A stretch of DNA of 64,000 bases, taken from the NCBI RefSeq assembly GCF_026427715.1, contig NZ_CP107558.1, forward strand, positions 1,153,001 to 1,217,000, written 5' to 3'. The stretch is from Methylocystis sp. MJC1 (lineage in GTDB: Bacteria; Pseudomonadota; Alphaproteobacteria; Rhizobiales; Beijerinckiaceae). Positions 1 to 64,000 of the stretch are shown piece by piece. The stretch's first letter is position 1; each line of letters opens with the position of its first letter. Under the pieces are notes generated by a model. That model worked only from the letters and a program-made list of their open reading frames with translations, was not told the origin of the DNA and made no database searches. A program made the translations under genes and the position numbers.

Positions 1-450
1 ACCGGGCGAATGATGGACGAGCGTCTGGGTAAGATCCATTTCTGGATCACCTTCCTCGGCGCCTATGCTGTGTTCTTCCCGATGCATTATCTCGGGCTCG
101 TTGGCGTGCCACGCCGCTTCTACGAGATGGGCGAGACCGCTTTTGTTCCGCACTCGGCCGTTGGGCTGAACATCTTCATGACGGTGATGGCGCTGATCGT
201 CGGCTTCTCGCAACTCATCTTCTTCTACAACGCCTTCAAAAGCCTCAAGCATGGCGCGCTCGCCGGCGGCAACCCCTGGCGCGCGGCGTCGCTTGAGTGG
301 CAGACGCCTGAGACCCCGCCGGGCCACGGCAACTGGGGCAAGCAACTGCCTATCGTCTATCGCTGGCCTTACGGTTACAGCATCCCTGGCGCGCCGGACG
401 ATTTCTTGCCGCAGAACGCGCCGCCGCAGAGAGGAGAACATGCGACATGA
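1..450 (+). CDS. ctaD/coxN: Cytochrome c oxidase subunit I, C-terminal part (5' truncated)
   Basis: This is the 3' end of a heme-copper oxidase subunit I, the catalytic membrane subunit that reduces oxygen at the heme a3-CuB site. The reading frame is open from base 1. The visible part starts TGRMMDERLGKIHFW, a typical subunit I stretch, followed by two membrane segments and the hydrophilic tail with SLEWQTPETPP, the usual aa3 C-terminus. The catalytic histidines lie upstream of the window. The stop overlaps the ATG of the next gene in an ATGA, so translation is probably coupled. Two subunit III genes follow, as in the alternative coxMNOP oxidase of Bradyrhizobium, hence the tentative coxN label. 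Confidence 0.93.
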   Translation, partial: TGRMMDERLGKIHFWITFLGAYAVFFPMHYLGLVGVPRRFYEMGETAFVPHSAVGLNIFMTVMALIVGFSQLIFFYNAFKSLKHGALAGGNPWRAASLEWQTPETPPGHGNWGKQLPIVYRWPYGYSIPGAPDDFLPQNAPPQRGEHAT

Positions 451-1151
451 GCGTTATGGGGCTCTTCTTCATCTGCGTTTTTTCCGTCGCGATCACCTAT
501 CTGTGGCGCGAAGGAATATTGGAAGCGTCCTGGCTGCAAGAGGGGGAAATTGCGGCTTATCGCGGGAAGGACGGCCGCCGGCCCAATGCGGCGAAAACGG
601 GCCTCGTCGTCTTCCTCGCGGTGGCTCTCTGCCTGTTCTCATTGCTCGCCGCGGCCTTCTTCATGCGGATGGGCTCTTACGATTGGCTCTCCGCGCCTCT
701 GCCGCGAATCCTTTGGTTCAACACGGTCGCGCTCATTGCCGCGAGCGGCGCTTTGCATGTCGCGAGCACGGCCGCGACGACAGGCGCTCGAGAGCGAATG
801 AGGAATGCCCTATGGGCGGGCGCCGTCGCGAGTCTGGCTTTTCTCTCCGGGCAGCTATGGGCTTGGCGAGATATGATAGCGGGCGGCTTTTATGCATCTC
901 AGAACCCCGCCAACGCTTTCTTCTTCCTGCTCACGGGCGCACACGCGCTACATCTGATGGGAGGGCTTTTCGCCCTCTTCTGGACGATCGCGCAAGCGTC
1001 GCGGAAGGAAGCGGAAAATGCCTTGGCCAAGACCGTCGAACTCTGCGCCATATACTGGCATTTCCTGCTGGCGGTCTGGCTACTGGTTTTCGCGTTGCTT
1101 GTCGGATGGGCGGACAACCTTGGGGTGGTTTGTCGTCGTCTTCTTTCGTGA
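447..1151 (+). CDS. coxO: Cytochrome c oxidase subunit III homologue (CoxO-like)
   Basis: This 234-residue membrane protein is of the heme-copper oxidase subunit III family, a non-catalytic subunit of the inner-membrane oxidase. About six membrane segments are visible, roughly at residues 2-20, 50-72, 85-106, 120-142, 150-178 and 190-212. The family signatures HALHLMGG and YWHFLLAVWLL are present near residues 170 and 200. It overlaps subunit I by 4 bases and is followed after 15 bases by a second subunit III homologue. That duplicate arrangement is known from alternative coxMNOP clusters. The assignment to CoxO rather than CoxP rests on gene order only. Confidence 0.85.
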   Translation: MSVMGLFFICVFSVAITYLWREGILEASWLQEGEIAAYRGKDGRRPNAAKTGLVVFLAVALCLFSLLAAAFFMRMGSYDWLSAPLPRILWFNTVALIAASGALHVASTAATTGARERMRNALWAGAVASLAFLSGQLWAWRDMIAGGFYASQNPANAFFFLLTGAHALHLMGGLFALFWTIAQASRKEAENALAKTVELCAIYWHFLLAVWLLVFALLVGWADNLGVVCRRLLS

Positions 1152-1166
1152 CCGAAGGATCGTCGC

Positions 1167-1892
1167 ATGACAGTCGAGTCTGTGAGTCACAAGACATCGA
1201 TCGGGGCGCAGCGCCCCCCCGGCTTGAACGGCGTCGTCGCGGACTGGGCCTCGGATCAGCGCTCTTTCAAGAGCGCCTCCTGGGGCAAGGCGATGATGTG
1301 GATTTTCCTCGTCAGCGACACGTTCATTTTCAGCTGTTTCCTCATCTCGTACATGACCGTTCGCATGTCGACGACGGTCCCCTGGCCAAATGCAAGTGAA
1401 ATCTTTGCGCTCGACATCGGTGGGAGGAAAATCCCTCTCATCTTGATCGCGATCATGACATTCGACCTGATCACAAGCTCAGGCACGATGGCGATTGCGG
1501 TCAATTGCGCCTATGCGCGGCAGCGCAAGAAGGCGGCGCTCATGATGCTGGCGACGGCATTCTTCGGCGCGACCTTCGTCGGCATGCAGGCATTCGAATG
1601 GACGACGCTTATTCGAGAAGGGGTGCGCCCTTGGGGCAATCCTTTCGGCGCTGCGCAATTTGGATCATGTTTTTTTATGATCACGGGCTTTCACGGCTTC
1701 CATGTCTCGATGGGCGTGCTCTTCCTTCTCATCATCGCCAGAGCCGTCTGGCGCGGCGACTACGATCGAGCGAAGCCTGGTTTTTTCACAGGCCGGAAGG
1801 GTCGTTATGAGATCGTAGAGATCATGGGGCTGTATTGGCACTTTGTGGACCTAGTCTGGGTATTTATTTTCGCCTTCTTCTATCTCTGGTAA
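1167..1892 (+). CDS. coxP: Cytochrome c oxidase subunit III homologue (CoxP-like)
   Basis: This is a second subunit III family protein of 241 residues with five to six membrane segments. The hallmark motifs are GFHGFHVSMG near residue 175 and YWHFVDLVWVFIF near residue 223. It differs clearly from the preceding subunit III homologue, so this is not a recent tandem duplication. It likely belongs to the same oxidase complex, because the genes are 15 bases apart upstream and the subunit IV gene starts 14 bases downstream. Its exact role in the complex cannot be read from the sequence. Confidence 0.88.
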   Translation: MTVESVSHKTSIGAQRPPGLNGVVADWASDQRSFKSASWGKAMMWIFLVSDTFIFSCFLISYMTVRMSTTVPWPNASEIFALDIGGRKIPLILIAIMTFDLITSSGTMAIAVNCAYARQRKKAALMMLATAFFGATFVGMQAFEWTTLIREGVRPWGNPFGAAQFGSCFFMITGFHGFHVSMGVLFLLIIARAVWRGDYDRAKPGFFTGRKGRYEIVEIMGLYWHFVDLVWVFIFAFFYLW

Positions 1893-1906
1893 GCGAGGGA
1901 CAGGAA

Positions 1907-2323
1907 ATGGATGCTGCCGACCACAAAATGACAGCGCTTACGCATGCTTCCCCCACTAGCACGCGTGGCGCGTCAGGCGCTGGCGTTCATGGCCAACAGC
2001 ACCCCATCGGGCTTTATCTCCTGGTTTGGGGCTTGCTGTTCATCTTGAGCGCATGCTCCTATCTGGTCGATTACTTCGACTTTCACGGCGAGCTTCGTTG
2101 GGGATTAATCATCCTTTTCATGCTGCTCAAGGCTGGGCTGATCGTCGCCGTCTTCATGCATATGGCATGGGAGCGCCTTGCGCTCGTCGCCGCCATCCTT
2201 GTTCCGCCGCTCGCAGTGCTCGTGTTCGTCGCGACAATGGCGCTCGAGGGCGACTACACGAGGTTCACGCGCTCGGCCTTTTTTGCGCCAACGGCGGTGG
2301 AGTCACACGCTGTTGAGCATTAG
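1907..2323 (+). CDS. Cytochrome c oxidase subunit IV (prokaryotic type)
   Basis: This 138-residue protein matches the prokaryotic cytochrome oxidase subunit IV pattern (COX4_pro). A polar N-terminus of about 35 residues precedes three membrane segments near residues 38-60, 68-92 and 94-115. The second helix contains LLKAGLIVAVFMHM, which is typical of the family. I placed the start at ATG 1907 because a GAGGGACAGGAA ribosome-binding stretch lies just upstream and the longer frame runs into the previous gene. It closes the oxidase operon. Its last 4 bases overlap the stop of the convergent universal stress protein gene. Confidence 0.85.
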   Translation: MDAADHKMTALTHASPTSTRGASGAGVHGQQHPIGLYLLVWGLLFILSACSYLVDYFDFHGELRWGLIILFMLLKAGLIVAVFMHMAWERLALVAAILVPPLAVLVFVATMALEGDYTRFTRSAFFAPTAVESHAVEH

Positions 2324-2742
2324 CGCAGGACAAGAACCGGACAAGCGGCGTGCCTCACAATCGCGCTGGCGTTTGAGCCGATAAGAAACCGGTCCATGCC
2401 TGGGCGGTGCGAACAAAGAACGATGAGGTCAGCTCCCCAACGTGTCGCCTCCGCCAGGACCGTCTGATACACGGGACCGAACAGGAGCACCGTAGAAATG
2501 CGTTCAGCTGGGCGCTCGATGTCGGCTGCGACCTTCGCTAATTCGCTTTCAAATCCCCGCTTGATGTTGTCGTCGAAATCTCGAGGGAGGTAATCGAGAA
2601 ACTTGATCGGCGTGAGGGATTGCACATTGGCCAGCCGAATGTCCGCGTCGAAAGCTTTGGCGAGCGTTTCTGCGTAATCGACGGCCAGTTTGGTCATCTG
2701 CGGCTCTGCAAGATCGATGGGCGCGAGGATTCTTGTGAGCAT
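2320..2742 (-). CDS. Universal stress protein (UspA family)
   Basis: This is a single-domain UspA family protein of 140 residues, a cytoplasmic nucleotide-binding stress protein. It begins MLTRILAPIDLAEP and carries the ATP-binding type loop near the C-terminus, HRPGMDRFLIGSNASAIVRH, followed by the last strand ACPVLVLR. The start was set at ATG 2742, where the conserved first beta strand begins; the longer frame adds 12 residues without family match. It is convergent with the oxidase operon and overlaps its last gene by 4 bases. Usp genes often sit beside respiratory genes in this group, but a functional link is only inference. Confidence 0.9.
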   Translation of the reverse strand: MLTRILAPIDLAEPQMTKLAVDYAETLAKAFDADIRLANVQSLTPIKFLDYLPRDFDDNIKRGFESELAKVAADIERPAERISTVLLFGPVYQTVLAEATRWGADLIVLCSHRPGMDRFLIGSNASAIVRHAACPVLVLR

Positions 2743-2854
2743 CGCTCTGTTTCCCCAATTTGCTCGCACAAACGCCAATCACATATAGGGCTCGGATGGC
2801 ACGCCGGCGCGTCGCCGCTCCCGCCGAGGGGCGTCACGATGCATAGGTAGCGCC

Positions 2855-3772
2855 TTACCTTCCGGGAAACAGTGAAAAGATCCGTTTTGATCGGTCTTGC
2901 GGATTTACAAAAACAGTCGCCGTTCGGCCGGCCACGAGGCGGATATCCGACGGCGGGCGATCGAGAGCGACCCGGACCGGAACACGCTGAGCCAATCGCA
3001 CCCAATTGAAGGTGGGGTTGACGTTGGCCAGAAGATTGGCGCCGCTACTGCGGTCGCGGTCCTCGATGCCGCTCGCGATCCCCTCGACATGGCCGAAGAT
3101 CGCCTGGCGCTCGCCCATCAGATGCACTGCGACGGGGTCGCCGACATGAATCATAGGAAGCTTCGTCTCCTCGAAATAGCCGTCCACGTGAAGGCTATCT
3201 TCATCGACGAGCGCCGCGACGCTTTTGCCTGCTGTCACATAGCTTCCCGGTCGCAGCTCGAAATTCGTCATCGCGCCATTGACGGAGGCGCGCACTTCGG
3301 CGCGCTCCAGATTGAGGCGGGCCAGATCGCGGTCGGCAACCGCCTGATCATAAGCGGCGCGCGCCTGACCGTGCTGGCCCGTCACATTTTCGAACTGTTG
3401 CTTGGAAACGGCGATGTTGTTTTTGGCGTCGAGCGTGCGATAGCGCGTGAAGTCTTGCGAAGCGACCTCGAGCGCAGCAACGCGGCCGGCAAGGGTGGCC
3501 TCGGCCTGGCGCAGCGCAAGTTCGAAACGCTTCCGGTCGATGCGGAACAGGATGTCTCCCTTTTGGACCCGTTGGTTGTCGTGCACGAGAACCTCGCTCA
3601 CGAGGCCCGACACGTCGGGGGCGACGGCGACGACCTCCGCGCGAACTCGACCATCGCGCGTCCACGGCTCCTCTTCGTAATAGGCCCACAGACGCCATCC
3701 AACGAAGACAGCCGCTAAAGTTATGACCGTCGTTACTGCGAATCCAAGAGATTTCGCCAACGCTTCCTTCAT
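2855..3772 (-). CDS. aaeA: HlyD/EmrA-type membrane fusion protein (AaeA-like)
   Basis: This is a periplasmic adaptor subunit of an efflux pump, 305 residues long. One N-terminal membrane anchor (residues 8-30) is followed by a barrel-sandwich (lipoyl-like) half at 45-80 beginning VVAVAPDVSGLVSEVLV, an alpha-hairpin around 85-145, the second lipoyl half with AEVRASVNGAMTNF near 165, and a beta-barrel domain. The family bridges an inner-membrane transporter and an outer-membrane channel. It is the last gene of an ATGA-coupled trio with DUF1656 and a FUSC transporter, the layout of aromatic carboxylic acid efflux (aaeXAB). Substrate is inferred only from that layout. The start at 3772 lies inside the preceding gene. 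Confidence 0.88.
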   Translation of the reverse strand: MKEALAKSLGFAVTTVITLAAVFVGWRLWAYYEEEPWTRDGRVRAEVVAVAPDVSGLVSEVLVHDNQRVQKGDILFRIDRKRFELALRQAEATLAGRVAALEVASQDFTRYRTLDAKNNIAVSKQQFENVTGQHGQARAAYDQAVADRDLARLNLERAEVRASVNGAMTNFELRPGSYVTAGKSVAALVDEDSLHVDGYFEETKLPMIHVGDPVAVHLMGERQAIFGHVEGIASGIEDRDRSSGANLLANVNPTFNWVRLAQRVPVRVALDRPPSDIRLVAGRTATVFVNPQDRSKRIFSLFPGR

Positions 3773-3978
3773 AGCGAGGTCCTCGAAAGAAAGTGGAGGA
3801 GGACGCCGAGCAGACAAACGAAGATGGCGACGTTGAACAGGCCGCGGTGCCAGAGAAACCGATAAATCCCCAAGGCGGTCAGCGCCAATCTCAAGAGTGA
3901 CGCGAGTATGTAGGCGAGCGGCGCGCAGACGAGAAGCCCCGGCGCATAGAGTCCGAAGAAACTGACCTCCGCATTCAT
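3769..3978 (-). CDS. aaeX: DUF1656 small membrane protein (AaeX-like)
   Basis: This 69-residue inner-membrane protein has two hydrophobic helices, residues 8-32 and 42-64, and the DUF1656 pattern with NAEVSFFGLYAPGLL at the start. Small proteins of this family accompany HlyD and FUSC genes in aromatic-acid efflux operons; their mechanistic role is not well established. The ATG at 3978 was chosen because a strong GGAGGAC ribosome-binding site lies about 5 bases upstream. It overlaps both neighbours by 4 bases (ATGA), so the three proteins are probably made in step. Confidence 0.88.
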   Translation of the reverse strand: MNAEVSFFGLYAPGLLVCAPLAYILASLLRLALTALGIYRFLWHRGLFNVAIFVCLLGVLLHFLSRTSL

Positions 3979-5972
3979 TGATGTCCTCCAAAACCTGCGA
4001 GTTGAAGCGGCGCCGCTTGTGGAAAGAGGCATCGACGCAAACCCGCGAGCGCAAGGAGCGCCGCCCGATCCGCAGCCTCGTCGGGACGCAGCGCCTGAAT
4101 GGCGCGATCGAGCGCTTCGAGCGCTCGGTTGTCGAGCGGCGCATGCCGCCGATAGTTTCGTCGCAGGCGCAACAACGCAGCGTCGAGTCGTCTGCGCGCC
4201 CTATGCGGCAGGCTCTTGCGGGTTTTGCGGGCTTCGACCATGTTCAGCCCCGCCCGCAATTGCCGCATGGCGTCCGGCATGTCTTCATCTGCCGTTTGCA
4301 CGATGGGCGCAATCGTCGACAGCCTGTCGAACATGAGTCCCAGCAGATAGGCGTCATTGCGCCGGCTTTGGATATCGGCAACCTCCGCGAGGCTGCGGTT
4401 ATTCGCCCGAACAAATTGCGCTACGCGCCATTCGGCGCCGATGACGCGCAACACCGCCGTTGTGGCTGCCGCAATCGCCATGCCCATGACCATTGCTAGA
4501 CCGGTGTTCAAGAAGGCTTTGGCGTCTACCTCATAGGCGCTCTGGAGCGCCATGGTCGTCGGCATGATGATGCCAAGGGCGATGCCGATTACGAATGTCT
4601 TCGGTTCCGCAATAAGCAGGCCGAAGGTAAGCAAAGCCGGCGCAAGCACAAGCGCAAGAGTCTCGAAACTATGAACCTTCGGGAGAATGAAGAAAACATA
4701 GACGCCGGCGACGGCGACGGCGATTGCGCTCCACACCCCGAATTTCCGGATTGAAGGCACGGGGTCGTCCTGTGTTGCGAAGAGACTGCCGGCGACGGCC
4801 GCCATCATCGCCGCGGCGGCGCCTTCCTGCCAGCTCGTGAGAATCCAGAATGTGCAGCAGAAGATGAGAGCTAGTGAGAGCGTTGCGGCTGCAATAAGCG
4901 CCCGGGCATGCTCGTCGTGGCGAACGCGCGGCGCATCTGCATCGATCGGAAAAGCGAAAGGGATGTCGACGCTCTGCGTATCGGAGGCGAGGGCGCGCGC
5001 GAGGGCGTCATTATCTGAAAAAAGCGCGACGAGGTCGCGTAGGCGAACAGCGAGGTTGAGCTCGACGAACGCCCGCCAGGACGTGATCGGGCCACGCGCT
5101 CCGGCATAGGCTTCTATCGCTTCCAACAGCGTGGCGTCCGCGCGAGGGGCTTGGGCCGCGAAGGCGCGATCGACGCGCGCGAGCAGGGGCGCCATCTCAG
5201 GCGAGGCACCGCCGAGCGTCCTGAGTTCGCTCATCAGGTCCCTGACCGCCGATATCAGTGGCAAGGTCATGAGCATGCGCGGAACAAGGCTGTGCACCAA
5301 AGGTAAAACAGCCCGATTTGCGGTGGCTTCGAAAGGCAGGTGCTCGGCAAGCGCTTCGATCTTTGTCGTGTCGGCGGCAAGCTGCAACCAATGCGCTTCT
5401 CGGGCGCCGGGATCAGTTTTGCGCAGCGAGTCGCGCCCAGCGGCGCGTGCATCGCTCAACCAAAGCGCCACGCGCTCCGCCACGACCGGCCCAACGCTAC
5501 GCGGGAAAAGAAGGCTCGAGACCAGGGCGGCGCAAAAGATTCCGACCAGGATCTCTTCGGTCCGCGCGAGGGCGAGGTCGAAGATCTCGATTGGCGCATC
5601 GACTGCCGGGAATCCGATGATCGCCGTCGTATAGCCCGCGAGCATGAAGGCATATCCGCGCGGGCTGCGATCAAGAATCGAAGCGTAAAGGCAGAGGCCT
5701 GACCAAATCGCGATCGCGAGGATGAGCACGGGCGGCGCATTCACGAGGTTCGGAACCACCGCAATGGCCATGGCCGCTCCCGCCAGGGTTCCAATCGCCC
5801 GGTAGAAGGACTTCGAGAATGTTGCGCCCGTCAGCGGCTGAGCGGTGATGTAAACCGTCGCGAGCGCCCAGTAGGGCCGCGGCAAGTCCAGCCAGAAGGC
5901 CACTGCCAGCGCAAGGACTCCGGCAAGAAACGCCTGGATTGAGAAAAGCCAATGCTCGGGGCGGGGCAGCAC
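3975..5972 (-). CDS. aaeB: FUSC-family efflux transporter (AaeB-like)
   Basis: This 665-residue inner-membrane protein of the fusaric acid resistance (FUSC) family is the transporter partner of the HlyD adaptor downstream. The family pattern is visible: a first block of about six membrane helices (residues 10-165), a soluble region of about 190 residues, a second helix block (about 355-520), and a C-terminal soluble region. FUSC proteins with HlyD and DUF1656 partners export aromatic carboxylic acids or fusaric acid. It is the first gene of the trio. The start lies 110 bases from the divergent TetR gene, with a palindromic operator candidate between them. Confidence 0.9.
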   Translation of the reverse strand: MLPRPEHWLFSIQAFLAGVLALAVAFWLDLPRPYWALATVYITAQPLTGATFSKSFYRAIGTLAGAAMAIAVVPNLVNAPPVLILAIAIWSGLCLYASILDRSPRGYAFMLAGYTTAIIGFPAVDAPIEIFDLALARTEEILVGIFCAALVSSLLFPRSVGPVVAERVALWLSDARAAGRDSLRKTDPGAREAHWLQLAADTTKIEALAEHLPFEATANRAVLPLVHSLVPRMLMTLPLISAVRDLMSELRTLGGASPEMAPLLARVDRAFAAQAPRADATLLEAIEAYAGARGPITSWRAFVELNLAVRLRDLVALFSDNDALARALASDTQSVDIPFAFPIDADAPRVRHDEHARALIAAATLSLALIFCCTFWILTSWQEGAAAAMMAAVAGSLFATQDDPVPSIRKFGVWSAIAVAVAGVYVFFILPKVHSFETLALVLAPALLTFGLLIAEPKTFVIGIALGIIMPTTMALQSAYEVDAKAFLNTGLAMVMGMAIAAATTAVLRVIGAEWRVAQFVRANNRSLAEVADIQSRRNDAYLLGLMFDRLSTIAPIVQTADEDMPDAMRQLRAGLNMVEARKTRKSLPHRARRRLDAALLRLRRNYRRHAPLDNRALEALDRAIQALRPDEAADRAALLALAGLRRCLFPQAAPLQLAGFGGHQ

Positions 5973-6037
5973 GTTGTTTCCTTCGTGAAAACGAAGTCGC
6001 TCATCGGGCCGCTTCTCCGACCCTCTTGATTTTATAA

Positions 6038-6057
6038 AAATGACCCGTTAGTCATTT
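6038..6057. promoter_or_regulatory. Probable TetR operator (perfect inverted repeat)
   Basis: AAATGAC and GTCATTT form perfect 7-base arms separated by 6 bases. The site lies in the AT-rich intergenic space between the divergent efflux trio and the TetR gene. Such placement is typical for autoregulating TetR repressors controlling a divergent pump. Binding by this TetR is inference. Confidence 0.6.
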
Positions 6058-6082
6058 CATGTCAAGAGAGGGAGCAGGCAAG

Positions 6083-6739
6083 ATGGCGGCTGGCGCTCAA
6101 CAGGGAGGCGATGCCGGAAAGACGCAGCTTCGACAGCGGGCGAGGGGCCCGAGCGTTGAGAAGACCGCGCAGACGCGGAGCGCGATCGTTTCAGCGGCGC
6201 TGGCGGAGTTTCTGGAGAGAGGCTTTGCGCGCGCGACGATGGATGCGGTCGCTAGGCGCGCGGGCGTCGCAAAGGGCACGCCTTACCGCTATTTCCCGAC
6301 GAAGGAAGCCTTGTTCGAGGGCGTGGTTCGGCAGGAGATTGCCGGAGCGGTCGTCAATGTGAACGCCGCCAACCGGGCGCCGGGCGAGAAAGTGGGAGCG
6401 TTTCTCAGACGCACGATGTCCCCCGCAATGCAGGTGGTCGAGCGTCAGGGACGCGCGGCCTTGGCGCGGCTCGTCCTGACGGAGGGTGTTCGATTTCCCG
6501 TGCTCGTCGAAATTTATCGCCGCGAGATGTTCGACCCTTTGTTGAACCAGCTTCGCAATCTCGTACGGTCAGCGCGAGCGGAGGGCGAGTTGAAATCAGA
6601 TGCGCTGGTGGACAACCCGGAATTGCTGATCGCCCCGATCTGGTACGGGATCGTGCATAACGGCTTGCTCGACAGGTCCCAGCCTCTCGATATCGGGGCG
6701 CTTTTCGAAGCCAATCTCGATCTCCTCTTTGACCGGTAG
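6083..6739 (+). CDS. TetR/AcrR family transcriptional regulator
   Basis: This is a one-domain repressor of the TetR family, 218 residues from the chosen start. The N-terminal helix-turn-helix spans about residues 30-75 with FLERGFARATMDAVARRAGV and the hallmark KGTPYRYFPTKEALF. The C-terminal ligand domain is of the AefR/TetR_C type. Upstream ATG 6059 would overlap the operator and has no ribosome-binding site. ATG 6083 is preceded by GAGAGGGAG about 9 bases away, so I prefer it. It is divergent from the FUSC efflux trio and 15 bases upstream of a TolC-like gene, so it likely controls both halves of the tripartite pump, perhaps in response to an aromatic substrate. Confidence 0.9.
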   Translation: MAAGAQQGGDAGKTQLRQRARGPSVEKTAQTRSAIVSAALAEFLERGFARATMDAVARRAGVAKGTPYRYFPTKEALFEGVVRQEIAGAVVNVNAANRAPGEKVGAFLRRTMSPAMQVVERQGRAALARLVLTEGVRFPVLVEIYRREMFDPLLNQLRNLVRSARAEGELKSDALVDNPELLIAPIWYGIVHNGLLDRSQPLDIGALFEANLDLLFDR

Positions 6740-6754
6740 GGAATAAGAAGAGCC

Positions 6755-8200
6755 GTGAAAAACAGGAGAGCAACCGCGCGCTCGGGCGGCCCGGCGAGGC
6801 GTCCTTTCCTTGTTGGCGCGGTTTTGTGCGGCTCGATATTTGCCGGCGCAATTGAGGCTCACGCGGAGAGTCTGAAATCGGCTTTGGCGCGCGCCTATAG
6901 GGAAAACCCCGATCTGAACCAGAGTCGGGCAAGCGTTCGCGTACAGGATGAAGAGGCGCCTAAAGCGCTTGCCGGCAAGCGTCCGAAAGCCAGTATCCAG
7001 GCGACGGCAGGGTGGCAGGTCGGCGCGATCAAAATCCCGGCGGGCCGTTCCGCGACAGGACAACGGCAATCTGTCGATGACGCCTTCTCGAGCTATCCTC
7101 GCGGGGCGACGCTTGCTGTTTCCCAAACCCTCTTCGATGGCGGCCGCACGGAGAGCGCCTTCAGGCAGGCGGAATCGAATGTCTTCGCCGCGCGCTCGAC
7201 ATTGCGTCTCACCGAGCAGGCCGTCCTTCAAAACGGCGCCGCCGCCTATATGAACGTCCTGCGCGACGCGGCGATCAGAAACCTGCGCAAGAATAACATT
7301 TCGGTGCTTGAGCAGCAGCTCAGAGTCACCGCCGATCGCTTTGGCGTTGGCGCGGTGACGCAGACCGATGTCGCGCAAGCGCAGGCGTCTTTGGCGCAGG
7401 CGCGGTCGCAGCTCTATGGAGCGGAGGCGCAACTTAAAACCAGCGTCGCCGCCTATCGCCAGATTATCGGCGATGAGCCACGGCGTCTCGAGCCGGGCCG
7501 CTCTGTCGAGCCTTTGCTGCCAAAGTCCCAGAACCAAGCGATCGACATAGCGCTTGCCGAACACCCGGGCGTGACGGCGGCTCTGCACCAAGTCGATGCA
7601 GCGGAGCAGGCCGTCAAGACAGCCGAAAGCGCTCTTTCCCCAACCTTGTCGGTTGGCGCTCAACTCACCAATCAGCGCGATGCGGTCTTAGGGGTGCCGG
7701 GCACGCGCCAGTTTGCCGGCGCCGTAATCGGGCAGCTCAATGTGCCGCTCTATCAAGGCGGCGCTGAATATGCGTCTATTCGTCAAGCCAAGGAGCAACT
7801 TGGGCAGGTGCGGCTGAACGCCGATCTGCAACGCGACAGCGTAAGAGCGAGCGTCGTCTCGAGCTACGGGCTTCTGGAGACGGCGAAGGCGTCTTTGACG
7901 TCATGGCGGGCGGCGGAGAAGGCGGCTGAGACGGCGCTCATTGGCGTGCGAGACGAGGCGAAGGCCGGAGCGCGTACGACGCTCGATGTCTTGAATGCTC
8001 AGCAAGCTCTCCTGAACGCGCGCGCCGCGATCGTTGTTACGCAACGAGACTTGGTTGTCGCGTCCTATGCGGTTCTCGGCTCCATCGGTCGGCTTTCAGC
8101 GGACACTCTTGATCTCGATGTAACGATTTATGATCCGAGCCTCCATTACGACCAAGTTAAAACCCAATGGTTCGGCGTCGAAACGCCTGACGGGCGGTAG
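6755..8200 (+). CDS. TolC family outer membrane efflux protein
   Basis: This is an outer-membrane channel of 481 residues starting at GTG. A signal peptide of about 40 residues ends at EAHA-ES. Two repeated outer membrane efflux protein domains follow, with typical TolC features: LKSALARAYRENPDL at the mature start, LFDGGRTESAFRQAESN near 130, and the second repeat LYQGGAEYASIRQAKEQ near 330. It lies 15 bases after the TetR gene and probably forms the outer-membrane exit for the FUSC-HlyD pump encoded divergently. A role in type I secretion cannot be excluded, but no ABC exporter is nearby. Confidence 0.93.
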   Translation: MKNRRATARSGGPARRPFLVGAVLCGSIFAGAIEAHAESLKSALARAYRENPDLNQSRASVRVQDEEAPKALAGKRPKASIQATAGWQVGAIKIPAGRSATGQRQSVDDAFSSYPRGATLAVSQTLFDGGRTESAFRQAESNVFAARSTLRLTEQAVLQNGAAAYMNVLRDAAIRNLRKNNISVLEQQLRVTADRFGVGAVTQTDVAQAQASLAQARSQLYGAEAQLKTSVAAYRQIIGDEPRRLEPGRSVEPLLPKSQNQAIDIALAEHPGVTAALHQVDAAEQAVKTAESALSPTLSVGAQLTNQRDAVLGVPGTRQFAGAVIGQLNVPLYQGGAEYASIRQAKEQLGQVRLNADLQRDSVRASVVSSYGLLETAKASLTSWRAAEKAAETALIGVRDEAKAGARTTLDVLNAQQALLNARAAIVVTQRDLVVASYAVLGSIGRLSADTLDLDVTIYDPSLHYDQVKTQWFGVETPDGR

Positions 8201-8277
8201 AATCACGTTCAGCAATCGGGACGCCCGGAGACGCCCCGAATCGGGCTTCGTCGACCGGTCTTATTGGGCGGCCGGAC

Positions 8278-8940
8278 CTAACTCGGTTCGCGCATCAGGC
8301 CAAGGACTGTTGCGCTCAGCGAGCTACCCGTCAGCACGAGTGCGCCTCCGACCGCAACCAGGGCCGCGAGATTGACCGTCAAGTCGTTTTCGTGGCCGGC
8401 CAAAGCGATCAATCCGAGCACGATTGCGGCAATGCCGGCAAGCGCCTGTATTCCCGCCGATCCCGAAGCAATTTCGTTCGCCAGCATTTCGCGGCTCAGC
8501 CGAGCGCTAGTTGCGACTGCGCTTCGCCTCACTGCATAAACGATCCAGAGCGAGTTGCTGCTGAGAAGCAGACCAACACCAAAAGAGATCATTGCGATGG
8601 CGCTGAGGACCGTCGTATGAACGCCAAGGATTCCCAGGACGCCCAGGACAATGCCCGCGGCTCCGGCTAGAAACAACGCGACCAAGCCGCTGCCGCCCAG
8701 TTGCGCCGATGATGCTTCTGTGGGGACGCTGACCTGCGCATAATCGGAAAGCACGGTCCCGCCCTGGATCATCAACGACACGCCGAGGACGATCGTCGCG
8801 ATTGCCGTCATAAGCTGCGGATTAATGGCTGCCAGCCCGCAAATGGCAAGAGCGACAGTGGCGATCCCTCCGGTCGCATCGACCAGGCCGCCATAGGCCG
8901 CGGTGTCTCGGGACTCGACCGTTCGAGTTGTGATTGACAT
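8278..8940 (-). CDS. Multi-spanning membrane protein of unknown function
   Basis: This 220-residue protein is very hydrophobic, with about six predicted membrane helices arranged as three pairs. Each pair contains an IATIVLGVSLMIQGG-like run (near 45, 95-130 and 165-215), so an internal repeat is likely. I do not recognise a family. A GAGAGAAG ribosome-binding stretch precedes ATG 8940. Neighbours are unrelated: the TolC gene ends on the other strand 77 bases away and a small anchored protein gene lies upstream. It could be a small inner-membrane protein of the HdeD/DUF308 kind, but I cannot confirm that. Confidence 0.7.
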   Translation of the reverse strand: MSITTRTVESRDTAAYGGLVDATGGIATVALAICGLAAINPQLMTAIATIVLGVSLMIQGGTVLSDYAQVSVPTEASSAQLGGSGLVALFLAGAAGIVLGVLGILGVHTTVLSAIAMISFGVGLLLSSNSLWIVYAVRRSAVATSARLSREMLANEIASGSAGIQALAGIAAIVLGLIALAGHENDLTVNLAALVAVGGALVLTGSSLSATVLGLMREPS

Positions 8941-9071
8941 GGCTTCTCTCGCGTTTGCGTTAAAGCGGCCGACAGCCCCGACCGTTTCGCAAACTTTCTT
9001 TCAAACCCTCGTGTTCCAAAAGTTGCGTGCGCGCGGGGCTAACGTCGTCAGCTTCGTTAAGAGCCTGACGC

Positions 9072-9374
9072 CTAGGGAAGGCGTTGAAGAACGAGGACCG
9101 AGCCGACCAAAAGAAAGAGCGCCGCACCCGCCAAAAGCCTCGGAAACGTCAGGACCGGCGACGGGCGGTGATTTTCGCCTTGTCCTGTAATCGGCAGGGC
9201 CTGGCTCGCGCGTTCGACCATGCGCAGCTCCATTTGCGTGGGCGGCGTTCCTGCCGCCTCCGCGTCTGTCCCCAAGGGCGCTGCGGCCGGGTCGGGGAAC
9301 GCTACTTTGTCGCCCATCAGGCCTTTGTCGATGCGGCTCCGAATCTCGTCCGTCGTGGGCGTTCTTTTTCTCAT
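9072..9374 (-). CDS. Small C-terminally anchored protein, unknown function
   Basis: This is a 100-residue protein starting MRKRTPTTDEIRSRIDKG. It has a charged, Pro/Ala-rich N-terminal three quarters and one hydrophobic C-terminal helix (about residues 78-96), which suggests a tail-anchored or single-pass inner-membrane protein. I chose ATG 9374 because a near-perfect GGGAGGT ribosome-binding site sits 4-5 bases upstream; longer frames lack one. I do not recognise a family. The region between this gene and the glycosylase gene upstream (9375-9639) shows no convincing gene. Confidence 0.6.
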   Translation of the reverse strand: MRKRTPTTDEIRSRIDKGLMGDKVAFPDPAAAPLGTDAEAAGTPPTQMELRMVERASQALPITGQGENHRPSPVLTFPRLLAGAALFLLVGSVLVLQRLP

Positions 9375-9639
9375 GGGGACCTCCCGGGCGAACAGACGGA
9401 TCGAACGCGAGCTTTCGGCTTTTCGTTCCGTCGTCGGCGCGCATGAGCGGGATGACTTGTCGCTTTGCCACAGCCGAGCGAAGTTTTCGGAGTCGTTCAA
9501 TACGCGGAGGCCGCATTCGCAACTCGTCGTGCGTTTCATAAAGCTCTTGGCCATCACGTCCTTGATCGCGATTCGTGCGCTCAACCTGCGTAGAGCTTGC
9601 CTTCGGCAGATTGCACCACCAAACCATGGGATCAAACAT
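9375..9639. other. Intergenic stretch without convincing gene
   Basis: Long frames cross this 265-base stretch on both strands, but none has a plausible start, ribosome-binding site or recognisable protein pattern. It probably holds the promoter of the small anchored protein. Confidence 0.4.
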
Positions 9640-10296
9640 CTAGGTAGCCTTTCGCTTGCTCGGCCCACCCCCTGCGTGCGCGAACTTGCGGGATTCGCCT
9701 GTCTTGGCCAACTCCCTCACGAGGCCGGTTTCTAATTTTACGAAATCCAGGTTTTTGCGGGGCGTCGCATTGAGATCGACCCCCTGCGCACGCGCGTGAT
9801 CGATGACTCTTTCCAGCGGCGCTGGATCGGCCTTCGGCCAAAACGGGCGAAGCTCGCGAAGGAAAATATTCGCCGTCACTGGCCCCACTCCGGGAAACCC
9901 CCTCAAAAGAGCCTCCAAATGGCGAGGGCTTTCGGCTGCGTCATGCAGTTTTTCGAGGCTGCCACCATACATATCGAGCAGCCTCTGAGAGGCTTTCACG
10001 AGCTGGCTTGATTTCGCTTTGGCAGAGCGGACGTAGCCGGCCTGGAGCAGGAGCTCGTATATTTCTTTCTCCCCGGCATTGCTGATTTGTCGAGGCGTGA
10101 GGAGCTTGTTACGCGCGAGCGCGAAGTAGCCTTGCTTTGCGATGATAGGCGTGACCCGGGCGCCGAAAAGCAGGCTGGCGATGAACCATTTGAAAAGCTC
10201 CCGGTCACAGATCCTTTCGATCCGTATGCCAAGTTCTTCGGAGTAGAGTTGCGCGTTTTCCGGCGCCGGGGGGCGTTCTATCAGCGTTCCGCCCAT
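9640..10296 (-). CDS. HhH-superfamily DNA glycosylase (endonuclease III-like)
   Basis: This 218-residue protein has the helix-hairpin-helix base-excision fold. The hairpin is visible as LLRGFPGVGPVTANIFLREL near residues 137-156, following FKWFIASLLFGARV, which corresponds to the first helices of the family. The C-terminal Fe-S cysteine cluster of classical endonuclease III is absent. The usual catalytic Asp position is not obvious, so substrate and lyase activity are uncertain. ATG 10296 was selected because the longer frame overlaps the carboxypeptidase gene. It starts 11 bases after that gene's stop, so the two are probably co-transcribed. Confidence 0.75.
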   Translation of the reverse strand: MGGTLIERPPAPENAQLYSEELGIRIERICDRELFKWFIASLLFGARVTPIIAKQGYFALARNKLLTPRQISNAGEKEIYELLLQAGYVRSAKAKSSQLVKASQRLLDMYGGSLEKLHDAAESPRHLEALLRGFPGVGPVTANIFLRELRPFWPKADPAPLERVIDHARAQGVDLNATPRKNLDFVKLETGLVRELAKTGESRKFAHAGGGPSKRKAT

Positions 10297-10307
10297 ACCT
10301 GCACTCG

Positions 10308-11807
10308 TCAGTGTTGGCCCTCGACCAGCTTCCGCGCTGCATCGCGTATGCCCGCGCGCGACTCGTCGTGCAGGTAAGGCATATGGCCGCCCTTCATCAC
10401 GATGAGGCGGACACGGTCGGCATCCCCATAGGCCGGCAGCTGATCGAGCATCAGCTTGGTGGCGAAATAGGGCGTTACGAGATCCGCGACTCCATGGACG
10501 ACGACAACCCGCAGTCTCGGATCGAGCGCCAAGGCGTCGCGCAGATCGGAGAGGACCTCGGCATTCTCGCGGCCGCCATGGCCGTAATCCCAGTGACGCG
10601 CGATTCGCTCGTTGAGGATGAAATAGCGCGCGCTGCCGATCGGCCAGGCGAGCTTGTCCTGTGTGAGTCGCGTCATCGCGCTGCCGAGCGGCGTGCGCCA
10701 TGTTTCGAGAACCGGGTCGGCCCAGTCGCTCACTGGCGCAAATGGCCTAGGGTCATATCCCTCGATATCGCCGTCATAGACGCTGCCGACCCGCTGCCGG
10801 CTACGATCGCGTTCGCGGCTGAAGCTTTTGGCGTCGATGCGGGCGCCGAGCCGCGACACGAAATGGGCGTCGAGCGAGGTGAAACGCGCGACGGACTGGC
10901 TCATGCGCGTCAGCGCTTGTCCATCCTTGGCGCCCTTGAGCAGGTCGACGACATAGTCGCCGGTAGCGTAGGTTTCGACGTCCGCAAGCTCGGTCCGCGC
11001 ATTGGCGCCGCGCGCGATTGCAGTCATGGAGGGCAGCAGCCCCGCGTAGGACAAGAGATTGCGTCCGCCTTGCAGCCAAGCGAAATCCAGCGCGGGCGAG
11101 ACCAGGAAAAGACCATCGACGCCGATATTCTCGCGCTCTCTCAGAGGCTCGAGCATTTTTATGGCGCGGAAAGCGCCATAGCTTTCGCCGACGAGGAATT
11201 TCGGAGAGAGAAAGCGTCCGCGCTCCGTGATCCATTTGCGCATGACGACGGCAAGCGCCTCTGCGTCGCCATCGACCGAGAAAAAGCGCTTTTCTGCGTC
11301 GTCGCTTTCGGAGAGGAATTTGCTGTAACCCGTCCCGGGCGGATCGACCAGGACGAGATCAGCAAATGCAAGCCATGTTTCCGCATTATCGGCAAGGGCG
11401 GGCGCTCGCGAAGGGGAGGGGGAATCCGCCGGAAAGCGCAGCCTCCAAGGCGAAAGGGCGCCGAGCCCCAACCAAGCCGAGGCGGCGCCTGGCCCGCCGT
11501 TGAAGACGAAGACGATCGGGCGCGCGGTGGCGTCGGCGCCGCTGCGCTCATAGGAAACATAAGCGACGTCGGCCTGTGGCGCGTCGCTCTTTGCATCCCG
11601 TAGCCGGATGGCCCCCGCTCGCGCGGTAAACGTAACCTGCTCGCCTTGCAGCGAGATTGTGTGAGATGTCACGCTCTCGGCCGGCAGCCCGCGCACGGCA
11701 GACTGTTCCTCCGGGTGTTTCTGATTGGCTTCCGGCGAGTCGGCTGAAGCGGGATGAGACGCGCCGAGCAGGGCCGTCGCCAGAACTATCGATGCAAATT
11801 TCATCAT
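10308..11807 (-). CDS. Secreted serine carboxypeptidase (peptidase family S10)
   Basis: This 499-residue serine carboxypeptidase-like protein removes C-terminal residues from peptides, probably in the periplasm. A signal peptide covers residues 1-22 (ends HPASA-DS). The S10 landmarks are NGGPGAASAW near 103-112, DPPGTGYS near 155-162, and the nucleophile motif GESYG with Ser209. Near the C-terminus come the Asp of HGVADLVTP and the His of KGGHMPY. All three catalytic residues are present. The start at 11807 has an AAGAGGA site upstream. S10 enzymes are common in eukaryotes and patchy in bacteria. The DNA glycosylase gene follows after 11 bases, but no functional link is evident. Confidence 0.92.
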   Translation of the reverse strand: MMKFASIVLATALLGASHPASADSPEANQKHPEEQSAVRGLPAESVTSHTISLQGEQVTFTARAGAIRLRDAKSDAPQADVAYVSYERSGADATARPIVFVFNGGPGAASAWLGLGALSPWRLRFPADSPSPSRAPALADNAETWLAFADLVLVDPPGTGYSKFLSESDDAEKRFFSVDGDAEALAVVMRKWITERGRFLSPKFLVGESYGAFRAIKMLEPLRERENIGVDGLFLVSPALDFAWLQGGRNLLSYAGLLPSMTAIARGANARTELADVETYATGDYVVDLLKGAKDGQALTRMSQSVARFTSLDAHFVSRLGARIDAKSFSRERDRSRQRVGSVYDGDIEGYDPRPFAPVSDWADPVLETWRTPLGSAMTRLTQDKLAWPIGSARYFILNERIARHWDYGHGGRENAEVLSDLRDALALDPRLRVVVVHGVADLVTPYFATKLMLDQLPAYGDADRVRLIVMKGGHMPYLHDESRAGIRDAARKLVEGQH

Positions 11808-11985
11808 GCCGAATCCTCTTGTGAGATCGTCCCCAAAGCTGCGCCTATGAAGCAATATAGTCGAAGAGAAACGCAGCCGGTTTTTCGGCGGCGCCGCTCT
11901 ACGAGGACCGCCCGCTTTCCGCAATTCGCGGCGCGCCCTCCAAAGCCCTATATTATCCGCGCAGGCGGGCGGTCAGGAGGCCTCA

Positions 11986-12234
11986 GTGCGACCAATTCCA
12001 CTCTTTCTGACGATTCTACTCCTGAACCAACAAGCTGGCGCGCCGGTTGCGGAGGAGGCGCAGCCAAAACAAGAGTCGCCTAGGGCCAACGAAACCCTGA
12101 GCGAGCGGCTCAGTAAGCAGCAAGGCGTCTTGAAGCCAAAGCGGGACGTCGATCCCGGCCTGGTAAAACCTGCGCCAGAGATGAATCCTCGCTCGACGCC
12201 GGAAATTAAGCCGCCAAGCCCCAACGCGAAATAA
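11986..12234 (+). CDS. Small proline-rich exported protein
   Basis: This 82-residue protein starts at GTG 11986, preceded by AGGAGG at ideal spacing. The N-terminus is a short hydrophobic signal (residues 3-20). The remainder is Pro-rich and polar: NETLSERLSKQQGVLKPK, then VDPGLVKPAPEMNP and a final Pro-rich tail. From memory, short exported proteins with an LSxRLxxxxGVxKPxxxVDPG core recur in alphaproteobacteria, which supports it as a real gene; the function is unknown. It stands alone between the carboxypeptidase gene (divergent) and the osmolyte ABC transporter genes (convergent). Confidence 0.6.
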   Translation: MRPIPLFLTILLLNQQAGAPVAEEAQPKQESPRANETLSERLSKQQGVLKPKRDVDPGLVKPAPEMNPRSTPEIKPPSPNAK

Positions 12235-12294
12235 TTGGTAGGAATCGGCGCCTTTCCGTGAATTTCGGCAAGACCGGGCGACGTGGGCCTGCTT

Positions 12295-13815
12295 CTAGAT
12301 CGAAGCTGTCGGTTTGAGGCGCAATCCGCGCGGCACGAGGAAAAGCTCGACAAGCGCAAAGAAACCCTGGGTGAAAAGCGCCAGCATCGCCGCCGGCACG
12401 GCGCCTTCCAAGATCAATCCAAAATTATCCAGGCGCACCCCGGTGAAAATCGGTTGCCCATAACCTCCCGCGCCAATCAAAGCTCCCAGCGTCGCCGTGC
12501 CGACATTGATCACCGCCGCTGTTTTGACGCCGGCGAGGATCACGGGAGAGGCGATCGGGAGTTCGACCAGCTTGAGGCGTTGCAGAGGCGTCAGCCCCAG
12601 CGCGATCGCGGAGTTGCGGATGGTGAGCGGAATATTCGCCAATCCCGACGCTGTATTTCGGACGATCGGCAATAGGCTATAAAGGAATAGCGCGGCTATG
12701 GCGGGCGCTGGACCGATGCCAAGGATCGGTATCATAAACACCAGAAGCGCGAGTGAGGGGATCGTTTGCACGACGCTCGTTGCCGCAAGGATTGCTTTGC
12801 CGAGAGCGCGATATTTGGCGGCGGCGACGCCGAGGGGCAAAGCGACGAGGATTGCCGCGCCGAGTGACAGAACGGTCAATCGGAGATGTTCGATCGTGCG
12901 TCGATAGATCCGGCTAGCTAGCCCATCTGCAGCCTTCGAATCGATCAGGCCGAATTTGGCCGCGAGGAACTGAGCCGCGACAGCGGCTTCTGGGTACCGT
13001 TCGAACTTCGCGGCACGGTTCATCGCAAGCATCGATCCTTCGTCGATCTCGCCTTCCAGCCGAAGAATGGCGGATAACGCCTTTGGCGCGCGGCGCTCCA
13101 GTTCGGCGTGATAGAGAAACACCGCCTTATTGTCGCGGAAGACATGATGATCATCTTCAAGAATCTGAAGGTGGTAAACAGCGATTTCAGCGTCGGTCGA
13201 GTAAAGCTCCATTACGTCGATCGAACCCTGGGCCAGGCCCTTATAGGCGACGTCGTGATCCAACCCGCGTGGCTCCGCGGCGTTAAGACCGTAGACGGCT
13301 CGTAGCGCCGGCCAGCCATCCGCGCGGTTGAGAAATTCGTCGCTGAACCCGAAGCGCAGCGACGGATGGTGCGTGAGATCAGAAATCCTCCTGATGCCGA
13401 GCCGCTCCGCTTCTTGCGCCAACATCCCCAGCGCGTAACGGTTGCTGAAGCCAAGAGGCCTGCTCATGCGCAGGCCGCGTTTGGCCAGGGCCGCGGAGAG
13501 CGTCGCTTCGTCTCCGACGCCTTCGCTCACCAGAATCTCGCCGATGAGTGTGCCCGTGTATTCAGGGTAAATGTCTATCTCGCGCGCCAACAAGGCGTCC
13601 CACAGCAGCCGGGTTCCGCCCAGTTCCGGGCGCTGTGACACTCTCGCTCCCGTGGCGGCCGAAAGCCTTGCGGCGAGGTCTGCGAGGATGACCGATTCTG
13701 TAAACTTCTTGGAACCGAGACGAATTTCCTCGCTCGCATTTGCGACGCAGGACGGCAGCGTCGCAATGAGGGCCATCCAAAGAAAACATAGGAGTTTCGT
13801 GCGGGCGGATTTCAC
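12295..13815 (-). CDS. Glycine betaine/choline-type ABC transporter, fused binding protein-permease
   Basis: This single polypeptide of 506 residues joins a periplasmic OpuAC/OsmF-type substrate-binding domain (about residues 30-290, starting EIRLGSKKFTESVILADL) to an inner-membrane permease domain (about 300-500). The permease has five helices and an EAA-like loop around RNSAIALGLTPLQRLKLVELP. A signal sequence at residues 1-27 directs the binding domain outward. The binding domain precedes the permease, whereas the better-known lactococcal OpuABC fusion has the reverse order. Translation begins at GTG 13815, immediately after the TAG of the ATPase gene. Quaternary amine or related osmolyte import is likely from the family. 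Confidence 0.88.
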   Translation of the reverse strand: MKSARTKLLCFLWMALIATLPSCVANASEEIRLGSKKFTESVILADLAARLSAATGARVSQRPELGGTRLLWDALLAREIDIYPEYTGTLIGEILVSEGVGDEATLSAALAKRGLRMSRPLGFSNRYALGMLAQEAERLGIRRISDLTHHPSLRFGFSDEFLNRADGWPALRAVYGLNAAEPRGLDHDVAYKGLAQGSIDVMELYSTDAEIAVYHLQILEDDHHVFRDNKAVFLYHAELERRAPKALSAILRLEGEIDEGSMLAMNRAAKFERYPEAAVAAQFLAAKFGLIDSKAADGLASRIYRRTIEHLRLTVLSLGAAILVALPLGVAAAKYRALGKAILAATSVVQTIPSLALLVFMIPILGIGPAPAIAALFLYSLLPIVRNTASGLANIPLTIRNSAIALGLTPLQRLKLVELPIASPVILAGVKTAAVINVGTATLGALIGAGGYGQPIFTGVRLDNFGLILEGAVPAAMLALFTQGFFALVELFLVPRGLRLKPTASI

Positions 13816-14586
13816 CTAAAGCCCATTCGCCGGAAGCATTCTAGATTCACCGAGCGTCGCAAGACGTCTCATTTGCGCATGAACGAACCGAGTGACAAAG
13901 GGATCGCTCGGGCGGGTAACTAGATCACGAAATTCTCCCTGTTGGATGACGCGGCCGCCTTGCATAAGGATGATGTTTTCTCCAAAGAACGCCGCCTCGG
14001 CGAGATCGTGAGTCACGAACGCAACGGTCTTTGCCAAGCGTCGAAAAATCGCTTTGAGCTCGTCTTGCAGCTCTGTACGGATCATAGGGTCAAGCGCGCC
14101 GAGCGGCTCATCCAGAAGGAGGATGTCGGGATCAAGCATCAACGCGCGCATGAGAGAAACACGCTGGCGCTGACCGCCGGATAATTCGCCCGGATAACGA
14201 TCCAGCGCGGGAGGCGGGAAGGACGCGAGCGCGGCTAACTCGTCCATTCGCCTGAGCCGCTTTTCCGCTGACCAGCCGACTTCTTTTGCCATGAGCTCGA
14301 CGTTCTGTCGGGCTGTCAAATGCGGGAAAAGCCCGCCGTCCTGTATGACGTAGCCCATCCGACGGCGCAGGAGAACCGCTGATCGAGAGGTGAGCGGGTT
14401 GCCATCGATCGTTATGGCGCCGCGATCTGGCAAGGCAAGACCTATGATCAGTGACAGGAGCGTAGACTTTCCCGAACCGGATGGCCCGATCAGAACTGTC
14501 GTTTTGCCGCGATCGATTGTCACGCTAACTCCCTCGATCGCGGCTGAGTCGCCATAGAATTTGCTGACATTCTCCAGCTTGATCAT
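13816..14586 (-). CDS. ABC transporter ATPase, quaternary amine uptake (OpuBA/ProV-like)
   Basis: This is a cytoplasmic ATPase of 256 residues powering the fused binding protein-permease encoded downstream. Walker A is GPSGSGKST near residue 35, the Q-loop is YVIQDGGLFPHLT, the signature is LSGGQRQR near 135, and Walker B is ILLLDEPLGALD near 155. The H-loop THD is also present. The long CBS-containing tail of ProV is missing, so regulation by CBS domains is not expected. ATG 14586 has GGAAGG upstream and opens the typical MIKLENVSKFYG. The TAG stop abuts the GTG of the next gene, which suggests coupled translation. Confidence 0.9.
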   Translation of the reverse strand: MIKLENVSKFYGDSAAIEGVSVTIDRGKTTVLIGPSGSGKSTLLSLIIGLALPDRGAITIDGNPLTSRSAVLLRRRMGYVIQDGGLFPHLTARQNVELMAKEVGWSAEKRLRRMDELAALASFPPPALDRYPGELSGGQRQRVSLMRALMLDPDILLLDEPLGALDPMIRTELQDELKAIFRRLAKTVAFVTHDLAEAAFFGENIILMQGGRVIQQGEFRDLVTRPSDPFVTRFVHAQMRRLATLGESRMLPANGL

Positions 14587-14795
14587 CACGCTCGGCCTTC
14601 CACGCATCGGCAACTGGATTTTAGGGCGGCGGAACAGCGCGAACACGGCTGGGCGCAAGCTGGCGAGGCATGCGAGTCAGAAAAGTGGACAAAGCGGCTA
14701 ACTAGAAAGGGCAGTTCCTGAAGCAGCAACAGCGGCCCTATATGAAGCTTATGGCTGCAAGTCGGCGGGAGCGCGCCCGGCCAGAGGGACCGACG

Positions 14796-16094
14796 ATGGA
14801 TCGATCAGCCTTCGTTTCCTTGGCTCCGTCATGCGCGGACAACCACGGCCTCGCTGAGCGATTGCTCGAGACGCGAAAGCTTTCGGTGGAGCTTGCAGCG
14901 CCGCTGAGCGCCGAGGATATGGCCGTCCAGGCCATGGACGACGCCAGCCCGATCAAATGGCACCTTGCCCATACGACCTGGTTTTTCGAAACCTTTATCT
15001 TGGCGCCGCATCTTTCTGGATATCGCCTGTTCGATGAAGCATTCAATTATTGTTTCAACTCCTACTACGAGCGCCTGGGGCCTCGTCAGCCAAGGCCCAA
15101 GCGCGGGCTTCTCACACGGCCGTCAATCGAGCGTATTCTCGCTTATCGTGAGCATGTCGATCATGCGCTTTCAAAGCTCATGGTTCAAAGCGCGGCCACA
15201 AAGCCGATCTGGGCGCATCAACTGGAGGTCGGCGTCAATCACGAACAGCAACACCAGGAGCTAATGCTCACGGACATCCTTGCCTTGTTTGCGGCCAATC
15301 CGCTTCGTCCAGCCTATCGGGCCGTGCAATCTCGCGCCGCGCCACAGCGGCGGCGCGAGTCGCTGCGTTGGATCGATTTCCCCGGCGGCGTCCATCAGAT
15401 CGGGCTGGTCGACGGCAGCTTCGGTTGGGACAACGAAACACCGCGACACCAAGCGTTGATCCACCCGTTCAGACTCGCCGATCGCCTTGTCACGAACGCA
15501 GAATGGCTCGAATTCGTCGAAGATGGCGCATATGGCGCTGCAACTTTATGGTTATCGGACGGCTGGGCCGCAGTGAACCGTGAAAACTGGCGTGCGCCAC
15601 TCTATTGGGAGCAAAGCGACGACGGGTGGCGCGAAATGTCGCTCGAAGGCGTGCAGCCGCTCGAGCTCGCCGCGCCTGTTGCGCATGTGAGCTATTACGA
15701 AGCCGACGCTTTCGCGCGATGGGCCGGCAAGCGCTTGCCTACCGAATTCGAGTGGGAGGTCGCCGCGACGTCGCTGCCTTTGACAGGAAACTTCCTCGCC
15801 TCTGACGCGTTGCGCCCCGTGCCAGCGGAAGGCGCGTTGAAAGATGGGCTGCTGCAGATGTTCGGCGATGTCTGGGAATGGACCCAAAGCGCTTATCTGC
15901 CCTATCCAGGCTATCGCCCACCCGAAGGCGCGCTCGGCGAATACAATGGCAAGTTCATGGTCAACCAACACGTCTTGCGCGGCGGCTCCTGCGTAACGCC
16001 GGCACATCATATGCGCGCGAGTTACCGCAACTTCTTCTATCCTCACCAGCGCTGGCAATTCACGGGCCTGCGCTTGGCTTCGGATATAAACTGA
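14796..16094 (+). CDS. egtB: Ergothioneine biosynthesis protein EgtB
   Basis: EgtB is a non-heme iron sulfoxide synthase that oxidatively couples hercynine with gamma-glutamylcysteine or cysteine. In this 432-residue protein an N-terminal DinB-like domain carries the iron-binding histidines: HLAH near residue 56-59 and HEQQHQE at 149-155. A C-terminal formylglycine-generating-enzyme (sulfatase-modifying) domain runs from about 195 to the end, with GDVWEWTQS and LRGGSC motifs. ATG 14796 follows an AGAGGGA site; the ATG 54 bases upstream has none. Its TGA overlaps the ATG of egtD, so the pair is coupled. No egtA, egtC or egtE is adjacent. Confidence 0.95.
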   Translation: MDRSAFVSLAPSCADNHGLAERLLETRKLSVELAAPLSAEDMAVQAMDDASPIKWHLAHTTWFFETFILAPHLSGYRLFDEAFNYCFNSYYERLGPRQPRPKRGLLTRPSIERILAYREHVDHALSKLMVQSAATKPIWAHQLEVGVNHEQQHQELMLTDILALFAANPLRPAYRAVQSRAAPQRRRESLRWIDFPGGVHQIGLVDGSFGWDNETPRHQALIHPFRLADRLVTNAEWLEFVEDGAYGAATLWLSDGWAAVNRENWRAPLYWEQSDDGWREMSLEGVQPLELAAPVAHVSYYEADAFARWAGKRLPTEFEWEVAATSLPLTGNFLASDALRPVPAEGALKDGLLQMFGDVWEWTQSAYLPYPGYRPPEGALGEYNGKFMVNQHVLRGGSCVTPAHHMRASYRNFFYPHQRWQFTGLRLASDIN

Positions 16095-17050
16095 TGCCCG
16101 AGAGAGCCGAGCACGCCTTCGCCCCCGCGCAAAAAGATGACGACTTCGCGGCCAGTGTTTTTGACGGGCTGTCGCGGCCGCTCAAAAGCCTCCCCTGCCG
16201 TTTTTTCTATGACAGCATCGGGAGTGCTCTCTTTGAGGAAATCACGCGCCAACCTGAATATTACTTAACCCGAGCCGAGATTGCCATTCTCGAGGCCAAT
16301 GCGCCTGAGATGTTGGGCGGAGAGTTAAGCGGCGGCATTCTTATTGAGTTCGGGTCAGGCTCCAGCATCAAGACCGAGATTCTCATCCGGCTGATGCCTC
16401 GATTGCGGGCCTATGTGCCCATCGACATCTCAGAAAGCGCTCTCTTAGAGGCTAAGAGACGTCTAACGTCACGGTTTCCCCGGCTCGACGTACGACCAAT
16501 CTTGGGCGATTTTTCTCACCCCGTTGCTTTGCCTCCGGAGTTCGAGCGCCTACCGAAACTCGGATTTTTCCCCGGATCGACCATCGGCAACTTCCCTCCA
16601 GCGGAGGCGGCGCAGATGCTGCGCATGATGCGGCTGACGCTTTCGTCGGGTGGTCGGCTCCTCATTGGCGTCGATCTAAAAAAGGACGCCCGCCAGCTGG
16701 TTAGAGCCTACAATGACGCGAAAGGCTTCACCGCCGCCTTTAATCTGAATTTGCTGGCGCGCATCAATCGAGAGCTTGGTGGAACGTTCGACCTAAACGC
16801 GTTTCGCCATCGAGCGACCTACGAGCCCCTCGAAGGACGAATTACGATGCATCTTGTTAGCACGAAGGAACAGGCTGTCGAGTTGGACGGCGCTCGGATT
16901 CAGTTTAGCGAGGGCGAGACCATCCACACTGAGAGCGCTTACAAATACACGATCGATGAATTCCGGAGAGTCTCCCGGTCTGCGGGCTGGCTTCCGCAGC
17001 GGGTTTGGACTGACCCCGACAATTTGTTCAGCGTTCGCGAGTTGGTGTGA
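16094..17050 (+). CDS. egtD: L-histidine N-alpha-methyltransferase EgtD
   Basis: EgtD trimethylates histidine with S-adenosylmethionine to give hercynine, the first step of ergothioneine synthesis. The protein is 318 residues, the usual family length. Its start region FFYDSIGSALFEEITRQPEYY is characteristic, followed by the SAM-binding ILIEFGSGSSIKTEIL near residue 75, the PIDIS loop, and GFFPGSTIGNF near 155. The start overlaps the egtB stop by one base. Ergothioneine is a cytoplasmic thiol antioxidant; its synthesis is reported in some alphaproteobacteria including methylotrophs. Confidence 0.95.
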   Translation: MPERAEHAFAPAQKDDDFAASVFDGLSRPLKSLPCRFFYDSIGSALFEEITRQPEYYLTRAEIAILEANAPEMLGGELSGGILIEFGSGSSIKTEILIRLMPRLRAYVPIDISESALLEAKRRLTSRFPRLDVRPILGDFSHPVALPPEFERLPKLGFFPGSTIGNFPPAEAAQMLRMMRLTLSSGGRLLIGVDLKKDARQLVRAYNDAKGFTAAFNLNLLARINRELGGTFDLNAFRHRATYEPLEGRITMHLVSTKEQAVELDGARIQFSEGETIHTESAYKYTIDEFRRVSRSAGWLPQRVWTDPDNLFSVRELV

Positions 17051-17092
17051 GCGCATGTCATCGGCGATCTGAGACAGCGGATTATACCACCG

Positions 17093-17175
17093 CCGTCATT
17101 GCGAGGAGCAAAGCGACGAAGCAATCCAGAGCCATGTCACAGCCCTGGATTGCTTCGCTTCGCTCGCAATGACGG
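17093..17175. repeat. Palindromic intergenic repeat, family A, copy 1
   Basis: An imperfect inverted repeat with outer arms CCGTCATTGCGAG and CTCGCAATGACGG and inner arms GAAGCAATCCAG and CTGGATTGCTTCG. It can fold into one long hairpin. Copies of the same element lie at 26884-26966 and 50416-50490. Confidence 0.85.
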
Positions 17176-17197
17176 CAATGGCCAAAGGAGGCGCGCC

Positions 17198-17842
17198 ATG
17201 ACCCAGAGCTTCGTCGAAACGGCGGTCGTCATTGGCCAACAGGGCCTCGAAGGCGTGCTGCGGAAACCCAGTCAGCCGCAGGGTCTCGTGATCTTCGCCC
17301 ATGGCAGCGGCTCTTCGCGGTTGAGTCCGCGCAACTCCTTTGTTGCGGAGGAACTCTCGAAGCGTGGCTTCGCGACCTTGCTGTTCGACCTGCTTACCGA
17401 GGAAGAAGGACGAGATCGTCGCAACGTGTTCGATATCCCTTTGCTCGGCGACCGGGTTGTCGAGGCTATCGAATGGGCGTCGCGCAATGTCGCTCTGCGG
17501 GAGTTACCGATCGGTCTCTTTGGCGCAAGCACGGGCGCCGGGGCGGCTTTGGTTGCTTCGGCCGCGACGCCTGCTCTGGTCAGCGCTGTGGTCTCGCGCG
17601 GGGGGCGGCCGGACCTCGCCGAAGAAGCGCTGCCGTTGGTGAAAGCGCCGACTCTGTTGATCGTCGGAGGTCTGGACGACGAGGTCATAGAACTAAACCG
17701 CGCTGCGCTTGGCATGCTGAGGTGCGAGGCGCGTCTCGATATCGTGCCGGGCGCCACGCATCTCTTTGAGGAGGCGGGCGCGCTGGAGACAGTCGTCAGC
17801 CTTGCCATCAAATGGTTCGGCAGCCATTTGAGCGCAGGCTGA
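17198..17842 (+). CDS. Alpha/beta hydrolase (dienelactone hydrolase-like)
   Basis: This is a small cytoplasmic alpha/beta hydrolase of 214 residues. Core features are FAHGSGSSRLSPRN near residues 30-43 (oxyanion region), the nucleophile elbow GLFGASTGAGAAL near 108 with Ser at its centre, and a late Asp/His pair in VGGLDDEVIELN and GATHLFEE. ATG 17198 has a perfect AAAGGAGG upstream, and the longer frame runs through the palindromic repeat just before it. Substrate is unknown. In some genomes such proteins sit with phosphoribosyltransferase or stress genes, but no such neighbour is here. Confidence 0.85.
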   Translation: MTQSFVETAVVIGQQGLEGVLRKPSQPQGLVIFAHGSGSSRLSPRNSFVAEELSKRGFATLLFDLLTEEEGRDRRNVFDIPLLGDRVVEAIEWASRNVALRELPIGLFGASTGAGAALVASAATPALVSAVVSRGGRPDLAEEALPLVKAPTLLIVGGLDDEVIELNRAALGMLRCEARLDIVPGATHLFEEAGALETVVSLAIKWFGSHLSAG

Positions 17843-17985
17843 AGCAGCCCTATTGGCTCCGCTCCCGAGGAAGATCTGCGCTGCCGTGGCGGTGCTGTGT
17901 GATTTTGCCTGCCGCGAAGAGTGCTATTTCAGTTCTAAGAACGGGCCCATCGGCGCGCCACGCCATCTTCCAAAGGAGGCCTTTC

Positions 17986-18411
17986 ATGCAAAGCGAAACC
18001 TTCCATCGGTGGTTGGCAGAGGGGGGCCAAGTGCTCAACTTGAAAACCACGAGTTTAGCGGCGGCGCTTTGCGCCACAGTTGCCGCCTCCCTCGTCCCCG
18101 CCTCGGCAGTTGGCGGGACGGTCAGCGTCATCGATAAGGCGAGCATCGGCTTGCCGCCGCCCACCGCCCAGGCTGATTGGCGAGCGTATCCGCATCGCCA
18201 TCATCGTTGGCATATGGGCGGGCACTATGGGTGGCTGCGCGGGATTGGAGCCTATGCTTCTTCCGCGCCCCCAGCGGCCGATGGAGCCGCTTCTTCGGCA
18301 TGTACTAACTGGGGCGTTTTGGGAGCCGCGTCCCCCACCTGCGATAGCTGGGGCGTTTCCAGCGCGGGGTACCCCGCGTGCAGCTGTTGGAGCGTCTATA
18401 ACCCATATTGA
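17986..18411 (+). CDS. Exported protein with 13-residue Cys/Trp C-terminal repeats
   Basis: This 141-residue protein of unknown family starts at ATG 17986 behind AAAGGAGG. Residues 20-45 look like a signal sequence that starts rather late (LAAALCATVAASLVP). The middle has a His/Trp-rich stretch, YPHRHHRWHMGGHYGW. The C-terminus is built of about three 13-residue units: CTNWGVLGAASPT, CDSWGVSSAGYPA and CSCWSVYNPY. Histidine and cysteine richness might mean metal binding or disulphide cross-linking at the cell surface, but that is inference. The next gene downstream is a convergent small exported protein. Confidence 0.6.
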   Translation: MQSETFHRWLAEGGQVLNLKTTSLAAALCATVAASLVPASAVGGTVSVIDKASIGLPPPTAQADWRAYPHRHHRWHMGGHYGWLRGIGAYASSAPPAADGAASSACTNWGVLGAASPTCDSWGVSSAGYPACSCWSVYNPY

Positions 18412-18449
18412 AAGCGACCAACGCCTAAGCTTTCCTCAGGCAGGCGCGT

Positions 18450-18686
18450 TCAACGGCCAACTTTATGCATTGAAGTCTCTGGCTCCTGCGCAGAGGTCAC
18501 GGACCCCTGAGGGTTAAGCTGAGATCGCGGGATGCTGCAGTATTTTGGACAACCGTTCGGATCAACGATCTGGCTTGGCGGAGGCGTATAGTTGTACGGA
18601 GCATAGGGAGTGACATACGGGTTTTGCTGGGCCTCTGCAGCACTCGATAAAACGAACGCAATTGCCGCCATTGCAAGCTTTTTCAT
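18450..18686 (-). CDS. Small exported protein, unknown function
   Basis: This 78-residue protein begins MKKLAMAAIAFVLSSAAEA, a good signal peptide with a cleavage site before QQNPYVTP. The mature part of about 58 residues is rich in Pro, Tyr and Asn and has two cysteines in NGCPKYCSIP that could form a disulphide. No family is recognised. The true start was taken at ATG 18686 because only this position opens with a signal peptide. The ribosome-binding site is weak. Confidence 0.55.
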   Translation of the reverse strand: MKKLAMAAIAFVLSSAAEAQQNPYVTPYAPYNYTPPPSQIVDPNGCPKYCSIPRSQLNPQGSVTSAQEPETSMHKVGR

Positions 18687-18848
18687 GCTCTCGCGCCTGA
18701 TCTGTTGAGGGCGGGGCCGACGGCCCGGCGACGCACTATGATAAGCGAAAAACTTCCGGAGCTGCACCCACGATCTAGCCCTTCGTACAGGCGTGCGTGG
18801 CGAGACGCCTCTGTTCTCGGAGCCGCCTTCCGTCACGCGTGTGAGGGC

Positions 18849-19268
18849 TCAAGAGAGGTCGGCCTCGTAAAGCGCTTTTATTATATGGTCGTGCAGATCG
18901 GCGTCCTCCACCATAGAGGCGCTCACCGTCTCGTCCCCGAGTCTGCCGGCTTCTGATACGCCCCGGCGCAAATCCTTGGCGCCGAGATGCCCTTGGCCAA
19001 TGCGCATCAAGGCGTGAAGCTCGCAGCGTGCCTCGGGAGAGAGGTCAGCGATCGCGTCTCGCAGCGCGGATATCTGCGGCGCGTTCGGAGGAAGCGGTTC
19101 AAATCCGAGAGCGCCCGTCGGGTTATGTTCGCCGCGCGCCGGCTGCGTTTCGCCGAGGTCCTCCTCGGCGACATTGCCGAGCAATTCATCGCGCTGACGG
19201 CGCGCCGCCTGTGCGAGTATTGCAATGAACTGGGCTTGGCGGACTTCGAGATCCTCGAGCTTGATCAT
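18849..19268 (-). CDS. DUF3775 domain protein
   Basis: This 139-residue soluble protein matches the DUF3775 pattern. The family core is LSPEARCELHALMRIGQGH near residues 75-95, followed by a domain ending ASMVEDADLHDHIIKALYE. The first 30 residues form a charged helix. The function is unknown; the family occurs in alphaproteobacteria. ATG 19268 starts the family-like segment MIKLEDLEV with GAGAGG upstream. It lies 37 bases downstream of the CBS-domain gene on the same strand, so the two may be co-transcribed. Confidence 0.75.
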   Translation of the reverse strand: MIKLEDLEVRQAQFIAILAQAARRQRDELLGNVAEEDLGETQPARGEHNPTGALGFEPLPPNAPQISALRDAIADLSPEARCELHALMRIGQGHLGAKDLRRGVSEAGRLGDETVSASMVEDADLHDHIIKALYEADLS

Positions 19269-19305
19269 ATGGGCACCTCTCGCCGGCACGATGAGCGGTC
19301 GAGCG

Positions 19306-19725
19306 TCAGCGGTGATGCGCGGATACGGCTTTCATCACTTCCGCCGCGAGATCGCGGGATCCAGAATGGGATATGTCGCCCAAGGCGATAATGCCGACCA
19401 TGCGCTTGTTTTCGTCGATCACTGGAAGACGTCGTATCTGCTTGCTTTCCATGATCCGTATTGCGTCGCCGACATCTTCCGTGTCGCGGCAATAGATGAT
19501 GCCGCTCGTCATGACGTCGCGCACCGAGAGCTCGGCGATGTCCCTATCTCCGGCAACCGCCCGGATTGTTATGTCGCGGTCGGTGACCATGCCGACAAGC
19601 CGATCATTTTCGCCGACAGGAATTGCGCCGACGTCGTGCTCCCGCATCTTTTTTGCCACATCCGCGACCAGCGTGTCGGGCGAAACCCATTCGACGCCCG
19701 TGTGCATCACGTCCTTTACCTTCAT
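19306..19725 (-). CDS. Two-CBS-domain protein
   Basis: This 139-residue protein consists almost entirely of two CBS domains forming one Bateman module. CBS1 covers about residues 1-60 (VKDVMHTGVEWVSPDTLVAD and GMVTDRDITIRAV) and CBS2 covers 67-125 (VRDVMTSGIIYCRDTEDV and GIIALGDIS). Stand-alone proteins of this kind bind adenine nucleotides and act as energy or stress sensors. A GGGAG site precedes ATG 19725. No partner enzyme is adjacent. DUF3775 follows on the same strand. Confidence 0.9.
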   Translation of the reverse strand: MKVKDVMHTGVEWVSPDTLVADVAKKMREHDVGAIPVGENDRLVGMVTDRDITIRAVAGDRDIAELSVRDVMTSGIIYCRDTEDVGDAIRIMESKQIRRLPVIDENKRMVGIIALGDISHSGSRDLAAEVMKAVSAHHR

Positions 19726-19927
19726 GGCGAAGCTCCCATGCAGCGGCGAAATTTTTCTTAGGGCGCTCGGTGTTCATCCCCACGCCCGCTCGACGCTATT
19801 TGGTTCGCCGATCAGAGCGCGCAATCCCCTTGCTCCAGGTCGAGATCGAGACAGGGCTCGAGAGGCGCGCTTGACAATGCCGCTTCTTCGCCTTGACTGC
19901 CGCTGCTTGTCTCGAGCCGGAATCGTC

Positions 19928-20686
19928 ATGCGCCTCGCCAAACTCTATCGCTATCCCGTCAAGGGCCTCTCGCCGGAACCGCTCGTCGTCGCCGATCTCC
20001 CGGCCGATGGCTATTTCCCTTGCGATCGGCTCTTCGCGTTGGAGAACGGGCCTTCCGGCTTCGACCCCGCTGCGCCGGAGCATCAGCCCAAGATCAAATT
20101 TTTGATGCTCATGAAAAATGGCGCGCTCGCCGGGCTGGCGACCCGCTACGACGAAGACAGCGGGACGCTCGCGATCTCCAAGGACGGGCGTGAGGCCGTA
20201 CGCGGCGATTTGCGCGCGCCGGAGGGCCGTACAGCGATCGAAGCGTTTTTGAGCAATTATATCGGCGAAGCGGAACTCCGCGGCCCGGTGAAGCTGCTCG
20301 AGGCTCCCATGGGCTTTCGTTTCACGGATTCGAAATCTGGCTTCGTTTCGCTCATCAATCTCCAAAGCGTCGCGGAGATCGAGAAGGCGCAAGGGGCGCG
20401 GGTCGATCCGCTGCGCTTCCGCGGCAATCTCTATATCGAGGGCGCAGAAGCGTGGGCGGAATCGGCCTGGCCGGGCAGGAAGCTGCAAATCGGCGCCGCG
20501 ACGCTTTCAGTGCTGAAGATGACCGATCGCTGCGCGGCTACCGGGGTCGAGCCCGGCACGGGGCGGCGGGACATGGATGTCGTACAAACGCTGAGAACCA
20601 ATTTCGACCATATCGACTGCGGCGTTTATGCGCGGGTCGAAAAAGGCGGGCGCGTAGCGGTCGGCGACGCGCTGACGCTTCTCTGA
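19928..20686 (+). CDS. MOSC domain protein
   Basis: This 252-residue protein has an N-terminal MOSC_N beta-barrel (MRLAKLYRYPVKGLSPEPL) and a C-terminal MOSC domain with the conserved Cys in MTDRCAATGVEPGTGRRD near residue 205, as in YcbX and mARC-like molybdenum proteins. MOSC proteins bind sulfurated molybdenum cofactor and may reduce N-hydroxylated compounds. The ferredoxin domain of YcbX is missing, so an external electron donor would be needed. The start at 19928 opens the conserved first strand. A strong terminator follows immediately. Confidence 0.88.
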   Translation: MRLAKLYRYPVKGLSPEPLVVADLPADGYFPCDRLFALENGPSGFDPAAPEHQPKIKFLMLMKNGALAGLATRYDEDSGTLAISKDGREAVRGDLRAPEGRTAIEAFLSNYIGEAELRGPVKLLEAPMGFRFTDSKSGFVSLINLQSVAEIEKAQGARVDPLRFRGNLYIEGAEAWAESAWPGRKLQIGAATLSVLKMTDRCAATGVEPGTGRRDMDVVQTLRTNFDHIDCGVYARVEKGGRVAVGDALTLL

Positions 20687-20692
20687 AACGAA

Positions 20693-20720
20693 AAGAGCCG
20701 CCTCGTTCAAGGCGGCTCTT
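20693..20720. terminator. Rho-independent terminator, probably bidirectional
   Basis: A perfect 10-base stem, AAGAGCCGCC and GGCGGCTCTT, encloses an 8-base loop. It lies between the convergent MOSC and DUF4167 genes, with A-rich and T-rich flanks suitable for both directions. Confidence 0.85.
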
Positions 20721-20736
20721 TCGGTTTCGATAAAGC

Positions 20737-21663
20737 TCAGAGACGATCCGGCTCCAACGGGAGCTCCGTCGATTGCGTCGCTTCCTCGCGGGCTTCGCTG
20801 GTCGCTTCGTCGAGCTGCGCGCGTGGACGGCGCCGGCGGCGCGGATTGAGGTGGAAATTCACTCCCTCATGCTCGCGCGCCTGCGGGCGCTCGGCGGGCG
20901 CAAAACCGGCGTCGGGCGCTTCGTTTTCCGCCGCGACAGCCGTGCGGGCGGGCGGCGCGGTGATAAAGGAGGGCAGGCCGGGCGGCGGCTCGTCATTGGT
21001 CTCGGGCCGCTGGAAGCGACGATCCCGGCTGCGTTCGAAGCGGCGAGGTTCGCCCTCGGCGCCGCGCTCGCGGAAGGGGGGGCGCTCCGGCCGCGGCGGT
21101 CGCTCGCCGCGCTCTGTCCGCTCTTGCCGTTCCATCCGCTCCGGGCGTTCGGCGCGTTGGGGACGATCGACGCGCATCTCGCCGATCGGTCGCTCCTCAT
21201 AGGGCTGCGGCTGGGGCTGCTGCACGAAGTGGGGCTGCGGCTGCTGCTGCGGTTGCGGCTGGGGCGTGAAAGGCTGCTGCGGCTGCCCTTGATAGACCGG
21301 CTGCGGCAAACGCTCTGAGAGCGGCGCGAAGCGATCGGGCAGGGCGGCGAAATCGTCATCGTCCTCCAGTTCGACTTCCGCCTCCATCGGCGGGCGGCCG
21401 TAACCGCTCGCCTGCTGCTGCGCCAGCTGCGCGGCGGCGATGAGCCGGAAATAATGCTCGGCGTGCTGCAACAGGCTCTCGGCCATGATCGTGTCGCCGG
21501 AAGACTGCGCATCGCGGGCGAGCTGCAAATATTTCTCGGCGACATGCTGGGCGGTGCCGCGGATTTTGACGTCTGGACCGTTCGACTCGTAAGAGCGCGT
21601 CAGTGGGTTCGGCCCTTTCCGGCCGCTGCGCCCTCGCATTCTCTTGTTTTGTCCTGGTCTCAT
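20737..21663 (-). CDS. DUF4167 domain protein (RNA-related, low complexity)
   Basis: This 308-residue alphaproteobacterial protein has a conserved N-terminal DUF4167 domain of about 75 residues: MRPGQNKRMRGR, then SYESNGPDVKIRGTAQHV and AEHYFRLIAAAQ. A long disordered region follows, rich in Gln-Pro, Arg and Glu, with repeats such as RPERMERQERTERGERP, and a basic RRRRRPR patch near residue 275. Basic disordered tails suggest nucleic-acid contact, but the function is not established. The ATG 21663 has GGGGG upstream. It follows prmC on the same strand with a 520-base gap; prmC-DUF4167 adjacency is common in this class. Confidence 0.88.
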   Translation of the reverse strand: MRPGQNKRMRGRSGRKGPNPLTRSYESNGPDVKIRGTAQHVAEKYLQLARDAQSSGDTIMAESLLQHAEHYFRLIAAAQLAQQQASGYGRPPMEAEVELEDDDDFAALPDRFAPLSERLPQPVYQGQPQQPFTPQPQPQQQPQPHFVQQPQPQPYEERPIGEMRVDRPQRAERPERMERQERTERGERPPRPERPPFRERGAEGEPRRFERSRDRRFQRPETNDEPPPGLPSFITAPPARTAVAAENEAPDAGFAPAERPQAREHEGVNFHLNPRRRRRPRAQLDEATSEAREEATQSTELPLEPDRL

Positions 21664-22183
21664 AATTCCCCCGAAAGCTTCGCGCAATTCATGCGCAAAT
21701 GACGCAAAATGGCAGGTCTTCGCCATGCCGTTCCTTCCGCCGAAGGAAAACTCGCTCTGATCGCTCCGCAGGCGCGCGTGTTGACAGATCCTTGCCGGGG
21801 CGTTGGTCGCGCCCGCATGTGATCCTGTTTGCTGCCGCTTAGCCCTGCGCGATTCCCTGTATCGCCTGACGACTCGCCTGGCCTCCCGGCGCGGTCGTCT
21901 CATGCCAACCAAACGAACATCGAAGGTCGCACATCTTCAAGGGAGGCGCGCCGTGATGATCAGCGTGGCTTTATCCGCCGGGATCATGCAGCTTACACGC
22001 CAGCCTCGCCGGCCTGTCCTGAGGCACCGCTCGCGAAGCGGGCCTGGAATGTCGAGATCCCATCTCGATTTCGTTTAGCTGATATAGTTCAGACTATAGA
22101 GACTGCATCCCCTCGAGCCAAGTCCGGCGGCGCGTTTAAATCATCAAATTGAGGGCACTGTAGCCAATATGTCACGTCGGCGC
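21664..22183. other. Intergenic region between prmC and DUF4167
   Basis: These 520 bases carry no convincing gene. A plus-strand frame with an AAGGGAGG box near 21940 could encode about 40 residues, but nothing in it looks like a protein family. A stretch near 22010-22045 resembles a decayed palindromic repeat (CCTGAGG, CGCTCGCGAAGCGGG). The DUF4167 promoter must lie here. Confidence 0.4.
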
Positions 22184-23086
22184 CTAAGCCGGACGCGCCG
22201 CGACGACGCGCTCGTGGCCGCCGGCGTCTCGCCCCACGCGCGCGATGGCGAAACCCTTGGCCCCAAGGAGCGAGGCCACGCTCACGGCCTGATCGCAGCC
22301 GACCTCGAATGCGACAAGCCCGTCGGGTTTCAGCAATCGCGACAGATCTGAGACAATCTCGCGGTAGCAGGCCAATCCATCACGGCCGCCATCGAGCGCG
22401 AGAGCCGGATCATAGAGGCGGACCTCCGGATCGAGGGCGGGAATATCGCCGGCGCGCACATAGGGCGGGTTGGAGACGATCACATCGAAGGGACCAGCGA
22501 GCGATTCGCCCCATCTCCCCCGCACCACTGTCGCGCGGTCCGAGAGGCCGCAGCGCGCGAGATTTTCGGCCGTCGCCGCGCAGGCGAAAGGCGACAGGTC
22601 GACCGCCACCGCGTGCGCCATCGGCAATTCGCTCAGCAGGGCGCAAGTAATTGCCCCCGAGCCTGCGCCGAGATCAAGAATTGCAAGCGGCGCGTCGCTC
22701 TTGTCGACGAGCGCCAGAGTGGTTTCGACGAGAGTTTCCGTGTCGGCGCGCGGGTCGAGAACATGGGGAGAGACGACGAGATCGAGCGTCCAGAAGCCAC
22801 GTTCCCCAAGAATGCGCGAGACTGGCTCGCGCGCGGCCCGGCGCGCGGCGAGGCGCGAAAGCCGGTCGGCTTCCTCGTCGGAGATCGGCGCCTGGGGAGA
22901 CATCGCCAGCTCCAGGCGCGAGAGCCCAGCTGCGGCGCGCAGCAGGGCTCTCGCGTCGTCCTGGGCTTGCGTGGCCTCCACGCCGCTGTCGTTCAGATAG
23001 GCCGCGACCTGCGCGATCGCCTGAGCCCTGGAGGGCGGCGCCTCCTGCGCGGCAGGCGCTGGCGCTGGGTCGCGGCGCATATCCAT
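22184..23086 (-). CDS. prmC: Release factor glutamine methyltransferase PrmC
   Basis: PrmC (HemK) methylates the Gln of the GGQ motif in peptide chain release factors, using S-adenosylmethionine in the cytoplasm. This 300-residue protein has an N-terminal helical release-factor binding domain (about 20-95) and a Rossmann methyltransferase domain. The SAM motif ILDLGAGSGAITCAL is near residue 137 and the catalytic VSNPPYV near 205. ATG 23086 abuts the TAG of htpG, which suggests read-through from htpG. The usual partner prfA is not in the window. Confidence 0.95.
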   Translation of the reverse strand: MDMRRDPAPAPAAQEAPPSRAQAIAQVAAYLNDSGVEATQAQDDARALLRAAAGLSRLELAMSPQAPISDEEADRLSRLAARRAAREPVSRILGERGFWTLDLVVSPHVLDPRADTETLVETTLALVDKSDAPLAILDLGAGSGAITCALLSELPMAHAVAVDLSPFACAATAENLARCGLSDRATVVRGRWGESLAGPFDVIVSNPPYVRAGDIPALDPEVRLYDPALALDGGRDGLACYREIVSDLSRLLKPDGLVAFEVGCDQAVSVASLLGAKGFAIARVGRDAGGHERVVAARPA

Positions 23087-24985
23087 CTAGGCGCTCTGGG
23101 CGATCAGCGCCGACAGGCGCTTGGCGAAGGCGGCCGGGTCGACCGGCGCCTCGCCGTCGGCGACGCGCGCGAGATCGAGCAGGAGATATAGCCGATCGGC
23201 CGCGCCCTCACGGCCCTTGTCACGCAAGCTCGTCACAAGCGCCGCGACGGCGGGATGCTTCGCGTTGATCTCCAGCACCGGCTTGCCGAAGAGCCCCTTC
23301 TGTCCGGTTTCGGCCAGAATGCGCGCAAGCTGCCGGTCGAGTCCCTTTTCGGATGCGACGAGACATGCGGCGCTTTCGGTCAGCCTCGTCGATACGCGCA
23401 CGTCTTCGACCGAGTCCGCCAGCGTCTCCTTGAGCGCAGCGACCAGATCGCCGACGTCGGCGACTGGCGAGGTTTCTTCCTTGTTGTCTTCAAGAAGCGC
23501 AACAGCGTCGATGTCGGCCGCGCCTTGCGTCACGGATTTGAATGGCTTGCCATCGTAGCCGAGCGCGCTCGTCACCCAGAAGGCGTCGACGGCGTCATCG
23601 AGCAGCAGAACTTCGACGCCTCTTGCGCGGAAGCCTTCGAGCTGTGGGCTCGAGGCAAGGCGCTTCGTGTCGTCGCCGGTGATGTAATAGATGGCGGTCT
23701 GATTCTCCCGAAGATCGGCCACGTAATCCTTCAGTGTGCGCGTCTCGCCATCGGATTTCGTCGAGGTAAAGCGCGCAATTGCGAAGAGATCATCGCGGCG
23801 GCTGGGATCTTCGTGCAGGCCTTCCTTCAGAACGGAACCGAAGTTCTCCCAGACTTTCGCAAACTTCTCGGGCTCGCTCTCGGCGAGCTTCTTGAGTTCC
23901 TGCAGGAGACGCGTCGCGACCGCCTTGCCGATCGAGGCGATGACAGGACTCTTCTGCACCATCTCGCGCGAGACATTGAGGGGAATATCCGCGCTGTCGA
24001 CCACGAGCCGCACGAAGCGCAGCCAGGCGGGGAGAAGCTCGACGTCGCGCGAGATGAGCACGCGGCGCACGTAAAGCTTCGACTTGCTCTTGCGCGCGGG
24101 CTCGAAGAGATCGAAAGGACGCGAACCCGGCACGAAGGCGAGGACCGTATATTCCGTCCGGCCCTCCGCGCGCCAATGCACCGTCAGCGCCGGCTCGTCG
24201 AAGGAGCCCGAGAGCTGGCGGTAGAAATCCGTATACTGCTCCTCAGTGATCTCCGACTTCGGCTTGGTCCAGAGCGCCAAGCCGTCCGCGATTCGGCGTG
24301 GCTCCTTGCCGGGCTCCTCGATGAGGTCGATCGGCGTCGAGACCGCGCCCGAATGTTCGCGCACGATATTCTCGATACGCCACGGCTCGAGAAATTCGTC
24401 GGACTCGGCGTTCAGATGCAGCGTCACGCGCGCGCCGACTTTCGGCGCATCGTCGAGCGCGAGCGGCGCGATCGAATAGGTTCCCTTGCCCTGGGATGAC
24501 CATAGCCAGGCTTTATCGTCGCCCGCGCGTCGCGTCGCGACCTCGACCAGATCGGCGACCATGAAGACCGAATAGAAGCCGACGCCGAATCGCCCGATCA
24601 ACGACGCGCCTTCGCCGGCGCCCTCTTGGCCGAGCTTATCCAGAAAAGCGCGCGTGCCGGAATTGGCGATGGCGCCGAGCGCGCTGATGAGCTCGTCATG
24701 TGACATGCCGACGCCATTATCGGCGACGGTGAGCTGGCGCTTTTCCTTGTCGAGCGAGATGGTGACGAGCGGCGCGCCGGCCTCGGCCGCAAGCCTTTCG
24801 TCTGAGAGCGATTCGTAGCGAAGTTTTTCGCAGGCGTCGGCAGCGTTCGAAATCAGCTCGCGAAGGAAAATCTCGCGCTCCGAATAGACGGAGTGGGTCA
24901 TCAGTTCGAGGAGCTGCGAGACATCAGCCTCGAAGCCGAACTGAGTGCCTTGCGGCGCTTCGGCTGTAACAGCGTCTTTGGTCAT
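23087..24985 (-). CDS. htpG: Molecular chaperone HtpG (Hsp90)
   Basis: HtpG is the cytoplasmic bacterial Hsp90, an ATP-dependent dimeric chaperone. This 632-residue protein is of normal length. The N-terminal GHKL ATPase domain shows SEREIFLRELISNAADACEK near 35-55, DNGVGMSHDEL near 93 and the lid motif GRFGVGFYSVFMV near 132. The middle domain includes VRRVLISRDVELLPAWLRFV, and a C-terminal dimerisation domain follows. It heads a unit with prmC directly behind. I could not identify a convincing heat-shock promoter upstream by eye. Confidence 0.96.
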   Translation of the reverse strand: MTKDAVTAEAPQGTQFGFEADVSQLLELMTHSVYSEREIFLRELISNAADACEKLRYESLSDERLAAEAGAPLVTISLDKEKRQLTVADNGVGMSHDELISALGAIANSGTRAFLDKLGQEGAGEGASLIGRFGVGFYSVFMVADLVEVATRRAGDDKAWLWSSQGKGTYSIAPLALDDAPKVGARVTLHLNAESDEFLEPWRIENIVREHSGAVSTPIDLIEEPGKEPRRIADGLALWTKPKSEITEEQYTDFYRQLSGSFDEPALTVHWRAEGRTEYTVLAFVPGSRPFDLFEPARKSKSKLYVRRVLISRDVELLPAWLRFVRLVVDSADIPLNVSREMVQKSPVIASIGKAVATRLLQELKKLAESEPEKFAKVWENFGSVLKEGLHEDPSRRDDLFAIARFTSTKSDGETRTLKDYVADLRENQTAIYYITGDDTKRLASSPQLEGFRARGVEVLLLDDAVDAFWVTSALGYDGKPFKSVTQGAADIDAVALLEDNKEETSPVADVGDLVAALKETLADSVEDVRVSTRLTESAACLVASEKGLDRQLARILAETGQKGLFGKPVLEINAKHPAVAALVTSLRDKGREGAADRLYLLLDLARVADGEAPVDPAAFAKRLSALIAQSA

Positions 24986-25423
24986 GAGGGCTCCAAATCG
25001 GTCAGGCTCCGGCGCGGGAGTCCCGATTAAAAAGGAAAAATTGGCGGCCTTGCGGCGCGCTGCTTGAGTTTGTCATTTGTCCGAAAATTGCAAGTGGAGA
25101 GTGGCTAAAGACAGGGCCGGCGCGGGATCTCTCCCGGCCGGCCCGTCATCGCCGGACCTGTTGCGACTTGGAAACGCGCGATCCCGGGGGGCTGGGGGGC
25201 TGACGAAAACCGGAAAAGCGCGCCAAAGCCGGTCGCGGCAATGAAGTGAAATATTGGGCTGTCGGTTTGACGAGCAAGGGGCCCAATGCAGGCTAAATTG
25301 TGAATAATCGTTGTAGCCGCTGAGGTTGAGGTGAGGGAGGCTCGGTGTGTCAGGCTGATGACAAAGAATGCTTGCCCCGAAGCCCGCATCGCGCGAACAT
25401 AATGGCAAGCTTGGAGAACATGC
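24986..25423. other. Divergent promoter region htpG / DUF2794
   Basis: 438 bases without a credible gene separate htpG from the divergent DUF2794 gene. It contains several AT-rich tracts (25025-25045, 25070-25095, 25290-25320) suited to promoters, but no clear operator or hairpin is evident. Confidence 0.4.
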
Positions 25424-25843
25424 ATGGCGGAGTCGGAGACGACGGAGCCCAGCCATTCCCGCCCAGCCCTTGTGGTGGTTGCCGGCTCCGGACGCTCGGG
25501 GCAGGGAGACCACGCTAAGGGGTGGGAGAACCGGGCAGCGTTACAGGTCTCGTTCGACCGGCGCGAGCTCAACATTCTGTTCAATCTTTACGGCGCGAAG
25601 GTCGCCGCCGGCGAATGGCGGGATTACGCGCTCGACTTCACGCCTGCCAAGGCGGTCTTTTCGATCTTCCGCCGAAGCAGCGAAGCGCCTCTCTATCGAA
25701 TCGAAAAGAATCCCGAGCTGGCGCGCAAGCAGGGCGCCTATGCGGTGATCGCCGCGGGCGGGCTCGTCATGCGGCGCGGGCATGACCTCGCGCGCGTCCT
25801 GCGCGTGCTCGACAAGAGCCTGCGAATCGTCGGCGCCGAATAG
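25424..25843 (+). CDS. DUF2794 family protein
   Basis: This 139-residue soluble protein has the DUF2794 pattern, confined mainly to alphaproteobacteria. The first 40 residues are variable. The conserved part starts VSFDRRELNILFNLYGAKVAA (broken here as two adjoining strands), continues AGEWRDYALDF, PLYRIEKNPELARKQGAY, and ends RRGHDLARVLRVLDK. Function is unknown. A GGAG box precedes ATG 25424. It is followed by a strong terminator. Confidence 0.85.
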   Translation: MAESETTEPSHSRPALVVVAGSGRSGQGDHAKGWENRAALQVSFDRRELNILFNLYGAKVAAGEWRDYALDFTPAKAVFSIFRRSSEAPLYRIEKNPELARKQGAYAVIAAGGLVMRRGHDLARVLRVLDKSLRIVGAE

Positions 25844-25848
25844 ATAAA

Positions 25849-25875
25849 AAAAGCCCCGCTCGAGGCGGGGCTTTT
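25849..25875. terminator. Bidirectional rho-independent terminator
   Basis: AAAAGCCCCGC and GCGGGGCTTTT form a perfect 11-base stem with a 5-base loop, between convergent DUF2794 and BI-1 genes. A-run and T-run flanks allow termination from both sides. Confidence 0.88.
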
Positions 25876-25905
25876 CCGGAGCGGGCTAAGGCCCTTGCAA
25901 CGTTA

Positions 25906-26676
25906 TTAGTCGTTGCGTTGCCCGAAGAGGTAAAGCAGCGACTGGAACATGTTGATGAAGTCGAGGTAGAGCGACAGCGCGCCAAAGACGCTCTTCTTCT
26001 GCGCGACTTCGTAACCGTCGCCTTCGTAGTACATGTCCTTGATGTTCTGCGTGTCCCAGGCGGTGAGGCCCGAGAAGATCAGCACGGACAGGATCGACAG
26101 CGCGAACTGAAGGCCGCTCGACTGCAGGAACAGGTTGACGAGGCCGGCGATGACGAGACCCCAAACGCCCATGACCAGGAAAGAGCCGAAGGCCGAGAGG
26201 TCGCGCTTCGTCATATAGCCGTAGATGCTGAGACCGCCGAAGGCCGCCGCCGTGATGAAGAAGACGCGGGCCACCGATACGCCGGTGTAGACCAGCAGGA
26301 TCGACGACATGGACAGGCCCATCACCGCCGAGAAGGCGAGGAACAGGTTACGCGCCGTAGCCCCCGACATGGCCTGGGCGCGCGCGCCGATAAAGAAGAC
26401 GAAGGCGAGCGGCGAGAGCATCACCACCCAGCGAAGCGGCGAGAGATAGAGCGCCTGCCCGAAGGGCGACAAGGCCACCAGCTTGCCCCCGGCAAACTGC
26501 GGATTGGCAAGCATGAAGGTGCCGAGCGCCACAAGGCCCGTCACGGCCAAGCCGAGCGTCATATAATTGTAGACGCCAAGCATATAGGCGCGCAGGCCCG
26601 CGTCGATCTCGGCCGTGGTCGACCGGGCGACCCCGCGGCCGTAGCCGAAGTTCGAGTTACGGTCGTAATAAGACAT
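25906..26676 (-). CDS. Bax inhibitor-1/YccA family membrane protein
   Basis: This 256-residue inner-membrane protein is of the BI-1 (TMBIM) family with seven membrane helices between residues 40 and 250. The polar N-terminus MSYYDRNSNFGYGRG and the segment AGLRAYMLGVYNYMTLGLAV are typical of alphaproteobacterial members. The C-terminal helix pair contains TAWDTQNIKDMYYEGDGYE and LSLYLDFINMFQSLLYLFG, the region holding the acidic residues of the calcium-leak pore in characterised homologues. It may act in membrane protein quality control with FtsH or as an ion leak channel; nothing local tells which. Confidence 0.92.
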   Translation of the reverse strand: MSYYDRNSNFGYGRGVARSTTAEIDAGLRAYMLGVYNYMTLGLAVTGLVALGTFMLANPQFAGGKLVALSPFGQALYLSPLRWVVMLSPLAFVFFIGARAQAMSGATARNLFLAFSAVMGLSMSSILLVYTGVSVARVFFITAAAFGGLSIYGYMTKRDLSAFGSFLVMGVWGLVIAGLVNLFLQSSGLQFALSILSVLIFSGLTAWDTQNIKDMYYEGDGYEVAQKKSVFGALSLYLDFINMFQSLLYLFGQRND

Positions 26677-27267
26677 AGCGATCCTCTCGATCTCCCAAGG
26701 CGGGCGCGGACGGATTTCCGACCATCGCTCGTAGCCTCAACCATTATGGCTCACTGCAATATGGCTTGGCCCGATTTGGGTGGCAAGGCGCGCCTGGATG
26801 AACTCTTGTTAAGGTGGTGCGAGGATTAATGGAAAGTAGAGAACGAGCTGGCGTCGCGCCCCTCGTCAGGGGACGCCCCGGATCCGTCATTGCGAGCGGA
26901 GCGAAGCAATCCAGGGCAGCGATCGCGGCGCTGGATTGCTTCGTCCTTTGCTCCTCGCAGTGATGGTTGTGCCGCCAGTTCTGGCGTTTTTTGTGCGGGC
27001 GCGAAGGCAGCAAGCCCCGTGCCAGGAACCCGCGACTTTCCTCGCAAGCCCGCGCGTCCTGGCGGTTTCAGCACGAAAAACGCGCGGTCGGCCATGGTGC
27101 GAAGCCGCATAGATGACCGATTGTCGCACCCTTGCCGTTCAACCGGATTACGCTAACATCGAGGTAAGGGCGTCGCCCGGCTTCCCGCCGGGGCGGCGGG
27201 GATTGCGCGGCGCAATGCAGATATCCCGAGGCGCGTGTCCTTGCCGCATGAAGATCAGGAGGAGTAG
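26677..27267. other. Intergenic region with a family A repeat
   Basis: 591 bases separate the BI-1 gene from the divergent exported-protein gene. It holds one palindromic repeat (26884-26966). The overlapping frames on both strands have no protein-like features. A GC-rich hairpin-prone stretch lies at 27170-27215, just before the AGGAGGAG box of the next gene. Confidence 0.5.
26884..26966. repeat. Palindromic intergenic repeat, family A, copy 2
   Basis: Same inverted-repeat element as at 17093-17175: outer arm CCGTCATTGCGAG, inner arms GAAGCAATCCAG and CTGGATTGCTTCG, right outer arm CTCGCAGTGATGG with two changes. It sits between divergent genes. Confidence 0.85.
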
Positions 27268-28056
27268 ATGAGTGACGACGCTTCGACCTCGTTGCACTGC
27301 TACATGAAGCCGCTCAGACTTCTGGCGGCTGTCGGCGCTTTGGCTTTCCTGGGGCTCCCCGCTGCGCCGGCCGAGGCGCATGGGCGCCTTGGCGCCGCCG
27401 AAGGCCGCTGCCGGCTGTTCATCGGCCCCGACATCATGAACTTCACCGGCTACTTGCCGGAGGCCTCGAAAAACGAGTTTTGCGAGGACATCCCCGCGAC
27501 TGGCCCGATGATCATGGTGCTCGACGCGGAGCAGCAAGAGCTCCGCGACATGAAGATTGAATTACGCATCGTCAAGGATGTGGGCGGTGCGGAGAAGGAG
27601 AGCGAGAATCTCGACGCCGTGACCGTCGCCTACCAGCCGCCCAAGGTCTATCCGACCGGCACGGTGAACTTCGAGCACACGTTCAAGGAGGGCGGCTATT
27701 TCGTCGGCATCGTCACTGTGACCGGCGACCATGGCGAGCAATGGATGTCGCGCTTTCCTTTCTCGGTGGATCGCAGCTTCATGCGGGATCTGCCCGTCTA
27801 TCTGACGCTTGGCCTTGGCGTCGTCGCGGCTTTCCTCATCTATCTCGTGCATCGCGGCCGCAAGCCGCCGCCGCAGATCTTGACGGCCGCTGCGGCTTTC
27901 AAGACGCCGCCGCTACCGGCGATGGACGGCCCCGAGCCCGAACTCGAAACTGACCCATCCCCGGAGGCTTCCGGCGAGGAGGCGACGGCGGAAACCAACG
28001 GGAAAAAAGCCGAGGACGGCGACGACCCCGATAAATACAGAACCGCCGCCGAATAA
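27268..28056 (+). CDS. Exported, C-terminally membrane-anchored protein, unknown function
   Basis: This 262-residue protein has a signal peptide at about residues 13-37 (MKPLRLLAAVGAL, ending AEA-HG). Its periplasmic domain of about 130 residues is followed by one membrane helix (LPVYLTLGLGVVAAFLIYL, about 173-191) and an acidic, Pro-rich cytoplasmic tail. The domain contains RCRLFIGPDIMNFTGYLP and NEFCEDIPATGPMIMVLD, with two conserved-looking cysteines (48 and 72) and several Met and His residues. The beta-rich pattern HTFKEGGYFVGIVTV suggests an Ig- or cupredoxin-like fold. An ideal AGGAGGAG box precedes ATG 27268. I do not recognise the family; a copper-related or assembly role is a guess only. 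Confidence 0.75.
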   Translation: MSDDASTSLHCYMKPLRLLAAVGALAFLGLPAAPAEAHGRLGAAEGRCRLFIGPDIMNFTGYLPEASKNEFCEDIPATGPMIMVLDAEQQELRDMKIELRIVKDVGGAEKESENLDAVTVAYQPPKVYPTGTVNFEHTFKEGGYFVGIVTVTGDHGEQWMSRFPFSVDRSFMRDLPVYLTLGLGVVAAFLIYLVHRGRKPPPQILTAAAAFKTPPLPAMDGPEPELETDPSPEASGEEATAETNGKKAEDGDDPDKYRTAAE

Positions 28057-28073
28057 GGCCGCAAGCAATTGAG

Positions 28074-28098
28074 AAGTCCGCCGTTAGACGGCGGGCTT
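28074..28098. terminator. Terminator-like hairpin between convergent genes
   Basis: AAGTCCGCCG pairs with CGGCGGGCTT (ten positions, one G-T wobble) around a 5-base loop. It lies between the exported protein gene and the convergent transglycosylase gene; the T-run is short. Confidence 0.6.
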
Positions 28099-28105
28099 TC
28101 CACGC

Positions 28106-28918
28106 CTATTCGTCGCCGCCGTCGATCTGCCGGCCCATGATGGCGATGGCTCTTTCATAGACTGAGGCGGCGTTCCAGGCCTGAATCGCCGCGAAGTTCG
28201 GCTCTCCCGGCTGATAGCCCGCTCCTGCGCGCCAGCCATGCGCATGCAGAAAATTCGCCGTGGACGTCAGCGCCGCCGAAGCGTTGTCGAGATTGCCGAC
28301 GCCATATTGCAGGATATTCTTGGGCAAGAACTGCGTCTGGCCGATCTCGCCATGCATGGAGCCGCGGGCGCTGGGGGACAATCTTCCATTGTCGATCAGC
28401 TCCAGGGCGGCGTAGAGCTGGTCGGTGAAATATTCCGACCGGCGGCAGTCATAGGCGAGCGTCGCCACGGCGGAGAGCGCATGCTGATTGCCATGCACGG
28501 CGCCGAAACCCGTCTCCATGCCCCAAATCGCCAAAAGTGGCCCCGGCGGCACGCCATAGCGGCTCTGGATCGAGGAGAAGAGGGCGGCCTGCGAACGCTT
28601 GAGCTGCCGTCCGCGCGCGACGATGGCCGAGGCCCCGCGCTTCGTCATGAAGGCTTCAAGCGATAGATGAAAGCTCTTCTGGCCCCGATCGGCGCCGATC
28701 GTCGCGGAATTGTAGTGGGTGTCCATGAGGGCGTCGACGCCCGAGGCGCCGACGCGTCCGCGCGCTTCCTCGGCGAACGCCTGTTTCCACGACTCGAAGC
28801 CGCCCGCGCCATTGCCGCATCTCGCCGCCTGAGCCGGCGCGGCTGCGGCGAGCGCGCCAAATACAAGCGCCGCCGCCAAAAGCTTTGCGGCGGCGCGGCT
28901 TGTCGGTAAATTCTTCAT
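28106..28918 (-). CDS. Lytic murein transglycosylase (MltB-type)
   Basis: This is a secreted peptidoglycan-cleaving enzyme of 270 residues. A signal peptide at 1-32 ends PAQA-AR. The MltB/SLT_2 fold is recognised from FESWKQAFAEEARGRVGAS at the mature start, the catalytic Glu in LLAIWGMETGFG near residue 135, and HGEIGQTQFLPKNILQYGVG near 215. It cleaves glycan strands to 1,6-anhydromuramic acid ends in the periplasm. ATG 28918 has AGGAGGAGG upstream; the longer frame has no such site. No lipobox is present, so it is likely soluble and not a lipoprotein. It is divergent from yifB. Confidence 0.9.
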   Translation of the reverse strand: MKNLPTSRAAAKLLAAALVFGALAAAAPAQAARCGNGAGGFESWKQAFAEEARGRVGASGVDALMDTHYNSATIGADRGQKSFHLSLEAFMTKRGASAIVARGRQLKRSQAALFSSIQSRYGVPPGPLLAIWGMETGFGAVHGNQHALSAVATLAYDCRRSEYFTDQLYAALELIDNGRLSPSARGSMHGEIGQTQFLPKNILQYGVGNLDNASAALTSTANFLHAHGWRAGAGYQPGEPNFAAIQAWNAASVYERAIAIMGRQIDGGDE

Positions 28919-29083
28919 CGGCCTCCTCCTCGGGCTCTCCGAAAACGTCAGGAGCCTAATCAATTTTGACAATGCGGCAAGCTTACGAGCATGCGCTCGA
29001 ATGTTCGTATATTGTTCTTGCACGATCAAGCCCCGATCGTTAATTTGGCTCCGTTTCAGGCAGGTTTTTTAGGAGCCTTGCTC

Positions 29084-30622
29084 ATGGCGGTCAGGTTAGC
29101 GACGGTCGCTTTTGAAGGCGTCGAGGCGCGCCCGGTCGATGTCCAGGTGCAGATTGCCCCCGGCTCTGTGGTGTTCAATGTCGTCGGCCTTGGCGACAAG
29201 GCCGTGGCCGAATCGCGCGAGCGGGTGCGGGCGGCGCTCATCGCCTCCGGCCTCGCTCTGCCCGCCAAGCGCATAACCGTGAATCTTGCTCCCGCCGACA
29301 TGCCCAAGGAAGGCAGTCATTATGATCTGCCCATTGCGCTCGGGGTCATGGCGGCCATCGGCGCCATCCCGCCCGATGCGCTGGAAGGCTTTGTCGTCCT
29401 TGGCGAGCTTGCGCTCGACGGGACGCTCACCCCCGTCGCCGGCGTGCTCCCTGCGGCGGTGGCGGCCAATGCGCGCGGGCAGGGGCTGATTTGCCCCAAG
29501 GAATGCGGGCCGGAAGCGGCCTGGGCCTCGGCAGAGATGGAGGTGCTCGCGCCACGCTCGCTCATTCAACTCGTCAACCACGTCAAAGGAACGCAGGCGT
29601 TGGCCCGGCCCGAGCCGGCAGTGCGCGCGCTCGCCAATGATCTTCCCGACCTCGCCGACATCAAAGGGCAGGAGAGCGCGAAGCGAGCGTTGGAGATCGC
29701 GGCGGCGGGGGGGCACAATCTACTCATGAGCGGTCCGCCGGGCGCCGGCAAATCGATGCTGGCCGCAAGGCTCCCGTCGATTCTTCCCCCTCTCACGCCT
29801 CGAGAGCTGCTCGAAGTCTCGATGATCCATTCCATAGCGGGCCAGATCGCCGGGGGGGAGCTCACCGATCGGCGGCCGTTCCGGGCCCCTCATCATTCCG
29901 CCTCCATGGCCGCTCTGGTCGGCGGCGGGACCCACGCCAGGCCTGGCGAAATCTCGCTCGCCCACAATGGCGTGCTCTTCCTCGACGAACTGCCGGAGTT
30001 TCAGCCGCAGGTTCTCGACAGTCTGCGCCAGCCGCTCGAAACCGGCGAGGTCGCAGTGTCCCGCGCCAATCACCGCGCGGTCTATCCCGCGCGGTTCCAG
30101 CTCGTCGCGGCGATGAACCCTTGCCGTTGCGGCCATGCCCTCGAACCCGGCTTCGCCTGTCGCCGGCAGCCTAATGAACGCTGCGTCGCGCAATATCAGG
30201 CGCGGTTGTCGGGGCCGCTGCTCGATCGCTTCGATGTTCAAATCGAGGTGCCCGCCGTCACCGCTGCGGATCTTGTCCTGCCGCCGCCGGCGGAGGGGTC
30301 CCGCGAGGTTGCGGCGCGCGTCGCACGCGCCCGCGCATTGCAGCGGGAGCGTTACGAGGCGCTGGGCCTCCCGGGCGTCCTCGCCAACGCCGCCGCGCCA
30401 GCTTCGGTCATCGAGCGGGTAGCGCAGCTCGACGGCCCGGGGACGGCGCTCATTCGGGAAGCGTCCGATCGTTTTGCCCTGACAGCGCGCGGCTTCCACC
30501 GGGTTTTGAAACTCGCCCGCACCATTGCGGATCTCGATAGCGCCGAACGGATAGCGCGCGCGCATCTTGCCGAGGCGCTTTCCTATCGGGCTGGCCTCAC
30601 TGCGGGGCGGGTTGCGGCATGA
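29084..30622 (+). CDS. comM: YifB/ComM family Mg-chelatase-like AAA+ ATPase
   Basis: This 512-residue protein has the standard YifB/ComM layout: an N-terminal Lon-protease-like domain (1-165), a central AAA+ ATPase domain (about 195-400) and a C-terminal Mg-chelatase domain. Walker A is GPPGAGKSML near 220, Walker B is GVLFLDELPEF near 297. A cysteine-rich insert, NPCRCGHALEPGFACRR, is near 346. ComM homologues are hexameric helicases promoting branch migration in natural transformation. AGGAG at 29071 supports ATG 29084. The stop overlaps the histidine kinase start by 4 bases. Confidence 0.93.
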   Translation: MAVRLATVAFEGVEARPVDVQVQIAPGSVVFNVVGLGDKAVAESRERVRAALIASGLALPAKRITVNLAPADMPKEGSHYDLPIALGVMAAIGAIPPDALEGFVVLGELALDGTLTPVAGVLPAAVAANARGQGLICPKECGPEAAWASAEMEVLAPRSLIQLVNHVKGTQALARPEPAVRALANDLPDLADIKGQESAKRALEIAAAGGHNLLMSGPPGAGKSMLAARLPSILPPLTPRELLEVSMIHSIAGQIAGGELTDRRPFRAPHHSASMAALVGGGTHARPGEISLAHNGVLFLDELPEFQPQVLDSLRQPLETGEVAVSRANHRAVYPARFQLVAAMNPCRCGHALEPGFACRRQPNERCVAQYQARLSGPLLDRFDVQIEVPAVTAADLVLPPPAEGSREVAARVARARALQRERYEALGLPGVLANAAAPASVIERVAQLDGPGTALIREASDRFALTARGFHRVLKLARTIADLDSAERIARAHLAEALSYRAGLTAGRVAA

Positions 30623-32328
30623 GCGCTACAGAGCTTGCAGTCTTGGTTGCGATCCTACTGCTTGCGGCGGCGATTTTCTTTGCTGTGCGAAGGGAAAAGC
30701 GCAGTGAGATCGAGGCCGAGCTCGAAAGGCTGCGCGACGAAATCTCGGAGCTGCGCGCCGCTGCGGCTGCGCGCGAAAAGGCTGAGGCCGCGAGTCTCGC
30801 CAAATCCCGCTTTCTCGCCACCGTCAGCCATGAAATTCGCACGCCTCTCAATGGGGTGATGGGCCTCGCGCAGCTTCTCGCGATGACGCGGCTTAACGCC
30901 GAGCAGGCGACCTACGTCGAGGCGATCGGCGATTCGAGCCGCGCGCTTGCTCAGATCATCGAGGACATTCTCGATTTCTCCAAGATCGAGGCAGGCAAAT
31001 TCGACTTGCGCCATGAGACGTTCGCCCTGGCCCCCCTCATCGAAGGCGTCGTCGAATTGCTGGCGCCCCGCGCTTTCGCCAAGGGGCTTGAAATCGCAAG
31101 CCTTGTCGGCAAGGACGCGCCGCGCGTGATCGAGGGCGATCCGTCGCGGCTGCGGCAGGTCTTGGTCAATCTTGTCGGGAACGCGATCAACTTTGCCGAA
31201 CGTGGGGGCGTCGGCGTGCGGGTCGCGCGTGACGGCGATTTATTGTGGTTCGAGGTGCGCGACACGGGGCCTGGCGTCCCGGAGGCGGCGCGCGAGGCGA
31301 TATTCGAGGAGTTCGAGCAGGGCGACGCGTCGGCGACGCGGCGCCAGGGCGGCACGGGATTGGGGCTCGCCATCTCACGCCGCCTCATGAGCCTGATGGG
31401 GGGCGCGCTATCGCTCGCGCAGACATCGAGCGATGGATCGACCTTCGCCTTCACGCTGCCAATAAGTGTGGGCGCTCAGGAAGCGCCCCACAAGCCGCTT
31501 GCCGGTCTGCGGGTCCTGATCGTCGGCGATAGCCTTTTCGAAGCGCCTTTTCTTGCCGAGAACCTGAAATCGGCTGGCGGAGTCGCGGAGATCGCCGCAA
31601 ATTCCCAGGCAGGGTTGGCGCTCGTCTCGCAGACAAGGCCCATGTTCGATGCGATTATCGTCGATTGCGCGCTTGGGTCCGAAAGCGTCGCGCAGCTTGC
31701 GGCGCACGCGCGCGAAGCGGGGATCGGGCGACGCTTTCTCCTCTTCTCGCCCTTGGAGCGGCGCACTTTCGGCGAAGCGGCGCTAGGCGATTTCGACGGC
31801 TGGCTGGTCAAGCCCGTGCGCAGCGCCTCTCTTGTCGCGAGGCTCTCGAGGGAGCGCGCCGACGCGCCAAAGCCTCCCGCGGCGGAGCCCGTTCGCGCGC
31901 TCGAAGGCGTAAGAGCGCTCATCGCCGAGGACAATGACATCAACGCCCTGATCCTCACGCGGCACCTCTGGATGCTTGGAGCGGAGGCGATGCGCGCGCG
32001 TCATGGCGTCGAAGCGGTCGCGCTTGCGGCGGCAGCCATCGACGGCGGAGCGGCTGGCGCTTATGACGTCATCATCATGGACCTCTTCATGCCCGATCTC
32101 GACGGGCGCGAGGCGACGCGGCAAATTCGCGAGGCCGAAGCCCGCGCGCGGACGCCTCGCACGCCGATCCTGGCCTTGACGGCGAGCGCGCAGGAAGAAG
32201 ACGCCCGCGCGGCCCGCGCCGCCGGCGTCGACGCCTTTCTCACCAAACCGGTCGATTTCGCCGCGCTCGCCGCGACGATCGAAGAACTCCGGCTTGCGCC
32301 GCGCGATTTCGAGCGACGCTGGGGCTGA
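30619..32328 (+). CDS. Hybrid sensor histidine kinase with two receiver domains
   Basis: This 569-residue signalling protein starts with one membrane helix (5-23) and a coiled coil (25-62). A HisKA domain follows with the phospho-accepting His71 in SHEIRTPLNG, then an HATPase domain with LVNLVGNAIN and RQGGTGLGLAIS. Two receiver domains end the protein. The first (about 297-405) is divergent: the acidic pair is reduced to VGDS, though an Asp in VDCAL and a Lys in LVKP remain. The second (about 428-550) is canonical, with AEDND, Asp488 in MDLFMPD and LTKP. No periplasmic sensing domain exists, so it likely responds to an internal or membrane cue. It overlaps yifB by ATGA. Confidence 0.92.
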   Translation: MSATELAVLVAILLLAAAIFFAVRREKRSEIEAELERLRDEISELRAAAAAREKAEAASLAKSRFLATVSHEIRTPLNGVMGLAQLLAMTRLNAEQATYVEAIGDSSRALAQIIEDILDFSKIEAGKFDLRHETFALAPLIEGVVELLAPRAFAKGLEIASLVGKDAPRVIEGDPSRLRQVLVNLVGNAINFAERGGVGVRVARDGDLLWFEVRDTGPGVPEAAREAIFEEFEQGDASATRRQGGTGLGLAISRRLMSLMGGALSLAQTSSDGSTFAFTLPISVGAQEAPHKPLAGLRVLIVGDSLFEAPFLAENLKSAGGVAEIAANSQAGLALVSQTRPMFDAIIVDCALGSESVAQLAAHAREAGIGRRFLLFSPLERRTFGEAALGDFDGWLVKPVRSASLVARLSRERADAPKPPAAEPVRALEGVRALIAEDNDINALILTRHLWMLGAEAMRARHGVEAVALAAAAIDGGAAGAYDVIIMDLFMPDLDGREATRQIREAEARARTPRTPILALTASAQEEDARAARAAGVDAFLTKPVDFAALAATIEELRLAPRDFERRWG

Positions 32329-32371
32329 TCGACCGAGACGAACTTTCGAAGCGCTCTCGCGACCTGCCCCT

Positions 32372-33238
32372 TTACGGCATGGCTCCGAAACGACCAGCGC
32401 GATAATCTGAGATGGCTTGCTGGATCTCCGCCTGCGAGTTCATCACGAAAGAGCCCTCCTGCACGACGGGCTCGTCGATGGGCTCGCCGCTGAGCAGCAG
32501 AAGTTTCGCATCCGCTTGCGCGGAGAAGATGACGTCGCCGCCCTCGCGCTCGAAGATGATTGTCTCTCCCGCGCGCACATGCGCCTGGCCATCGACGACG
32601 ACCGGCCCATCGAGCGCGACGACGACAAGATTATGCCCCTCCGGCAAGGAAAAGGCCGAAGTCCCGCCTTCCTTGATGCGAACGTCCCAAACATTCATCG
32701 GCGTCGATGTGCGCGCCGGTCCCTTCGCGCCCTGCAGCTCGCCGGCGATGACGTATGCGACGCCGGCGCCGTTGCGCAGTTCGACGCGTGGGATATCGGC
32801 GGCGCGCAGGGGCTGATAATGCGGCGCCGTCATCTTCACGCCCGCCGGCAGATTGACCCACAGCTGAGCGACTTCGAGGCGGCCTCCTCTCTGGGTGAAG
32901 GCGTCGGAGTGATACTCTTCGTGCAAAACGCCCGCGCCTGCCGTCATCCATTGCACGTCGCCGGGCCCGATGAGGCCACCGGCGCCGGTCGAGTCGCGAT
33001 GCGCAACTTCGCCCTCATAGACGATCGTGACTGTTTCGAAGCCCCGATGCGGATGCGGCCCAACGCCCCGACGAACATCGGATGGCGCGAAATATTCTGG
33101 TTCGGCGTAATCCAACAACAGAAATGGACTCACCTGCGCCTCATGCCGATGATGCGAGAAAAGCGTGCGCACAGGAAAGCCGTCGCCGACCCAATGCACG
33201 GCCTCGGGCGCGGCAAAGACGCCGATAATCTTGCGCAT
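32372..33238 (-). CDS. Pirin family protein
   Basis: This 288-residue bicupin of the pirin family has its N-terminal cupin metal site visible as PHPHRGFETVTIVYEGEV near residues 62-80 and HEEYHSD near 105-111. The C-terminal cupin has lost most metal ligands, as usual. Some bacterial pirins show quercetin 2,3-dioxygenase activity, others modulate enzymes; which applies here is unknown. AAGGAGA lies just upstream of ATG 33238, ruling out the longer frame. It is divergent from the SMR exporter gene. Confidence 0.92.
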   Translation of the reverse strand: MRKIIGVFAAPEAVHWVGDGFPVRTLFSHHRHEAQVSPFLLLDYAEPEYFAPSDVRRGVGPHPHRGFETVTIVYEGEVAHRDSTGAGGLIGPGDVQWMTAGAGVLHEEYHSDAFTQRGGRLEVAQLWVNLPAGVKMTAPHYQPLRAADIPRVELRNGAGVAYVIAGELQGAKGPARTSTPMNVWDVRIKEGGTSAFSLPEGHNLVVVALDGPVVVDGQAHVRAGETIIFEREGGDVIFSAQADAKLLLLSGEPIDEPVVQEGSFVMNSQAEIQQAISDYRAGRFGAMP

Positions 33239-33401
33239 CACAAATCTCCTTGGCGCTTGGGCGGTAAATCCTTTTGACAATATGTTGGGACCAATCACGC
33301 CAATTCAAACGAAAAGGCTCGGCTCTCGGCGCCCGCTTGACGACGGCCGCTCGAGCGCCAACAAGCCATCGAGACGTTCTGCCGGAAGGGATTATCGAAA
33401 A

Positions 33402-33722
33402 ATGGCCTGGTTCATTCTCTTGGTCGGAAGCCTTTGCGAAGTGGGCTGGCTCGTCGGCATGAAATACGCCGACGGCTTCACGCGCCTGTGGCCCACGGTG
33501 ATCATGCTGTTTTTCATGATCGCGAGCGTTGGCTGTCTGGGCATCGCGATAAAGACGATACCCGCCGGAACAGCCTATGCCGTATGGACCGGCGGCAGCA
33601 TCGCGGCCGTAGCGGTCGTCGGCGTATTTCTCCTGGGCGAGCCCGCCACCCCGATGCGCCTGGCGTCCTTCGCCTTGATAGTCATCGGCATGGTCGGGCT
33701 CAGATTGAGCGGCGTGAGCTAA
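33402..33722 (+). CDS. Small multidrug resistance family exporter (SugE/Gdx-like)
   Basis: This is a four-helix inner-membrane exporter of 106 residues. The essential Glu of the SMR family is Glu13 in SLCEVGWLVGMKYADGF. The second half contains TIPAGTAYAVWTGGSIAAV and LLGEPATPMRLASFALIVIG, which places it with the SugE/Gdx subfamily and not EmrE. Gdx proteins exchange protons for guanidinium and related small cations. Its stop overlaps the stop of the convergent amidinotransferase gene by 4 bases, a suggestive pairing because that enzyme handles guanidino groups. I found no guanidine riboswitch upstream. Confidence 0.88.
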   Translation: MAWFILLVGSLCEVGWLVGMKYADGFTRLWPTVIMLFFMIASVGCLGIAIKTIPAGTAYAVWTGGSIAAVAVVGVFLLGEPATPMRLASFALIVIGMVGLRLSGVS

Positions 33723-34831
33723 AAATAGCTCTCCAGCGTCCCGCGCCGGCGCACGTCGAGCGTCGCGCAATGGTAGGCTCCACCGAAAGCCGCATAATGC
33801 AGGAAGGGAACGGGGATCGGCTCGAACCCCCATTTCTCGACCTGCCGCATCATATTGACGTGATGCGGATCGACGATCATGCGCTTCTCGTCGATCATCA
33901 GAACGTTCATGCTCAGCCATTTACCGCACAGGGACGTGATGGCGAGAATGCGGTCGTCGATCGGCGTCGGGTCGGGCGCGACGAGAATGTCCCATTTCTT
34001 GAGAATGTCGGGCAGCTCGTCCGGGTGAATATATTCCGGATTGATGAGGATCTTGCCGGGGCCGAGCGGCAAGATGGTCGTGTCGATATGCATCGGGTTG
34101 GGGCAGCGGCTCTTGATCTCGTGGATGCGATAGCCTTCGCCCAAATGCCGGCGCAGCCAGTCGACGCCCATTTTGTTCGTCACATTGGAGCGCGTGACGA
34201 AAATATCCCGGCCGCAGCGGAAGAAATCGGCGGCGTCGAAAACCGGCTCGAATTCGGTGAGGATATAGCGGATGGGTTCGCCCTTTTCCGGCAACTGGAA
34301 ATTCGGGTCGAATAGCTCGTCGGTGAGCTGCGGCTTCGGCGCCGACGTCCAACGCGCGCCTCGGCGGAAATAGTCTTTGAGGATGGGGCGGTATGAGTGC
34401 GTCTCGAAATAGCGGCAGGGCCACGCCATCGGCGTTTCGAGAATCTCGTCGCCGATAACCAGCATCGAGTCGCGCGGGCAAGAATTGCAGAAGCCGCGCG
34501 AGGACCAGTAGGGCGTCGAGAATTTCGCGTGGTGATCGAAGGGCTCGGGGCGCGTGACGGTGACGCCGAGCGATTCGAGCACCTTGATGAAATTGTCGAG
34601 CTCCTCCTGGGCGGGCTCGACCATGAATTTGGGAAAGCGGAAGCCCGCCGCCATGGCCTGGGCGCGCGCCGTCATGCCGGGGATGTTGCACGTGACGACC
34701 GGGTGGTTGGAGGGGATGGTCGACCCTTCGAGGCGCCCGGCGATGATTTCCTCCAGCGGGTCCCATTCATTATGGGAGTTCACCGGGCAGGGGGCCGCGG
34801 TGGACTCGGGCGAAGGCGCGTGAAAGTTCAT
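33719..34831 (-). CDS. Glycine amidinotransferase (AGAT) homologue
   Basis: This 370-residue enzyme closely resembles eukaryotic L-arginine:glycine amidinotransferase, which transfers the amidino group of arginine to an amine acceptor. Aligned from memory with human GATM, the start VNSHNEWDPLEEIIAGRLEG, the acid EFEPVFDAADF (Asp199/Asp202), His248 in PNPMHID, KWLSMNVLMIDEKR, and the nucleophile Cys355 in AYHCATLDVRRRGTL all match. The catalytic triad therefore seems intact. The acceptor might be glycine (giving guanidinoacetate) or another amine, as in cyanobacterial CyrA or Pseudomonas AmtA. It is convergent with a Gdx-like exporter and divergent from rpmI. No toxin assembly genes are near. 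Confidence 0.9.
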   Translation of the reverse strand: MNFHAPSPESTAAPCPVNSHNEWDPLEEIIAGRLEGSTIPSNHPVVTCNIPGMTARAQAMAAGFRFPKFMVEPAQEELDNFIKVLESLGVTVTRPEPFDHHAKFSTPYWSSRGFCNSCPRDSMLVIGDEILETPMAWPCRYFETHSYRPILKDYFRRGARWTSAPKPQLTDELFDPNFQLPEKGEPIRYILTEFEPVFDAADFFRCGRDIFVTRSNVTNKMGVDWLRRHLGEGYRIHEIKSRCPNPMHIDTTILPLGPGKILINPEYIHPDELPDILKKWDILVAPDPTPIDDRILAITSLCGKWLSMNVLMIDEKRMIVDPHHVNMMRQVEKWGFEPIPVPFLHYAAFGGAYHCATLDVRRRGTLESYF

Positions 34832-34929
34832 GCTGAAAATCCCAGTGTTTCCTCGCTATTATTCTTGGCCGATGCTCGAAAGACGACCATCGTTCAATAT
34901 GTCGCAGGAACGGCTCCGGTCCAACGCTC

Positions 34930-34959
34930 TTGCAAGTCGGGCTGGTTTCGCTCTATAAG
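34930..34959 (+). promoter_or_regulatory. Candidate sigma-70 type promoter for rpmI-rplT
   Basis: TTGCAA at 34930 and TATAAG at 34954 are 18 bases apart, close to housekeeping promoter form, about 120 bases before the rpmI start. It is followed by a hairpin leader (34970-35006). Assigned by eye. Confidence 0.4.
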
Positions 34960-34969
34960 CCGCGCTTCC

Positions 34970-35006
34970 GAACCGCCCGGCCAGTGATGGGCTGCCGTGG
35001 CGGTTC
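34970..35006 (+). promoter_or_regulatory. Leader hairpin with T-run before rpmI (attenuator candidate)
   Basis: GAACCGCC (34970-34977) and GGCGGTTC (34999-35006) form a perfect 8-base stem around a GC-rich 21-base loop, directly followed by TTTT. In a transcript from the upstream promoter it would lie within the first 50 bases. An autoregulatory leader for the L35-L20 operon is possible but unproven. Confidence 0.4.
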
Positions 35007-35076
35007 TTTTCGCTCGCGCGAAGCGCGCTGGTTCGCCGGCGCGAAAAACAATAGGGCCATGGCCCAGGAGAGCAAA

Positions 35077-35277
35077 ATGCCCAAGCTGAAGACGAAATCC
35101 GGCGCCAAGAAGCGCTTCAAGGTCACCGGGACCGGCAAGGTGGTCTATGCCCAGCAGGGCAAGCGCCACGGCATGATCAAGCGCACGAACAAGCAGATCA
35201 GAAATCTGCGTGGGACGAATGTTCTGTTCAAGACCGACGGCGACAACGTCAAGAAATACTTCCTGCCGAACGCCTGA
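35077..35277 (+). CDS. rpmI: 50S ribosomal protein L35
   Basis: This 66-residue basic ribosomal protein of the large subunit begins [20 protein letters not shown] and includes [18 protein letters not shown], both diagnostic. AGGAGA precedes ATG 35077. It is followed by rplT after 39 bases in the universal L35-L20 order. The translation factor gene infC, often in front of this pair, is absent here; the upstream neighbour is the divergent amidinotransferase gene. Confidence 0.97.
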
Positions 35278-35316
35278 TCGTCCCCTATACACGCAGAATT
35301 CTGAAGGAGTTTCGTC

Positions 35317-35682
35317 ATGGCTCGCGTCAAACGGGGCGTTACGTCCCACGCCAAGCACAAGAAAACGCTGAAGGCCGCCAAGGGCTTTTATGGCCGCCGC
35401 AAGAATACGATCCGCACCGCCAAGGCGGCCGTCGATCGCTCGATGCAATACGCCACGCGCGACCGCAAGGCCAAGAAGCGCGTCTTCCGCGCCCTCTGGA
35501 TCCAGCGCCTCAACGCCGCCGTGCGTGAGCATGGCCTGACCTATTCGCGCTTCATCGACGGCCTCGCCAAGGCTGGCGTGATCGTCGACCGCAAGGTTCT
35601 GTCGCAGCTCGCCATCGAGAAGCCCGAGGCTTTTGCTGCGATCGTCGCTCAGGCCAAGGCGGCGCTGCCGCAGGCTGCCTAA
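35317..35682 (+). CDS. rplT: 50S ribosomal protein L20
   Basis: This is the 121-residue large-subunit assembly protein L20. The long basic N-terminal extension [19 protein letters not shown] and the globular part with [20 protein letters not shown] are diagnostic. L20 binds 23S rRNA early in assembly and, in several bacteria, represses its own operon through the leader. AAGGAG lies at good spacing before ATG 35317. A terminator follows the stop. Confidence 0.97.
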
Positions 35683-35708
35683 TCTTCTGATAAGGCTAGA
35701 TTTACTGA

Positions 35709-35741
35709 AGCGCTCGCCGTTCACGGCGGGCGCTTTTTTTG
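35709..35741 (+). terminator. Rho-independent terminator of rpmI-rplT
   Basis: AGCGCTCGCCG pairs with CGGCGGGCGCT (one T-G wobble) around a 4-base TTCA loop and is followed by a run of seven T. It lies 27 bases after the rplT stop. Confidence 0.9.
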
Positions 35742-35822
35742 ATTTATTCCAAATTTGTCCGGATCAATCCGGCTTCTTCGAGTGTTGCTCCTCCCTGGGA
35801 AAGGAGAACAGGAGACACGCTC

Positions 35823-35966
35823 ATGAAAGGCAAGCAGAAAGACGGAGTTGCGGCTAATTTGGGCAAATTGCTGGAGGCTGTACGTGGCGCCTTCGCCGGC
35901 CCGCCGGCGCCCGTATTGCGACCGATTCCCGTTCGCCGGCCGGTTGCTCCCCAACGCCATGACTAG
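35823..35966 (+). CDS. Possible small basic protein, 47 residues
   Basis: The short frame MKGKQKDGVAANLGKLLEAV continues into a Pro/Arg-rich tail. An AGGAGACACGCTC ribosome-binding stretch precedes ATG 35823. No family is recognised, and such a short frame in GC-rich DNA can arise by chance, so I keep it at low confidence. It lies between the rplT terminator and an esterase gene on the same strand. Confidence 0.35.
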   Translation: MKGKQKDGVAANLGKLLEAVRGAFAGPPAPVLRPIPVRRPVAPQRHD

Positions 35967-36047
35967 GCGCGTTGGGCAAGACATTCCCGCCTGCGTCGGT
36001 GAGTCCTATCTTTTGCTACAGCAGCGAAAGATTTAGGCAGAGGCCCA

Positions 36048-36962
36048 ATGCCGGCGCAGGCGCTTTTAAGATCAGGAAAATTTCTCGGAGAGGCGGTGCG
36101 GGAGACGCCAAGACTCGCGGTCGATCTCGCCGCGCGGTTGCAAGACCATCGGCGGATCGCCGACATGGCTTATGGCGTCGGCGCCCGCCAGCGGCTCGAT
36201 GTTTATCTCCCGACGCGCCTCGCGGCGCCCCGCGCCATCATCGTCTATCTCTACGGCGGCAGCTGGTCCTCGGGCGCTAAGGAAATCTACCGCTTTCTCG
36301 GCGCGTCCCTGGCGGCGCGGGGCTTTCTCGCCGTCATCCCTGATTACAGCATCTACCCCGCCGTGCGCTTTCCGGCATTTATCGAGGACGCCGCCGAGGC
36401 GCTCCGCTGGGCCCATATTCACGCCGCCCGCTTCGGCGCGGACCCGAAGCGCCTTTTTGTCATGGGCCATTCGGCCGGAGCCCATATCGCCTCCATGCTC
36501 GCATTCGAAAAACGCTGGCTTGCGGCCGTTGGCCTCGACAGCGGCGCCGACCTTGCCGGCGTGATCGGCCTTGCCGGCCCCTATCACTTCGAGATCGACA
36601 CGGATTTGCTGCGCGGCGTCTTCGGCGCACCGGAAAACAAGGGGCGCACCCAGCCCATGGCTTATGTGACGCGCGACGCGCCGCCTCTGCTGCTGGCGAC
36701 GGGCGAGGTCGATAAGACGGTCCTGCCGCGCAATACGCATGATCTCGCCGCCGCGGTGCGCGCGGCGGGCGGCGATGTCGAGACGATCTTCTATCCGCGG
36801 CTGGGGCATCGTGAGATCATCGGCGCCTTTTCTCCGATCTTTTCCTTCCTGGCGCCCGTCGCCGCCGACGTAACGGCCTTCATCTCGACTAAAACCGCGC
36901 GCGCCGCTAACACTGGGCGAAGCGGCGGAAGCGAGCGGGGCCGGCATGAGCCAGTCATATGA
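36048..36962 (+). CDS. Alpha/beta hydrolase (esterase/lipase, BD-FAE type)
   Basis: This 304-residue alpha/beta hydrolase is of the carboxylesterase kind. The oxyanion motif is YLYGGSWSSG near residue 67, a variant of HGGGW. The nucleophile elbow is VMGHSAGAHIASM with Ser near 143. The Asp and His appear in TGEVDKTVLP and RLGHREII near 225 and 255. The last 30 residues look disordered. It overlaps the dihydrolipoyl dehydrogenase gene by 17 bases, so the two are co-transcribed, yet no biochemical link is obvious. Substrate is unknown. Confidence 0.85.
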   Translation: MPAQALLRSGKFLGEAVRETPRLAVDLAARLQDHRRIADMAYGVGARQRLDVYLPTRLAAPRAIIVYLYGGSWSSGAKEIYRFLGASLAARGFLAVIPDYSIYPAVRFPAFIEDAAEALRWAHIHAARFGADPKRLFVMGHSAGAHIASMLAFEKRWLAAVGLDSGADLAGVIGLAGPYHFEIDTDLLRGVFGAPENKGRTQPMAYVTRDAPPLLLATGEVDKTVLPRNTHDLAAAVRAAGGDVETIFYPRLGHREIIGAFSPIFSFLAPVAADVTAFISTKTARAANTGRSGGSERGRHEPVI

Positions 36963-38385
36963 TGTCATCGTCATCGGCGGCGGACCGGGCGGCTATGTCG
37001 CCGCCATACGCGCGGCGCAGCTAGGGCTGAAGACGGCGGTCGTCGAGCGCGAGCATCTCGGCGGCATCTGCCTCAACTGGGGCTGCATCCCGACCAAGGC
37101 GCTGCTGCGCTCGGCGGAGGTCTATCGGCTGGCGCGGGACGGGGCGCGCTACGGGGTGACGGGCGCCGAGCCGGGATTCGACGCAACCCGCATCGTGGCG
37201 CGCTCGCGCGAGGCGGCAGGGCGGCTCAACGCCGGCGTCGGCTTTTTGCTGAAGAAGAACAAGGTCGACGTCATTTGGGGCGAGGCGCGGTTCGGGCCCA
37301 AGGGCGAAGTGCAAGTCGGCGCGCCGACGAAACCGGCCGTGACGCCGCAGCTTCCCGCGCCGAAGGCGACGCTGGGGGAGGGCGTCTATCAGGCCAAGCA
37401 CGTCGTCGTCGCGACAGGGGCGCGGCCGCGTGTCCTTCCGGGGTTGGAGCCTGACGGGCGGCTGGTGTGGACGTATTTCGAAGCGCTGAAGCCCGAACGC
37501 TTTCCCAAGTCGTTGCTCGTCGTCGGGGCCGGCGCCATCGGCGTCGAATTCGCCTCCTTTTATCGAACCTTCGGCGTCGAGGTGACGCTGGTCGAGGCGC
37601 TGCCGCAAATCCTTGCCGCGGAAGACGCCGAGATCGCCGCTTTCGCGCGCAAGAGCTTCGAAAAACAAGGGATTATCATAGAGACGGCGACGACCGTCGC
37701 CGGGCTGGAGAAAAAGGCCGACAGCGTCGTCGTCACGTTGAAGGGCGCCGACGGCGGGACACGCACGCTGGAGGTCGAGCGCGTGCTCTCGGCCGCGGGC
37801 GTGGTCGCCAATGTCGAAAACCTGGGGTTAGAGGCGCTGGGCGTCGCGCTGGAGCGCGGCGTCATCAAGACGGACGGGCTCGGGCGCACCAATGTTCCGG
37901 GCGTCTACGCCATCGGCGATGTCGCGGGCGGTCCGATGCTCGCGCATAAGGCGGAGCACGAGGGCGTCGCCTGCGTCGAGGCGATCGCGGGGCTGCCGGC
38001 GCATCCGCTGGATAAATCGCTCGTTCCGGGCTGCACCTATTGCCATCCGCAGGTGGCGTCGGTCGGACTGACCGAGGAGAAGGCGAAGGCTGCGGGCTAT
38101 GAGGTCCGGGTCGGGCGCTTCCCCTATCTCGGCAACGGCAAGGCCGTTGCGCTCGGGGAACCCGAGGGTCTCGTGAAGACGATCTTCGACGCCAAGACTG
38201 GCCGCTTGCTCGGCGTGCATCTCGTCGGCGCCGAGGCGACGGAGCTGATCCAGGGCTTCGTCATCGCGATGAATTTGGAGACGACGGAAGAAGAGCTGAT
38301 GCAGACGATCTTCCCGCACCCGACGCTCTCCGAGACGATGCATGAGAGCGTGCTGAACGCGTTTGGGCGGGCGATTCATATTTGA
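36946..38385 (+). CDS. lpdA: Dihydrolipoyl dehydrogenase
   Basis: This is a flavoprotein disulfide reductase of 479 residues, the E3 component that reoxidises dihydrolipoamide with NAD in 2-oxoacid dehydrogenase or glycine cleavage complexes. FAD-binding GGGPGG is at residues 11-16, and the redox-active disulfide CLNWGC at 42-47. The NAD-binding VVGAGAIGVEFAS lies near 190, the second FAD motif YAIGDVAGGPMLAHKA near 320, and the catalytic dyad in HPTLSE (His458, Glu463). All key residues are present. No E1/E2 genes lie next to it, so its partner complex is encoded elsewhere. Its start is inside the upstream esterase gene. Confidence 0.95.
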   Translation: MSQSYDVIVIGGGPGGYVAAIRAAQLGLKTAVVEREHLGGICLNWGCIPTKALLRSAEVYRLARDGARYGVTGAEPGFDATRIVARSREAAGRLNAGVGFLLKKNKVDVIWGEARFGPKGEVQVGAPTKPAVTPQLPAPKATLGEGVYQAKHVVVATGARPRVLPGLEPDGRLVWTYFEALKPERFPKSLLVVGAGAIGVEFASFYRTFGVEVTLVEALPQILAAEDAEIAAFARKSFEKQGIIIETATTVAGLEKKADSVVVTLKGADGGTRTLEVERVLSAAGVVANVENLGLEALGVALERGVIKTDGLGRTNVPGVYAIGDVAGGPMLAHKAEHEGVACVEAIAGLPAHPLDKSLVPGCTYCHPQVASVGLTEEKAKAAGYEVRVGRFPYLGNGKAVALGEPEGLVKTIFDAKTGRLLGVHLVGAEATELIQGFVIAMNLETTEEELMQTIFPHPTLSETMHESVLNAFGRAIHI

Positions 38386-38578
38386 CCCCCTCCCCAACCC
38401 TCCCCGGCTAAAGCCCGTCGAAAAACGGGCGTCTTTTCGACGCCCTATGGCGGGAGAGGGAGCAGATTGGCGCCTTTACCGAGAACGCTGATCGTGAGCG
38501 TCCCCTCTCCCGCCATAGCCCGTCGAGAGACGGGCGTCTTGCAGACGCCATATGGCGGGGGAGGGTCAGGGAGGGGGC
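38386..38578. repeat. Composite palindromic repeat, family B (two facing units)
   Basis: Two related units, each containing CCCGTCGA..ACGGGCGTCTT..GACGCC..TATGGCGGG, lie in about 190 bases. The outer edges CCCTCCC and GGGAGGG are complementary. Several nested hairpins can form. It separates lpdA from the PsiE gene. Confidence 0.8.
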
Positions 38579-38656
38579 CTTTCAGAGATAAACTCTCTTG
38601 CAAGCAGAGCGCGTGACCGTCTCTATTGTGAAGGCGAAGCGGGGAAGGGAAGACAT

Positions 38657-39124
38657 ATGGCCAGCGATCGCGCTCCCGAGTCCAGCGAAGCGATGCGGCG
38701 CATGCGCGAAATCGCGCATCCCCTCGGGCATTTTCTCTCGGAGAGCTTTCACTTCCTGGGGCTGTTCGCCATCGGCGGCGCGACCGTCTGGGCGGCGGCC
38801 AAAGCCTTTATTGAGATGACCGGGAAGGGCCATGCGTCGATCGAGGATCTGCTTCTGCTCTTTATCTACCTCGAGGTCGGGTCGATGGTGGGCATTTATT
38901 TCAAGACAAATCACATGCCCGTGCGTTTTCTGCTTTACGTCGGCATCACGGCGCTGACCCGCCATATGATCGGCTATGTCCAGAAGGATGCGCCGCCGGA
39001 CTTCGGGATTCTCATCCTCGCCGGCGGCACGCTGATCCTGGCGCTTGCGGTCTTCATCGTCCGCTATGCGTCGTTCCACTATCCGTCGTCCGAGGCGAGC
39101 GACCCCGGGCGCGAGACGGCGTAG
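38657..39124 (+). CDS. PsiE family membrane protein
   Basis: This 155-residue inner-membrane protein is of the phosphate-starvation-inducible PsiE family. Four membrane helices lie at about 26-50, 62-82, 88-106 and 116-140. The family core LLLLFIYLEVGSMVGIYFK and PVRFLLYVGITALTRHMIGY is well conserved. Function is unknown; E. coli psiE responds to phosphate limitation, and no Pho box is evident here by eye. ATG 38657 has GGGAAGG upstream. It is convergent with aspS. Confidence 0.9.
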   Translation: MASDRAPESSEAMRRMREIAHPLGHFLSESFHFLGLFAIGGATVWAAAKAFIEMTGKGHASIEDLLLLFIYLEVGSMVGIYFKTNHMPVRFLLYVGITALTRHMIGYVQKDAPPDFGILILAGGTLILALAVFIVRYASFHYPSSEASDPGRETA

Positions 39125-39133
39125 ACGGGGGCC

Positions 39134-40957
39134 TTACGCCCCCTTCTCGGCCGGCAGATTCAGCCTGATGTGCAGCTCGCGGAGCTGCTTCATCGTCGCC
39201 TCGCTCGGCGCGCCCATCAGCGAGTCTTCGGCGCGCTGGTTCATCGGGAAGAGCGTCACCTCGCGCAGATTTTCTTCCTCGGCGAGCAGCATCACGATGC
39301 GGTCGACGCCCGGCGCAATGCCGCCATGCGGCGGGGCGCCATATTGGAAGGCGCGATACATGCCGCCGAATTTCTCGAGCAGCACATCCTCGCCATAGCC
39401 CGCGATCTCGAAGGCCTTCTTCATGATCTCGGGGCGATGGTTACGAATGGCGCCCGAGGAGAGCTCCACGCCGTTGCAGACGATGTCGTACTGATAGGCG
39501 AGGATGTCGAGCGGGTCTTTCGTCTCCAGCGCCTCCATGCCGCCCTGCGGCATGGAGAAGGGATTGTGCGAGAAGTCGATCTTCTTGTCCTCGTCGTTCC
39601 ACTCGTACATCGGGAAGTCGACGATCCAGCAGAATTCGAAGACGTCGGTTTTCGACAGGCCCAGCTCATTGCCGATGCGCAGACGCGCGGCGCCGGCGAG
39701 CTTCGCCGCCGGCGTCTCCTCGCCCGCCGAGAAGAAGACGGCGTCCCCCGCCTTCACGCCGGCCTTGGCGGCGATCTTCATCTGGACGTCCTCAGGGATG
39801 AATTTCGCGATTGGTCCCTTCCCAATCAGTTTTTCTTCAACTCTGTATGTATTTTCATTAATCAGCCCCGATGTGACTTCCCCTTCAAAAACTATGTAGC
39901 CGAGGCCCGGCGCGCCTTCGGAACGCGCCCAATCGTTGAGCTTGTCGAAGAAACTGCGGGGCTGCGACGCTGCGCCGGGCGCCGGGATGGCGCGCACGGT
40001 CTTGCCCTTGAAGGCTTTGAAACTGACATTCTCGCCTTCGAACTCTTCCGAGACGTCGACGATCACCAGCGGATTGCGCAGATCCGGCTTGTCCGAGCCA
40101 TATTTGAGCATGGCCTCGCGGAAGGGGATGCGCGGGAATTTTTGCGTGACGGGCTTGCCCTTCGAGAACTCCTCGAAGACGCCGCGCAGCACGGGCTCCA
40201 TCGCCTCGAACACGTCTTCCTGCGTGACGAAGCTCATCTCGACGTCGAGCTGGTAGAATTCGCCGGGCGAGCGGTCGGCGCGCGCATCCTCGTCGCGGAA
40301 GCAGGGCGCGATCTGGAAATAGCGGTCGAAACCCGCGACCATCAGCAACTGCTTGAATTGCTGGGGCGCCTGCGGCAGCGCATAGAACTTGCCGGGATGC
40401 AGGCGCGAGGGCACCAGAAAGTCGCGCGCGCCCTCGGGCGAGGAGGCAGTCAGGATCGGCGTCTGGAACTCGAAGAAGTTGCCGGCTTTCATGCGCGAGC
40501 GGATCGAGTCGATGATGCGGCCGCGCAGCATGATGTTGGCGTGGAGCTTCTCGCGGCGCAGGTCGAGGAAGCGATATTTGAGGCGGATGTCTTCCGGGTA
40601 GTTCTGGTCGCCAAAGACTGGGAGCGGCAGCTCGCCCGCCGGGCCGAGCACCTCGATCTCATTCACATAGATTTCGACGTGGCCCGTCGGCATGTCCGGG
40701 TTCTCGGTGCCGGCCGGGCGCTTGCGCACCTCGCCGTCGAGCCGCACGACCCATTCCGAGCGCAGCTTCTCGGCCTGCGCGAAGGCGGGCGAATCGGGGT
40801 CGACCACGCATTGGGTGAGGCCGTAATGGTCGCGCAGGTCGATGAACAGCACGCCGCCATGGTCGCGGATGCGGTGGCACCAGCCGGAGAGGCGGATTTT
40901 TTGACCCGCGAGCGCTTCGGTGGGCTCTCCGCAGGTATGCGAACGGTAGCGATGCAT
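39134..40957 (-). CDS. aspS: Aspartyl-tRNA synthetase
   Basis: This is a class II synthetase of 607 residues, bacterial type. It has an N-terminal OB anticodon-binding domain (1-110), a catalytic core with motif 2 [19 protein letters not shown] near 198-216 and motif 3 [14 protein letters not shown] near 560, and the bacterial insertion (GAD) domain at about 290-430. In alphaproteobacteria without a full Asn pathway it may also charge tRNA-Asn. A region around residues 352-382 (bases 39815-39896) has markedly AT-rich, atypical codons, including ATA and AGA, and seems to hold extra residues relative to relatives I remember (see findings). The rest of the gene looks normal. Confidence 0.96.
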
Positions 40958-41091
40958 GGGCCGCTTTCGGTTGGAAATATCGGGGGCGCCGGAAGGGCCC
41001 GGCGTTTGCGCGCCAAGAAGCGCAATGGGATTGTCCCTGTCAAGCCGGGGAGGGAGGCGTTCTGGCTGGGACGTTTGGCGTTACTGCGTTA

Positions 41092-41207
41092 CCCCCTCCC
41101 TGTCCCTCCCCCGCTAAAGCGGGAGAGGGGACGCTCGCGATCAGCATTGTCGATGAAGGCCACAATCTGCTCCCTCTCCCGCGAAGCGGGGGAGGGTCGG
41201 TGAGGGG
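41092..41207. repeat. Palindromic repeat, family C
   Basis: Outer arms CCCCCTCCCTGTCCCTCCC and GGGAGGGTCGGTGAGGGGG face each other. Inner hairpins have CCGCTAAAGCGGGAGAGGG on the left and CCCTCTCCCGCGAAGCGGG on the right. The whole element of about 115 bases can fold back on itself. Confidence 0.8.
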
Positions 41208-41258
41208 GCAATCCAGCGCCACAAATCCTGCCGCCGTTTCCGATGACGGCCGCGCTCC

Positions 41259-41302
41259 GCCCCTCTCCCCGCGCGTGAGCGGGGAGAGGTTGGGTGAGGG
41301 GC
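41259..41302. repeat. Short palindromic repeat, family D, copy 1
   Basis: CCCCTCTCCCCGC pairs with GCGGGGAGAGG and is followed by TTGGGTGAGGGGC. A copy in the opposite orientation lies at 41369-41408. Confidence 0.75.
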
Positions 41303-41368
41303 GTGGGGGATGAGTGGTAACGAAAAACGCAGCAGGAGCTCGCAATGCACGTCCGGGCTCCACCCCTG

Positions 41369-41408
41369 GCCCCTCACCCAGCCTCTCCCCGCAAGCGGGG
41401 AGAGGGGC
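41369..41408. repeat. Short palindromic repeat, family D, copy 2 (inverted)
   Basis: CCCCTCACCCAGCCTC leads into CTCCCCGCAAGCGGGGAG, the reverse complement of the element at 41259-41302 with few changes. The two copies flank 66 bases. Confidence 0.75.
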
Positions 41409-41451
41409 GGACGTCGCCTCCCTACGTAGGAGAAGGCGCGGCGGGCGGCGC

Positions 41452-41637
41452 TTATTTTCGGAAGAACGCCTCGGCCGCGGACGTCGCTGCGCGTTTGGCC
41501 TGTGCGGCCGCCTCGAGGCGGGCGATCTCTTCTTTCAGCAAGAGGATTCGAGATTCGAGTTCCGCAATCGACAAAAGATCGAGAGGCTGGCCGATGTCAT
41601 AGGCAGGGCGGGGGCGGGGCGCGTCTTCGTCCGTCAT
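41452..41637 (-). CDS. DUF1192 small protein
   Basis: This 61-residue soluble protein has the DUF1192 core: YDIGQPLDLLSIAELESRI, then LLKEEIARLEAA, ending in a coiled-coil-like alanine-rich helix. It is typical of alphaproteobacteria and of unknown function. GAGAGGAAAG precedes ATG 41637 at good spacing. It is monocistronic here, between repeats and a divergent membrane protein gene. Confidence 0.85.
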   Translation of the reverse strand: MTDEDAPRPRPAYDIGQPLDLLSIAELESRILLLKEEIARLEAAAQAKRAATSAAEAFFRK

Positions 41638-41796
41638 GAGCTTTCCTCTCGAGGGTCATCGACAACAAATGATGCCGAAAGGCGTGCTCGGAAAAGTAAC
41701 ACACGCGGGGGAGACTCCAATTCTCGCAAATTCCAACAAGACCGCTCCGGGGCTCTATTTTTAACCCAAGCGTATGTATTTATTGGAGTAGTTCGC

Positions 41797-42336
41797 ATGA
41801 ACCGCATCCTTTTCGGGGTATTGACCTTGCTGCCCGTCATTTTCGGGCGAAAGCTCCTGGGGCTGGTTTTCGCGCCGGAGGAAAGCGGCGAGTCCGGCGT
41901 CCGCGCGGCCACAATCCGCGGCCTGGCGAAAATGGCCGGCGCGAGCGGTCTGGATGAGCGCGGCTTCGGCGTTCTTAGCCTGCTGGCTGTCGCCTATTCG
42001 GCTGTTTTCGGCCTCGCCACGGATTTGATGCTCAGGGACAAGGGATTCGGCGCCAACCTCAATGGGCTTTTGGGCTTTCTCGGCGGCGGGGCGGTGGTGG
42101 CGGTCTGGCTCGCTATCTCGCCGAGAGCCGCTTTGGCCGCCCTCTCCGGCGTCCTGGTCACCACTATGGCCGGCTCGACCCTTCTGCTCGTGGCCTTCTG
42201 CGTCATCAAGGCGATCGTGCACGCCAGCGTGGATGATGTCCTGAGCGGCGCGAATGCGCCGGCGCGCAGGGAGTCGACACCCGCGAGTCGCTTGCCGGCG
42301 TCCCGCATCGCAGCCGTCATCGACCGCCAGCGCTAG
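41797..42336 (+). CDS. Membrane protein of unknown function
   Basis: This 179-residue protein has four hydrophobic segments: about 2-28, 58-76 (VLSLLAVAYSAVFGLATDL), 88-108 (GLLGFLGGGAVVAVWLAI) and 112-142. A disordered basic tail follows. The start at ATG 41797 is supported by GGAG ten bases upstream, while the longer upstream frame crosses the repeat region. No family is recognised. It is divergent from DUF1192 and followed by ppdK after 199 bases. Confidence 0.65.
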   Translation: MNRILFGVLTLLPVIFGRKLLGLVFAPEESGESGVRAATIRGLAKMAGASGLDERGFGVLSLLAVAYSAVFGLATDLMLRDKGFGANLNGLLGFLGGGAVVAVWLAISPRAALAALSGVLVTTMAGSTLLLVAFCVIKAIVHASVDDVLSGANAPARRESTPASRLPASRIAAVIDRQR

Positions 42337-42535
42337 CGCGATAACCAATCTCGGCAAATAAGAATCCGAGACCCGCGCCTCGGCGGGGCCGGTTGGAGCG
42401 CCAGCTGAAAAATCAGCCCTCGTCGCGACAATTGTTCCGGCCTATCTGCTATTGTGCGCCCGCGAAGCCGAACGGGGTTCGTCCGGCCACGGCAAAGACC
42501 GGCATTCGACCGTCATTGGCGGAAAGACGAGAGCG

Positions 42536-45214
42536 ATGACGAAGTGGGTTTATAGTTTCGGCGGCGGCGCGTCCGAGGGCTCGGCGGCCATGCGAGACCT
42601 TCTGGGCGGCAAGGGCGCCAATCTCGCCGAGATGGCGGCGCTTGGGCTGCCTGTTCCGCCGGGCTTCACCATCACCACTGAGGTCTGCGCCCATTTTTAC
42701 GCCAAAGGCCGCGGCTTCCCGGCCGATCTCGAGGCGCAGGTCGAGGCCGCACTGGCGGAGATCGGGCGCGTCGCCGGCCATGCCTTCAACGATCCGAATT
42801 GGCCGCTGCTCGTCTCCGTGCGCTCCGGGGCGCGCGCCTCCATGCCCGGCATGATGGATACGGTGCTCAATCTCGGCCTCAATGACGAGACCGTCGAGGC
42901 GCTCGCCAATTACTCGGGCGACGCGCGTTTCGCCTGGGACTGCTACCGGCGCTTCGTCGAGATGTATTCCTCGGTCGTGCTCGGCGTCGAGCACCATATT
43001 TTCGAGGATGCGCTGGAGGAGCTGAAAGAATCGAAAGGGCTGACGCTCGACACGCAGCTGACGGCCGACGATTGGCGCGCGGTGGTGAAGCAGTTCAAGG
43101 CGATCATCGAAGCCAATGCCGGCGTCGCCTTTCCGCAGGACCCGCGCGCGCAGCTCTGGGGCGCGATCAAGGCGGTCTTCTCCTCCTGGATGAACCACCG
43201 CGCCATCGTCTATCGCCATCTGCACAATATCCCGGAGAACTGGGGCACGGCCGTCAACGTGCAGGCCATGGTCTTCGGCAATCTCGACGCCAATTCCGCG
43301 ACCGGCGTCGCCTTTACGCGCAATCCCTCGACCGGCGTGAAGGAGCTTTACGGCGAATATCTCTTGAACGCTCAGGGCGAGGACGTCGTCGCCGGCCTGC
43401 GCACGCCGCAGCCGCTGACCGAAGTCGCCAGCCGCGCCTCGCCGGGCGAGAAGATCTCGCTCGAAGCGACCATGCCGAAAGTCTTCGCGGAGTTCGTGCA
43501 GGTCGCCGACCGTCTCGAGCGCCATTACCGCGACATGCAGGACATGGAGTTCACGATCGAGCGCGGCAAATTATGGATGCTGCAGACGCGCTCGGGCAAG
43601 CGCACGGCGCGCGCCGCCTTGAAGCTCGCGGTCGATATGGCGAAAGAGGGCCTCATCACGCGCGAGGAGGCGCTGCTGCGCGTCGAGCCGACCTCGCTCG
43701 ATCAATTGCTGCACCCGACGATCGACCCTGCCGCCCGACGCGACATTCTGGCGACCGGCCTGCCGGCCTCGCCCGGCGCGGCTTTTGGCGAAATCGTCTT
43801 CAACCCGGAAGAAGCGGCGGCGCTCGCGGCCTCGGGACGCAAGGTCATTCTGGTGCGCACCGAGACGAGCCCGGAAGACATCCATGGCATGCACGCCGCC
43901 GAAGGTATTCTGACGGCGCGCGGCGGCATGACCTCGCATGCGGCGGTCGTTGCGCGCGGCATGGGCAAGCCCTGCGTCACAGGCGTCGGCGCCTTGCGCA
44001 TCGATTATGAGGAGCAGTGCTTCACGATCGTCGGCAAGCGTTTCGTGAAGGGCGACAAGCTCACGATCGACGGTTCGGCGGGCCATGTCATCGCCGGCGA
44101 AGTGAAGATGCAGCGCCCTGAGCTTACCGGCGAATTCGCCGTGCTGATGGGCTGGGCCGATCAGGTTCGCCGCCTCAAGGTGCGGGCCAACGCCGAGACG
44201 CCGTCGGATGCGCGCGCAGCGCGCCGCTTCGGCGCCGAGGGCATCGGCCTCGCGCGCACCGAGCACATGTTCTTCGAGGGCGAGCGCATCGTTGCGGTGC
44301 GCGAGATGATCCTGGCCGACGACGCGGAGGGGCGGCGCGCGGCGCTCGCCAAGCTGCTGCCGATCCAGCGCGAGGATTTCAAGCATCTCTTCGAGATCAT
44401 GGCCGGGCTGCCGGTGACGATCCGCCTGCTCGATCCGCCCTTGCACGAGTTTTTGCCGCACACGGATTCAGAGCTTGCGCAGGTGGCGCGCGCCATGGGC
44501 GCAGACCCCGTGAAGCTGCGCCGCCGCGCGCTGCAGCTTTCCGAATTCAACCCGATGCTGGGTTTTCGCGGCGTGCGTCTCGCGGTGGTGTTCCCCGAGA
44601 TCGTCGACATGCAGGCGCGCGCGATTTTCGAGGCGGCGATCGAGGCGAGCCTCTCGACCGGCGCGCCCGCGCAGATCGAGATCATGGCGCCGCTCGTGTT
44701 TTCCCGGGCCGAGCTCGATCTCGTCAACGCCCGCGTCGACGCCATGGCGAAGCTCGTCGAGGACGAGACGGGTCTTCGCCCGCGCTACCACATCGGCACG
44801 ATGATCGAGCTGCCGCGCGCCGCGCTGCGGGCCGGCGAGATCGCGCCATCGGCGGATTTCTTCTCTTTCGGCACGAACGACCTCACTCAGACGACCCTCG
44901 GCATTTCGCGCGACGATTCGGGCTCGTTCCTCGGCGCCTATATCGAGAAGGGCGTGCTGCCGCATGATCCCTTCGTGTCGATCGACCAGGAGGGCGTCGG
45001 CGAGCTTGTCGCGCTAGGCTGCCAGCGGGCGCGCGCATCGCGCCCCGACATCGCGCTCGGGGTCTGCGGCGAGCATGGCGGCGATCCGGCGTCGGTCGCC
45101 TTCTTCGAGAAGATCGGCATCGACTATGTGTCGTGCTCGCCCTTCCGCGTGCCGATCGCGCGGCTCGCCGCGGCGCAGGCGGCTCTGGGCAAGACCGCCG
45201 AAGGAACCGCGTAG
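42536..45214 (+). CDS. ppdK: Pyruvate, phosphate dikinase
   Basis: PPDK interconverts pyruvate + ATP + Pi and phosphoenolpyruvate + AMP + PPi in the cytoplasm. This 892-residue protein is of normal length. The N-terminal nucleotide-binding domain starts KWVYSFGGGASEGSAAMRDL and contains SVRSGARASMPGMMDTVLNL. The central phosphohistidine domain has His468 in RGGMTSHAAVVARGMGKPCV, and the C-terminal PEP/pyruvate barrel has Cys844 in GVCGEHGGDP. All catalytic elements are intact. In serine-cycle methylotrophs the enzyme links C3 and C4 pools, which would fit the presumed lifestyle. Start set at ATG 42536, where homology begins. Confidence 0.96.
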   Translation: MTKWVYSFGGGASEGSAAMRDLLGGKGANLAEMAALGLPVPPGFTITTEVCAHFYAKGRGFPADLEAQVEAALAEIGRVAGHAFNDPNWPLLVSVRSGARASMPGMMDTVLNLGLNDETVEALANYSGDARFAWDCYRRFVEMYSSVVLGVEHHIFEDALEELKESKGLTLDTQLTADDWRAVVKQFKAIIEANAGVAFPQDPRAQLWGAIKAVFSSWMNHRAIVYRHLHNIPENWGTAVNVQAMVFGNLDANSATGVAFTRNPSTGVKELYGEYLLNAQGEDVVAGLRTPQPLTEVASRASPGEKISLEATMPKVFAEFVQVADRLERHYRDMQDMEFTIERGKLWMLQTRSGKRTARAALKLAVDMAKEGLITREEALLRVEPTSLDQLLHPTIDPAARRDILATGLPASPGAAFGEIVFNPEEAAALAASGRKVILVRTETSPEDIHGMHAAEGILTARGGMTSHAAVVARGMGKPCVTGVGALRIDYEEQCFTIVGKRFVKGDKLTIDGSAGHVIAGEVKMQRPELTGEFAVLMGWADQVRRLKVRANAETPSDARAARRFGAEGIGLARTEHMFFEGERIVAVREMILADDAEGRRAALAKLLPIQREDFKHLFEIMAGLPVTIRLLDPPLHEFLPHTDSELAQVARAMGADPVKLRRRALQLSEFNPMLGFRGVRLAVVFPEIVDMQARAIFEAAIEASLSTGAPAQIEIMAPLVFSRAELDLVNARVDAMAKLVEDETGLRPRYHIGTMIELPRAALRAGEIAPSADFFSFGTNDLTQTTLGISRDDSGSFLGAYIEKGVLPHDPFVSIDQEGVGELVALGCQRARASRPDIALGVCGEHGGDPASVAFFEKIGIDYVSCSPFRVPIARLAAAQAALGKTAEGTA

Positions 45215-45245
45215 CGCGCGCGGCCTGCGTTGGCCGGACCGTTCG

Positions 45246-45950
45246 TCAGGCCTGCGCCGGCTCGGGCGCAGGTTGGAGAGGGGCTCCCTCCATGTCGTCC
45301 TCGATATGGTTTGCCTCGAACCGCCGCACGATCAGCCGCACGAGGTAAAGCCCGAATTCGGGGTTCTGAAAATAGAGCTGCTCGAACTGCTCATAGGTGA
45401 TCGCGAGCAGGCGGACGTCCGTCGCGCATCTCGCGCTCGCCGTGCGCTTTCCGGTCTTTGTGAAAAGCGCCATCTCGCCGAAGAGCGCGCCGGGTCCGAT
45501 CGTCACGCCGCGCTCGATGATCTCGATCTGGCCTTCGACCACAACATAGGCTTCCCCGCCCACGTCACCCTTCCTGAAGATAAAATCCGTCGCGGGCAGG
45601 CTCTCCGGGTGCATGAAGGGCTTCAGCCATTCGACGTTGAGGTCGTTGGCGTTGGCTTCGCGCACGCTGTCGATCAGGCGGCGCATCTCCCGCAGGCGCG
45701 AGTAGTTCAGCGGCAGGTTGATCGCATGCTTGGCGATGGTGGGGAGCGCTCCGGTCAGCAGCCCATAGGTCAGGCCGAGGCAATTGCACGCCATCGCGGT
45801 GATCCGCAACGGGATCATGCGTTTCATATAGGCGCTGCCGATGACGCTCGTGGCTTCCGCCCAGGCAAGGGCGGCTAAGGCGATCCCGCCGGCGGTCTTG
45901 CTGGCGTCGGAGGTCGCCCAGGTCGTGACGGCGTCGATCAGCTCGGACAT
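45246..45950 (-). CDS. Membrane-associated cyclic-nucleotide-binding domain protein
   Basis: This 234-residue protein has two to three hydrophobic segments in the first 75 residues (about 20-35 and 45-70), a helical linker, and a C-terminal cNMP-binding (Crp-like) beta-roll at about 95-215. The roll includes FIFRKGDVGGEAYVVVEGQI and the phosphate-binding cassette GPGALFGEMALFTKTGKRTA, though in the latter the usual Arg-Ala order is only partly preserved. No DNA-binding helix-turn-helix follows, so it is not a transcription factor. It may sense a nucleotide at the membrane. GGGGAG precedes ATG 45950. Convergent with ppdK. Confidence 0.85.
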   Translation of the reverse strand: MSELIDAVTTWATSDASKTAGGIALAALAWAEATSVIGSAYMKRMIPLRITAMACNCLGLTYGLLTGALPTIAKHAINLPLNYSRLREMRRLIDSVREANANDLNVEWLKPFMHPESLPATDFIFRKGDVGGEAYVVVEGQIEIIERGVTIGPGALFGEMALFTKTGKRTASARCATDVRLLAITYEQFEQLYFQNPEFGLYLVRLIVRRFEANHIEDDMEGAPLQPAPEPAQA

Positions 45951-46061
45951 TCTGGCTCCCCGCGGTTGCGCCCGCGCTTACCCGTTGCGCCGGTCAGTGA
46001 CAAGCGCTCATGACGCCTTCGGCTGCTGGACTTTCCCGCGCGCTTACGCACATCTCCCGTC

Positions 46062-46478
46062 ATGCGACAGGCGACGAGAATCCTCAAAATCGAGACAGGC
46101 GGGCGCGGCTTTTATGAATTCACGCCGGCGCTTGCCGATTTCGTGCGCAGCGCGCGCATGGGCGAGGGGCTGCTGACGGTCTTTTGCCGGCATACATCGG
46201 CGTCGCCGCTTATTCAGGAGAACGCCGATCCGAGCGTTTTGCGCGATCTGGAGAATGTCTTCGCGCGGCTCGCGCCCGAGGGCGCTGATTACGCGCATGA
46301 TACTGAGGGCCCAGACGACATGCCCGCGCATATTCGCGCGGCGTTGACGCAGACGCAGTTGTCGATCCCGATCATCGGCGGCGCGCTGGCGCTCGGCACA
46401 TGGCAGGGCGCCTTTCTCTTCGAGCACCGGCGGCGGCCGCACCGGCGCGAGATCGCGTTGCATGTGATCGGGGAATAA
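46062..46478 (+). CDS. YjbQ family protein (UPF0047)
   Basis: This 138-residue protein belongs to the secondary thiamine-phosphate synthase (YjbQ/UPF0047) family. The core is RGFYEFTPALADFV, then LTVFCRHTSASPLIQENADP near residue 45 and DMPAHIRAALTQTQLSIPI with the closing GTWQGAFLFEHR. The conserved His, Glu and Asp residues line a putative active site. Some members show weak thiamin phosphate synthase activity, but physiological function is unsettled. It is monocistronic and followed by an intergenic palindrome. Confidence 0.92.
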   Translation: MRQATRILKIETGGRGFYEFTPALADFVRSARMGEGLLTVFCRHTSASPLIQENADPSVLRDLENVFARLAPEGADYAHDTEGPDDMPAHIRAALTQTQLSIPIIGGALALGTWQGAFLFEHRRRPHRREIALHVIGE

Positions 46479-46486
46479 AGGCGACT

Positions 46487-46594
46487 GTCATCCCCGACGC
46501 TTCGCGTCAGCGAAGTGCTCGGGAATCCAGAAATGGAAACAATGCTATCTCGGCCCTGGATTCCCCATCGGGCCCTTGGCCCGTCGGGAATGAC
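46487..46594. repeat. Palindromic intergenic repeat, family E
   Basis: GTCATCCCCGACG at the left faces CGTCGGGAATGAC at the right. The inner parts GGGAATCCAG and CTGGATTCCC also pair. This resembles the family A design with different arms. It lies between convergent genes. Confidence 0.8.
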
Positions 46595-46613
46595 GCGGCT
46601 CCAAGTCGGGCGC

Positions 46614-47867
46614 TCAACCCGCGTGCGCGCGCACGGGGTGGCGCATCATCCGGGGCAGCACGAGATGGGGCAGCACGCCCTCGCGGATCACCGCGCGGCG
46701 GAGCGGTCCGAGCGCCGCCACGGCGATGAAGCTTGCGCCGCGGAAGAGATCGACCGGCAGATAGGGAATGATAAGCGAGCGGTTCAGCACGTCGACGCCA
46801 TTGGTGCGGAAGCCGATGTCGGCGCGGCGGTGCCGGTCGTAGCGGATAAGCGCGCGCGACAGCTCGCGCTCGTTGCGCAGATCGACGCTCGCGAGGCAAT
46901 CTTCGAGATCGGCGACGTCGCGCAGGCTGAGGTTCAACCCCTGTGCGCCGATCGGCGGGAAGATGTGGCAGGTCTCGCCGACGAGCGCCAGGCGCCCCTT
47001 GGCGTGCTCCGACACCTGCATCCCGCCCATGCGGAACTGGCCGATGTCGCTTTCGATCTTCATCGCGCCGAATTCGGACTTGGCGTAGTCCTCGATCTCA
47101 TATTCCAGCTCCTCGCGCGGCTTGGCGAGGCGCCGGCGCGCGTCGTCGACGCTCATCAGCCAGACGAGGCTCGAGCGATGCGGCGCGTCCTCGCGCGCGG
47201 GCAGCGGCACCAGCGTGAAGGGGCCCGAGCGGGTGTGCCACTCGGTCGAAATATTGTCGTGCGGGAACTCGTGCCGCAGCATCATGGTGAGCGCAACCTG
47301 CGGATAGGTCCATTCTTTCACATCGATGCCGGCGACGGCGCGCGCGCGGCTGTTGCGGCCGTCGGCGGCGACGATGAAATCCGCCTCCAGCCGCCGTCCG
47401 TCGGCAAGCAGGGCCGCGGCGGAAGCGCCATTGACCTCATAATCAGCGATGTCGGCGTCGATGAACTGGATCTCGGGAGACGCGCGCACGAGGTCGAGCA
47501 GCACGCCGACGAGTTCGTCGTTGGAGATATTGACGCCCAGCGCCGGCAGGTCGATCTCGCTCGCGCGCAGCGCCAGCTCTGGCACGGGGAAGAGCTGATC
47601 CGTGTCGTCGATCATGCGGATGCCCTCGATCGGGCAGGCCAGCGCCTTCACCCGCTCCAACGCGCCGAGCGCGTCGAGGAACCGGACGGACGCCTCGAAG
47701 AGCGCTATGGTGCGGCCGGGCAGGGGCGGCGGAATGCGGCCGACCAGCGTCGTCTTGAGCCCCGAGCGCGCAAAGGCCAGCGCCGCCGCGAGCCCGGTCG
47801 AGCCGGCGCCGGCCACGAGAATATCGGTCTTCGTCGTCTCGCCGGTCGGCGCGGAAGGCTGGGTCAT
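46614..47867 (-). CDS. UbiH/UbiF-type FAD-dependent monooxygenase
   Basis: This 417-residue flavoprotein hydroxylase is of the ubiquinone-biosynthesis family. FAD-binding GAGSTGLAAALAFARSG is at 20-36, the DG motif FIVAADGRNSRAR near 163, and GETCHIFPPIGAQGLNLSLR near 292-311, which is diagnostic of UbiH/UbiF/VisC. The reaction would be hydroxylation of a polyprenyl benzoquinol ring with oxygen and a reduced cofactor. Which ring position is used cannot be told. AAGGAG supports ATG 47867. It is divergent from a quinone oxidoreductase gene, a plausible but unproven quinone-related pairing. Confidence 0.9.
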   Translation of the reverse strand: MTQPSAPTGETTKTDILVAGAGSTGLAAALAFARSGLKTTLVGRIPPPLPGRTIALFEASVRFLDALGALERVKALACPIEGIRMIDDTDQLFPVPELALRASEIDLPALGVNISNDELVGVLLDLVRASPEIQFIDADIADYEVNGASAAALLADGRRLEADFIVAADGRNSRARAVAGIDVKEWTYPQVALTMMLRHEFPHDNISTEWHTRSGPFTLVPLPAREDAPHRSSLVWLMSVDDARRRLAKPREELEYEIEDYAKSEFGAMKIESDIGQFRMGGMQVSEHAKGRLALVGETCHIFPPIGAQGLNLSLRDVADLEDCLASVDLRNERELSRALIRYDRHRRADIGFRTNGVDVLNRSLIIPYLPVDLFRGASFIAVAALGPLRRAVIREGVLPHLVLPRMMRHPVRAHAG

Positions 47868-48048
47868 CGCTCATGATCTCCTTGATCTCGGCGCTCTCTA
47901 TAGCGGGGGAGGCGCGCAAGGGCGAGGGCGGTTGCGTGCGCCAAAGGTTGCGGCTTTGAGCTTTGCGAGTTTGGGCGGTAAATGGGGCGACAGGCGGGAC
48001 GGTCTCTCCGGTTTTTCCCGCCATTTGCATTGGCGAGTGGAGGTTTCG

Positions 48049-49020
48049 ATGGTCAAGGCGATTCGCGTGCACCACCCGGGCGGCCCCGAGGCGCTGCAGC
48101 TCGAAGAGGTCGACCTGCCGGCGCCGGGGCCGGGCGAGGTGCAGATTCGCCATCGCGCCATCGGCGTGAACTTTATCGACATCTATCGCCGCACGGGAGC
48201 ATATCCGGCCCAATATCCCTTCATTCCGGGCCATGAGGGGGCGGGACAGATTGTCGCGGTCGGCGAGGGCGTGACCGACTTCGAGGAAGGCGACCGCGTC
48301 GCCTATGTGGGCGCGCTCGGCGGCTACAGCGAGGCGCGCAACATCGCCGCCGACTCGGTGATCCACTTGCCGAAGTCGGTGAGCTATGAGCAGGGTGCCG
48401 TGATGATGCTCAAGGGCCTCACCGCGCAATATCTCCTGCGCCGCACCTTCCGGGTGAAGAAGGGCCATCGCGTGCTGGTGCATGCCGGGGCGGGCGGCGT
48501 CGGCCAGCTTTTGTGCCAATGGGCCGACGCGCTCGGGGCCAAGGTCATCGCCACCGTGGGCTCGCCCGAGAAGGCCGAGATTGCTCTCAAGGCCGGCGCG
48601 CGGGACGTGATTCTCTACCGCACGGAGAAATTCGAGGAGCGCGTGAAGGAGATCACCAAGGGGAGGCTGTGCGACGTCGTCTATGATGGCGTCGGACGCG
48701 CGACCTTCCCGGCTTCGCTCGACTGCCTTGCGCCCTTCGGCATGTTCGTGAGCTTCGGCTCGGCTTCCGGGCCGATCGAAAGCTTCGACATCGGGCTCTT
48801 GGCGCAGAAGGGCTCGCTCTATGCGACCCGGCCCTCGCTGTTCAACCATATCGCCAAGCGCCGCGACTATGAGGATATGGCCGAGGATATGCTCCACGCC
48901 ATGAAACGGGGTTATCTGACGATCGAGCCGCCGCAAAGCTTTCCGCTGGCCGAAGCGGCGCAGGTCCATGCGGCGCTCGAATCACGCCAGACCACGGGGT
49001 CAATCGTGCTGATCCCCTGA
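48049..49020 (+). CDS. qor: NADPH:quinone oxidoreductase (zinc-free MDR family)
   Basis: This 323-residue medium-chain dehydrogenase/reductase lacks the zinc ligands. It begins MVKAIRVHHPGGPEALQLEE. FIPGHEGAGQIVAVGEGV is near 62, the nucleotide-binding VLVHAGAGGVGQLLCQWA near 143, and the characteristic NFIDIYRRTGAYP near 42. The pattern matches Qor1, which reduces quinones by one electron with NADPH in the cytoplasm. GTGGAGG precedes ATG 48049. A hairpin terminator lies about 300 bases downstream. Confidence 0.93.
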   Translation: MVKAIRVHHPGGPEALQLEEVDLPAPGPGEVQIRHRAIGVNFIDIYRRTGAYPAQYPFIPGHEGAGQIVAVGEGVTDFEEGDRVAYVGALGGYSEARNIAADSVIHLPKSVSYEQGAVMMLKGLTAQYLLRRTFRVKKGHRVLVHAGAGGVGQLLCQWADALGAKVIATVGSPEKAEIALKAGARDVILYRTEKFEERVKEITKGRLCDVVYDGVGRATFPASLDCLAPFGMFVSFGSASGPIESFDIGLLAQKGSLYATRPSLFNHIAKRRDYEDMAEDMLHAMKRGYLTIEPPQSFPLAEAAQVHAALESRQTTGSIVLIP

Positions 49021-49264
49021 TTCGGGGGCCGCTAGCCCGATTGGATGACCTCCGAATTACAATTCATGCTTGTGTTGCCGATCGGCCACGCGCGAATAGA
49101 CGTCAACTGCGCCTTGCTTACAACTTATTGAAAATACGCCTGCTCGCGCTTTTCTTGGCTTGCGTGGCGCGGACAAGCTTGGCCAAAAAAGACAGGTTTT
49201 CGGCGCCCTAGCTCGAGCCTGCGACGAAAAAGGCGCGAGCATTTTTCCCAAAATGGGCTATCTT

Positions 49265-49350
49265 GGAGCTGTTCCGGCTTTGAGGTTCCTCCCGCCTCTC
49301 GATTAGCCCGAACCGCCTCAATGACCCGGCCTTCGACGCCGGGTTTTTTT
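49265..49350 (+). ncRNA. Candidate small RNA with CCTCCC loop
   Basis: GAGG (49282-49285) and CCTC (49295-49298) could present the anti-Shine-Dalgarno motif TCCTCCCG in a loop, followed by a strong terminator (49324-49350). Alphaproteobacteria have several sRNAs with such CCUCC loops. Promoter and 5' end are guesses. Confidence 0.3.
49324..49350 (+). terminator. Rho-independent terminator
   Basis: ACCCGGC and GCCGGGT form a perfect 7-base stem with a 7-base loop, followed by a run of T. It lies about 300 bases after qor and before rsfS, so it ends either a long qor mRNA or a separate small RNA. Confidence 0.8.
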
Positions 49351-49443
49351 CGGCTCCCGCCCGGCAACCGGGCACGCTTTCATGTTGCAATCGGGGACAA
49401 AGAGTCCCATCCTTTAGATGCGGCCGAGAATTGGCCGTGAAGC

Positions 49444-49866
49444 ATGAGGGTTGCAACGCTGTCGACAAGTGTTCATCCGGGGGCGGGCATCGCCTCCCAG
49501 CCGAAAATCGGCGCGAGAGCGCCGCTTGGCGGCTCGATCGTGCAAAATGTCCTCAACGCCCTGGACGAGACGAAGGCCGAGGACATTATCTCCATCGATC
49601 TGCGTGGGAAGACGGCGCTCGCCGATGAAATGATCATCGCGACGGGCCGCTCGACCGTGCATGTCGGCGCCGTTGCCGACAAGGCGATCAAGGCCCTCAA
49701 GGAGGCGGGCGTTTCGGCGCGCGTCGAGGGCCTGCCCCAGTGCGACTGGGTGTTGATCGACGCCGGCGACATCATCGTCCACATCTTCCGTCCCGAGGTG
49801 CGCCAATTCTACAACCTCGAGAAGATGTGGGGCGGCGATCGACCGGTGGAGATGCGGCTGGTCTGA
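49444..49866 (+). CDS. rsfS: Ribosomal silencing factor RsfS
   Basis: RsfS binds ribosomal protein L14 and blocks subunit joining in slow growth. In this 140-residue protein the conserved domain covers about residues 32-138: LDETKAEDIISIDLRGKTAL, ADEMIIATGRSTVHVGAVAD, CDWVLIDAGDIIVHIFRPE and the end REFYNLEKMW-like RQFYNLEKMWGG. The first 30 residues are an extension of unclear reality; a later start at 49534-49540 lacks ATG, so I kept 49444. rlmH follows after 61 bases, the universal rsfS-rlmH order. Confidence 0.93.
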   Translation: MRVATLSTSVHPGAGIASQPKIGARAPLGGSIVQNVLNALDETKAEDIISIDLRGKTALADEMIIATGRSTVHVGAVADKAIKALKEAGVSARVEGLPQCDWVLIDAGDIIVHIFRPEVRQFYNLEKMWGGDRPVEMRLV

Positions 49867-49867
49867 C

Positions 49868-49912
49868 GCATCATCCCCAAAAGTGCGCAGCGGTTTTGGG
49901 GTAAGATGATGC
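49868..49912. repeat. GCATCAT palindrome between rsfS and rlmH, family F
   Basis: Nested inverted repeats: GCATCAT with ATGATGC outside, and CCCCAAAA with TTTTGGGG inside, around GTGCGCAGCGG. From memory, near-identical elements are scattered in Rhizobiales genomes. It sits in a 61-base gap inside an operon, so it will be transcribed. Confidence 0.85.
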
Positions 49913-49927
49913 GAGAAAGATAGCCGC

Positions 49928-50407
49928 GTGCGATTGGGCATTATTTGCGTGGGCCGGTTGAAGGCCGGCCCCGAGCGCGAGATTTACGCGCGCTACGCCG
50001 AGCGCATCGCCGCGCTGCGGCGCATCGGGCTCGAAGGCCTCGACCTCAAGGAAATCGACGAAAGCAAAGCCAAGAGCTCGGCCGAGCGCATGGCGCGCGA
50101 GGGCGAGGAGATGCTCGCGCTGCTGCCGGAGGATTCGGCGCTCATCGTGTTCGACGAGCGTGGCAAGGCGGCGGATAGCGCGGCGTTCGCCGCCTTCATC
50201 GGCCGCGAGCGCGACGCCGGGCGTAAGGCCATGTGGTTCGCGATCGGCGGTTCGGAGGGGCTCCACGCGAGCGTGCGGGCGCGGGCGACGGCGGTGTTTT
50301 CCTTCGGCGCGATGACGCTACCGCATCAGATCGTTCGCATATTGGCGGCGGAGCAGATTTACCGGGCGATGACGATTTTATCGGGTCATCCGTACCATCG
50401 AGCGTGA
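49928..50407 (+). CDS. rlmH: 23S rRNA pseudouridine1915 N3-methyltransferase RlmH
   Basis: RlmH is a SPOUT-fold methyltransferase acting on pseudouridine 1915 in helix 69 of assembled ribosomes. This protein has 159 residues. MRLGIICVGRLKAGPEREIY opens the domain, FAIGGSEGLHASVRARA near 103 is the SAM loop, and the C-terminus YRAMTILSGHPYHRA is fully conserved. The start is GTG 49928, a common choice in this family. It follows rsfS and a palindromic repeat, and is followed by a family A repeat. Confidence 0.95.
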   Translation: MRLGIICVGRLKAGPEREIYARYAERIAALRRIGLEGLDLKEIDESKAKSSAERMAREGEEMLALLPEDSALIVFDERGKAADSAAFAAFIGRERDAGRKAMWFAIGGSEGLHASVRARATAVFSFGAMTLPHQIVRILAAEQIYRAMTILSGHPYHRA

Positions 50408-50415
50408 GCCCCCCG

Positions 50416-50490
50416 CCGTCATTGCGAGGAGCGCAGCGACGAAGCAATGTGTGGCCGCCCTGGATTGCTTCTCTTCGCTCGCAATGACGG
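50416..50490. repeat. Palindromic intergenic repeat, family A, copy 3
   Basis: CCGTCATTGCGAGGAGCGCAG at the left (first 20 bases match copy 1 closely) and GCTCGCAATGACGG at the right, with GAAGCAAT and TGGATTGCTTC inside. One inner arm is degraded compared with copies 1 and 2. Confidence 0.82.
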
Positions 50491-50515
50491 GTTCCATAGG
50501 GCGTGGATTGCGCCC

Positions 50516-50965
50516 CTACACCCGCTGCTCATGCATCGTCTTCTGCAGCCGCCCCATGGCCTGCTCGACCTTTTGGAAATCGCCGCGCAAAGCTTTCAGC
50601 GCGTATCGCTCCTGGTCGATCTCATGCTGGGTGCGGAAACCCAGCCGGCGCAGCAGCGGCAGCGGCGGACACCAGCCTTGTAAGGCATGCTGGAAGAGGA
50701 AGCCTGCGACGAAGACCGGCAGGGCGAGCCAGCGGCGGTCGGCGACGATCCCCAGCCCGAGACCCGCGAGGGCGAGCGTCGAAGCATTGGCTTCGAGCGC
50801 CCGCTCTATGTCCCATTCGCGATCGAGCTCGTCGAGGCGCTCGTCGATCTTGTCGGGATGCAGCGCGAAATAGACGAGCCGCTCGGTCATCGCCTCATGG
50901 ATCATGCGGTTGACGGCATCGCTCGTGTGGTTCTGGACGCGATCGACGGCTGCGGCTGTGGCCAT
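50516..50965 (-). CDS. DUF2892-like membrane protein
   Basis: This 149-residue protein has an N-terminal charged helical part (1-55), two adjacent hydrophobic helices at about 62-98 (LALAGLGLGIVADRRWLAL and PVFVAGFLFQHALQGWCP), and a C-terminal coiled-coil-like region. The paired helices with GWCPPLPLLRRLGFRT match the DUF2892 (YgaP transmembrane) pattern. AGGAGAGG lies upstream of ATG 50965, so the much longer frame is not used. Function is unknown. It is divergent from purA. Confidence 0.8.
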   Translation of the reverse strand: MATAAAVDRVQNHTSDAVNRMIHEAMTERLVYFALHPDKIDERLDELDREWDIERALEANASTLALAGLGLGIVADRRWLALPVFVAGFLFQHALQGWCPPLPLLRRLGFRTQHEIDQERYALKALRGDFQKVEQAMGRLQKTMHEQRV

Positions 50966-51151
50966 GGCGGGGACCTCTCCTGACCAAGCGCCAACCGGTG
51001 AGCCGCCGAGAAGTTCCCCGAGGCGCGCCATCGGCGACGGGGGATTCCGGTCTTTACCGCCCGGCCGTCCTGCGCTAAACCTCACCCGTAACGAGCCCTT
51101 CGCGTTACCGCGTGGGGCTTTTGCCGTTTTAAGAAGCGTGAAGACAAGATC

Positions 51152-52447
51152 ATGACGAATGTGGCGGTGGTCGGCGCCCAATGGGGCGACGAGGGCAAGG
51201 GCAAGATCGTCGACTGGCTGTCGCTGGAGGCGGATGTCGTCGTGCGCTTCCAGGGCGGCCACAACGCCGGCCATACGCTCGTCATCGACAGCACGACCTA
51301 TAAGCTCGCGCTGCTCCCCTCGGGCATCGTCCGGCCGGGCAAGCTCTCTGTCATCGGCAATGGCGTCGTGGTCGACCCCCACTTTCTGGTTGGCGAGATC
51401 GACCGGCTGCGGGCGCAGGGCGTCGAGATCACGCCGGAGAATTTCAAGGTCGCCGAGAACGCACCGATCATCCTGTCGCTGCATCGGGAGCTCGACGCGC
51501 ATCGCGAAGAGGCTTCGGGCGGGGGCGCCAAGATCGGCACCACCAAGCGCGGCATCGGCCCCGCCTATGAGGACAAGGTCGGCCGTCGCGCCATCCGACT
51601 GATGGACCTCGCCGAGCCGGATACGCTCGACGACAAGATCGAGCGCGTTCTCGCCCATCATAATCCGCTGCGCCGGGGCCTCGGCCTGCCGGAGGTCGCG
51701 CCGGAGACGCTGCGCGAGGAGCTGCTCTCCGTCGCGCCGAAAATCCTGCCCTTCATGGACGCCGTCTGGGACCTCCTCGACGAGCAGCGCCGCGCCGGCA
51801 AGCGCATTTTGTTCGAGGGCGCGCAGGGCGTGCTGCTCGACGTCGACCACGGCACCTATCCTTACGTCACCTCGTCCAACACCGTCGCGGCCTCGGCGGC
51901 GAGCGGCTCGGGCCTGGGGCCGGGGGCGATCGGCTATGTGCTCGGCATCGCCAAGGCCTATACGACGCGCGTCGGCGGCGGGCCGTTCCCGACCGAGTTG
52001 ACCGACAGCATCGGCGAGCTGATCGGCGACCGCGGCCATGAGTTTGGCACCAATACCGGCCGGCGGCGGCGTTGCGGCTGGTTCGACGCGGTGCTGACGC
52101 GCCAGGTGGTGAAGACCTCCGGCATCAATGGCATTGCGCTCACCAAGCTCGATATTCTCGACGGCTTCGACGAAATCAAGATCTGCACGCATTACATGCT
52201 CGACGGCAAGCGCATTGACCGCCTGCCGGCCTCACAGTCGGCGCAGGCGCGGGTGACGCCCGTCTATGAAAGCTTCCCCGGCTGGAAGGAGACGACGAGC
52301 GGCGCGCGTAGCTGGGCGGAGCTTCCGGCGCAGGCGATCAAATATGTTCGCCGCATCGAGGAGCTGATCGGCGCGCCCGTGGCGCTGCTCTCGACCAGCC
52401 CCGAACGCGACGACACCATATTGGTGCATAATCCTTTCCAGGATTGA
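51152..52447 (+). CDS. purA: Adenylosuccinate synthetase
   Basis: PurA couples IMP and aspartate with GTP in the first committed step to AMP. This 431-residue cytoplasmic enzyme has normal length. The GTP loop [17 protein letters not shown] is at residues 8-24, the catalytic Asp in GDEGKGK, and the catalytic His in [11 protein letters not shown] near 38-48. The signature [20 protein letters not shown] is near 129-148, and [10 protein letters not shown] near 273. A terminator lies directly after the stop, inside the 3' end of the convergent gene. Confidence 0.96.
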
Positions 52448-52449
52448 GC

Positions 52450-55158
52450 TTAAGCCCGGCGTCGATGGCGTCCGCCGGGCTTTTCACCGGCCGGACCGCT
52501 TCGCGGCAAGAGGTGATTCAGCGCGGCTGGCGCGCCATGCTGCACGAACAACCCCTCCATGGCCGAGGCGTCGATGGGGCGGCTGAATAGAAAGCCTTGC
52601 GCTTCATCGCAGCCCAATTCTCTCAGGAACTCGGCCTGAGCAGCCGTTTCGATTCCTTCCGCGAGAACCTTCAAATGCAGGCTGTGGCCGAGCGCCACGA
52701 TCGCGCGGGCGATCGCCGCTTCATTCTCTCCGCTCGGAAGATCGGAGACGAATGACCGGTCTATCTTGAGCTTGTTTACGGGCAGGCGCTTTAAATAGGC
52801 CAAAGACGACTGCCCCGTTCCGAAATCGTCAATCGCCAAGGAAACGCCGAATGAGCGAAGGCCGTCGAGGACATTTACGTTCTCTTGGGCTTGCCGCATC
52901 ACATAGGTTTCGGTGATCTCCAGCTCCAGGAATTCCGCCGGCAATCCCGTTTCCGCCAGAATATCCGCTACCGCGCCAACGAGATCCGAGCGCTCGATCT
53001 GAACGCCGGAAATATTCACGGCAATGGGATGCAAGCCCAATCCTTTGTGCATCCATTCCATCGCCTGGCGGCAGGCGGTGCGCAAGGCCCATTCGCCCAG
53101 CTGAATGATCAGCCCGGTTTCCTCGGCGATCGGAATGAATTTATCCGGTGCGATGACGCCGCGTTCGGGGTGGCGCCAGCGCAAGAGCGCCTCCGAGCCG
53201 ACGAGCCTTCCGTCGGCCAGATCGACTTGCGGCTGGTATTGGAGGAACAGCTCGCTTTGTTCCAGCGCCTTGCGCAGCTCGCCTTCCAGGAATTGCCGCT
53301 CCTGCGCCTGATCGGTCAAATGCGATTTGTAGAACAGGAACTTGCCGCGCCCTTCCTCCTTGGCTTGGTACATGGCGAGATCGGCGTTCTTGATCAGCGT
53401 CGCCGCATCTTCGCCGTCGCCGGGGTAACAGCTGACGCCAATCGACGCGCCAACCTCCAGCCGATGGCCTTGCACGACGAAGGGCCTCGACAAGACCGCG
53501 ATAATTTTGGCGGCGACCTCCTGGCCGTCCTCGGGGCCGCGGGCGTTTTGCAGCAGCAGGACGAATTCGTCGCCGCCCAGCCGGGCGATTGTGGCGCCCT
53601 GGCGCAGGTTCTGCACCAACCGTTGCGCAACGGCGCGCAGGAGCGCGTCGCCGACCGGATGGCCCAGGCTGTCGTTGATATATTTGAACCGGTCCAGGTC
53701 GAGAAAGAGCAGACACATCCTTCTCCCGGTCCGCTGCGCCATCTTCATGGCCTGTTCGCAGCGTTCGTTGAACAGCTGGCGGTTGGGAAGATCGGTGAGG
53801 GAGTCGTAGTAGGCCAGGTGGTGGATATGCGCGGCCGAACGCTTCTGCTCAGTGAGGTCGTAAAAGACGCTGATGTAATTCTTCACGCTGCCGCGCTTAT
53901 CGCGCACGGCGGAAATATTCTGCCAAAGTGGGATGCTCTCGCCATCCTTACGGCGATCCCAGATTTCGCCGTGCCATTCGCCTTCGCTCGACAGCTTGGC
54001 CCACAGTTGCTTGAAGAAGGTGGGATCATGCCGCTTCGATTTGAAGATGCTCGTTTTCTTCCCGATGACCTCATCGGGCTCATAACCGAGAATACGGCTG
54101 AAGGCGGGATTGACCCTGATGATCCTGGCCTCTGCGTCGGTGATCACGACGCCGTTCAGGCTGGTTTCAAAAACGCTGGCGGCGAGGCTCAGCTGTTCGT
54201 CGGTTTGCCGCTGGGCCGTGACGTCCTGCAGCGTTCCGTTTGCCCGTAACGGCCTTCCGTTTTCGCCGCCAAGCATTACGCCCCGGAGCTGCACCCATTT
54301 TATCCGGCCGCCCGCCAGAAGCAGACGGCAGCTCGCGCTGAAAAGGCGGCGATCACGGATCGACTCCTGGAAGGCCTCGTCCACCGCCTGGCGGTCGTCT
54401 GGATGGATGAGGGCCAGACAATCCTCATATCGGCGCGGCGGCTCGCTCAACTCCCAGATCTGAAGCAATTCGTCGGACTGTTGGATCACCTCGCCAGTGG
54501 TCAGATCCAGCTCCCAGCGGCCGATTTGGGCGATGCGTTGCGCTTCCTTGAGCTGCCGCTCGCTGTCGAGCAGCGCGTCGTGTTGCTTCTTGATCGCGGT
54601 GATGTCGGTGGCGCAGACGACGGCCCCTTCCTCCTTGCCCTTGGGATCGTGCTGGAGGGTCGCTTCCACCCAATAGAAACGATACTGCCCATCTTTTGCG
54701 AGCAGCCGATGTTCGGCCGCATAGGAGCCCGAGCAGCGCACGCGCTCGAACAAGGGCGAATGCGCCGGCCAGGGCAGGCGGGCAAGCGACTGCTCGAGAC
54801 GGTTTCTTTCCTCCAGCGGCAGCCAGTCGTCGAGAACGCGGCCCGCGATTTCGCCCTCCGGGGCGCGCAGGTCGACGCGGAAGCGTCGATTGACCTGGCT
54901 GATCCGCCCCTCGGGTCCCAGAACGATCATCAAGGCGCTGGATGTGTCCATGACGCGCTGGGTGAAATCAGCCTGATTGGTTTGGCGCCGGTTGGCTTCC
55001 TGCAAGGCTTCCGCCTGCGCCTCCATCATGCGCAGCATCTTGTCCGTCCGCGCGGCGTCGATGCTCATCTGCTCCTGAATGGCGGCGTTGGCCAGGCGAA
55101 GCGCCTCGACTTCGGCGCGCAGACGCTCGGCTTCAGGTGAGAGCGAAAAATCAGGCAT
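52450..55158 (-). CDS. Soluble PAS-PAS-PAS-GGDEF-EAL cyclic-di-GMP protein
   Basis: This 902-residue cytoplasmic signalling protein has an N-terminal coiled coil (about 5-60), then three PAS domains (about 65-193, 203-318, 325-438), GGDEF (about 448-608) and EAL (about 623-870). No membrane helix is visible. The cyclase motif GGDEF is intact at about 528-532, but the inhibitory site reads RQGA, not RxxD, so product inhibition is unlikely. The phosphodiesterase residues appear complete: SEALLRW, VNISG, ELEITET, AIDDFGTG, KLKIDRSF and LAEGIE. The start overlaps the hydrogenase maturation protease gene by 8 bases with GAGGCAGGTGG upstream of ATG 55158. The neighbourhood suggests it responds to the hydrogenase. 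Confidence 0.93.
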   Translation of the reverse strand: MPDFSLSPEAERLRAEVEALRLANAAIQEQMSIDAARTDKMLRMMEAQAEALQEANRRQTNQADFTQRVMDTSSALMIVLGPEGRISQVNRRFRVDLRAPEGEIAGRVLDDWLPLEERNRLEQSLARLPWPAHSPLFERVRCSGSYAAEHRLLAKDGQYRFYWVEATLQHDPKGKEEGAVVCATDITAIKKQHDALLDSERQLKEAQRIAQIGRWELDLTTGEVIQQSDELLQIWELSEPPRRYEDCLALIHPDDRQAVDEAFQESIRDRRLFSASCRLLLAGGRIKWVQLRGVMLGGENGRPLRANGTLQDVTAQRQTDEQLSLAASVFETSLNGVVITDAEARIIRVNPAFSRILGYEPDEVIGKKTSIFKSKRHDPTFFKQLWAKLSSEGEWHGEIWDRRKDGESIPLWQNISAVRDKRGSVKNYISVFYDLTEQKRSAAHIHHLAYYDSLTDLPNRQLFNERCEQAMKMAQRTGRRMCLLFLDLDRFKYINDSLGHPVGDALLRAVAQRLVQNLRQGATIARLGGDEFVLLLQNARGPEDGQEVAAKIIAVLSRPFVVQGHRLEVGASIGVSCYPGDGEDAATLIKNADLAMYQAKEEGRGKFLFYKSHLTDQAQERQFLEGELRKALEQSELFLQYQPQVDLADGRLVGSEALLRWRHPERGVIAPDKFIPIAEETGLIIQLGEWALRTACRQAMEWMHKGLGLHPIAVNISGVQIERSDLVGAVADILAETGLPAEFLELEITETYVMRQAQENVNVLDGLRSFGVSLAIDDFGTGQSSLAYLKRLPVNKLKIDRSFVSDLPSGENEAAIARAIVALGHSLHLKVLAEGIETAAQAEFLRELGCDEAQGFLFSRPIDASAMEGLFVQHGAPAALNHLLPRSGPAGEKPGGRHRRRA
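52452..52482 (+). terminator. purA terminator overlapping the convergent gene
   Basis: AAGCCCGGC and GCCGGGCTT form a 9-base stem around 13 bases, followed by TT. It starts 5 bases after the purA stop and overlaps the C-terminal codons of the GGDEF-EAL gene on the other strand. Confidence 0.7.
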
Positions 55159-55630
55159 GGCCACCTGCCTCGAAATAGCGTCCGAGAAACGCTGTGACCT
55201 CGTCGACGGCGCGCGTTACCGGCTGAGAAAGTCCGATGTGAAATGGCGTGAGGGTCTCGACTTCCGCCCCGATGATCTCGATGGCCGGCATCGTCTCGGG
55301 AAGCGCGGCGAGCGCGCGCAGGACATAGCCGAGGCCGAGGCCGTGAGCCGCCGGCGTGGCTTCTTCCACGACCGAGGCCAGGGAGGGCCGATGCACGCGC
55401 CCCGGGCTCCCTGCGGGCGCCAGCGCGTCGACGATGACGACTTCGTCGCAGTCTTGAAACAGCGCCAACGCCGCTGGGCCGGGGACGCCTGCTTCCGTCA
55501 GGCGCAGGCTGGCCGGGCGCTTGCGCGCCGCAAGTCGTTCATAGACAGCCGGGCCGAAGCCGTCGTCGCCATGCAGCGGATTGCCAAAGCAGACGATATG
55601 GCGCCGCCTCGTGAAAGGGCTTTCATTCAT
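55151..55630 (-). CDS. [NiFe]-hydrogenase maturation protease
   Basis: This endopeptidase of 159 residues (HyaD/HupD/HoxW family) removes the C-terminal peptide of the large subunit after nickel insertion. The start is IVCFGNPLHGDDGFGPAVYE with the metal-binding Asp/Glu region. DEVVIVDALAPAGSPG near 68-83 carries the second acid, and the His of PAAHGLGLGYVLR near 104 is in the family position. Its ATG overlaps the large-subunit stop (ATGA), and its own end overlaps the GGDEF-EAL gene. The cognate large subunit has a 12-residue tail to cleave, consistent with function. Confidence 0.92.
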   Translation of the reverse strand: MNESPFTRRRHIVCFGNPLHGDDGFGPAVYERLAARKRPASLRLTEAGVPGPAALALFQDCDEVVIVDALAPAGSPGRVHRPSLASVVEEATPAAHGLGLGYVLRALAALPETMPAIEIIGAEVETLTPFHIGLSQPVTRAVDEVTAFLGRYFEAGGHA

Positions 55631-57144
55631 GCGCCGAAATGAACCTTCCTTCCGGTGTCCAGCATATGGACCGTGCAAACGAGGCAAGGGTCGTGGGATC
55701 GGATGATATGACCGATCTCGACGGGATCGTCAGGGTCGCGCACCTCGACGCCGACCAGGCTCTGTTCCCAATGGCCGGGCTGGCCGGCGCTGTCGCGCGG
55801 CGAAGCGTTCCAGGCGGTCGGCGTGACGATTTGATATTTCTCGATGACGCCGTCCCTGATCTTGATCCAATGGCCGAGCGCGCCGCGCGCCGCCATGATC
55901 AGGCCGTAGCCGTCGCCATCTGATTCATTGGCGGGCGGAACGAAATGCTCGCCATCGAGATCGGCGGCAAGTTGGTCGAGCATGCGCCGCGCATGCAGGA
56001 ATTCATGGGCGATGCGCCGCGCCCGCGCGAATTGCCGCAACCAGGCGCCGCCGCCTTCCAATGCGTTGAGCGAGGCGATCAGGGGATCGCCGCCGATCAG
56101 CAATTCGGCGAGCGGGCCCGTCTGGACGACCTTGTCGCCATAGCGCGGCGCCTTGGACCATGTGTAGCGATCGCCGCCGGGCTCGTAATTGGGGATGGTT
56201 TCGCCGTTCCATGGATGGCGGCCGCCTTCATAGTGCCGGAACCAGGAATGGCGCACATGCTCGTTGATCTGCGTCTGATCGAGCGGCGCGATCGCCCCCG
56301 TTTCGCCGTCGTAAAAGCCCGACGCCAGGAGAGTGGCGTCGGCGTCGATCGTCGAAGGATCGCGCCACGCTCCATAGCTCAACATATGTTTGGCGCCCGC
56401 CGCGGAGCGATGCAGCCCCAACGCGCGCACGCAGCGGCTGAGCATGCCGAGCGCGCTCGCCGCATGGGCGGGCGCGTCGAGCCAGGCGAAATAGTCCTCC
56501 GCCTTGTCGAGCGCCAGCCAGCGCTCGAGCGGCGCGCCGATGATGCGCTGCTCATACCAGCGTTGCGCTTCGTCCAGCACGGCGCGGCAGGCGGAAATCC
56601 GGCGCAGATCGGCCGGAAGCGTCACGCCGCCGGGGGCCATGTAGGAGGAGTGCGGCCACTGCCCGCCGAAATGCGCCACGATCTGCACGACCTTCCGCGT
56701 CACCGCGAGGGTCTCGAGATAGATCGCTCCGCGAAACGGCTCGAAGGCCGCCATCATTTCGTCGAACCAGGGTTCGGCGGCGTAGCGTGGATTGCAGAAG
56801 TCGGGCGTGAAGAACAGGAAGGTCTGGCGCAGGTCGTTCTGAATGCCTTCCGCCATCAGGCAGAGATTGCGGATGCGCGTGGCGTTGGGCGGCGGAGCCG
56901 CGCTCCAGGCGCGCTCCAAAGCGAGCGCAGACGAATAGAGATGCGCCGTTCCGCAAATGCCGCAGACGCGCGGCGTGATCACAAGGGCGTCGCGCGGCGC
57001 CCGGCCGATGAGAATCTGCTCGAAGCCACGGTACATCGTGCCGATGGTGCGGGCTTCCGCCACCACGCTATCGTCCAGAGTCACGGCGAGTTCGAGATCG
57101 CCCTCGACGCGATTGAGGCTGACATTGAGCTCGACGCGCGCCAT
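55627..57144 (-). CDS. [NiFe]-hydrogenase large subunit (group 2 type)
   Basis: This is the catalytic subunit with the Ni-Fe(CN)2CO centre, 505 residues. The L1 motif RVCGICGTAH places Cys61 and Cys64, and L2 is DPCLVCTVH with Cys487, Cys490 and His493. Twelve residues (MLDTGRKVHFGA) follow His493 and form the peptide removed by the protease encoded next. Regulatory HupV/HoxC subunits lack such a tail, so this is not a standard HupUV sensor. The overall pattern and the signal-less small subunit point to group 2, near 2a/2c of the HydDB scheme. It lies 1 base after the small-subunit stop. Fe-S biogenesis and hyp genes are not in the window. Confidence 0.95.
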   Translation of the reverse strand: MARVELNVSLNRVEGDLELAVTLDDSVVAEARTIGTMYRGFEQILIGRAPRDALVITPRVCGICGTAHLYSSALALERAWSAAPPPNATRIRNLCLMAEGIQNDLRQTFLFFTPDFCNPRYAAEPWFDEMMAAFEPFRGAIYLETLAVTRKVVQIVAHFGGQWPHSSYMAPGGVTLPADLRRISACRAVLDEAQRWYEQRIIGAPLERWLALDKAEDYFAWLDAPAHAASALGMLSRCVRALGLHRSAAGAKHMLSYGAWRDPSTIDADATLLASGFYDGETGAIAPLDQTQINEHVRHSWFRHYEGGRHPWNGETIPNYEPGGDRYTWSKAPRYGDKVVQTGPLAELLIGGDPLIASLNALEGGGAWLRQFARARRIAHEFLHARRMLDQLAADLDGEHFVPPANESDGDGYGLIMAARGALGHWIKIRDGVIEKYQIVTPTAWNASPRDSAGQPGHWEQSLVGVEVRDPDDPVEIGHIIRSHDPCLVCTVHMLDTGRKVHFGA

Positions 57145-57145
57145 G

Positions 57146-58087
57146 TCAGACGTCCATCTTCTTGTCCCGGACGCGCGCGGGCGCGGCGGCGCGGGCGAGA
57201 TTCTTATAAGCCATGTAGCGGGCGCGCTCGACGCCGACAGGCAGGCGCAGCGGAATGTCGCCGATCTTCGCCGTTGCGAAGAGGTCCGTTTCGCGGGGGA
57301 AATTGGGCGCCGTGCAGCCGAAGCAGGGGACGCCCGCCCGCGTCTTGCTGTTGACGCCGTTCCAAAGATCGCTGTTGCAGACCGCCTGGGTCAGCGGGCC
57401 CTGGCAGCCGAGATTGTAGAACAGGCAGGCGCGGCCGCCGAGCTCCAAGTCCTCAACGTCGTATTCGTGGTATTCGTTCCGCGTACAGCCTTGGTGCGCC
57501 AAAGTGCTGAAAAAGGCGCTCGGCCGGTTCAGCGCATCGAGGGCGAGCGGCAGGTCCTGGGCAATCGCCGCCAGCGTCTGGGTCATGGCGTGGGGATGCG
57601 CCGGGCAACCGGCGATATTGATGACGGGCAGGCCCGAACCTGCGCGCCAGTCCGCGGGGAAAAGGCCGCCCGGCGTCTCCCGGTCGAATTGCAGGCCGAT
57701 GCAATCGGCGGGGTTGGGGCTCGCCGCGTGGACGCCGCCGAAACTGGCGCAAGTGCCCATGGCGACAACGAAATTCGCGCGCTGGGCGAGCGCGCGCGCG
57801 ATCTCCATGCGCGCCCGGCCCCGGTAGCTGTCGAAAAGGCCGGTGCCGCGCGGGGCGGTGATGATGCTGCCCTCGACGCACAGGATGTCGAGCTTTTGGA
57901 CGCCCGACGCAATGCCGTCGATCAGCGCGTCATAACGCTTCATCGGCGCATGCGAGATGGAGGGATGCCAGAGCAGCTCGATCCCGCAGGAGGCGAAAAG
58001 CTGCTCGAAGCTCGGGGCTTCAGCGCTCAGAATCGCAAGCGAATCCCCGCCGCAAGCCCCGGTCTGCAACCAGAACAAGGTTTTCAC
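57146..58087 (-). CDS. [NiFe]-hydrogenase small subunit, cytoplasmic, with unusual proximal-cluster residue
   Basis: This is the Fe-S electron-transfer subunit, 313 residues from GTG 58087, which has AAAGGGG upstream. It starts directly with KTLFWLQTGACGGDSLAIL and so has no Tat signal; the complex should stay in the cytoplasm. The first proximal-cluster motif is CGGD (Cys12, Asp15) where most hydrogenases have CxxC; cyanobacterial uptake HupS has CxxN there. Other Fe-S motifs are VAMGTCASFGG, NIAGCPAHPHAM, HQGCTRNEYHEY, GCQGPLTQAVCN and GVPCFGCTAPNFP, all present. The C-terminal membrane anchor of group 1 enzymes is absent. It heads the unit small-large-protease-GGDEF/EAL. The YkgJ-type gene ends 218 bases upstream. 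Confidence 0.94.
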   Translation of the reverse strand: MKTLFWLQTGACGGDSLAILSAEAPSFEQLFASCGIELLWHPSISHAPMKRYDALIDGIASGVQKLDILCVEGSIITAPRGTGLFDSYRGRARMEIARALAQRANFVVAMGTCASFGGVHAASPNPADCIGLQFDRETPGGLFPADWRAGSGLPVINIAGCPAHPHAMTQTLAAIAQDLPLALDALNRPSAFFSTLAHQGCTRNEYHEYDVEDLELGGRACLFYNLGCQGPLTQAVCNSDLWNGVNSKTRAGVPCFGCTAPNFPRETDLFATAKIGDIPLRLPVGVERARYMAYKNLARAAAPARVRDKKMDV

Positions 58088-58305
58088 GAGCGCCCCTTTC
58101 CATCCCGCGCACGCCGCGATTAGGCGCTTAAAAGCTTGAGACTTCTTGAATGGTTTAGCTAGCCCGAAAATTCGCGGCGTGGTTGAGTGACGGCGTTCGG
58201 CTGCTGGCGGGCGCATTGGCGCCCTGGGGCCATTCGGACCTTTAAAGCGGGCCGGCCGAGGCGTTCAACGAAGACGCGCGCCGGCGAACGTCGTTCTTTG
58301 AAAAA

Positions 58306-59034
58306 TTACGCGACCCCGTCGAAAAGCGCGGCGGCCTCGCCAAGGTCGAATTCAGCAATGAGCGCGGGAGATAAAGGGTCTTCGCCGCCGAGCCAGGCCT
58401 CGATCGCCGTGGGCGCCCGCAAGGCGATCTCCAGCGCTGTGGTAACCTCGTATAGTCCCCAGGCGAGGCCCGACTGGCGCAAGGCGTTCATCATGGCGTT
58501 TTGGACGAGGCTGCGCACGACCAGATGCGGCGTCGATATGGTCGCCTCGTCTCCCTCGCCCTCGGCCGCCGCAACGCAGGCCAGCTTATCCAACGCGGCA
58601 TGACCGCGGCATGCAAGCGGACGGAGCCGATAGGCGATGCAGAGGTCTTTCTCGATCAGCGGACAATAGTGCTTGGCCGCCAAGCGCGACGCTTCATCCA
58701 GGCTCCCGACCGTTTCCGTCGCCTCGGCGATGCGGCGCGGGAGGTCGATCCCCCGCGCCTCGAATGCCCGGGCATTGACGTCGACGAAACGGGCCAACAG
58801 GAAAACTTCGGGCGCCGTCGCGACGACGCGAAGACGGCAGCACGCCGCGCATTCGCCATGACAGGCGATCGCTGGCGCGCCTTCCGCCTGGATGACGACA
58901 TTTTTCTCGAAAAGGTCGAAAGCCTGCGCGCAAAGGGCGCCGATGAGATCAGCCTGATTGCGGTGCACGGCGACCGTATCGCCGAACGCACGGCTTGTCG
59001 CCCGGAAGAAGGAAGCGGGCCCGTCCTCGCGCAT
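58306..59034 (-). CDS. YkgJ family cysteine-cluster protein
   Basis: This 242-residue protein has the YkgJ (CxxxCxxCC) zinc- or iron-binding pattern: CHGECAACC near residues 58-66, then YCPLIEKDLCIAYRLRPLACR near 123-143. The remainder is helical without further motifs. The cysteines probably bind a metal or Fe-S cluster; the biochemical role of the family is unknown. It starts 32 bases after the TonB-dependent receptor gene and ends 218 bases before the hydrogenase small-subunit gene, all on one strand. A maturation or metal-handling task is conceivable from position only. Confidence 0.85.
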   Translation of the reverse strand: MREDGPASFFRATSRAFGDTVAVHRNQADLIGALCAQAFDLFEKNVVIQAEGAPAIACHGECAACCRLRVVATAPEVFLLARFVDVNARAFEARGIDLPRRIAEATETVGSLDEASRLAAKHYCPLIEKDLCIAYRLRPLACRGHAALDKLACVAAAEGEGDEATISTPHLVVRSLVQNAMMNALRQSGLAWGLYEVTTALEIALRAPTAIEAWLGGEDPLSPALIAEFDLGEAAALFDGVA

Positions 59035-59066
59035 GTTTTCGAGTTCCTGTTGTTAGGCGCCCATCC

Positions 59067-61454
59067 TCAAAATCTATATCCCAATTTGGCGACGACCGTG
59101 CGCGGCGCGCCGGGGAAGTAAATTCCGGAGCTGGATGTCTGCTGATAATAGCTGTTGCTGATCTGGCCAATATAGGCCGTGTCGAAAACATTCAGCACCG
59201 AAAGGCTGGCGTTGAAGGTGCCGAAAGCGAGCTTGCGCTCATATCCCAGATGGAGATCGAGCGTCGCATAGCCGGCGATGGGCTGGAAACCCGACGTGTC
59301 GCCCGAACGCGAGCCGACGATGTGGACAATGGGGGTAAAGACGAAATCCGAGAAGCGCAAATTGCCGCCGGCCGTCGAGATCCAATAGGGCACGTCGGGG
59401 AGCTGGCGCCCCTTCACCTGATTGTTCAAACGGGTGAGCAAGGGCGCCATTGCGAAGGTCGGGAGATCCTGAACGAAAGTTGCGCGCTGATAGCCGATCG
59501 ACCCAAAGAGATCGATGCCATCGACGGGCGTGTAATGGCCGATCGCCTGGGCGCCGTAACTCTCGCTTTCGCCGACATTCTGCGAGTAGGAAACGCCGAT
59601 GCCGGGATCGTAGGCCACGCCCTTATTGTGGTTGCGGGAGTAGTAGAACGTCGGCTGAATGTAGCCCGAGCCGAACGACTCATTGAAGGACCAGCGGGCG
59701 CTGACGTCGACCTGCGCGGATGTTTCCGGGCGAATCTGGCTCCAGGCCTGATCGGCGGTGATCCCGTTCTTGAGAAAGGCGGCGAAGTTCTGCTGATAAG
59801 CCGGCCAGACGTCGAAAGAGGGACCGCCATAGCCGCCGGCCGCGCTCACTTTGAGCTGCAAATCCTTGTTCACGTCATAGGCGAGCGAGCCGAACGGCAG
59901 GAATGCGCCGACCGTGAAGCTGTTCACGCTCCGCGTCGTGAGGACGCCGGGCGAGAGCGCCAGCGCCATATCATAGGAATAGGCGCCGAGCCCCGTCGCG
60001 CTGCGCGCGTCGATGCCGGCCATCGTCTCCCAATTGTAGCGAACGCCTCCCGTCGCATGCAGCGGCCCGAAGTCGCGTGACGCAATGCCATAGACCGAAT
60101 TGTTGACGTGGGACCCGGTTTGCTGCGCGAGCAGCGACCAGTTCGGCGCCGTCAGTCCGCCGAGAACATTGGGCGTATACATTTTCCACGCCGACGGCGG
60201 GCCGGGCAGATTCTGCACGCCATACCAATGGCCGAGCGTGACGTCCGTGTCGTAGAGCCGCGACTTGATCTCGCTGGTGACGCCCCAGCTATCGTGATTG
60301 ATCAGCCAATTGCGAATCTGGCCGTTGGCCATGCCGTCGAGATAATAGCCGTCTTCGCGGAAATAATACGGCTTCACCACCACGCTTGTCGTGTCGTTTA
60401 CGTGGAGCGTAAATTCGCCGAGCGCCGTCCAACTGTCGAAAGATTGGACATTGTAGTTGTAGTAATTGGCGGCGAGCGCCGGAACCCGGTTCGAAACCGG
60501 CGAGAAATTGTAATAGCGATAAGAGTTGAGCTGCCGAACCTGATCGTAATTCAGGCCGGCATAAGTGTTCGCGTCATAGCTGCTTTTGGCGATGAAAACC
60601 TTCGCGTCGACATAGTCGGTGGGTTTGGTCTCGATTCCAACCGCAAATCCCGACTTCCCTTGCGGCGCCTTGCCGGGGCCGCGCCATTGATGCGCGTCGG
60701 TCCAGGAGCCCGACAGGAACACTTTCGTCGTGCCGTTGAGGAAGGCGCCGGTGTCGACGCGGGCGAAGGTTCTCAGGAAGCTCGACGAGCCGACCGATTG
60801 CGACACTTCTGCGCCGAATTTCTCCGCGCCCCATCTGAGGCGGCTGTCGATGACGCCCGGAATGGTGAGATAGGAGTTGATGTTCGACGGAATCGGGCCC
60901 TGATAGAGATCAATCGACTCGAAGTTTTCGTTGTCGATGATAAAGGTCGATCCGGGGCCGGGATTAATGCCGTTGATCGGCAGGCCGTCGACGAGGACCA
61001 TGCCAGCGCCATGGCTGCTGACCTCGCCGCGAATGCGGATGCCTTTCAAGCCGCCCGGCAGATTGACGAGACCATAGGCGTCGATCGGCGGCGCATCGAC
61101 CGAGGGCAGGAAGGAGACCGCGCGGAGCGGGTTCGCGCCGCCCGCGCCGGTTGCGAGCTGAATGCCCCGTTGATCGACGCGATAGGTTGTGGATGGCGTG
61201 TGCGGGACGGCGCCGATGATGGGGCCCGAAAGTTTCTCCTGCGATGCCGCGCGCGCGGGATCGGGATTTGAAGGGGCGCCGGCGTTTCTCGCGCGGCTGC
61301 GGGCGCTCGCATTTGTCCCCTGCGCGCCCACCTCGATCGACGGGAGCGTGGTCTGGGCGACGGCGTCATGCGCAAGCAGAAGCAGTAAAGGGATGGAGGC
61401 GCCGGCCTTCAGGGCCGACAACTTGCGCGTGTGGTTGATGATGCGGAGAACCAT
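59067..61454 (-). CDS. TonB-dependent outer membrane receptor
   Basis: This 795-residue outer-membrane importer has a signal peptide at 1-33 (ends DAVA-QT). After a Pro/Ala-rich linker comes the plug domain (about 85-200) with LRAVSFLPSVDAPPIDAYG, GIRIRGEVSSHGAGMVLVDG and LPINGINPGPGSTF. A 22-strand type barrel follows, ending in the correct aromatic KLGYRF. Many Tyr/Asn residues line the loops. GAAGGGG precedes ATG 61454. The FecBCD-type ABC transporter genes lie 112 bases upstream on the same strand, so receptor and ABC importer probably handle the same metal chelate. Nickel, iron or another metal complex are options; proximity to a [NiFe]-hydrogenase makes nickel worth testing. Confidence 0.92.
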   Translation of the reverse strand: MVLRIINHTRKLSALKAGASIPLLLLLAHDAVAQTTLPSIEVGAQGTNASARSRARNAGAPSNPDPARAASQEKLSGPIIGAVPHTPSTTYRVDQRGIQLATGAGGANPLRAVSFLPSVDAPPIDAYGLVNLPGGLKGIRIRGEVSSHGAGMVLVDGLPINGINPGPGSTFIIDNENFESIDLYQGPIPSNINSYLTIPGVIDSRLRWGAEKFGAEVSQSVGSSSFLRTFARVDTGAFLNGTTKVFLSGSWTDAHQWRGPGKAPQGKSGFAVGIETKPTDYVDAKVFIAKSSYDANTYAGLNYDQVRQLNSYRYYNFSPVSNRVPALAANYYNYNVQSFDSWTALGEFTLHVNDTTSVVVKPYYFREDGYYLDGMANGQIRNWLINHDSWGVTSEIKSRLYDTDVTLGHWYGVQNLPGPPSAWKMYTPNVLGGLTAPNWSLLAQQTGSHVNNSVYGIASRDFGPLHATGGVRYNWETMAGIDARSATGLGAYSYDMALALSPGVLTTRSVNSFTVGAFLPFGSLAYDVNKDLQLKVSAAGGYGGPSFDVWPAYQQNFAAFLKNGITADQAWSQIRPETSAQVDVSARWSFNESFGSGYIQPTFYYSRNHNKGVAYDPGIGVSYSQNVGESESYGAQAIGHYTPVDGIDLFGSIGYQRATFVQDLPTFAMAPLLTRLNNQVKGRQLPDVPYWISTAGGNLRFSDFVFTPIVHIVGSRSGDTSGFQPIAGYATLDLHLGYERKLAFGTFNASLSVLNVFDTAYIGQISNSYYQQTSSSGIYFPGAPRTVVAKLGYRF

Positions 61455-61566
61455 TTGAGCCCCTTCGCCGTGGTCCGATATATATTGCAACTATCGAACC
61501 GATTCAGGGGCTTCCAAGCAAGTCCATAATATAGCCGCTTTTTTACTATCTGCCGAAGCGTTGCAA

Positions 61567-62352
61567 TTACGCCACAATTTGATTTCCGAACGCGCAAAAC
61601 GGCCAATCCATGGGCGCCGTGATCCGCACGCCGTAAAGGCGTTCGAGCATTTCGGCGGTGATGACAGTTGTCGAGGGGCCGTCGGCGATGATGCGCCCAT
61701 TCATGAGCACCGCGGCGCGGCTCGCGCATCGGAGCGCATGCTCAGGGTGATGCATGCTGAACAACACCCCGAGGCCCTTCGCCGCGAGGCTGGAGAGCAG
61801 TTGAAGAACCCGTATTTGATAGCCGAAGTCGAGCCCGGTGAGCGGTTCGTCGAGGAGCAGCAGGCGCGCGCCTTGCGCGAGGGCGCGGGCAAGAAGCACG
61901 AGCTGCCGTTCGCCGCCCGATATCTCCGTATAGGGCCGCGACAGCAATGGCGTCAGACCGAGCAGCGCCGCAATCTCTTCGACTGTTTCCCGATCCTCGG
62001 GACGCGGGGCGGCGAACAGTCCGGAATGCGGCAAGCGGCCGAGCAGGATGACATCCGAGACAAGATAAGGGAAAGGCGTCGTATGCCCTTGCGGGACATA
62101 GGCGACGTGCTTCGCGAGCTGACGACGCGCCAGTTGCGCCAAGGGGCGGCCGTCGAGTTCGACGCCGCCGCTTTGCGGCTTCAACAGGCCGAGTAGAATC
62201 CGGAACAATGTGCTTTTGCCAGCGCCATTCGCGCCGAGAAGCGCGACAATCTCTCCGGGAGCGACCGACATATCGACGCCCGCGAGCACCGAGCGCTCGC
62301 CGCGCGAAAAGACAATCTCACGGGCAATCAACGCAGCAGTTGGCGACGTCAC
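61567..62352 (-). CDS. FecE/BtuD-type ABC transporter ATPase
   Basis: This is the cytoplasmic ATPase of an iron-chelate/cobalamin-type importer, 261 residues. Walker A is GANGAGKST near 40, Q-loop VAYVPQGHTTPFPY, signature ISGGERQL near 143, Walker B LLLLDEPLTGLD near 165 and the H-loop MHHPEHAL. The start codon is GTG 62352, overlapping the permease stop in GTGA. A spacing of 112 bases separates it from the TonB receptor gene downstream. The small size and sequence are typical of the FepC/FecE/BtuD class. Confidence 0.92.
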   Translation of the reverse strand: MTSPTAALIAREIVFSRGERSVLAGVDMSVAPGEIVALLGANGAGKSTLFRILLGLLKPQSGGVELDGRPLAQLARRQLAKHVAYVPQGHTTPFPYLVSDVILLGRLPHSGLFAAPRPEDRETVEEIAALLGLTPLLSRPYTEISGGERQLVLLARALAQGARLLLLDEPLTGLDFGYQIRVLQLLSSLAAKGLGVLFSMHHPEHALRCASRAAVLMNGRIIADGPSTTVITAEMLERLYGVRITAPMDWPFCAFGNQIVA

Positions 62353-63350
62353 AACCAACCCCTCCGCGCATGCCGCAGGACAAGGATAAAGGCCGGCACG
62401 CCGAGGAGTTCCGTGATAACTCCGATGGGGATTTCCGCATAAGCGATCGTGCGGGAGAGACAATCGGCGAGAATGAGAAAGATCGCGCCGAGCAAAGCGC
62501 TCGCGGGAATGAGGCGACGGTTGAGCGGTCCAATCAAGAGCCGCGCGACATGCGGCACGACAAGGCCGATCCAGCCGACCATGCCGGCGAGAGAGACCGA
62601 CAGCGAAGAGATGAGCGTGGCAAGGCCAATCACGCCATATCTCACAGCGGTCACGGACACGCCGAGCGAGGCGGCCTCGTCGTCGCCCATGGTCATCGCA
62701 TCCAGCGCACGACCGAGCGCGCAGAGAAGCGCGACACCCACAAGAATCGGCGCGGAGGCAAAGGTAAGCTGCGAAAGATCGAGCGCGCCGAGACTGCCCA
62801 TCAGCCAATAGACGATGGCGGGCAGGCGATCGGCGGGGTCCGCGGCATATTTCACGAGCGACAGAAGCGCGCTGAAAAAAGCCCCCGAGATCATGCCGCC
62901 GAGAACCAGCACGATGATCGAGGCCCGCCCATAGAGATTGGCGATGAGCCCGCCAAGAAAGACGGCGGCGACGCCCATCACGAAAGCCGCGAGCTGCACG
63001 ACGAGCCAATGGCCCGAAATCAGCACGCCCAATGCGGCGCCAAAGCTCGCGCCGCCGAGCACGCCGAGAATCCCCGGCGAGACGAGCGGATTGCGGAAGA
63101 TTGCCTGGAAAGACGCGCCCGAAGCCGACAGAGCGGCGCCGATGAGCGCGGCGCCGAGCACGCGCGGCAGACGGATTTCGACAAGGAGATTGTGCAGGAG
63201 ATCAGCGCGCTCGGGCGGGAGATCGACAAGGCCGAGCATCGACGCGAGGTAGGCAAGAATATCGACTGGCGGGAGCGGATAGCGCCCGACGCCGAGCGCC
63301 AACAGCAGCGTGGCGAGCAGGGCGGGGACGAGAAGAAAGAGGGGGCTCAA
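62349..63350 (-). CDS. FecCD-family ABC transporter permease
   Basis: This inner-membrane permease has 333 residues and about nine to ten helices. FecCD landmarks are LPRVLGAALIGAALSASGA near 80, QAIFRNPLVSPGILGVLGGAS near 102 (two adjoining parts), LGVSVTAVRYGVIGLATLIS and GLVVPHVARLLIGP near 265-278. No ATG fits. TTG 63350 has AAGGA six bases upstream and lies 2 bases after the binding-protein stop codon region, giving a normal family length, so I take TTG as start. The ATPase gene overlaps its end by 4 bases. Substrate is a metal complex by family. Confidence 0.9.
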   Translation of the reverse strand: MSPLFLLVPALLATLLLALGVGRYPLPPVDILAYLASMLGLVDLPPERADLLHNLLVEIRLPRVLGAALIGAALSASGASFQAIFRNPLVSPGILGVLGGASFGAALGVLISGHWLVVQLAAFVMGVAAVFLGGLIANLYGRASIIVLVLGGMISGAFFSALLSLVKYAADPADRLPAIVYWLMGSLGALDLSQLTFASAPILVGVALLCALGRALDAMTMGDDEAASLGVSVTAVRYGVIGLATLISSLSVSLAGMVGWIGLVVPHVARLLIGPLNRRLIPASALLGAIFLILADCLSRTIAYAEIPIGVITELLGVPAFILVLRHARRGWL

Positions 63351-63352
63351 CT

Positions 63353-64000
63353 TTAGTCCTTGCCGAGGATTCGCTCGACATCCGCGTCGTCTATGTCCAC
63401 GCCGAGAAAGAGCGCGTAGAATTTCTTCGTCTCGCTCTTCACGTCGAATGGGTAGCGCGACGGATAGAAAAGATTGGCGAGCCATTGAATGCCGAGCGCG
63501 CGCATATAGCTCGGCGGCCGATCGAGCCAGTTGAAGGGGTCATGCGGGACGTAGAAAACGCGCCCCGACTTTGCCGCCGGCACGTTTCGCCAGGCGGGAT
63601 TGGTTTTGGCGGCGGTTGCAAAGCCCTTATCCTGGGAAAGGATGATCGCGGGCGCCAGGGCGACGATCTGCTCGAGACTGATCTTCTCCATGCCCATATG
63701 GGTCGCCTGCTCGCAGTGATAGACATTGTCGCCGCCCGCGAGAAGGATGGGCTCCGCGTGGAAGCTCTTGTCGCAATCGGTGGCGAGCCCGTCGGCGCTT
63801 TCGGCGCAATAGACCCTTGCCTTTTCTGCGGCTGGAATATCCCCAACGGCTTTACGCACGCGCGTTTGCGCATCTTCAATATAGGTCGCAAGCGCTTCGG
63901 CTTTTTCCTTTCGTCCGAACAGATCGCCAAGGAAGCGAAAAGCGGCAGGATAATCGGCGAGCGTGTCGAGCCGCACGAAGACGACCGGCATGCCCATTTT
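63353..64000 (-). CDS. FecB-type periplasmic binding protein (5' truncated by window)
   Basis: This is the C-terminal 215 or so residues of a periplasmic binding protein of the siderophore/B12 class (PeriBP_2). The frame remains open at the window edge, so the signal peptide and N-lobe are missing. Visible features are FVRLDTLADYPAAFRFLGDL, IILSQDKGFA, and the end DRPPSYMRALGIQWLANLFY plus KKFYALFLGVDI, which recalls binding proteins of iron or nickel importers in epsilon- and deltaproteobacteria. Cys and His residues in VYCAESADG, TDCDK, YHCEQATHMG may touch a metal. It is the first known gene of the FecBCD-receptor unit. Confidence 0.88.
   Translation of the reverse strand, partial: KMGMPVVFVRLDTLADYPAAFRFLGDLFGRKEKAEALATYIEDAQTRVRKAVGDIPAAEKARVYCAESADGLATDCDKSFHAEPILLAGGDNVYHCEQATHMGMEKISLEQIVALAPAIILSQDKGFATAAKTNPAWRNVPAAKSGRVFYVPHDPFNWLDRPPSYMRALGIQWLANLFYPSRYPFDVKSETKKFYALFLGVDIDDADVERILGKD

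Follow-up and report, generated by a model that had tools for sequence, protein, structure and literature searches.

The window, a 64,000-nucleotide stretch of Methylocystis sp. MJC1 DNA, carries a cassette of four genes encoding the two subunits of a [NiFe]-hydrogenase, a maturation protease and a multidomain signalling partner (Table 1). Read base by base, the small and large subunit genes are joined by TGA-C-ATG (a 1-base gap), the large subunit and protease genes share ATGA (a 4-base overlap) and the protease stop codon lies within an 8-base overlap with the ATG of the partner; the tight gene order described in an earlier note on this DNA is thus correct, with all four genes on the minus strand at the place claimed. 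By tblastn (E≤1e-4), the neighbouring CxxCxxCC gene and purA were matched in only one other locus of hydrogenase group 2c, that of the closest Methylocystis relative (L029), indicating that the conserved unit is the four genes. A part for either neighbour was rejected, neither being conserved among 2c loci. A PHROGs scan added nothing.

Table 1. Features of the cassette (positions in the window)
Feature	Positions	Strand	Details
Small subunit gene	57146..58087	(-)	GTG start; PF01058 + PF14720
Large subunit gene	55627..57144	(-)	PF00374; CGIC...DPCLVCTVH; gas-gate residues I63 + F111
12-residue C-terminal tail after last His of large subunit	55630..55665	(-)	MLDTGRKVHFGA
Maturation protease gene	55151..55630	(-)	PF01750; HycI/HyaD family; motif GNPLHGDDGFG
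Signalling partner, PAS-PAS-PAS-GGDEF-EAL	52450..55158	(-)	902 aa from ATG; PF08447, PF13426, PF00990, PF00563
N-terminal module: 66-residue helix, then PAS1	54556..55140	(-)	Alignment + model, mean pLDDT 88.2, pTM 0.64
GGDEF domain	53344..53814	(-)	GGDEF intact; I-site RxxD reads RQGA
EAL domain	52576..53280	(-)	Motifs EALLR, DDFGTG, AEGIE

The small subunit starts with VKTLFWLQTGACGGD (VKTLFWLQTG), in which no Tat leader is seen by eye, as had been claimed for this hydrogenase. Its cluster ligands were allotted by the known hydrogenase pattern, which we assume to apply here: C12, D15 (replacing Cys), C113 and C161 occupy the proximal-cluster positions, H198, C201, C221 and C228 the distal ones, and C237, C255 and C258 the medial ones, where the fourth Cys is absent. 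In the large subunit, DPCLVCTVH is followed by 12 residues that are presumably cleaved on maturation. Residues 63 and 111, which we take to form the "gas gate", are Ile and Phe/Met in all 39 2c rows, and Ile and Phe in 76/76 2b rows. The predicted gate is therefore bulky and of the H2-sensor type, yet a predicted cleavable tail is retained.

Placement among [NiFe]-hydrogenase groups

In phylogenetic trees, the 2c large subunits form a clade of their own (37 rows, SH-aLRT 95), apart from 2a-like and 2b sequences. A careful tree of 44 rows recovered the clade with 38 rows (97/94), separate from three Huc-like and three HupV rows. The large subunit also stands apart from HupL of its own genome, whereas clustering with uptake enzymes would have counted against the earlier reading. 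A cytochrome b gene (PF01292) accompanies the separate HupSL locus, but there is none in the 2c cassette, from which both group 1 uptake traits (Tat leader and cytochrome b) are absent.

Among solved structures, both subunits come closest to chains of "Hydrogenase-2" in 7utd, 7uur and 7uus, presumably the respiratory Huc of Mycobacterium. Group 2a Huc resembles 2c in these structures, in its tail and protease, and in a link to Rieske proteins; however, the 10 Huc-like loci found here have Asn15, Gln198 and Leu at the second gate position, where 2c has Asp/Glu15, His198 and Phe/Met. The window has Asp15 and His198, and Huc itself is ruled out by the absence of Asn15/Gln198. In a passage of PMC6883350, the NifU-Rieske protein HucE is put forward as the electron acceptor of Huc; no such gene is present in the window cassette.

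The 2b enzymes HupUV/HoxBC, with HupT/HoxJ, are also similar, being cytosolic, co-encoded with a helix-PAS partner and endowed with a bulky gas gate (Ile, Phe). Nevertheless, the tail is missing from 2b rows, which carry Cys at positions 15 and 248 of the small subunit and Gln in L1, whereas 2c rows combine a tail with Asp/Glu15, Lys248 and, in 34/39, His in L1. The window small subunit has Asp15 and Lys248 instead of the 2b Cys pair, and tail length is 0 in every 2b-like locus checked (L019-L028, L060-L099, L101-L108), against 12 in the window. The cleavable tail and dedicated protease do therefore distinguish this enzyme from HupUV/HoxBC sensors, as first noticed, and a strict HupUV-type regulatory hydrogenase is ruled out by tail, ligands and tree. 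In PMC5665086, the cluster set of RH, the H2-sensing hydrogenase of Ralstonia, is described as three [4Fe-4S].

The HydDB table labels group 2c "Diguanylate cyclase-linked (putative)" (PMC5037454), and a passage of the Thiomargarita paper, citing Greening et al., gives its H2-to-c-di-GMP role as a putative proposal (PMC4853749). These sources confirm the link to such signalling proteins that the earlier note had described; the H2-to-c-di-GMP reading of group 2c is thus already published as a proposal, and no experiments on 2c-type cassettes were found in the literature searched. In the relevant passages of PMC5037454, PMC4853749 and PMC12810054, group 2c is reported from methylotrophic bacteria and, like the window, combines a cytosolic hydrogenase beside a diguanylate cyclase/phosphodiesterase, a CLVCTVH motif and the same proposed role; in contrast to this description, half of the relatives studied here have kinases instead. 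The same passages mention neither Rieske domains nor an Asp/Glu proximal position for 2c. The 2c L2 motif is given as SFDxCLVCTVH in PMC4853749, and the window reads SHDPCLVCTVH, a His variant shared with a Thiomargarita sequence filed there under 2c.

Outputs, Rieske domains and the helix-PAS module

We surveyed 41 loci (window included), 38 of which reach far enough to show the cassette end. A signalling gene closes the cassette on the same strand in 37 of these 38, which bears out the expected co-conservation of the four-gene unit; L052 is the sole exception, with no signalling partner. No protease gene was picked up ahead of the partner gene in L148. The 37 outputs comprise 16 GGDEF-EAL proteins, 2 GGDEF proteins, 18 kinases and 1 that is cut off. 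A histidine kinase is the output in 18 of the 36 loci where it can be read (by Pfam for part of them), and the output switched at least four times on the large-subunit tree. The candidate H2-to-c-di-GMP circuit proposed earlier is thus to be qualified: the window partner is a GGDEF-EAL protein, but c-di-GMP is not the conserved output of 2c cassettes.

A Rieske domain was found in 8/36 loci, seven of them with the domain fused to the signalling protein and one with it in an adjacent gene. Its motif has all four ligands in every case, and Pfam assigns the domain in four of the eight. This domain may be an electron acceptor, perhaps the first one. It is absent from the window partner: the statement that no electron-acceptor or cytochrome b gene is present is true of the window cassette, but the lack of an acceptor does not extend to the family.

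The first PAS of the partner was assigned from the alignment and a structure model, and the other domains by Pfam. Together with the preceding helix it forms a module common to GGDEF-EAL and kinase partners, with 9 invariant columns in a 26-row alignment, and a module search of the own genome returned a single match at E≤1e-6. In the outer 2c clade (seven loci: L055, L143-L148), the module is weak in four (30-35 bits) and undetected in three. Judged by sequence, the kept part of the partner is this N-terminal helix-PAS module, which matches strongly in the core clade. No cofactor signature was seen in PAS1, and by eye no heme or LOV-cysteine signature in the module; sequence and fold searches with PAS1 gave generic PAS matches (heme and flavin PAS among those of the fold search), the model resembling PAS in general.

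The module is probably derived from HupT, the kinase of known H2 sensors. In 8/8 HupUV genomes, which we chose ourselves, the best match to the module profile (A1) outside 2c cassettes falls on a kinase at most 18 kb from HupV. A1 matches occur in 42/48 HupV-type loci (L060-L108 without L100), within 300 bases after HupV in 36 of the 42. Across 398 genomes (E≤1e-12), a hydrogenase link was seen for 14 of 21 matches, two being next to 2c genes and 12 at most 18 kb from HupV; the other seven belong to large proteins that have no hydrogenase in the neighbourhood, and four of these score above every HupT. A 24-row HupT profile placed its best domain in the module for 25/26 partners. We keep the derivation as probable only, because reverse searches with HupT profiles do not favour it: the window module was matched in G000 neither by profile A3, even at E≤10, nor by A4 at E≤1; A4 gave lower-ranked module matches only, in G089 (2e-4) and G100 (3.9e-6), and the G160 module was absent among the matches listed.

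A putative H2 sensor with exchangeable outputs

To the published proposal, the comparison adds, at the level of sequence, swappable outputs, a kept helix-PAS module, Rieske domains and an Asp/Glu proximal position. Besides a [NiFe] catalytic subunit and its dedicated maturation protease, the cassette encodes an Fe-S subunit and a c-di-GMP synthase/phosphodiesterase, and we favor, with reasonable though not strong confidence, its reading as a putative cytoplasmic H2 sensor. Because the front end is kept while the signalling output is swapped among relatives, this would probably be a plug-in sensor. The helix-PAS module would dock onto the hydrogenase, where H2 splitting at the [NiFe] site would alter the redox state of the Fe-S chain; this state would reach the docked PAS by electron transfer or through a conformational change, resetting the coiled coil and with it the balance of GGDEF and EAL. 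As the partner has intact EAL motifs and an altered product-inhibition site in GGDEF, H2-controlled c-di-GMP turnover would be expected, with no direction implied. In relatives, the sensor would drive histidine kinases or GGDEF alone, suggesting a front end with exchangeable outputs; where a Rieske domain is present, fused or adjacent, it may take electrons first.

The cassette could instead encode a hydrogenase with a metabolic uptake role. The GGDEF-EAL protein would then tune the enzyme or simply respond to the same electron flow, and information would pass from the signalling protein to the hydrogenase. The enzyme has the tail, protease and Fe-S ligands of a turnover enzyme, and the nearest chains of both subunits are those of 7utd/7uur/7uus, presumably Huc. 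Some 2c loci have a Rieske domain, recalling the HucE acceptor proposed in PMC6883350. Yet in seven of eight cases this Rieske domain is part of the signalling protein itself, the window cassette has no acceptor or membrane gene, the linked gene encodes a signalling protein in 37/38 loci and the gas gate matches that of H2 sensors; we regard an uptake role as unlikely.

We give still less weight to the partner being itself a redox or O2 sensor with the hydrogenase as its reductant, the signal then being cell redox state and not H2: its three PAS domains would fit, and the Rieske centres of relatives could serve general redox sensing, but neither a heme nor a LOV-cysteine signature is visible in the module by eye, and the fold search, with heme and flavin PAS among its generic matches, speaks neither for nor against this reading. 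That the pairing is a mere operon convenience, with no direct functional contact, seems very improbable. Operon neighbours often lack physical contact, and L052 lacks a partner; however, the core clade keeps the module while the output switches four times or more along the tree, and the tested flanks change freely.

Within the H2-sensor reading, we propose tentatively, and with some doubt, that group 2c is an electron-wired exchangeable platform running from the hydrogenase through a carboxylate-ligated proximal cluster and, in some lineages, a Rieske centre to the helix-PAS module and on to GGDEF-EAL, GGDEF or kinase. According to PMC5665086, the H2-sensing RH of Ralstonia forms a tight complex with a kinase, and the cytoplasmic acceptor of its electrons is named there as unknown. 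If the platform is real, its Rieske-bearing members would show how an H2-sensing hydrogenase signals to its partner. With swappable outputs and a built-in Rieske domain in some members, the question "electron transfer or conformational change?" becomes directly testable. Such a sensor family would tie H2 to c-di-GMP in methanotrophs, and so perhaps to biofilm or motility.

A rare cassette of an already named kind

The four genes of the cassette (hydrogenase small and large subunits, protease and a PAS-PAS-PAS-GGDEF-EAL partner) lie where the earlier note had placed them, with all three junctions exact. The cassette is genuine and well conserved, and it is of an already named kind: HydDB group 2c, 'Diguanylate cyclase-linked (putative)', which may sense H2 and act through cyclic di-GMP production (PMC5037454, in excerpt). 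Group 2c is also mentioned in excerpts of PMC4853749 and PMC12810054. In the open-access literature we found neither experimental work on 2c nor reports of kinase or Rieske partners for it, which does not prove their absence because subscription papers were mostly beyond the search.

In the host genome (4.54 Mb, 4 contigs, completeness rating 100%), a separate HupSL uptake hydrogenase comes with cytochrome b, HypD, HypF and a HypE-like gene, and 12 EAL domains were counted. Its large-subunit matches also include a divergent third one and none that is HupUV-like. Its nearest relatives mark the host as Methylocystis-like, the window large subunit being 97% identical to that of Methylocystis sp. 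Sn-Cys. The cassette hydrogenase is rare, being present in 3 of 149 family genomes (78-100% identity) and scoring above 600 bits in 7 of 398 genomes of the phylum.

Relatives were collected from one genome per species. The best 80 of 277 relative-encoding stretches were retained and included 32 close relatives (L029-L059 and L100); further searches added eight (L111, L142-L148), giving 41 distinct 2c loci with the window. L112 (contig identical to L031) was left out of locus counts, the short duplicates L009-L011, L113-L119 and L139 were removed, and L030 and L100, two contigs from one MAG, were counted as two loci. In the large-subunit tree 2c forms a single clade (37 rows, support 95), as it does in a second tree that leaves out L100, a fragment, and the broken loci L058 and L059 (38 rows, support 97/94), each time separate from Huc-like (2a) and HupV-like (2b) rows.

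Several loci show further features. Frameshifts, by decay or sequencing error, split the partner in Enterovibrio nigricans (L041) and the cassettes of Enterovibrio coralii (L058; hydrogenase genes and protease) and a Photobacterium (L059; large subunit, protease and partner). HupE and HypF genes precede the L041 cassette, and similar-sized genes do so in seven other Vibrionaceae loci (L042-L044, L047, L049, L051, L057). Seven genomes of the host's family carry Huc-like hydrogenases (L012-L018). In L149 and L150, related to the Huc-like loci, two small genes separate large subunit and protease; the one tested had no Pfam match.

Features and their coordinates
Feature	Location	Strand
2c cassette	window 52450-58087	minus
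GGDEF domain with RQGA at its inhibition site	window 53344-53814	
Second GGDEF-EAL-like gene, divergent, upstream of the 2c cassette of a Methylocystis MAG	L030:1700-3646	
Partner kinase, receiver-like gene (by eye), HD-domain protein, in that order (outer clade)	L146:9521-11689	
Third large subunit, group 3-like by eye	host genome C1:704593	
NtrB-like two-PAS kinase, top HupT-profile match of the host genome	L182, G000:C1:2367000-2376000	

Outputs and Rieske domains of the partners

The earlier note had proposed the four genes as one unit, and this holds in relatives: a signalling output is readable at the cassette end in 36 of the 41 loci, comprising 16 GGDEF-EAL proteins, 2 with GGDEF only (L143, L144) and 18 kinases. 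These calls rest on Pfam for 15 loci and on motifs for the other 21; L142 is GGDEF-EAL by Pfam and was missed by the EAL motif search, the frameshifted kinase genes of L041 and L059 were read from their longer piece, and the L055 kinase has no PAS by Pfam. The locus ends before the partner in three cases (L030, L032, L035) and within it in L037, and L052 (Acidobacteriota) has no signalling gene within 2.9 kb past the protease. No protease was detected in L148. On the large-subunit tree (33 labelled rows), the output switched at least four times. The GGDEF inhibition site RxxD is kept in 14 of 18 GGDEF-bearing partners; the window and L029 have RQGA there, and the Arg is missing from L054 and L056. 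In L146, the HD-domain protein following the kinase is perhaps a second route to c-di-GMP.

A Rieske domain opens the partner in seven loci (L040, L045, L046, L048, L054, L056, L142), and in L039 (SAR324) a gene of its own (112 residues), placed between those of protease and partner, encodes it. Pfam returned PF00355 in each of the four run (L039, L045, L054, L142); the assignments for L040, L046, L048 and L056 come from alignment and motif because all four helped build the module profile. All eight carry the CxH...CxxH motif, which occurs in the first 200 residues of no other partner, and the window partner has no Rieske domain. Rieske presence changed at least three times on the large-subunit tree. 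In group 2a, the NifU-Rieske protein HucE is required for H2 uptake and is the proposed acceptor (PMC6883350, in excerpt); for RH, the H2-sensing hydrogenase of Ralstonia, an excerpt of PMC5665086 describes the cytoplasmic electron acceptor as unknown.

A helix-PAS module and the HupT kinases

The partners' first 200 residues, an N-terminal helix plus PAS1 (the module), align across GGDEF-EAL and kinase proteins (26 rows, 9 invariant columns, 21-85% identity to the window). A profile of them, A1, matches L111 and L142, both outside the profile (249 and 165 bits), and the outer-clade loci L143, L144, L146 and L148 (30-35 bits), with no match in L055, L145 and L147 of that clade. The AlphaFold model (mean pLDDT 88.2, pTM 0.64) shows a helix of 66 residues followed by a PAS fold, and Foldseek returned generic PAS structures for it, including LOV, NifL, FixL and DosP.

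In 8 of 8 chosen HupUV genomes, A1 finds its top match outside 2c cassettes in a kinase at most 18 kb from HupV, the second-ranked match being nearly equal in one (G501). The six of these eight kinases that were fetched share the motif MASLG(R/K)LVAGVA, slightly altered versions of which occur in the 2c partners L042 and L058. Among 48 HupV-type loci (L060-L108 without L100), A1 matches in 42, in 36 of these at most 300 bases after HupV, and in six not at all. Across 398 genomes (at most 7 candidates per genome scored), at least 21 matches reach E<=1e-12: 2 adjoin 2c, 12 lie at most 18 kb from HupV (11 placed by coordinates, one checked individually) and 7 do neither. All seven are large (open frames of 869-1280 aa), none has a hydrogenase within the 4-16 kb examined around it, and four outscore every HupT among the listed A1 matches.

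Profile-profile comparison gave E 4e-20 for module-HupT (158 columns), 2e-13 for module-PAS3, 7e-10 for HupT-PAS3 and 1.5e-7 for module-PAS2. The best domain of a 24-row HupT profile falls in the module for 25 of 26 partners, at 45-52 bits in Vibrionaceae and 21 (L029) and 13 (L100) bits in Methylocystis relatives. In the reverse direction, genome-wide searches with the HupT profiles A3 and A4 missed the window module, so a link of the module to HupT is probable only. The PAS region of the HupT counterpart HoxJ is its contact to HoxBC.

Near the host kinase of L182 lie an NtrC-like regulator and, by eye, GvpN- and GvpF/L-like gas-vesicle genes.

Cluster ligands and gas gate

Counts here are alignment rows, the 39 2c rows containing the duplicate L112 and the 76 2b large-subunit rows at least one duplicate (L022/L138). 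At small-subunit position 15, all 39 2c rows have Asp (34) or Glu (5), the 54 2b rows bearing a letter all have Cys, and the 10 Huc-like rows all have Asn. At position 248, Lys is invariant in 2c (39/39) and Cys nearly so in 2b (54/55), the exception resembling a group 1 small subunit; at position 198, all 39 2c rows have His and all 10 Huc-like rows Gln. A carboxylate-ligated proximal cluster exists in a group 1h enzyme, and Huc has three [3Fe-4S] clusters. RH is reported to have three [4Fe-4S] clusters, the distal one held by one His and three Cys (PMC5665086, in excerpt). For 2c, we infer that the proximal cluster would have a carboxylate ligand or an open site, and that the medial cluster would be [3Fe-4S].

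At large-subunit positions 63 and 111, which we take to be the gas-gate residues of RH, Ile63 is invariant (39/39 2c, 10/10 Huc-like, 76/76 2b), while at 111 the 2c rows have Phe (19) or Met (20), all 76 2b rows have Phe, and Leu occupies the site in 10/10 Huc-like rows and the host HupL.

To the published picture of group 2c we would add the exchange of outputs among partners, the link to Rieske domains and the pattern of cluster ligands.
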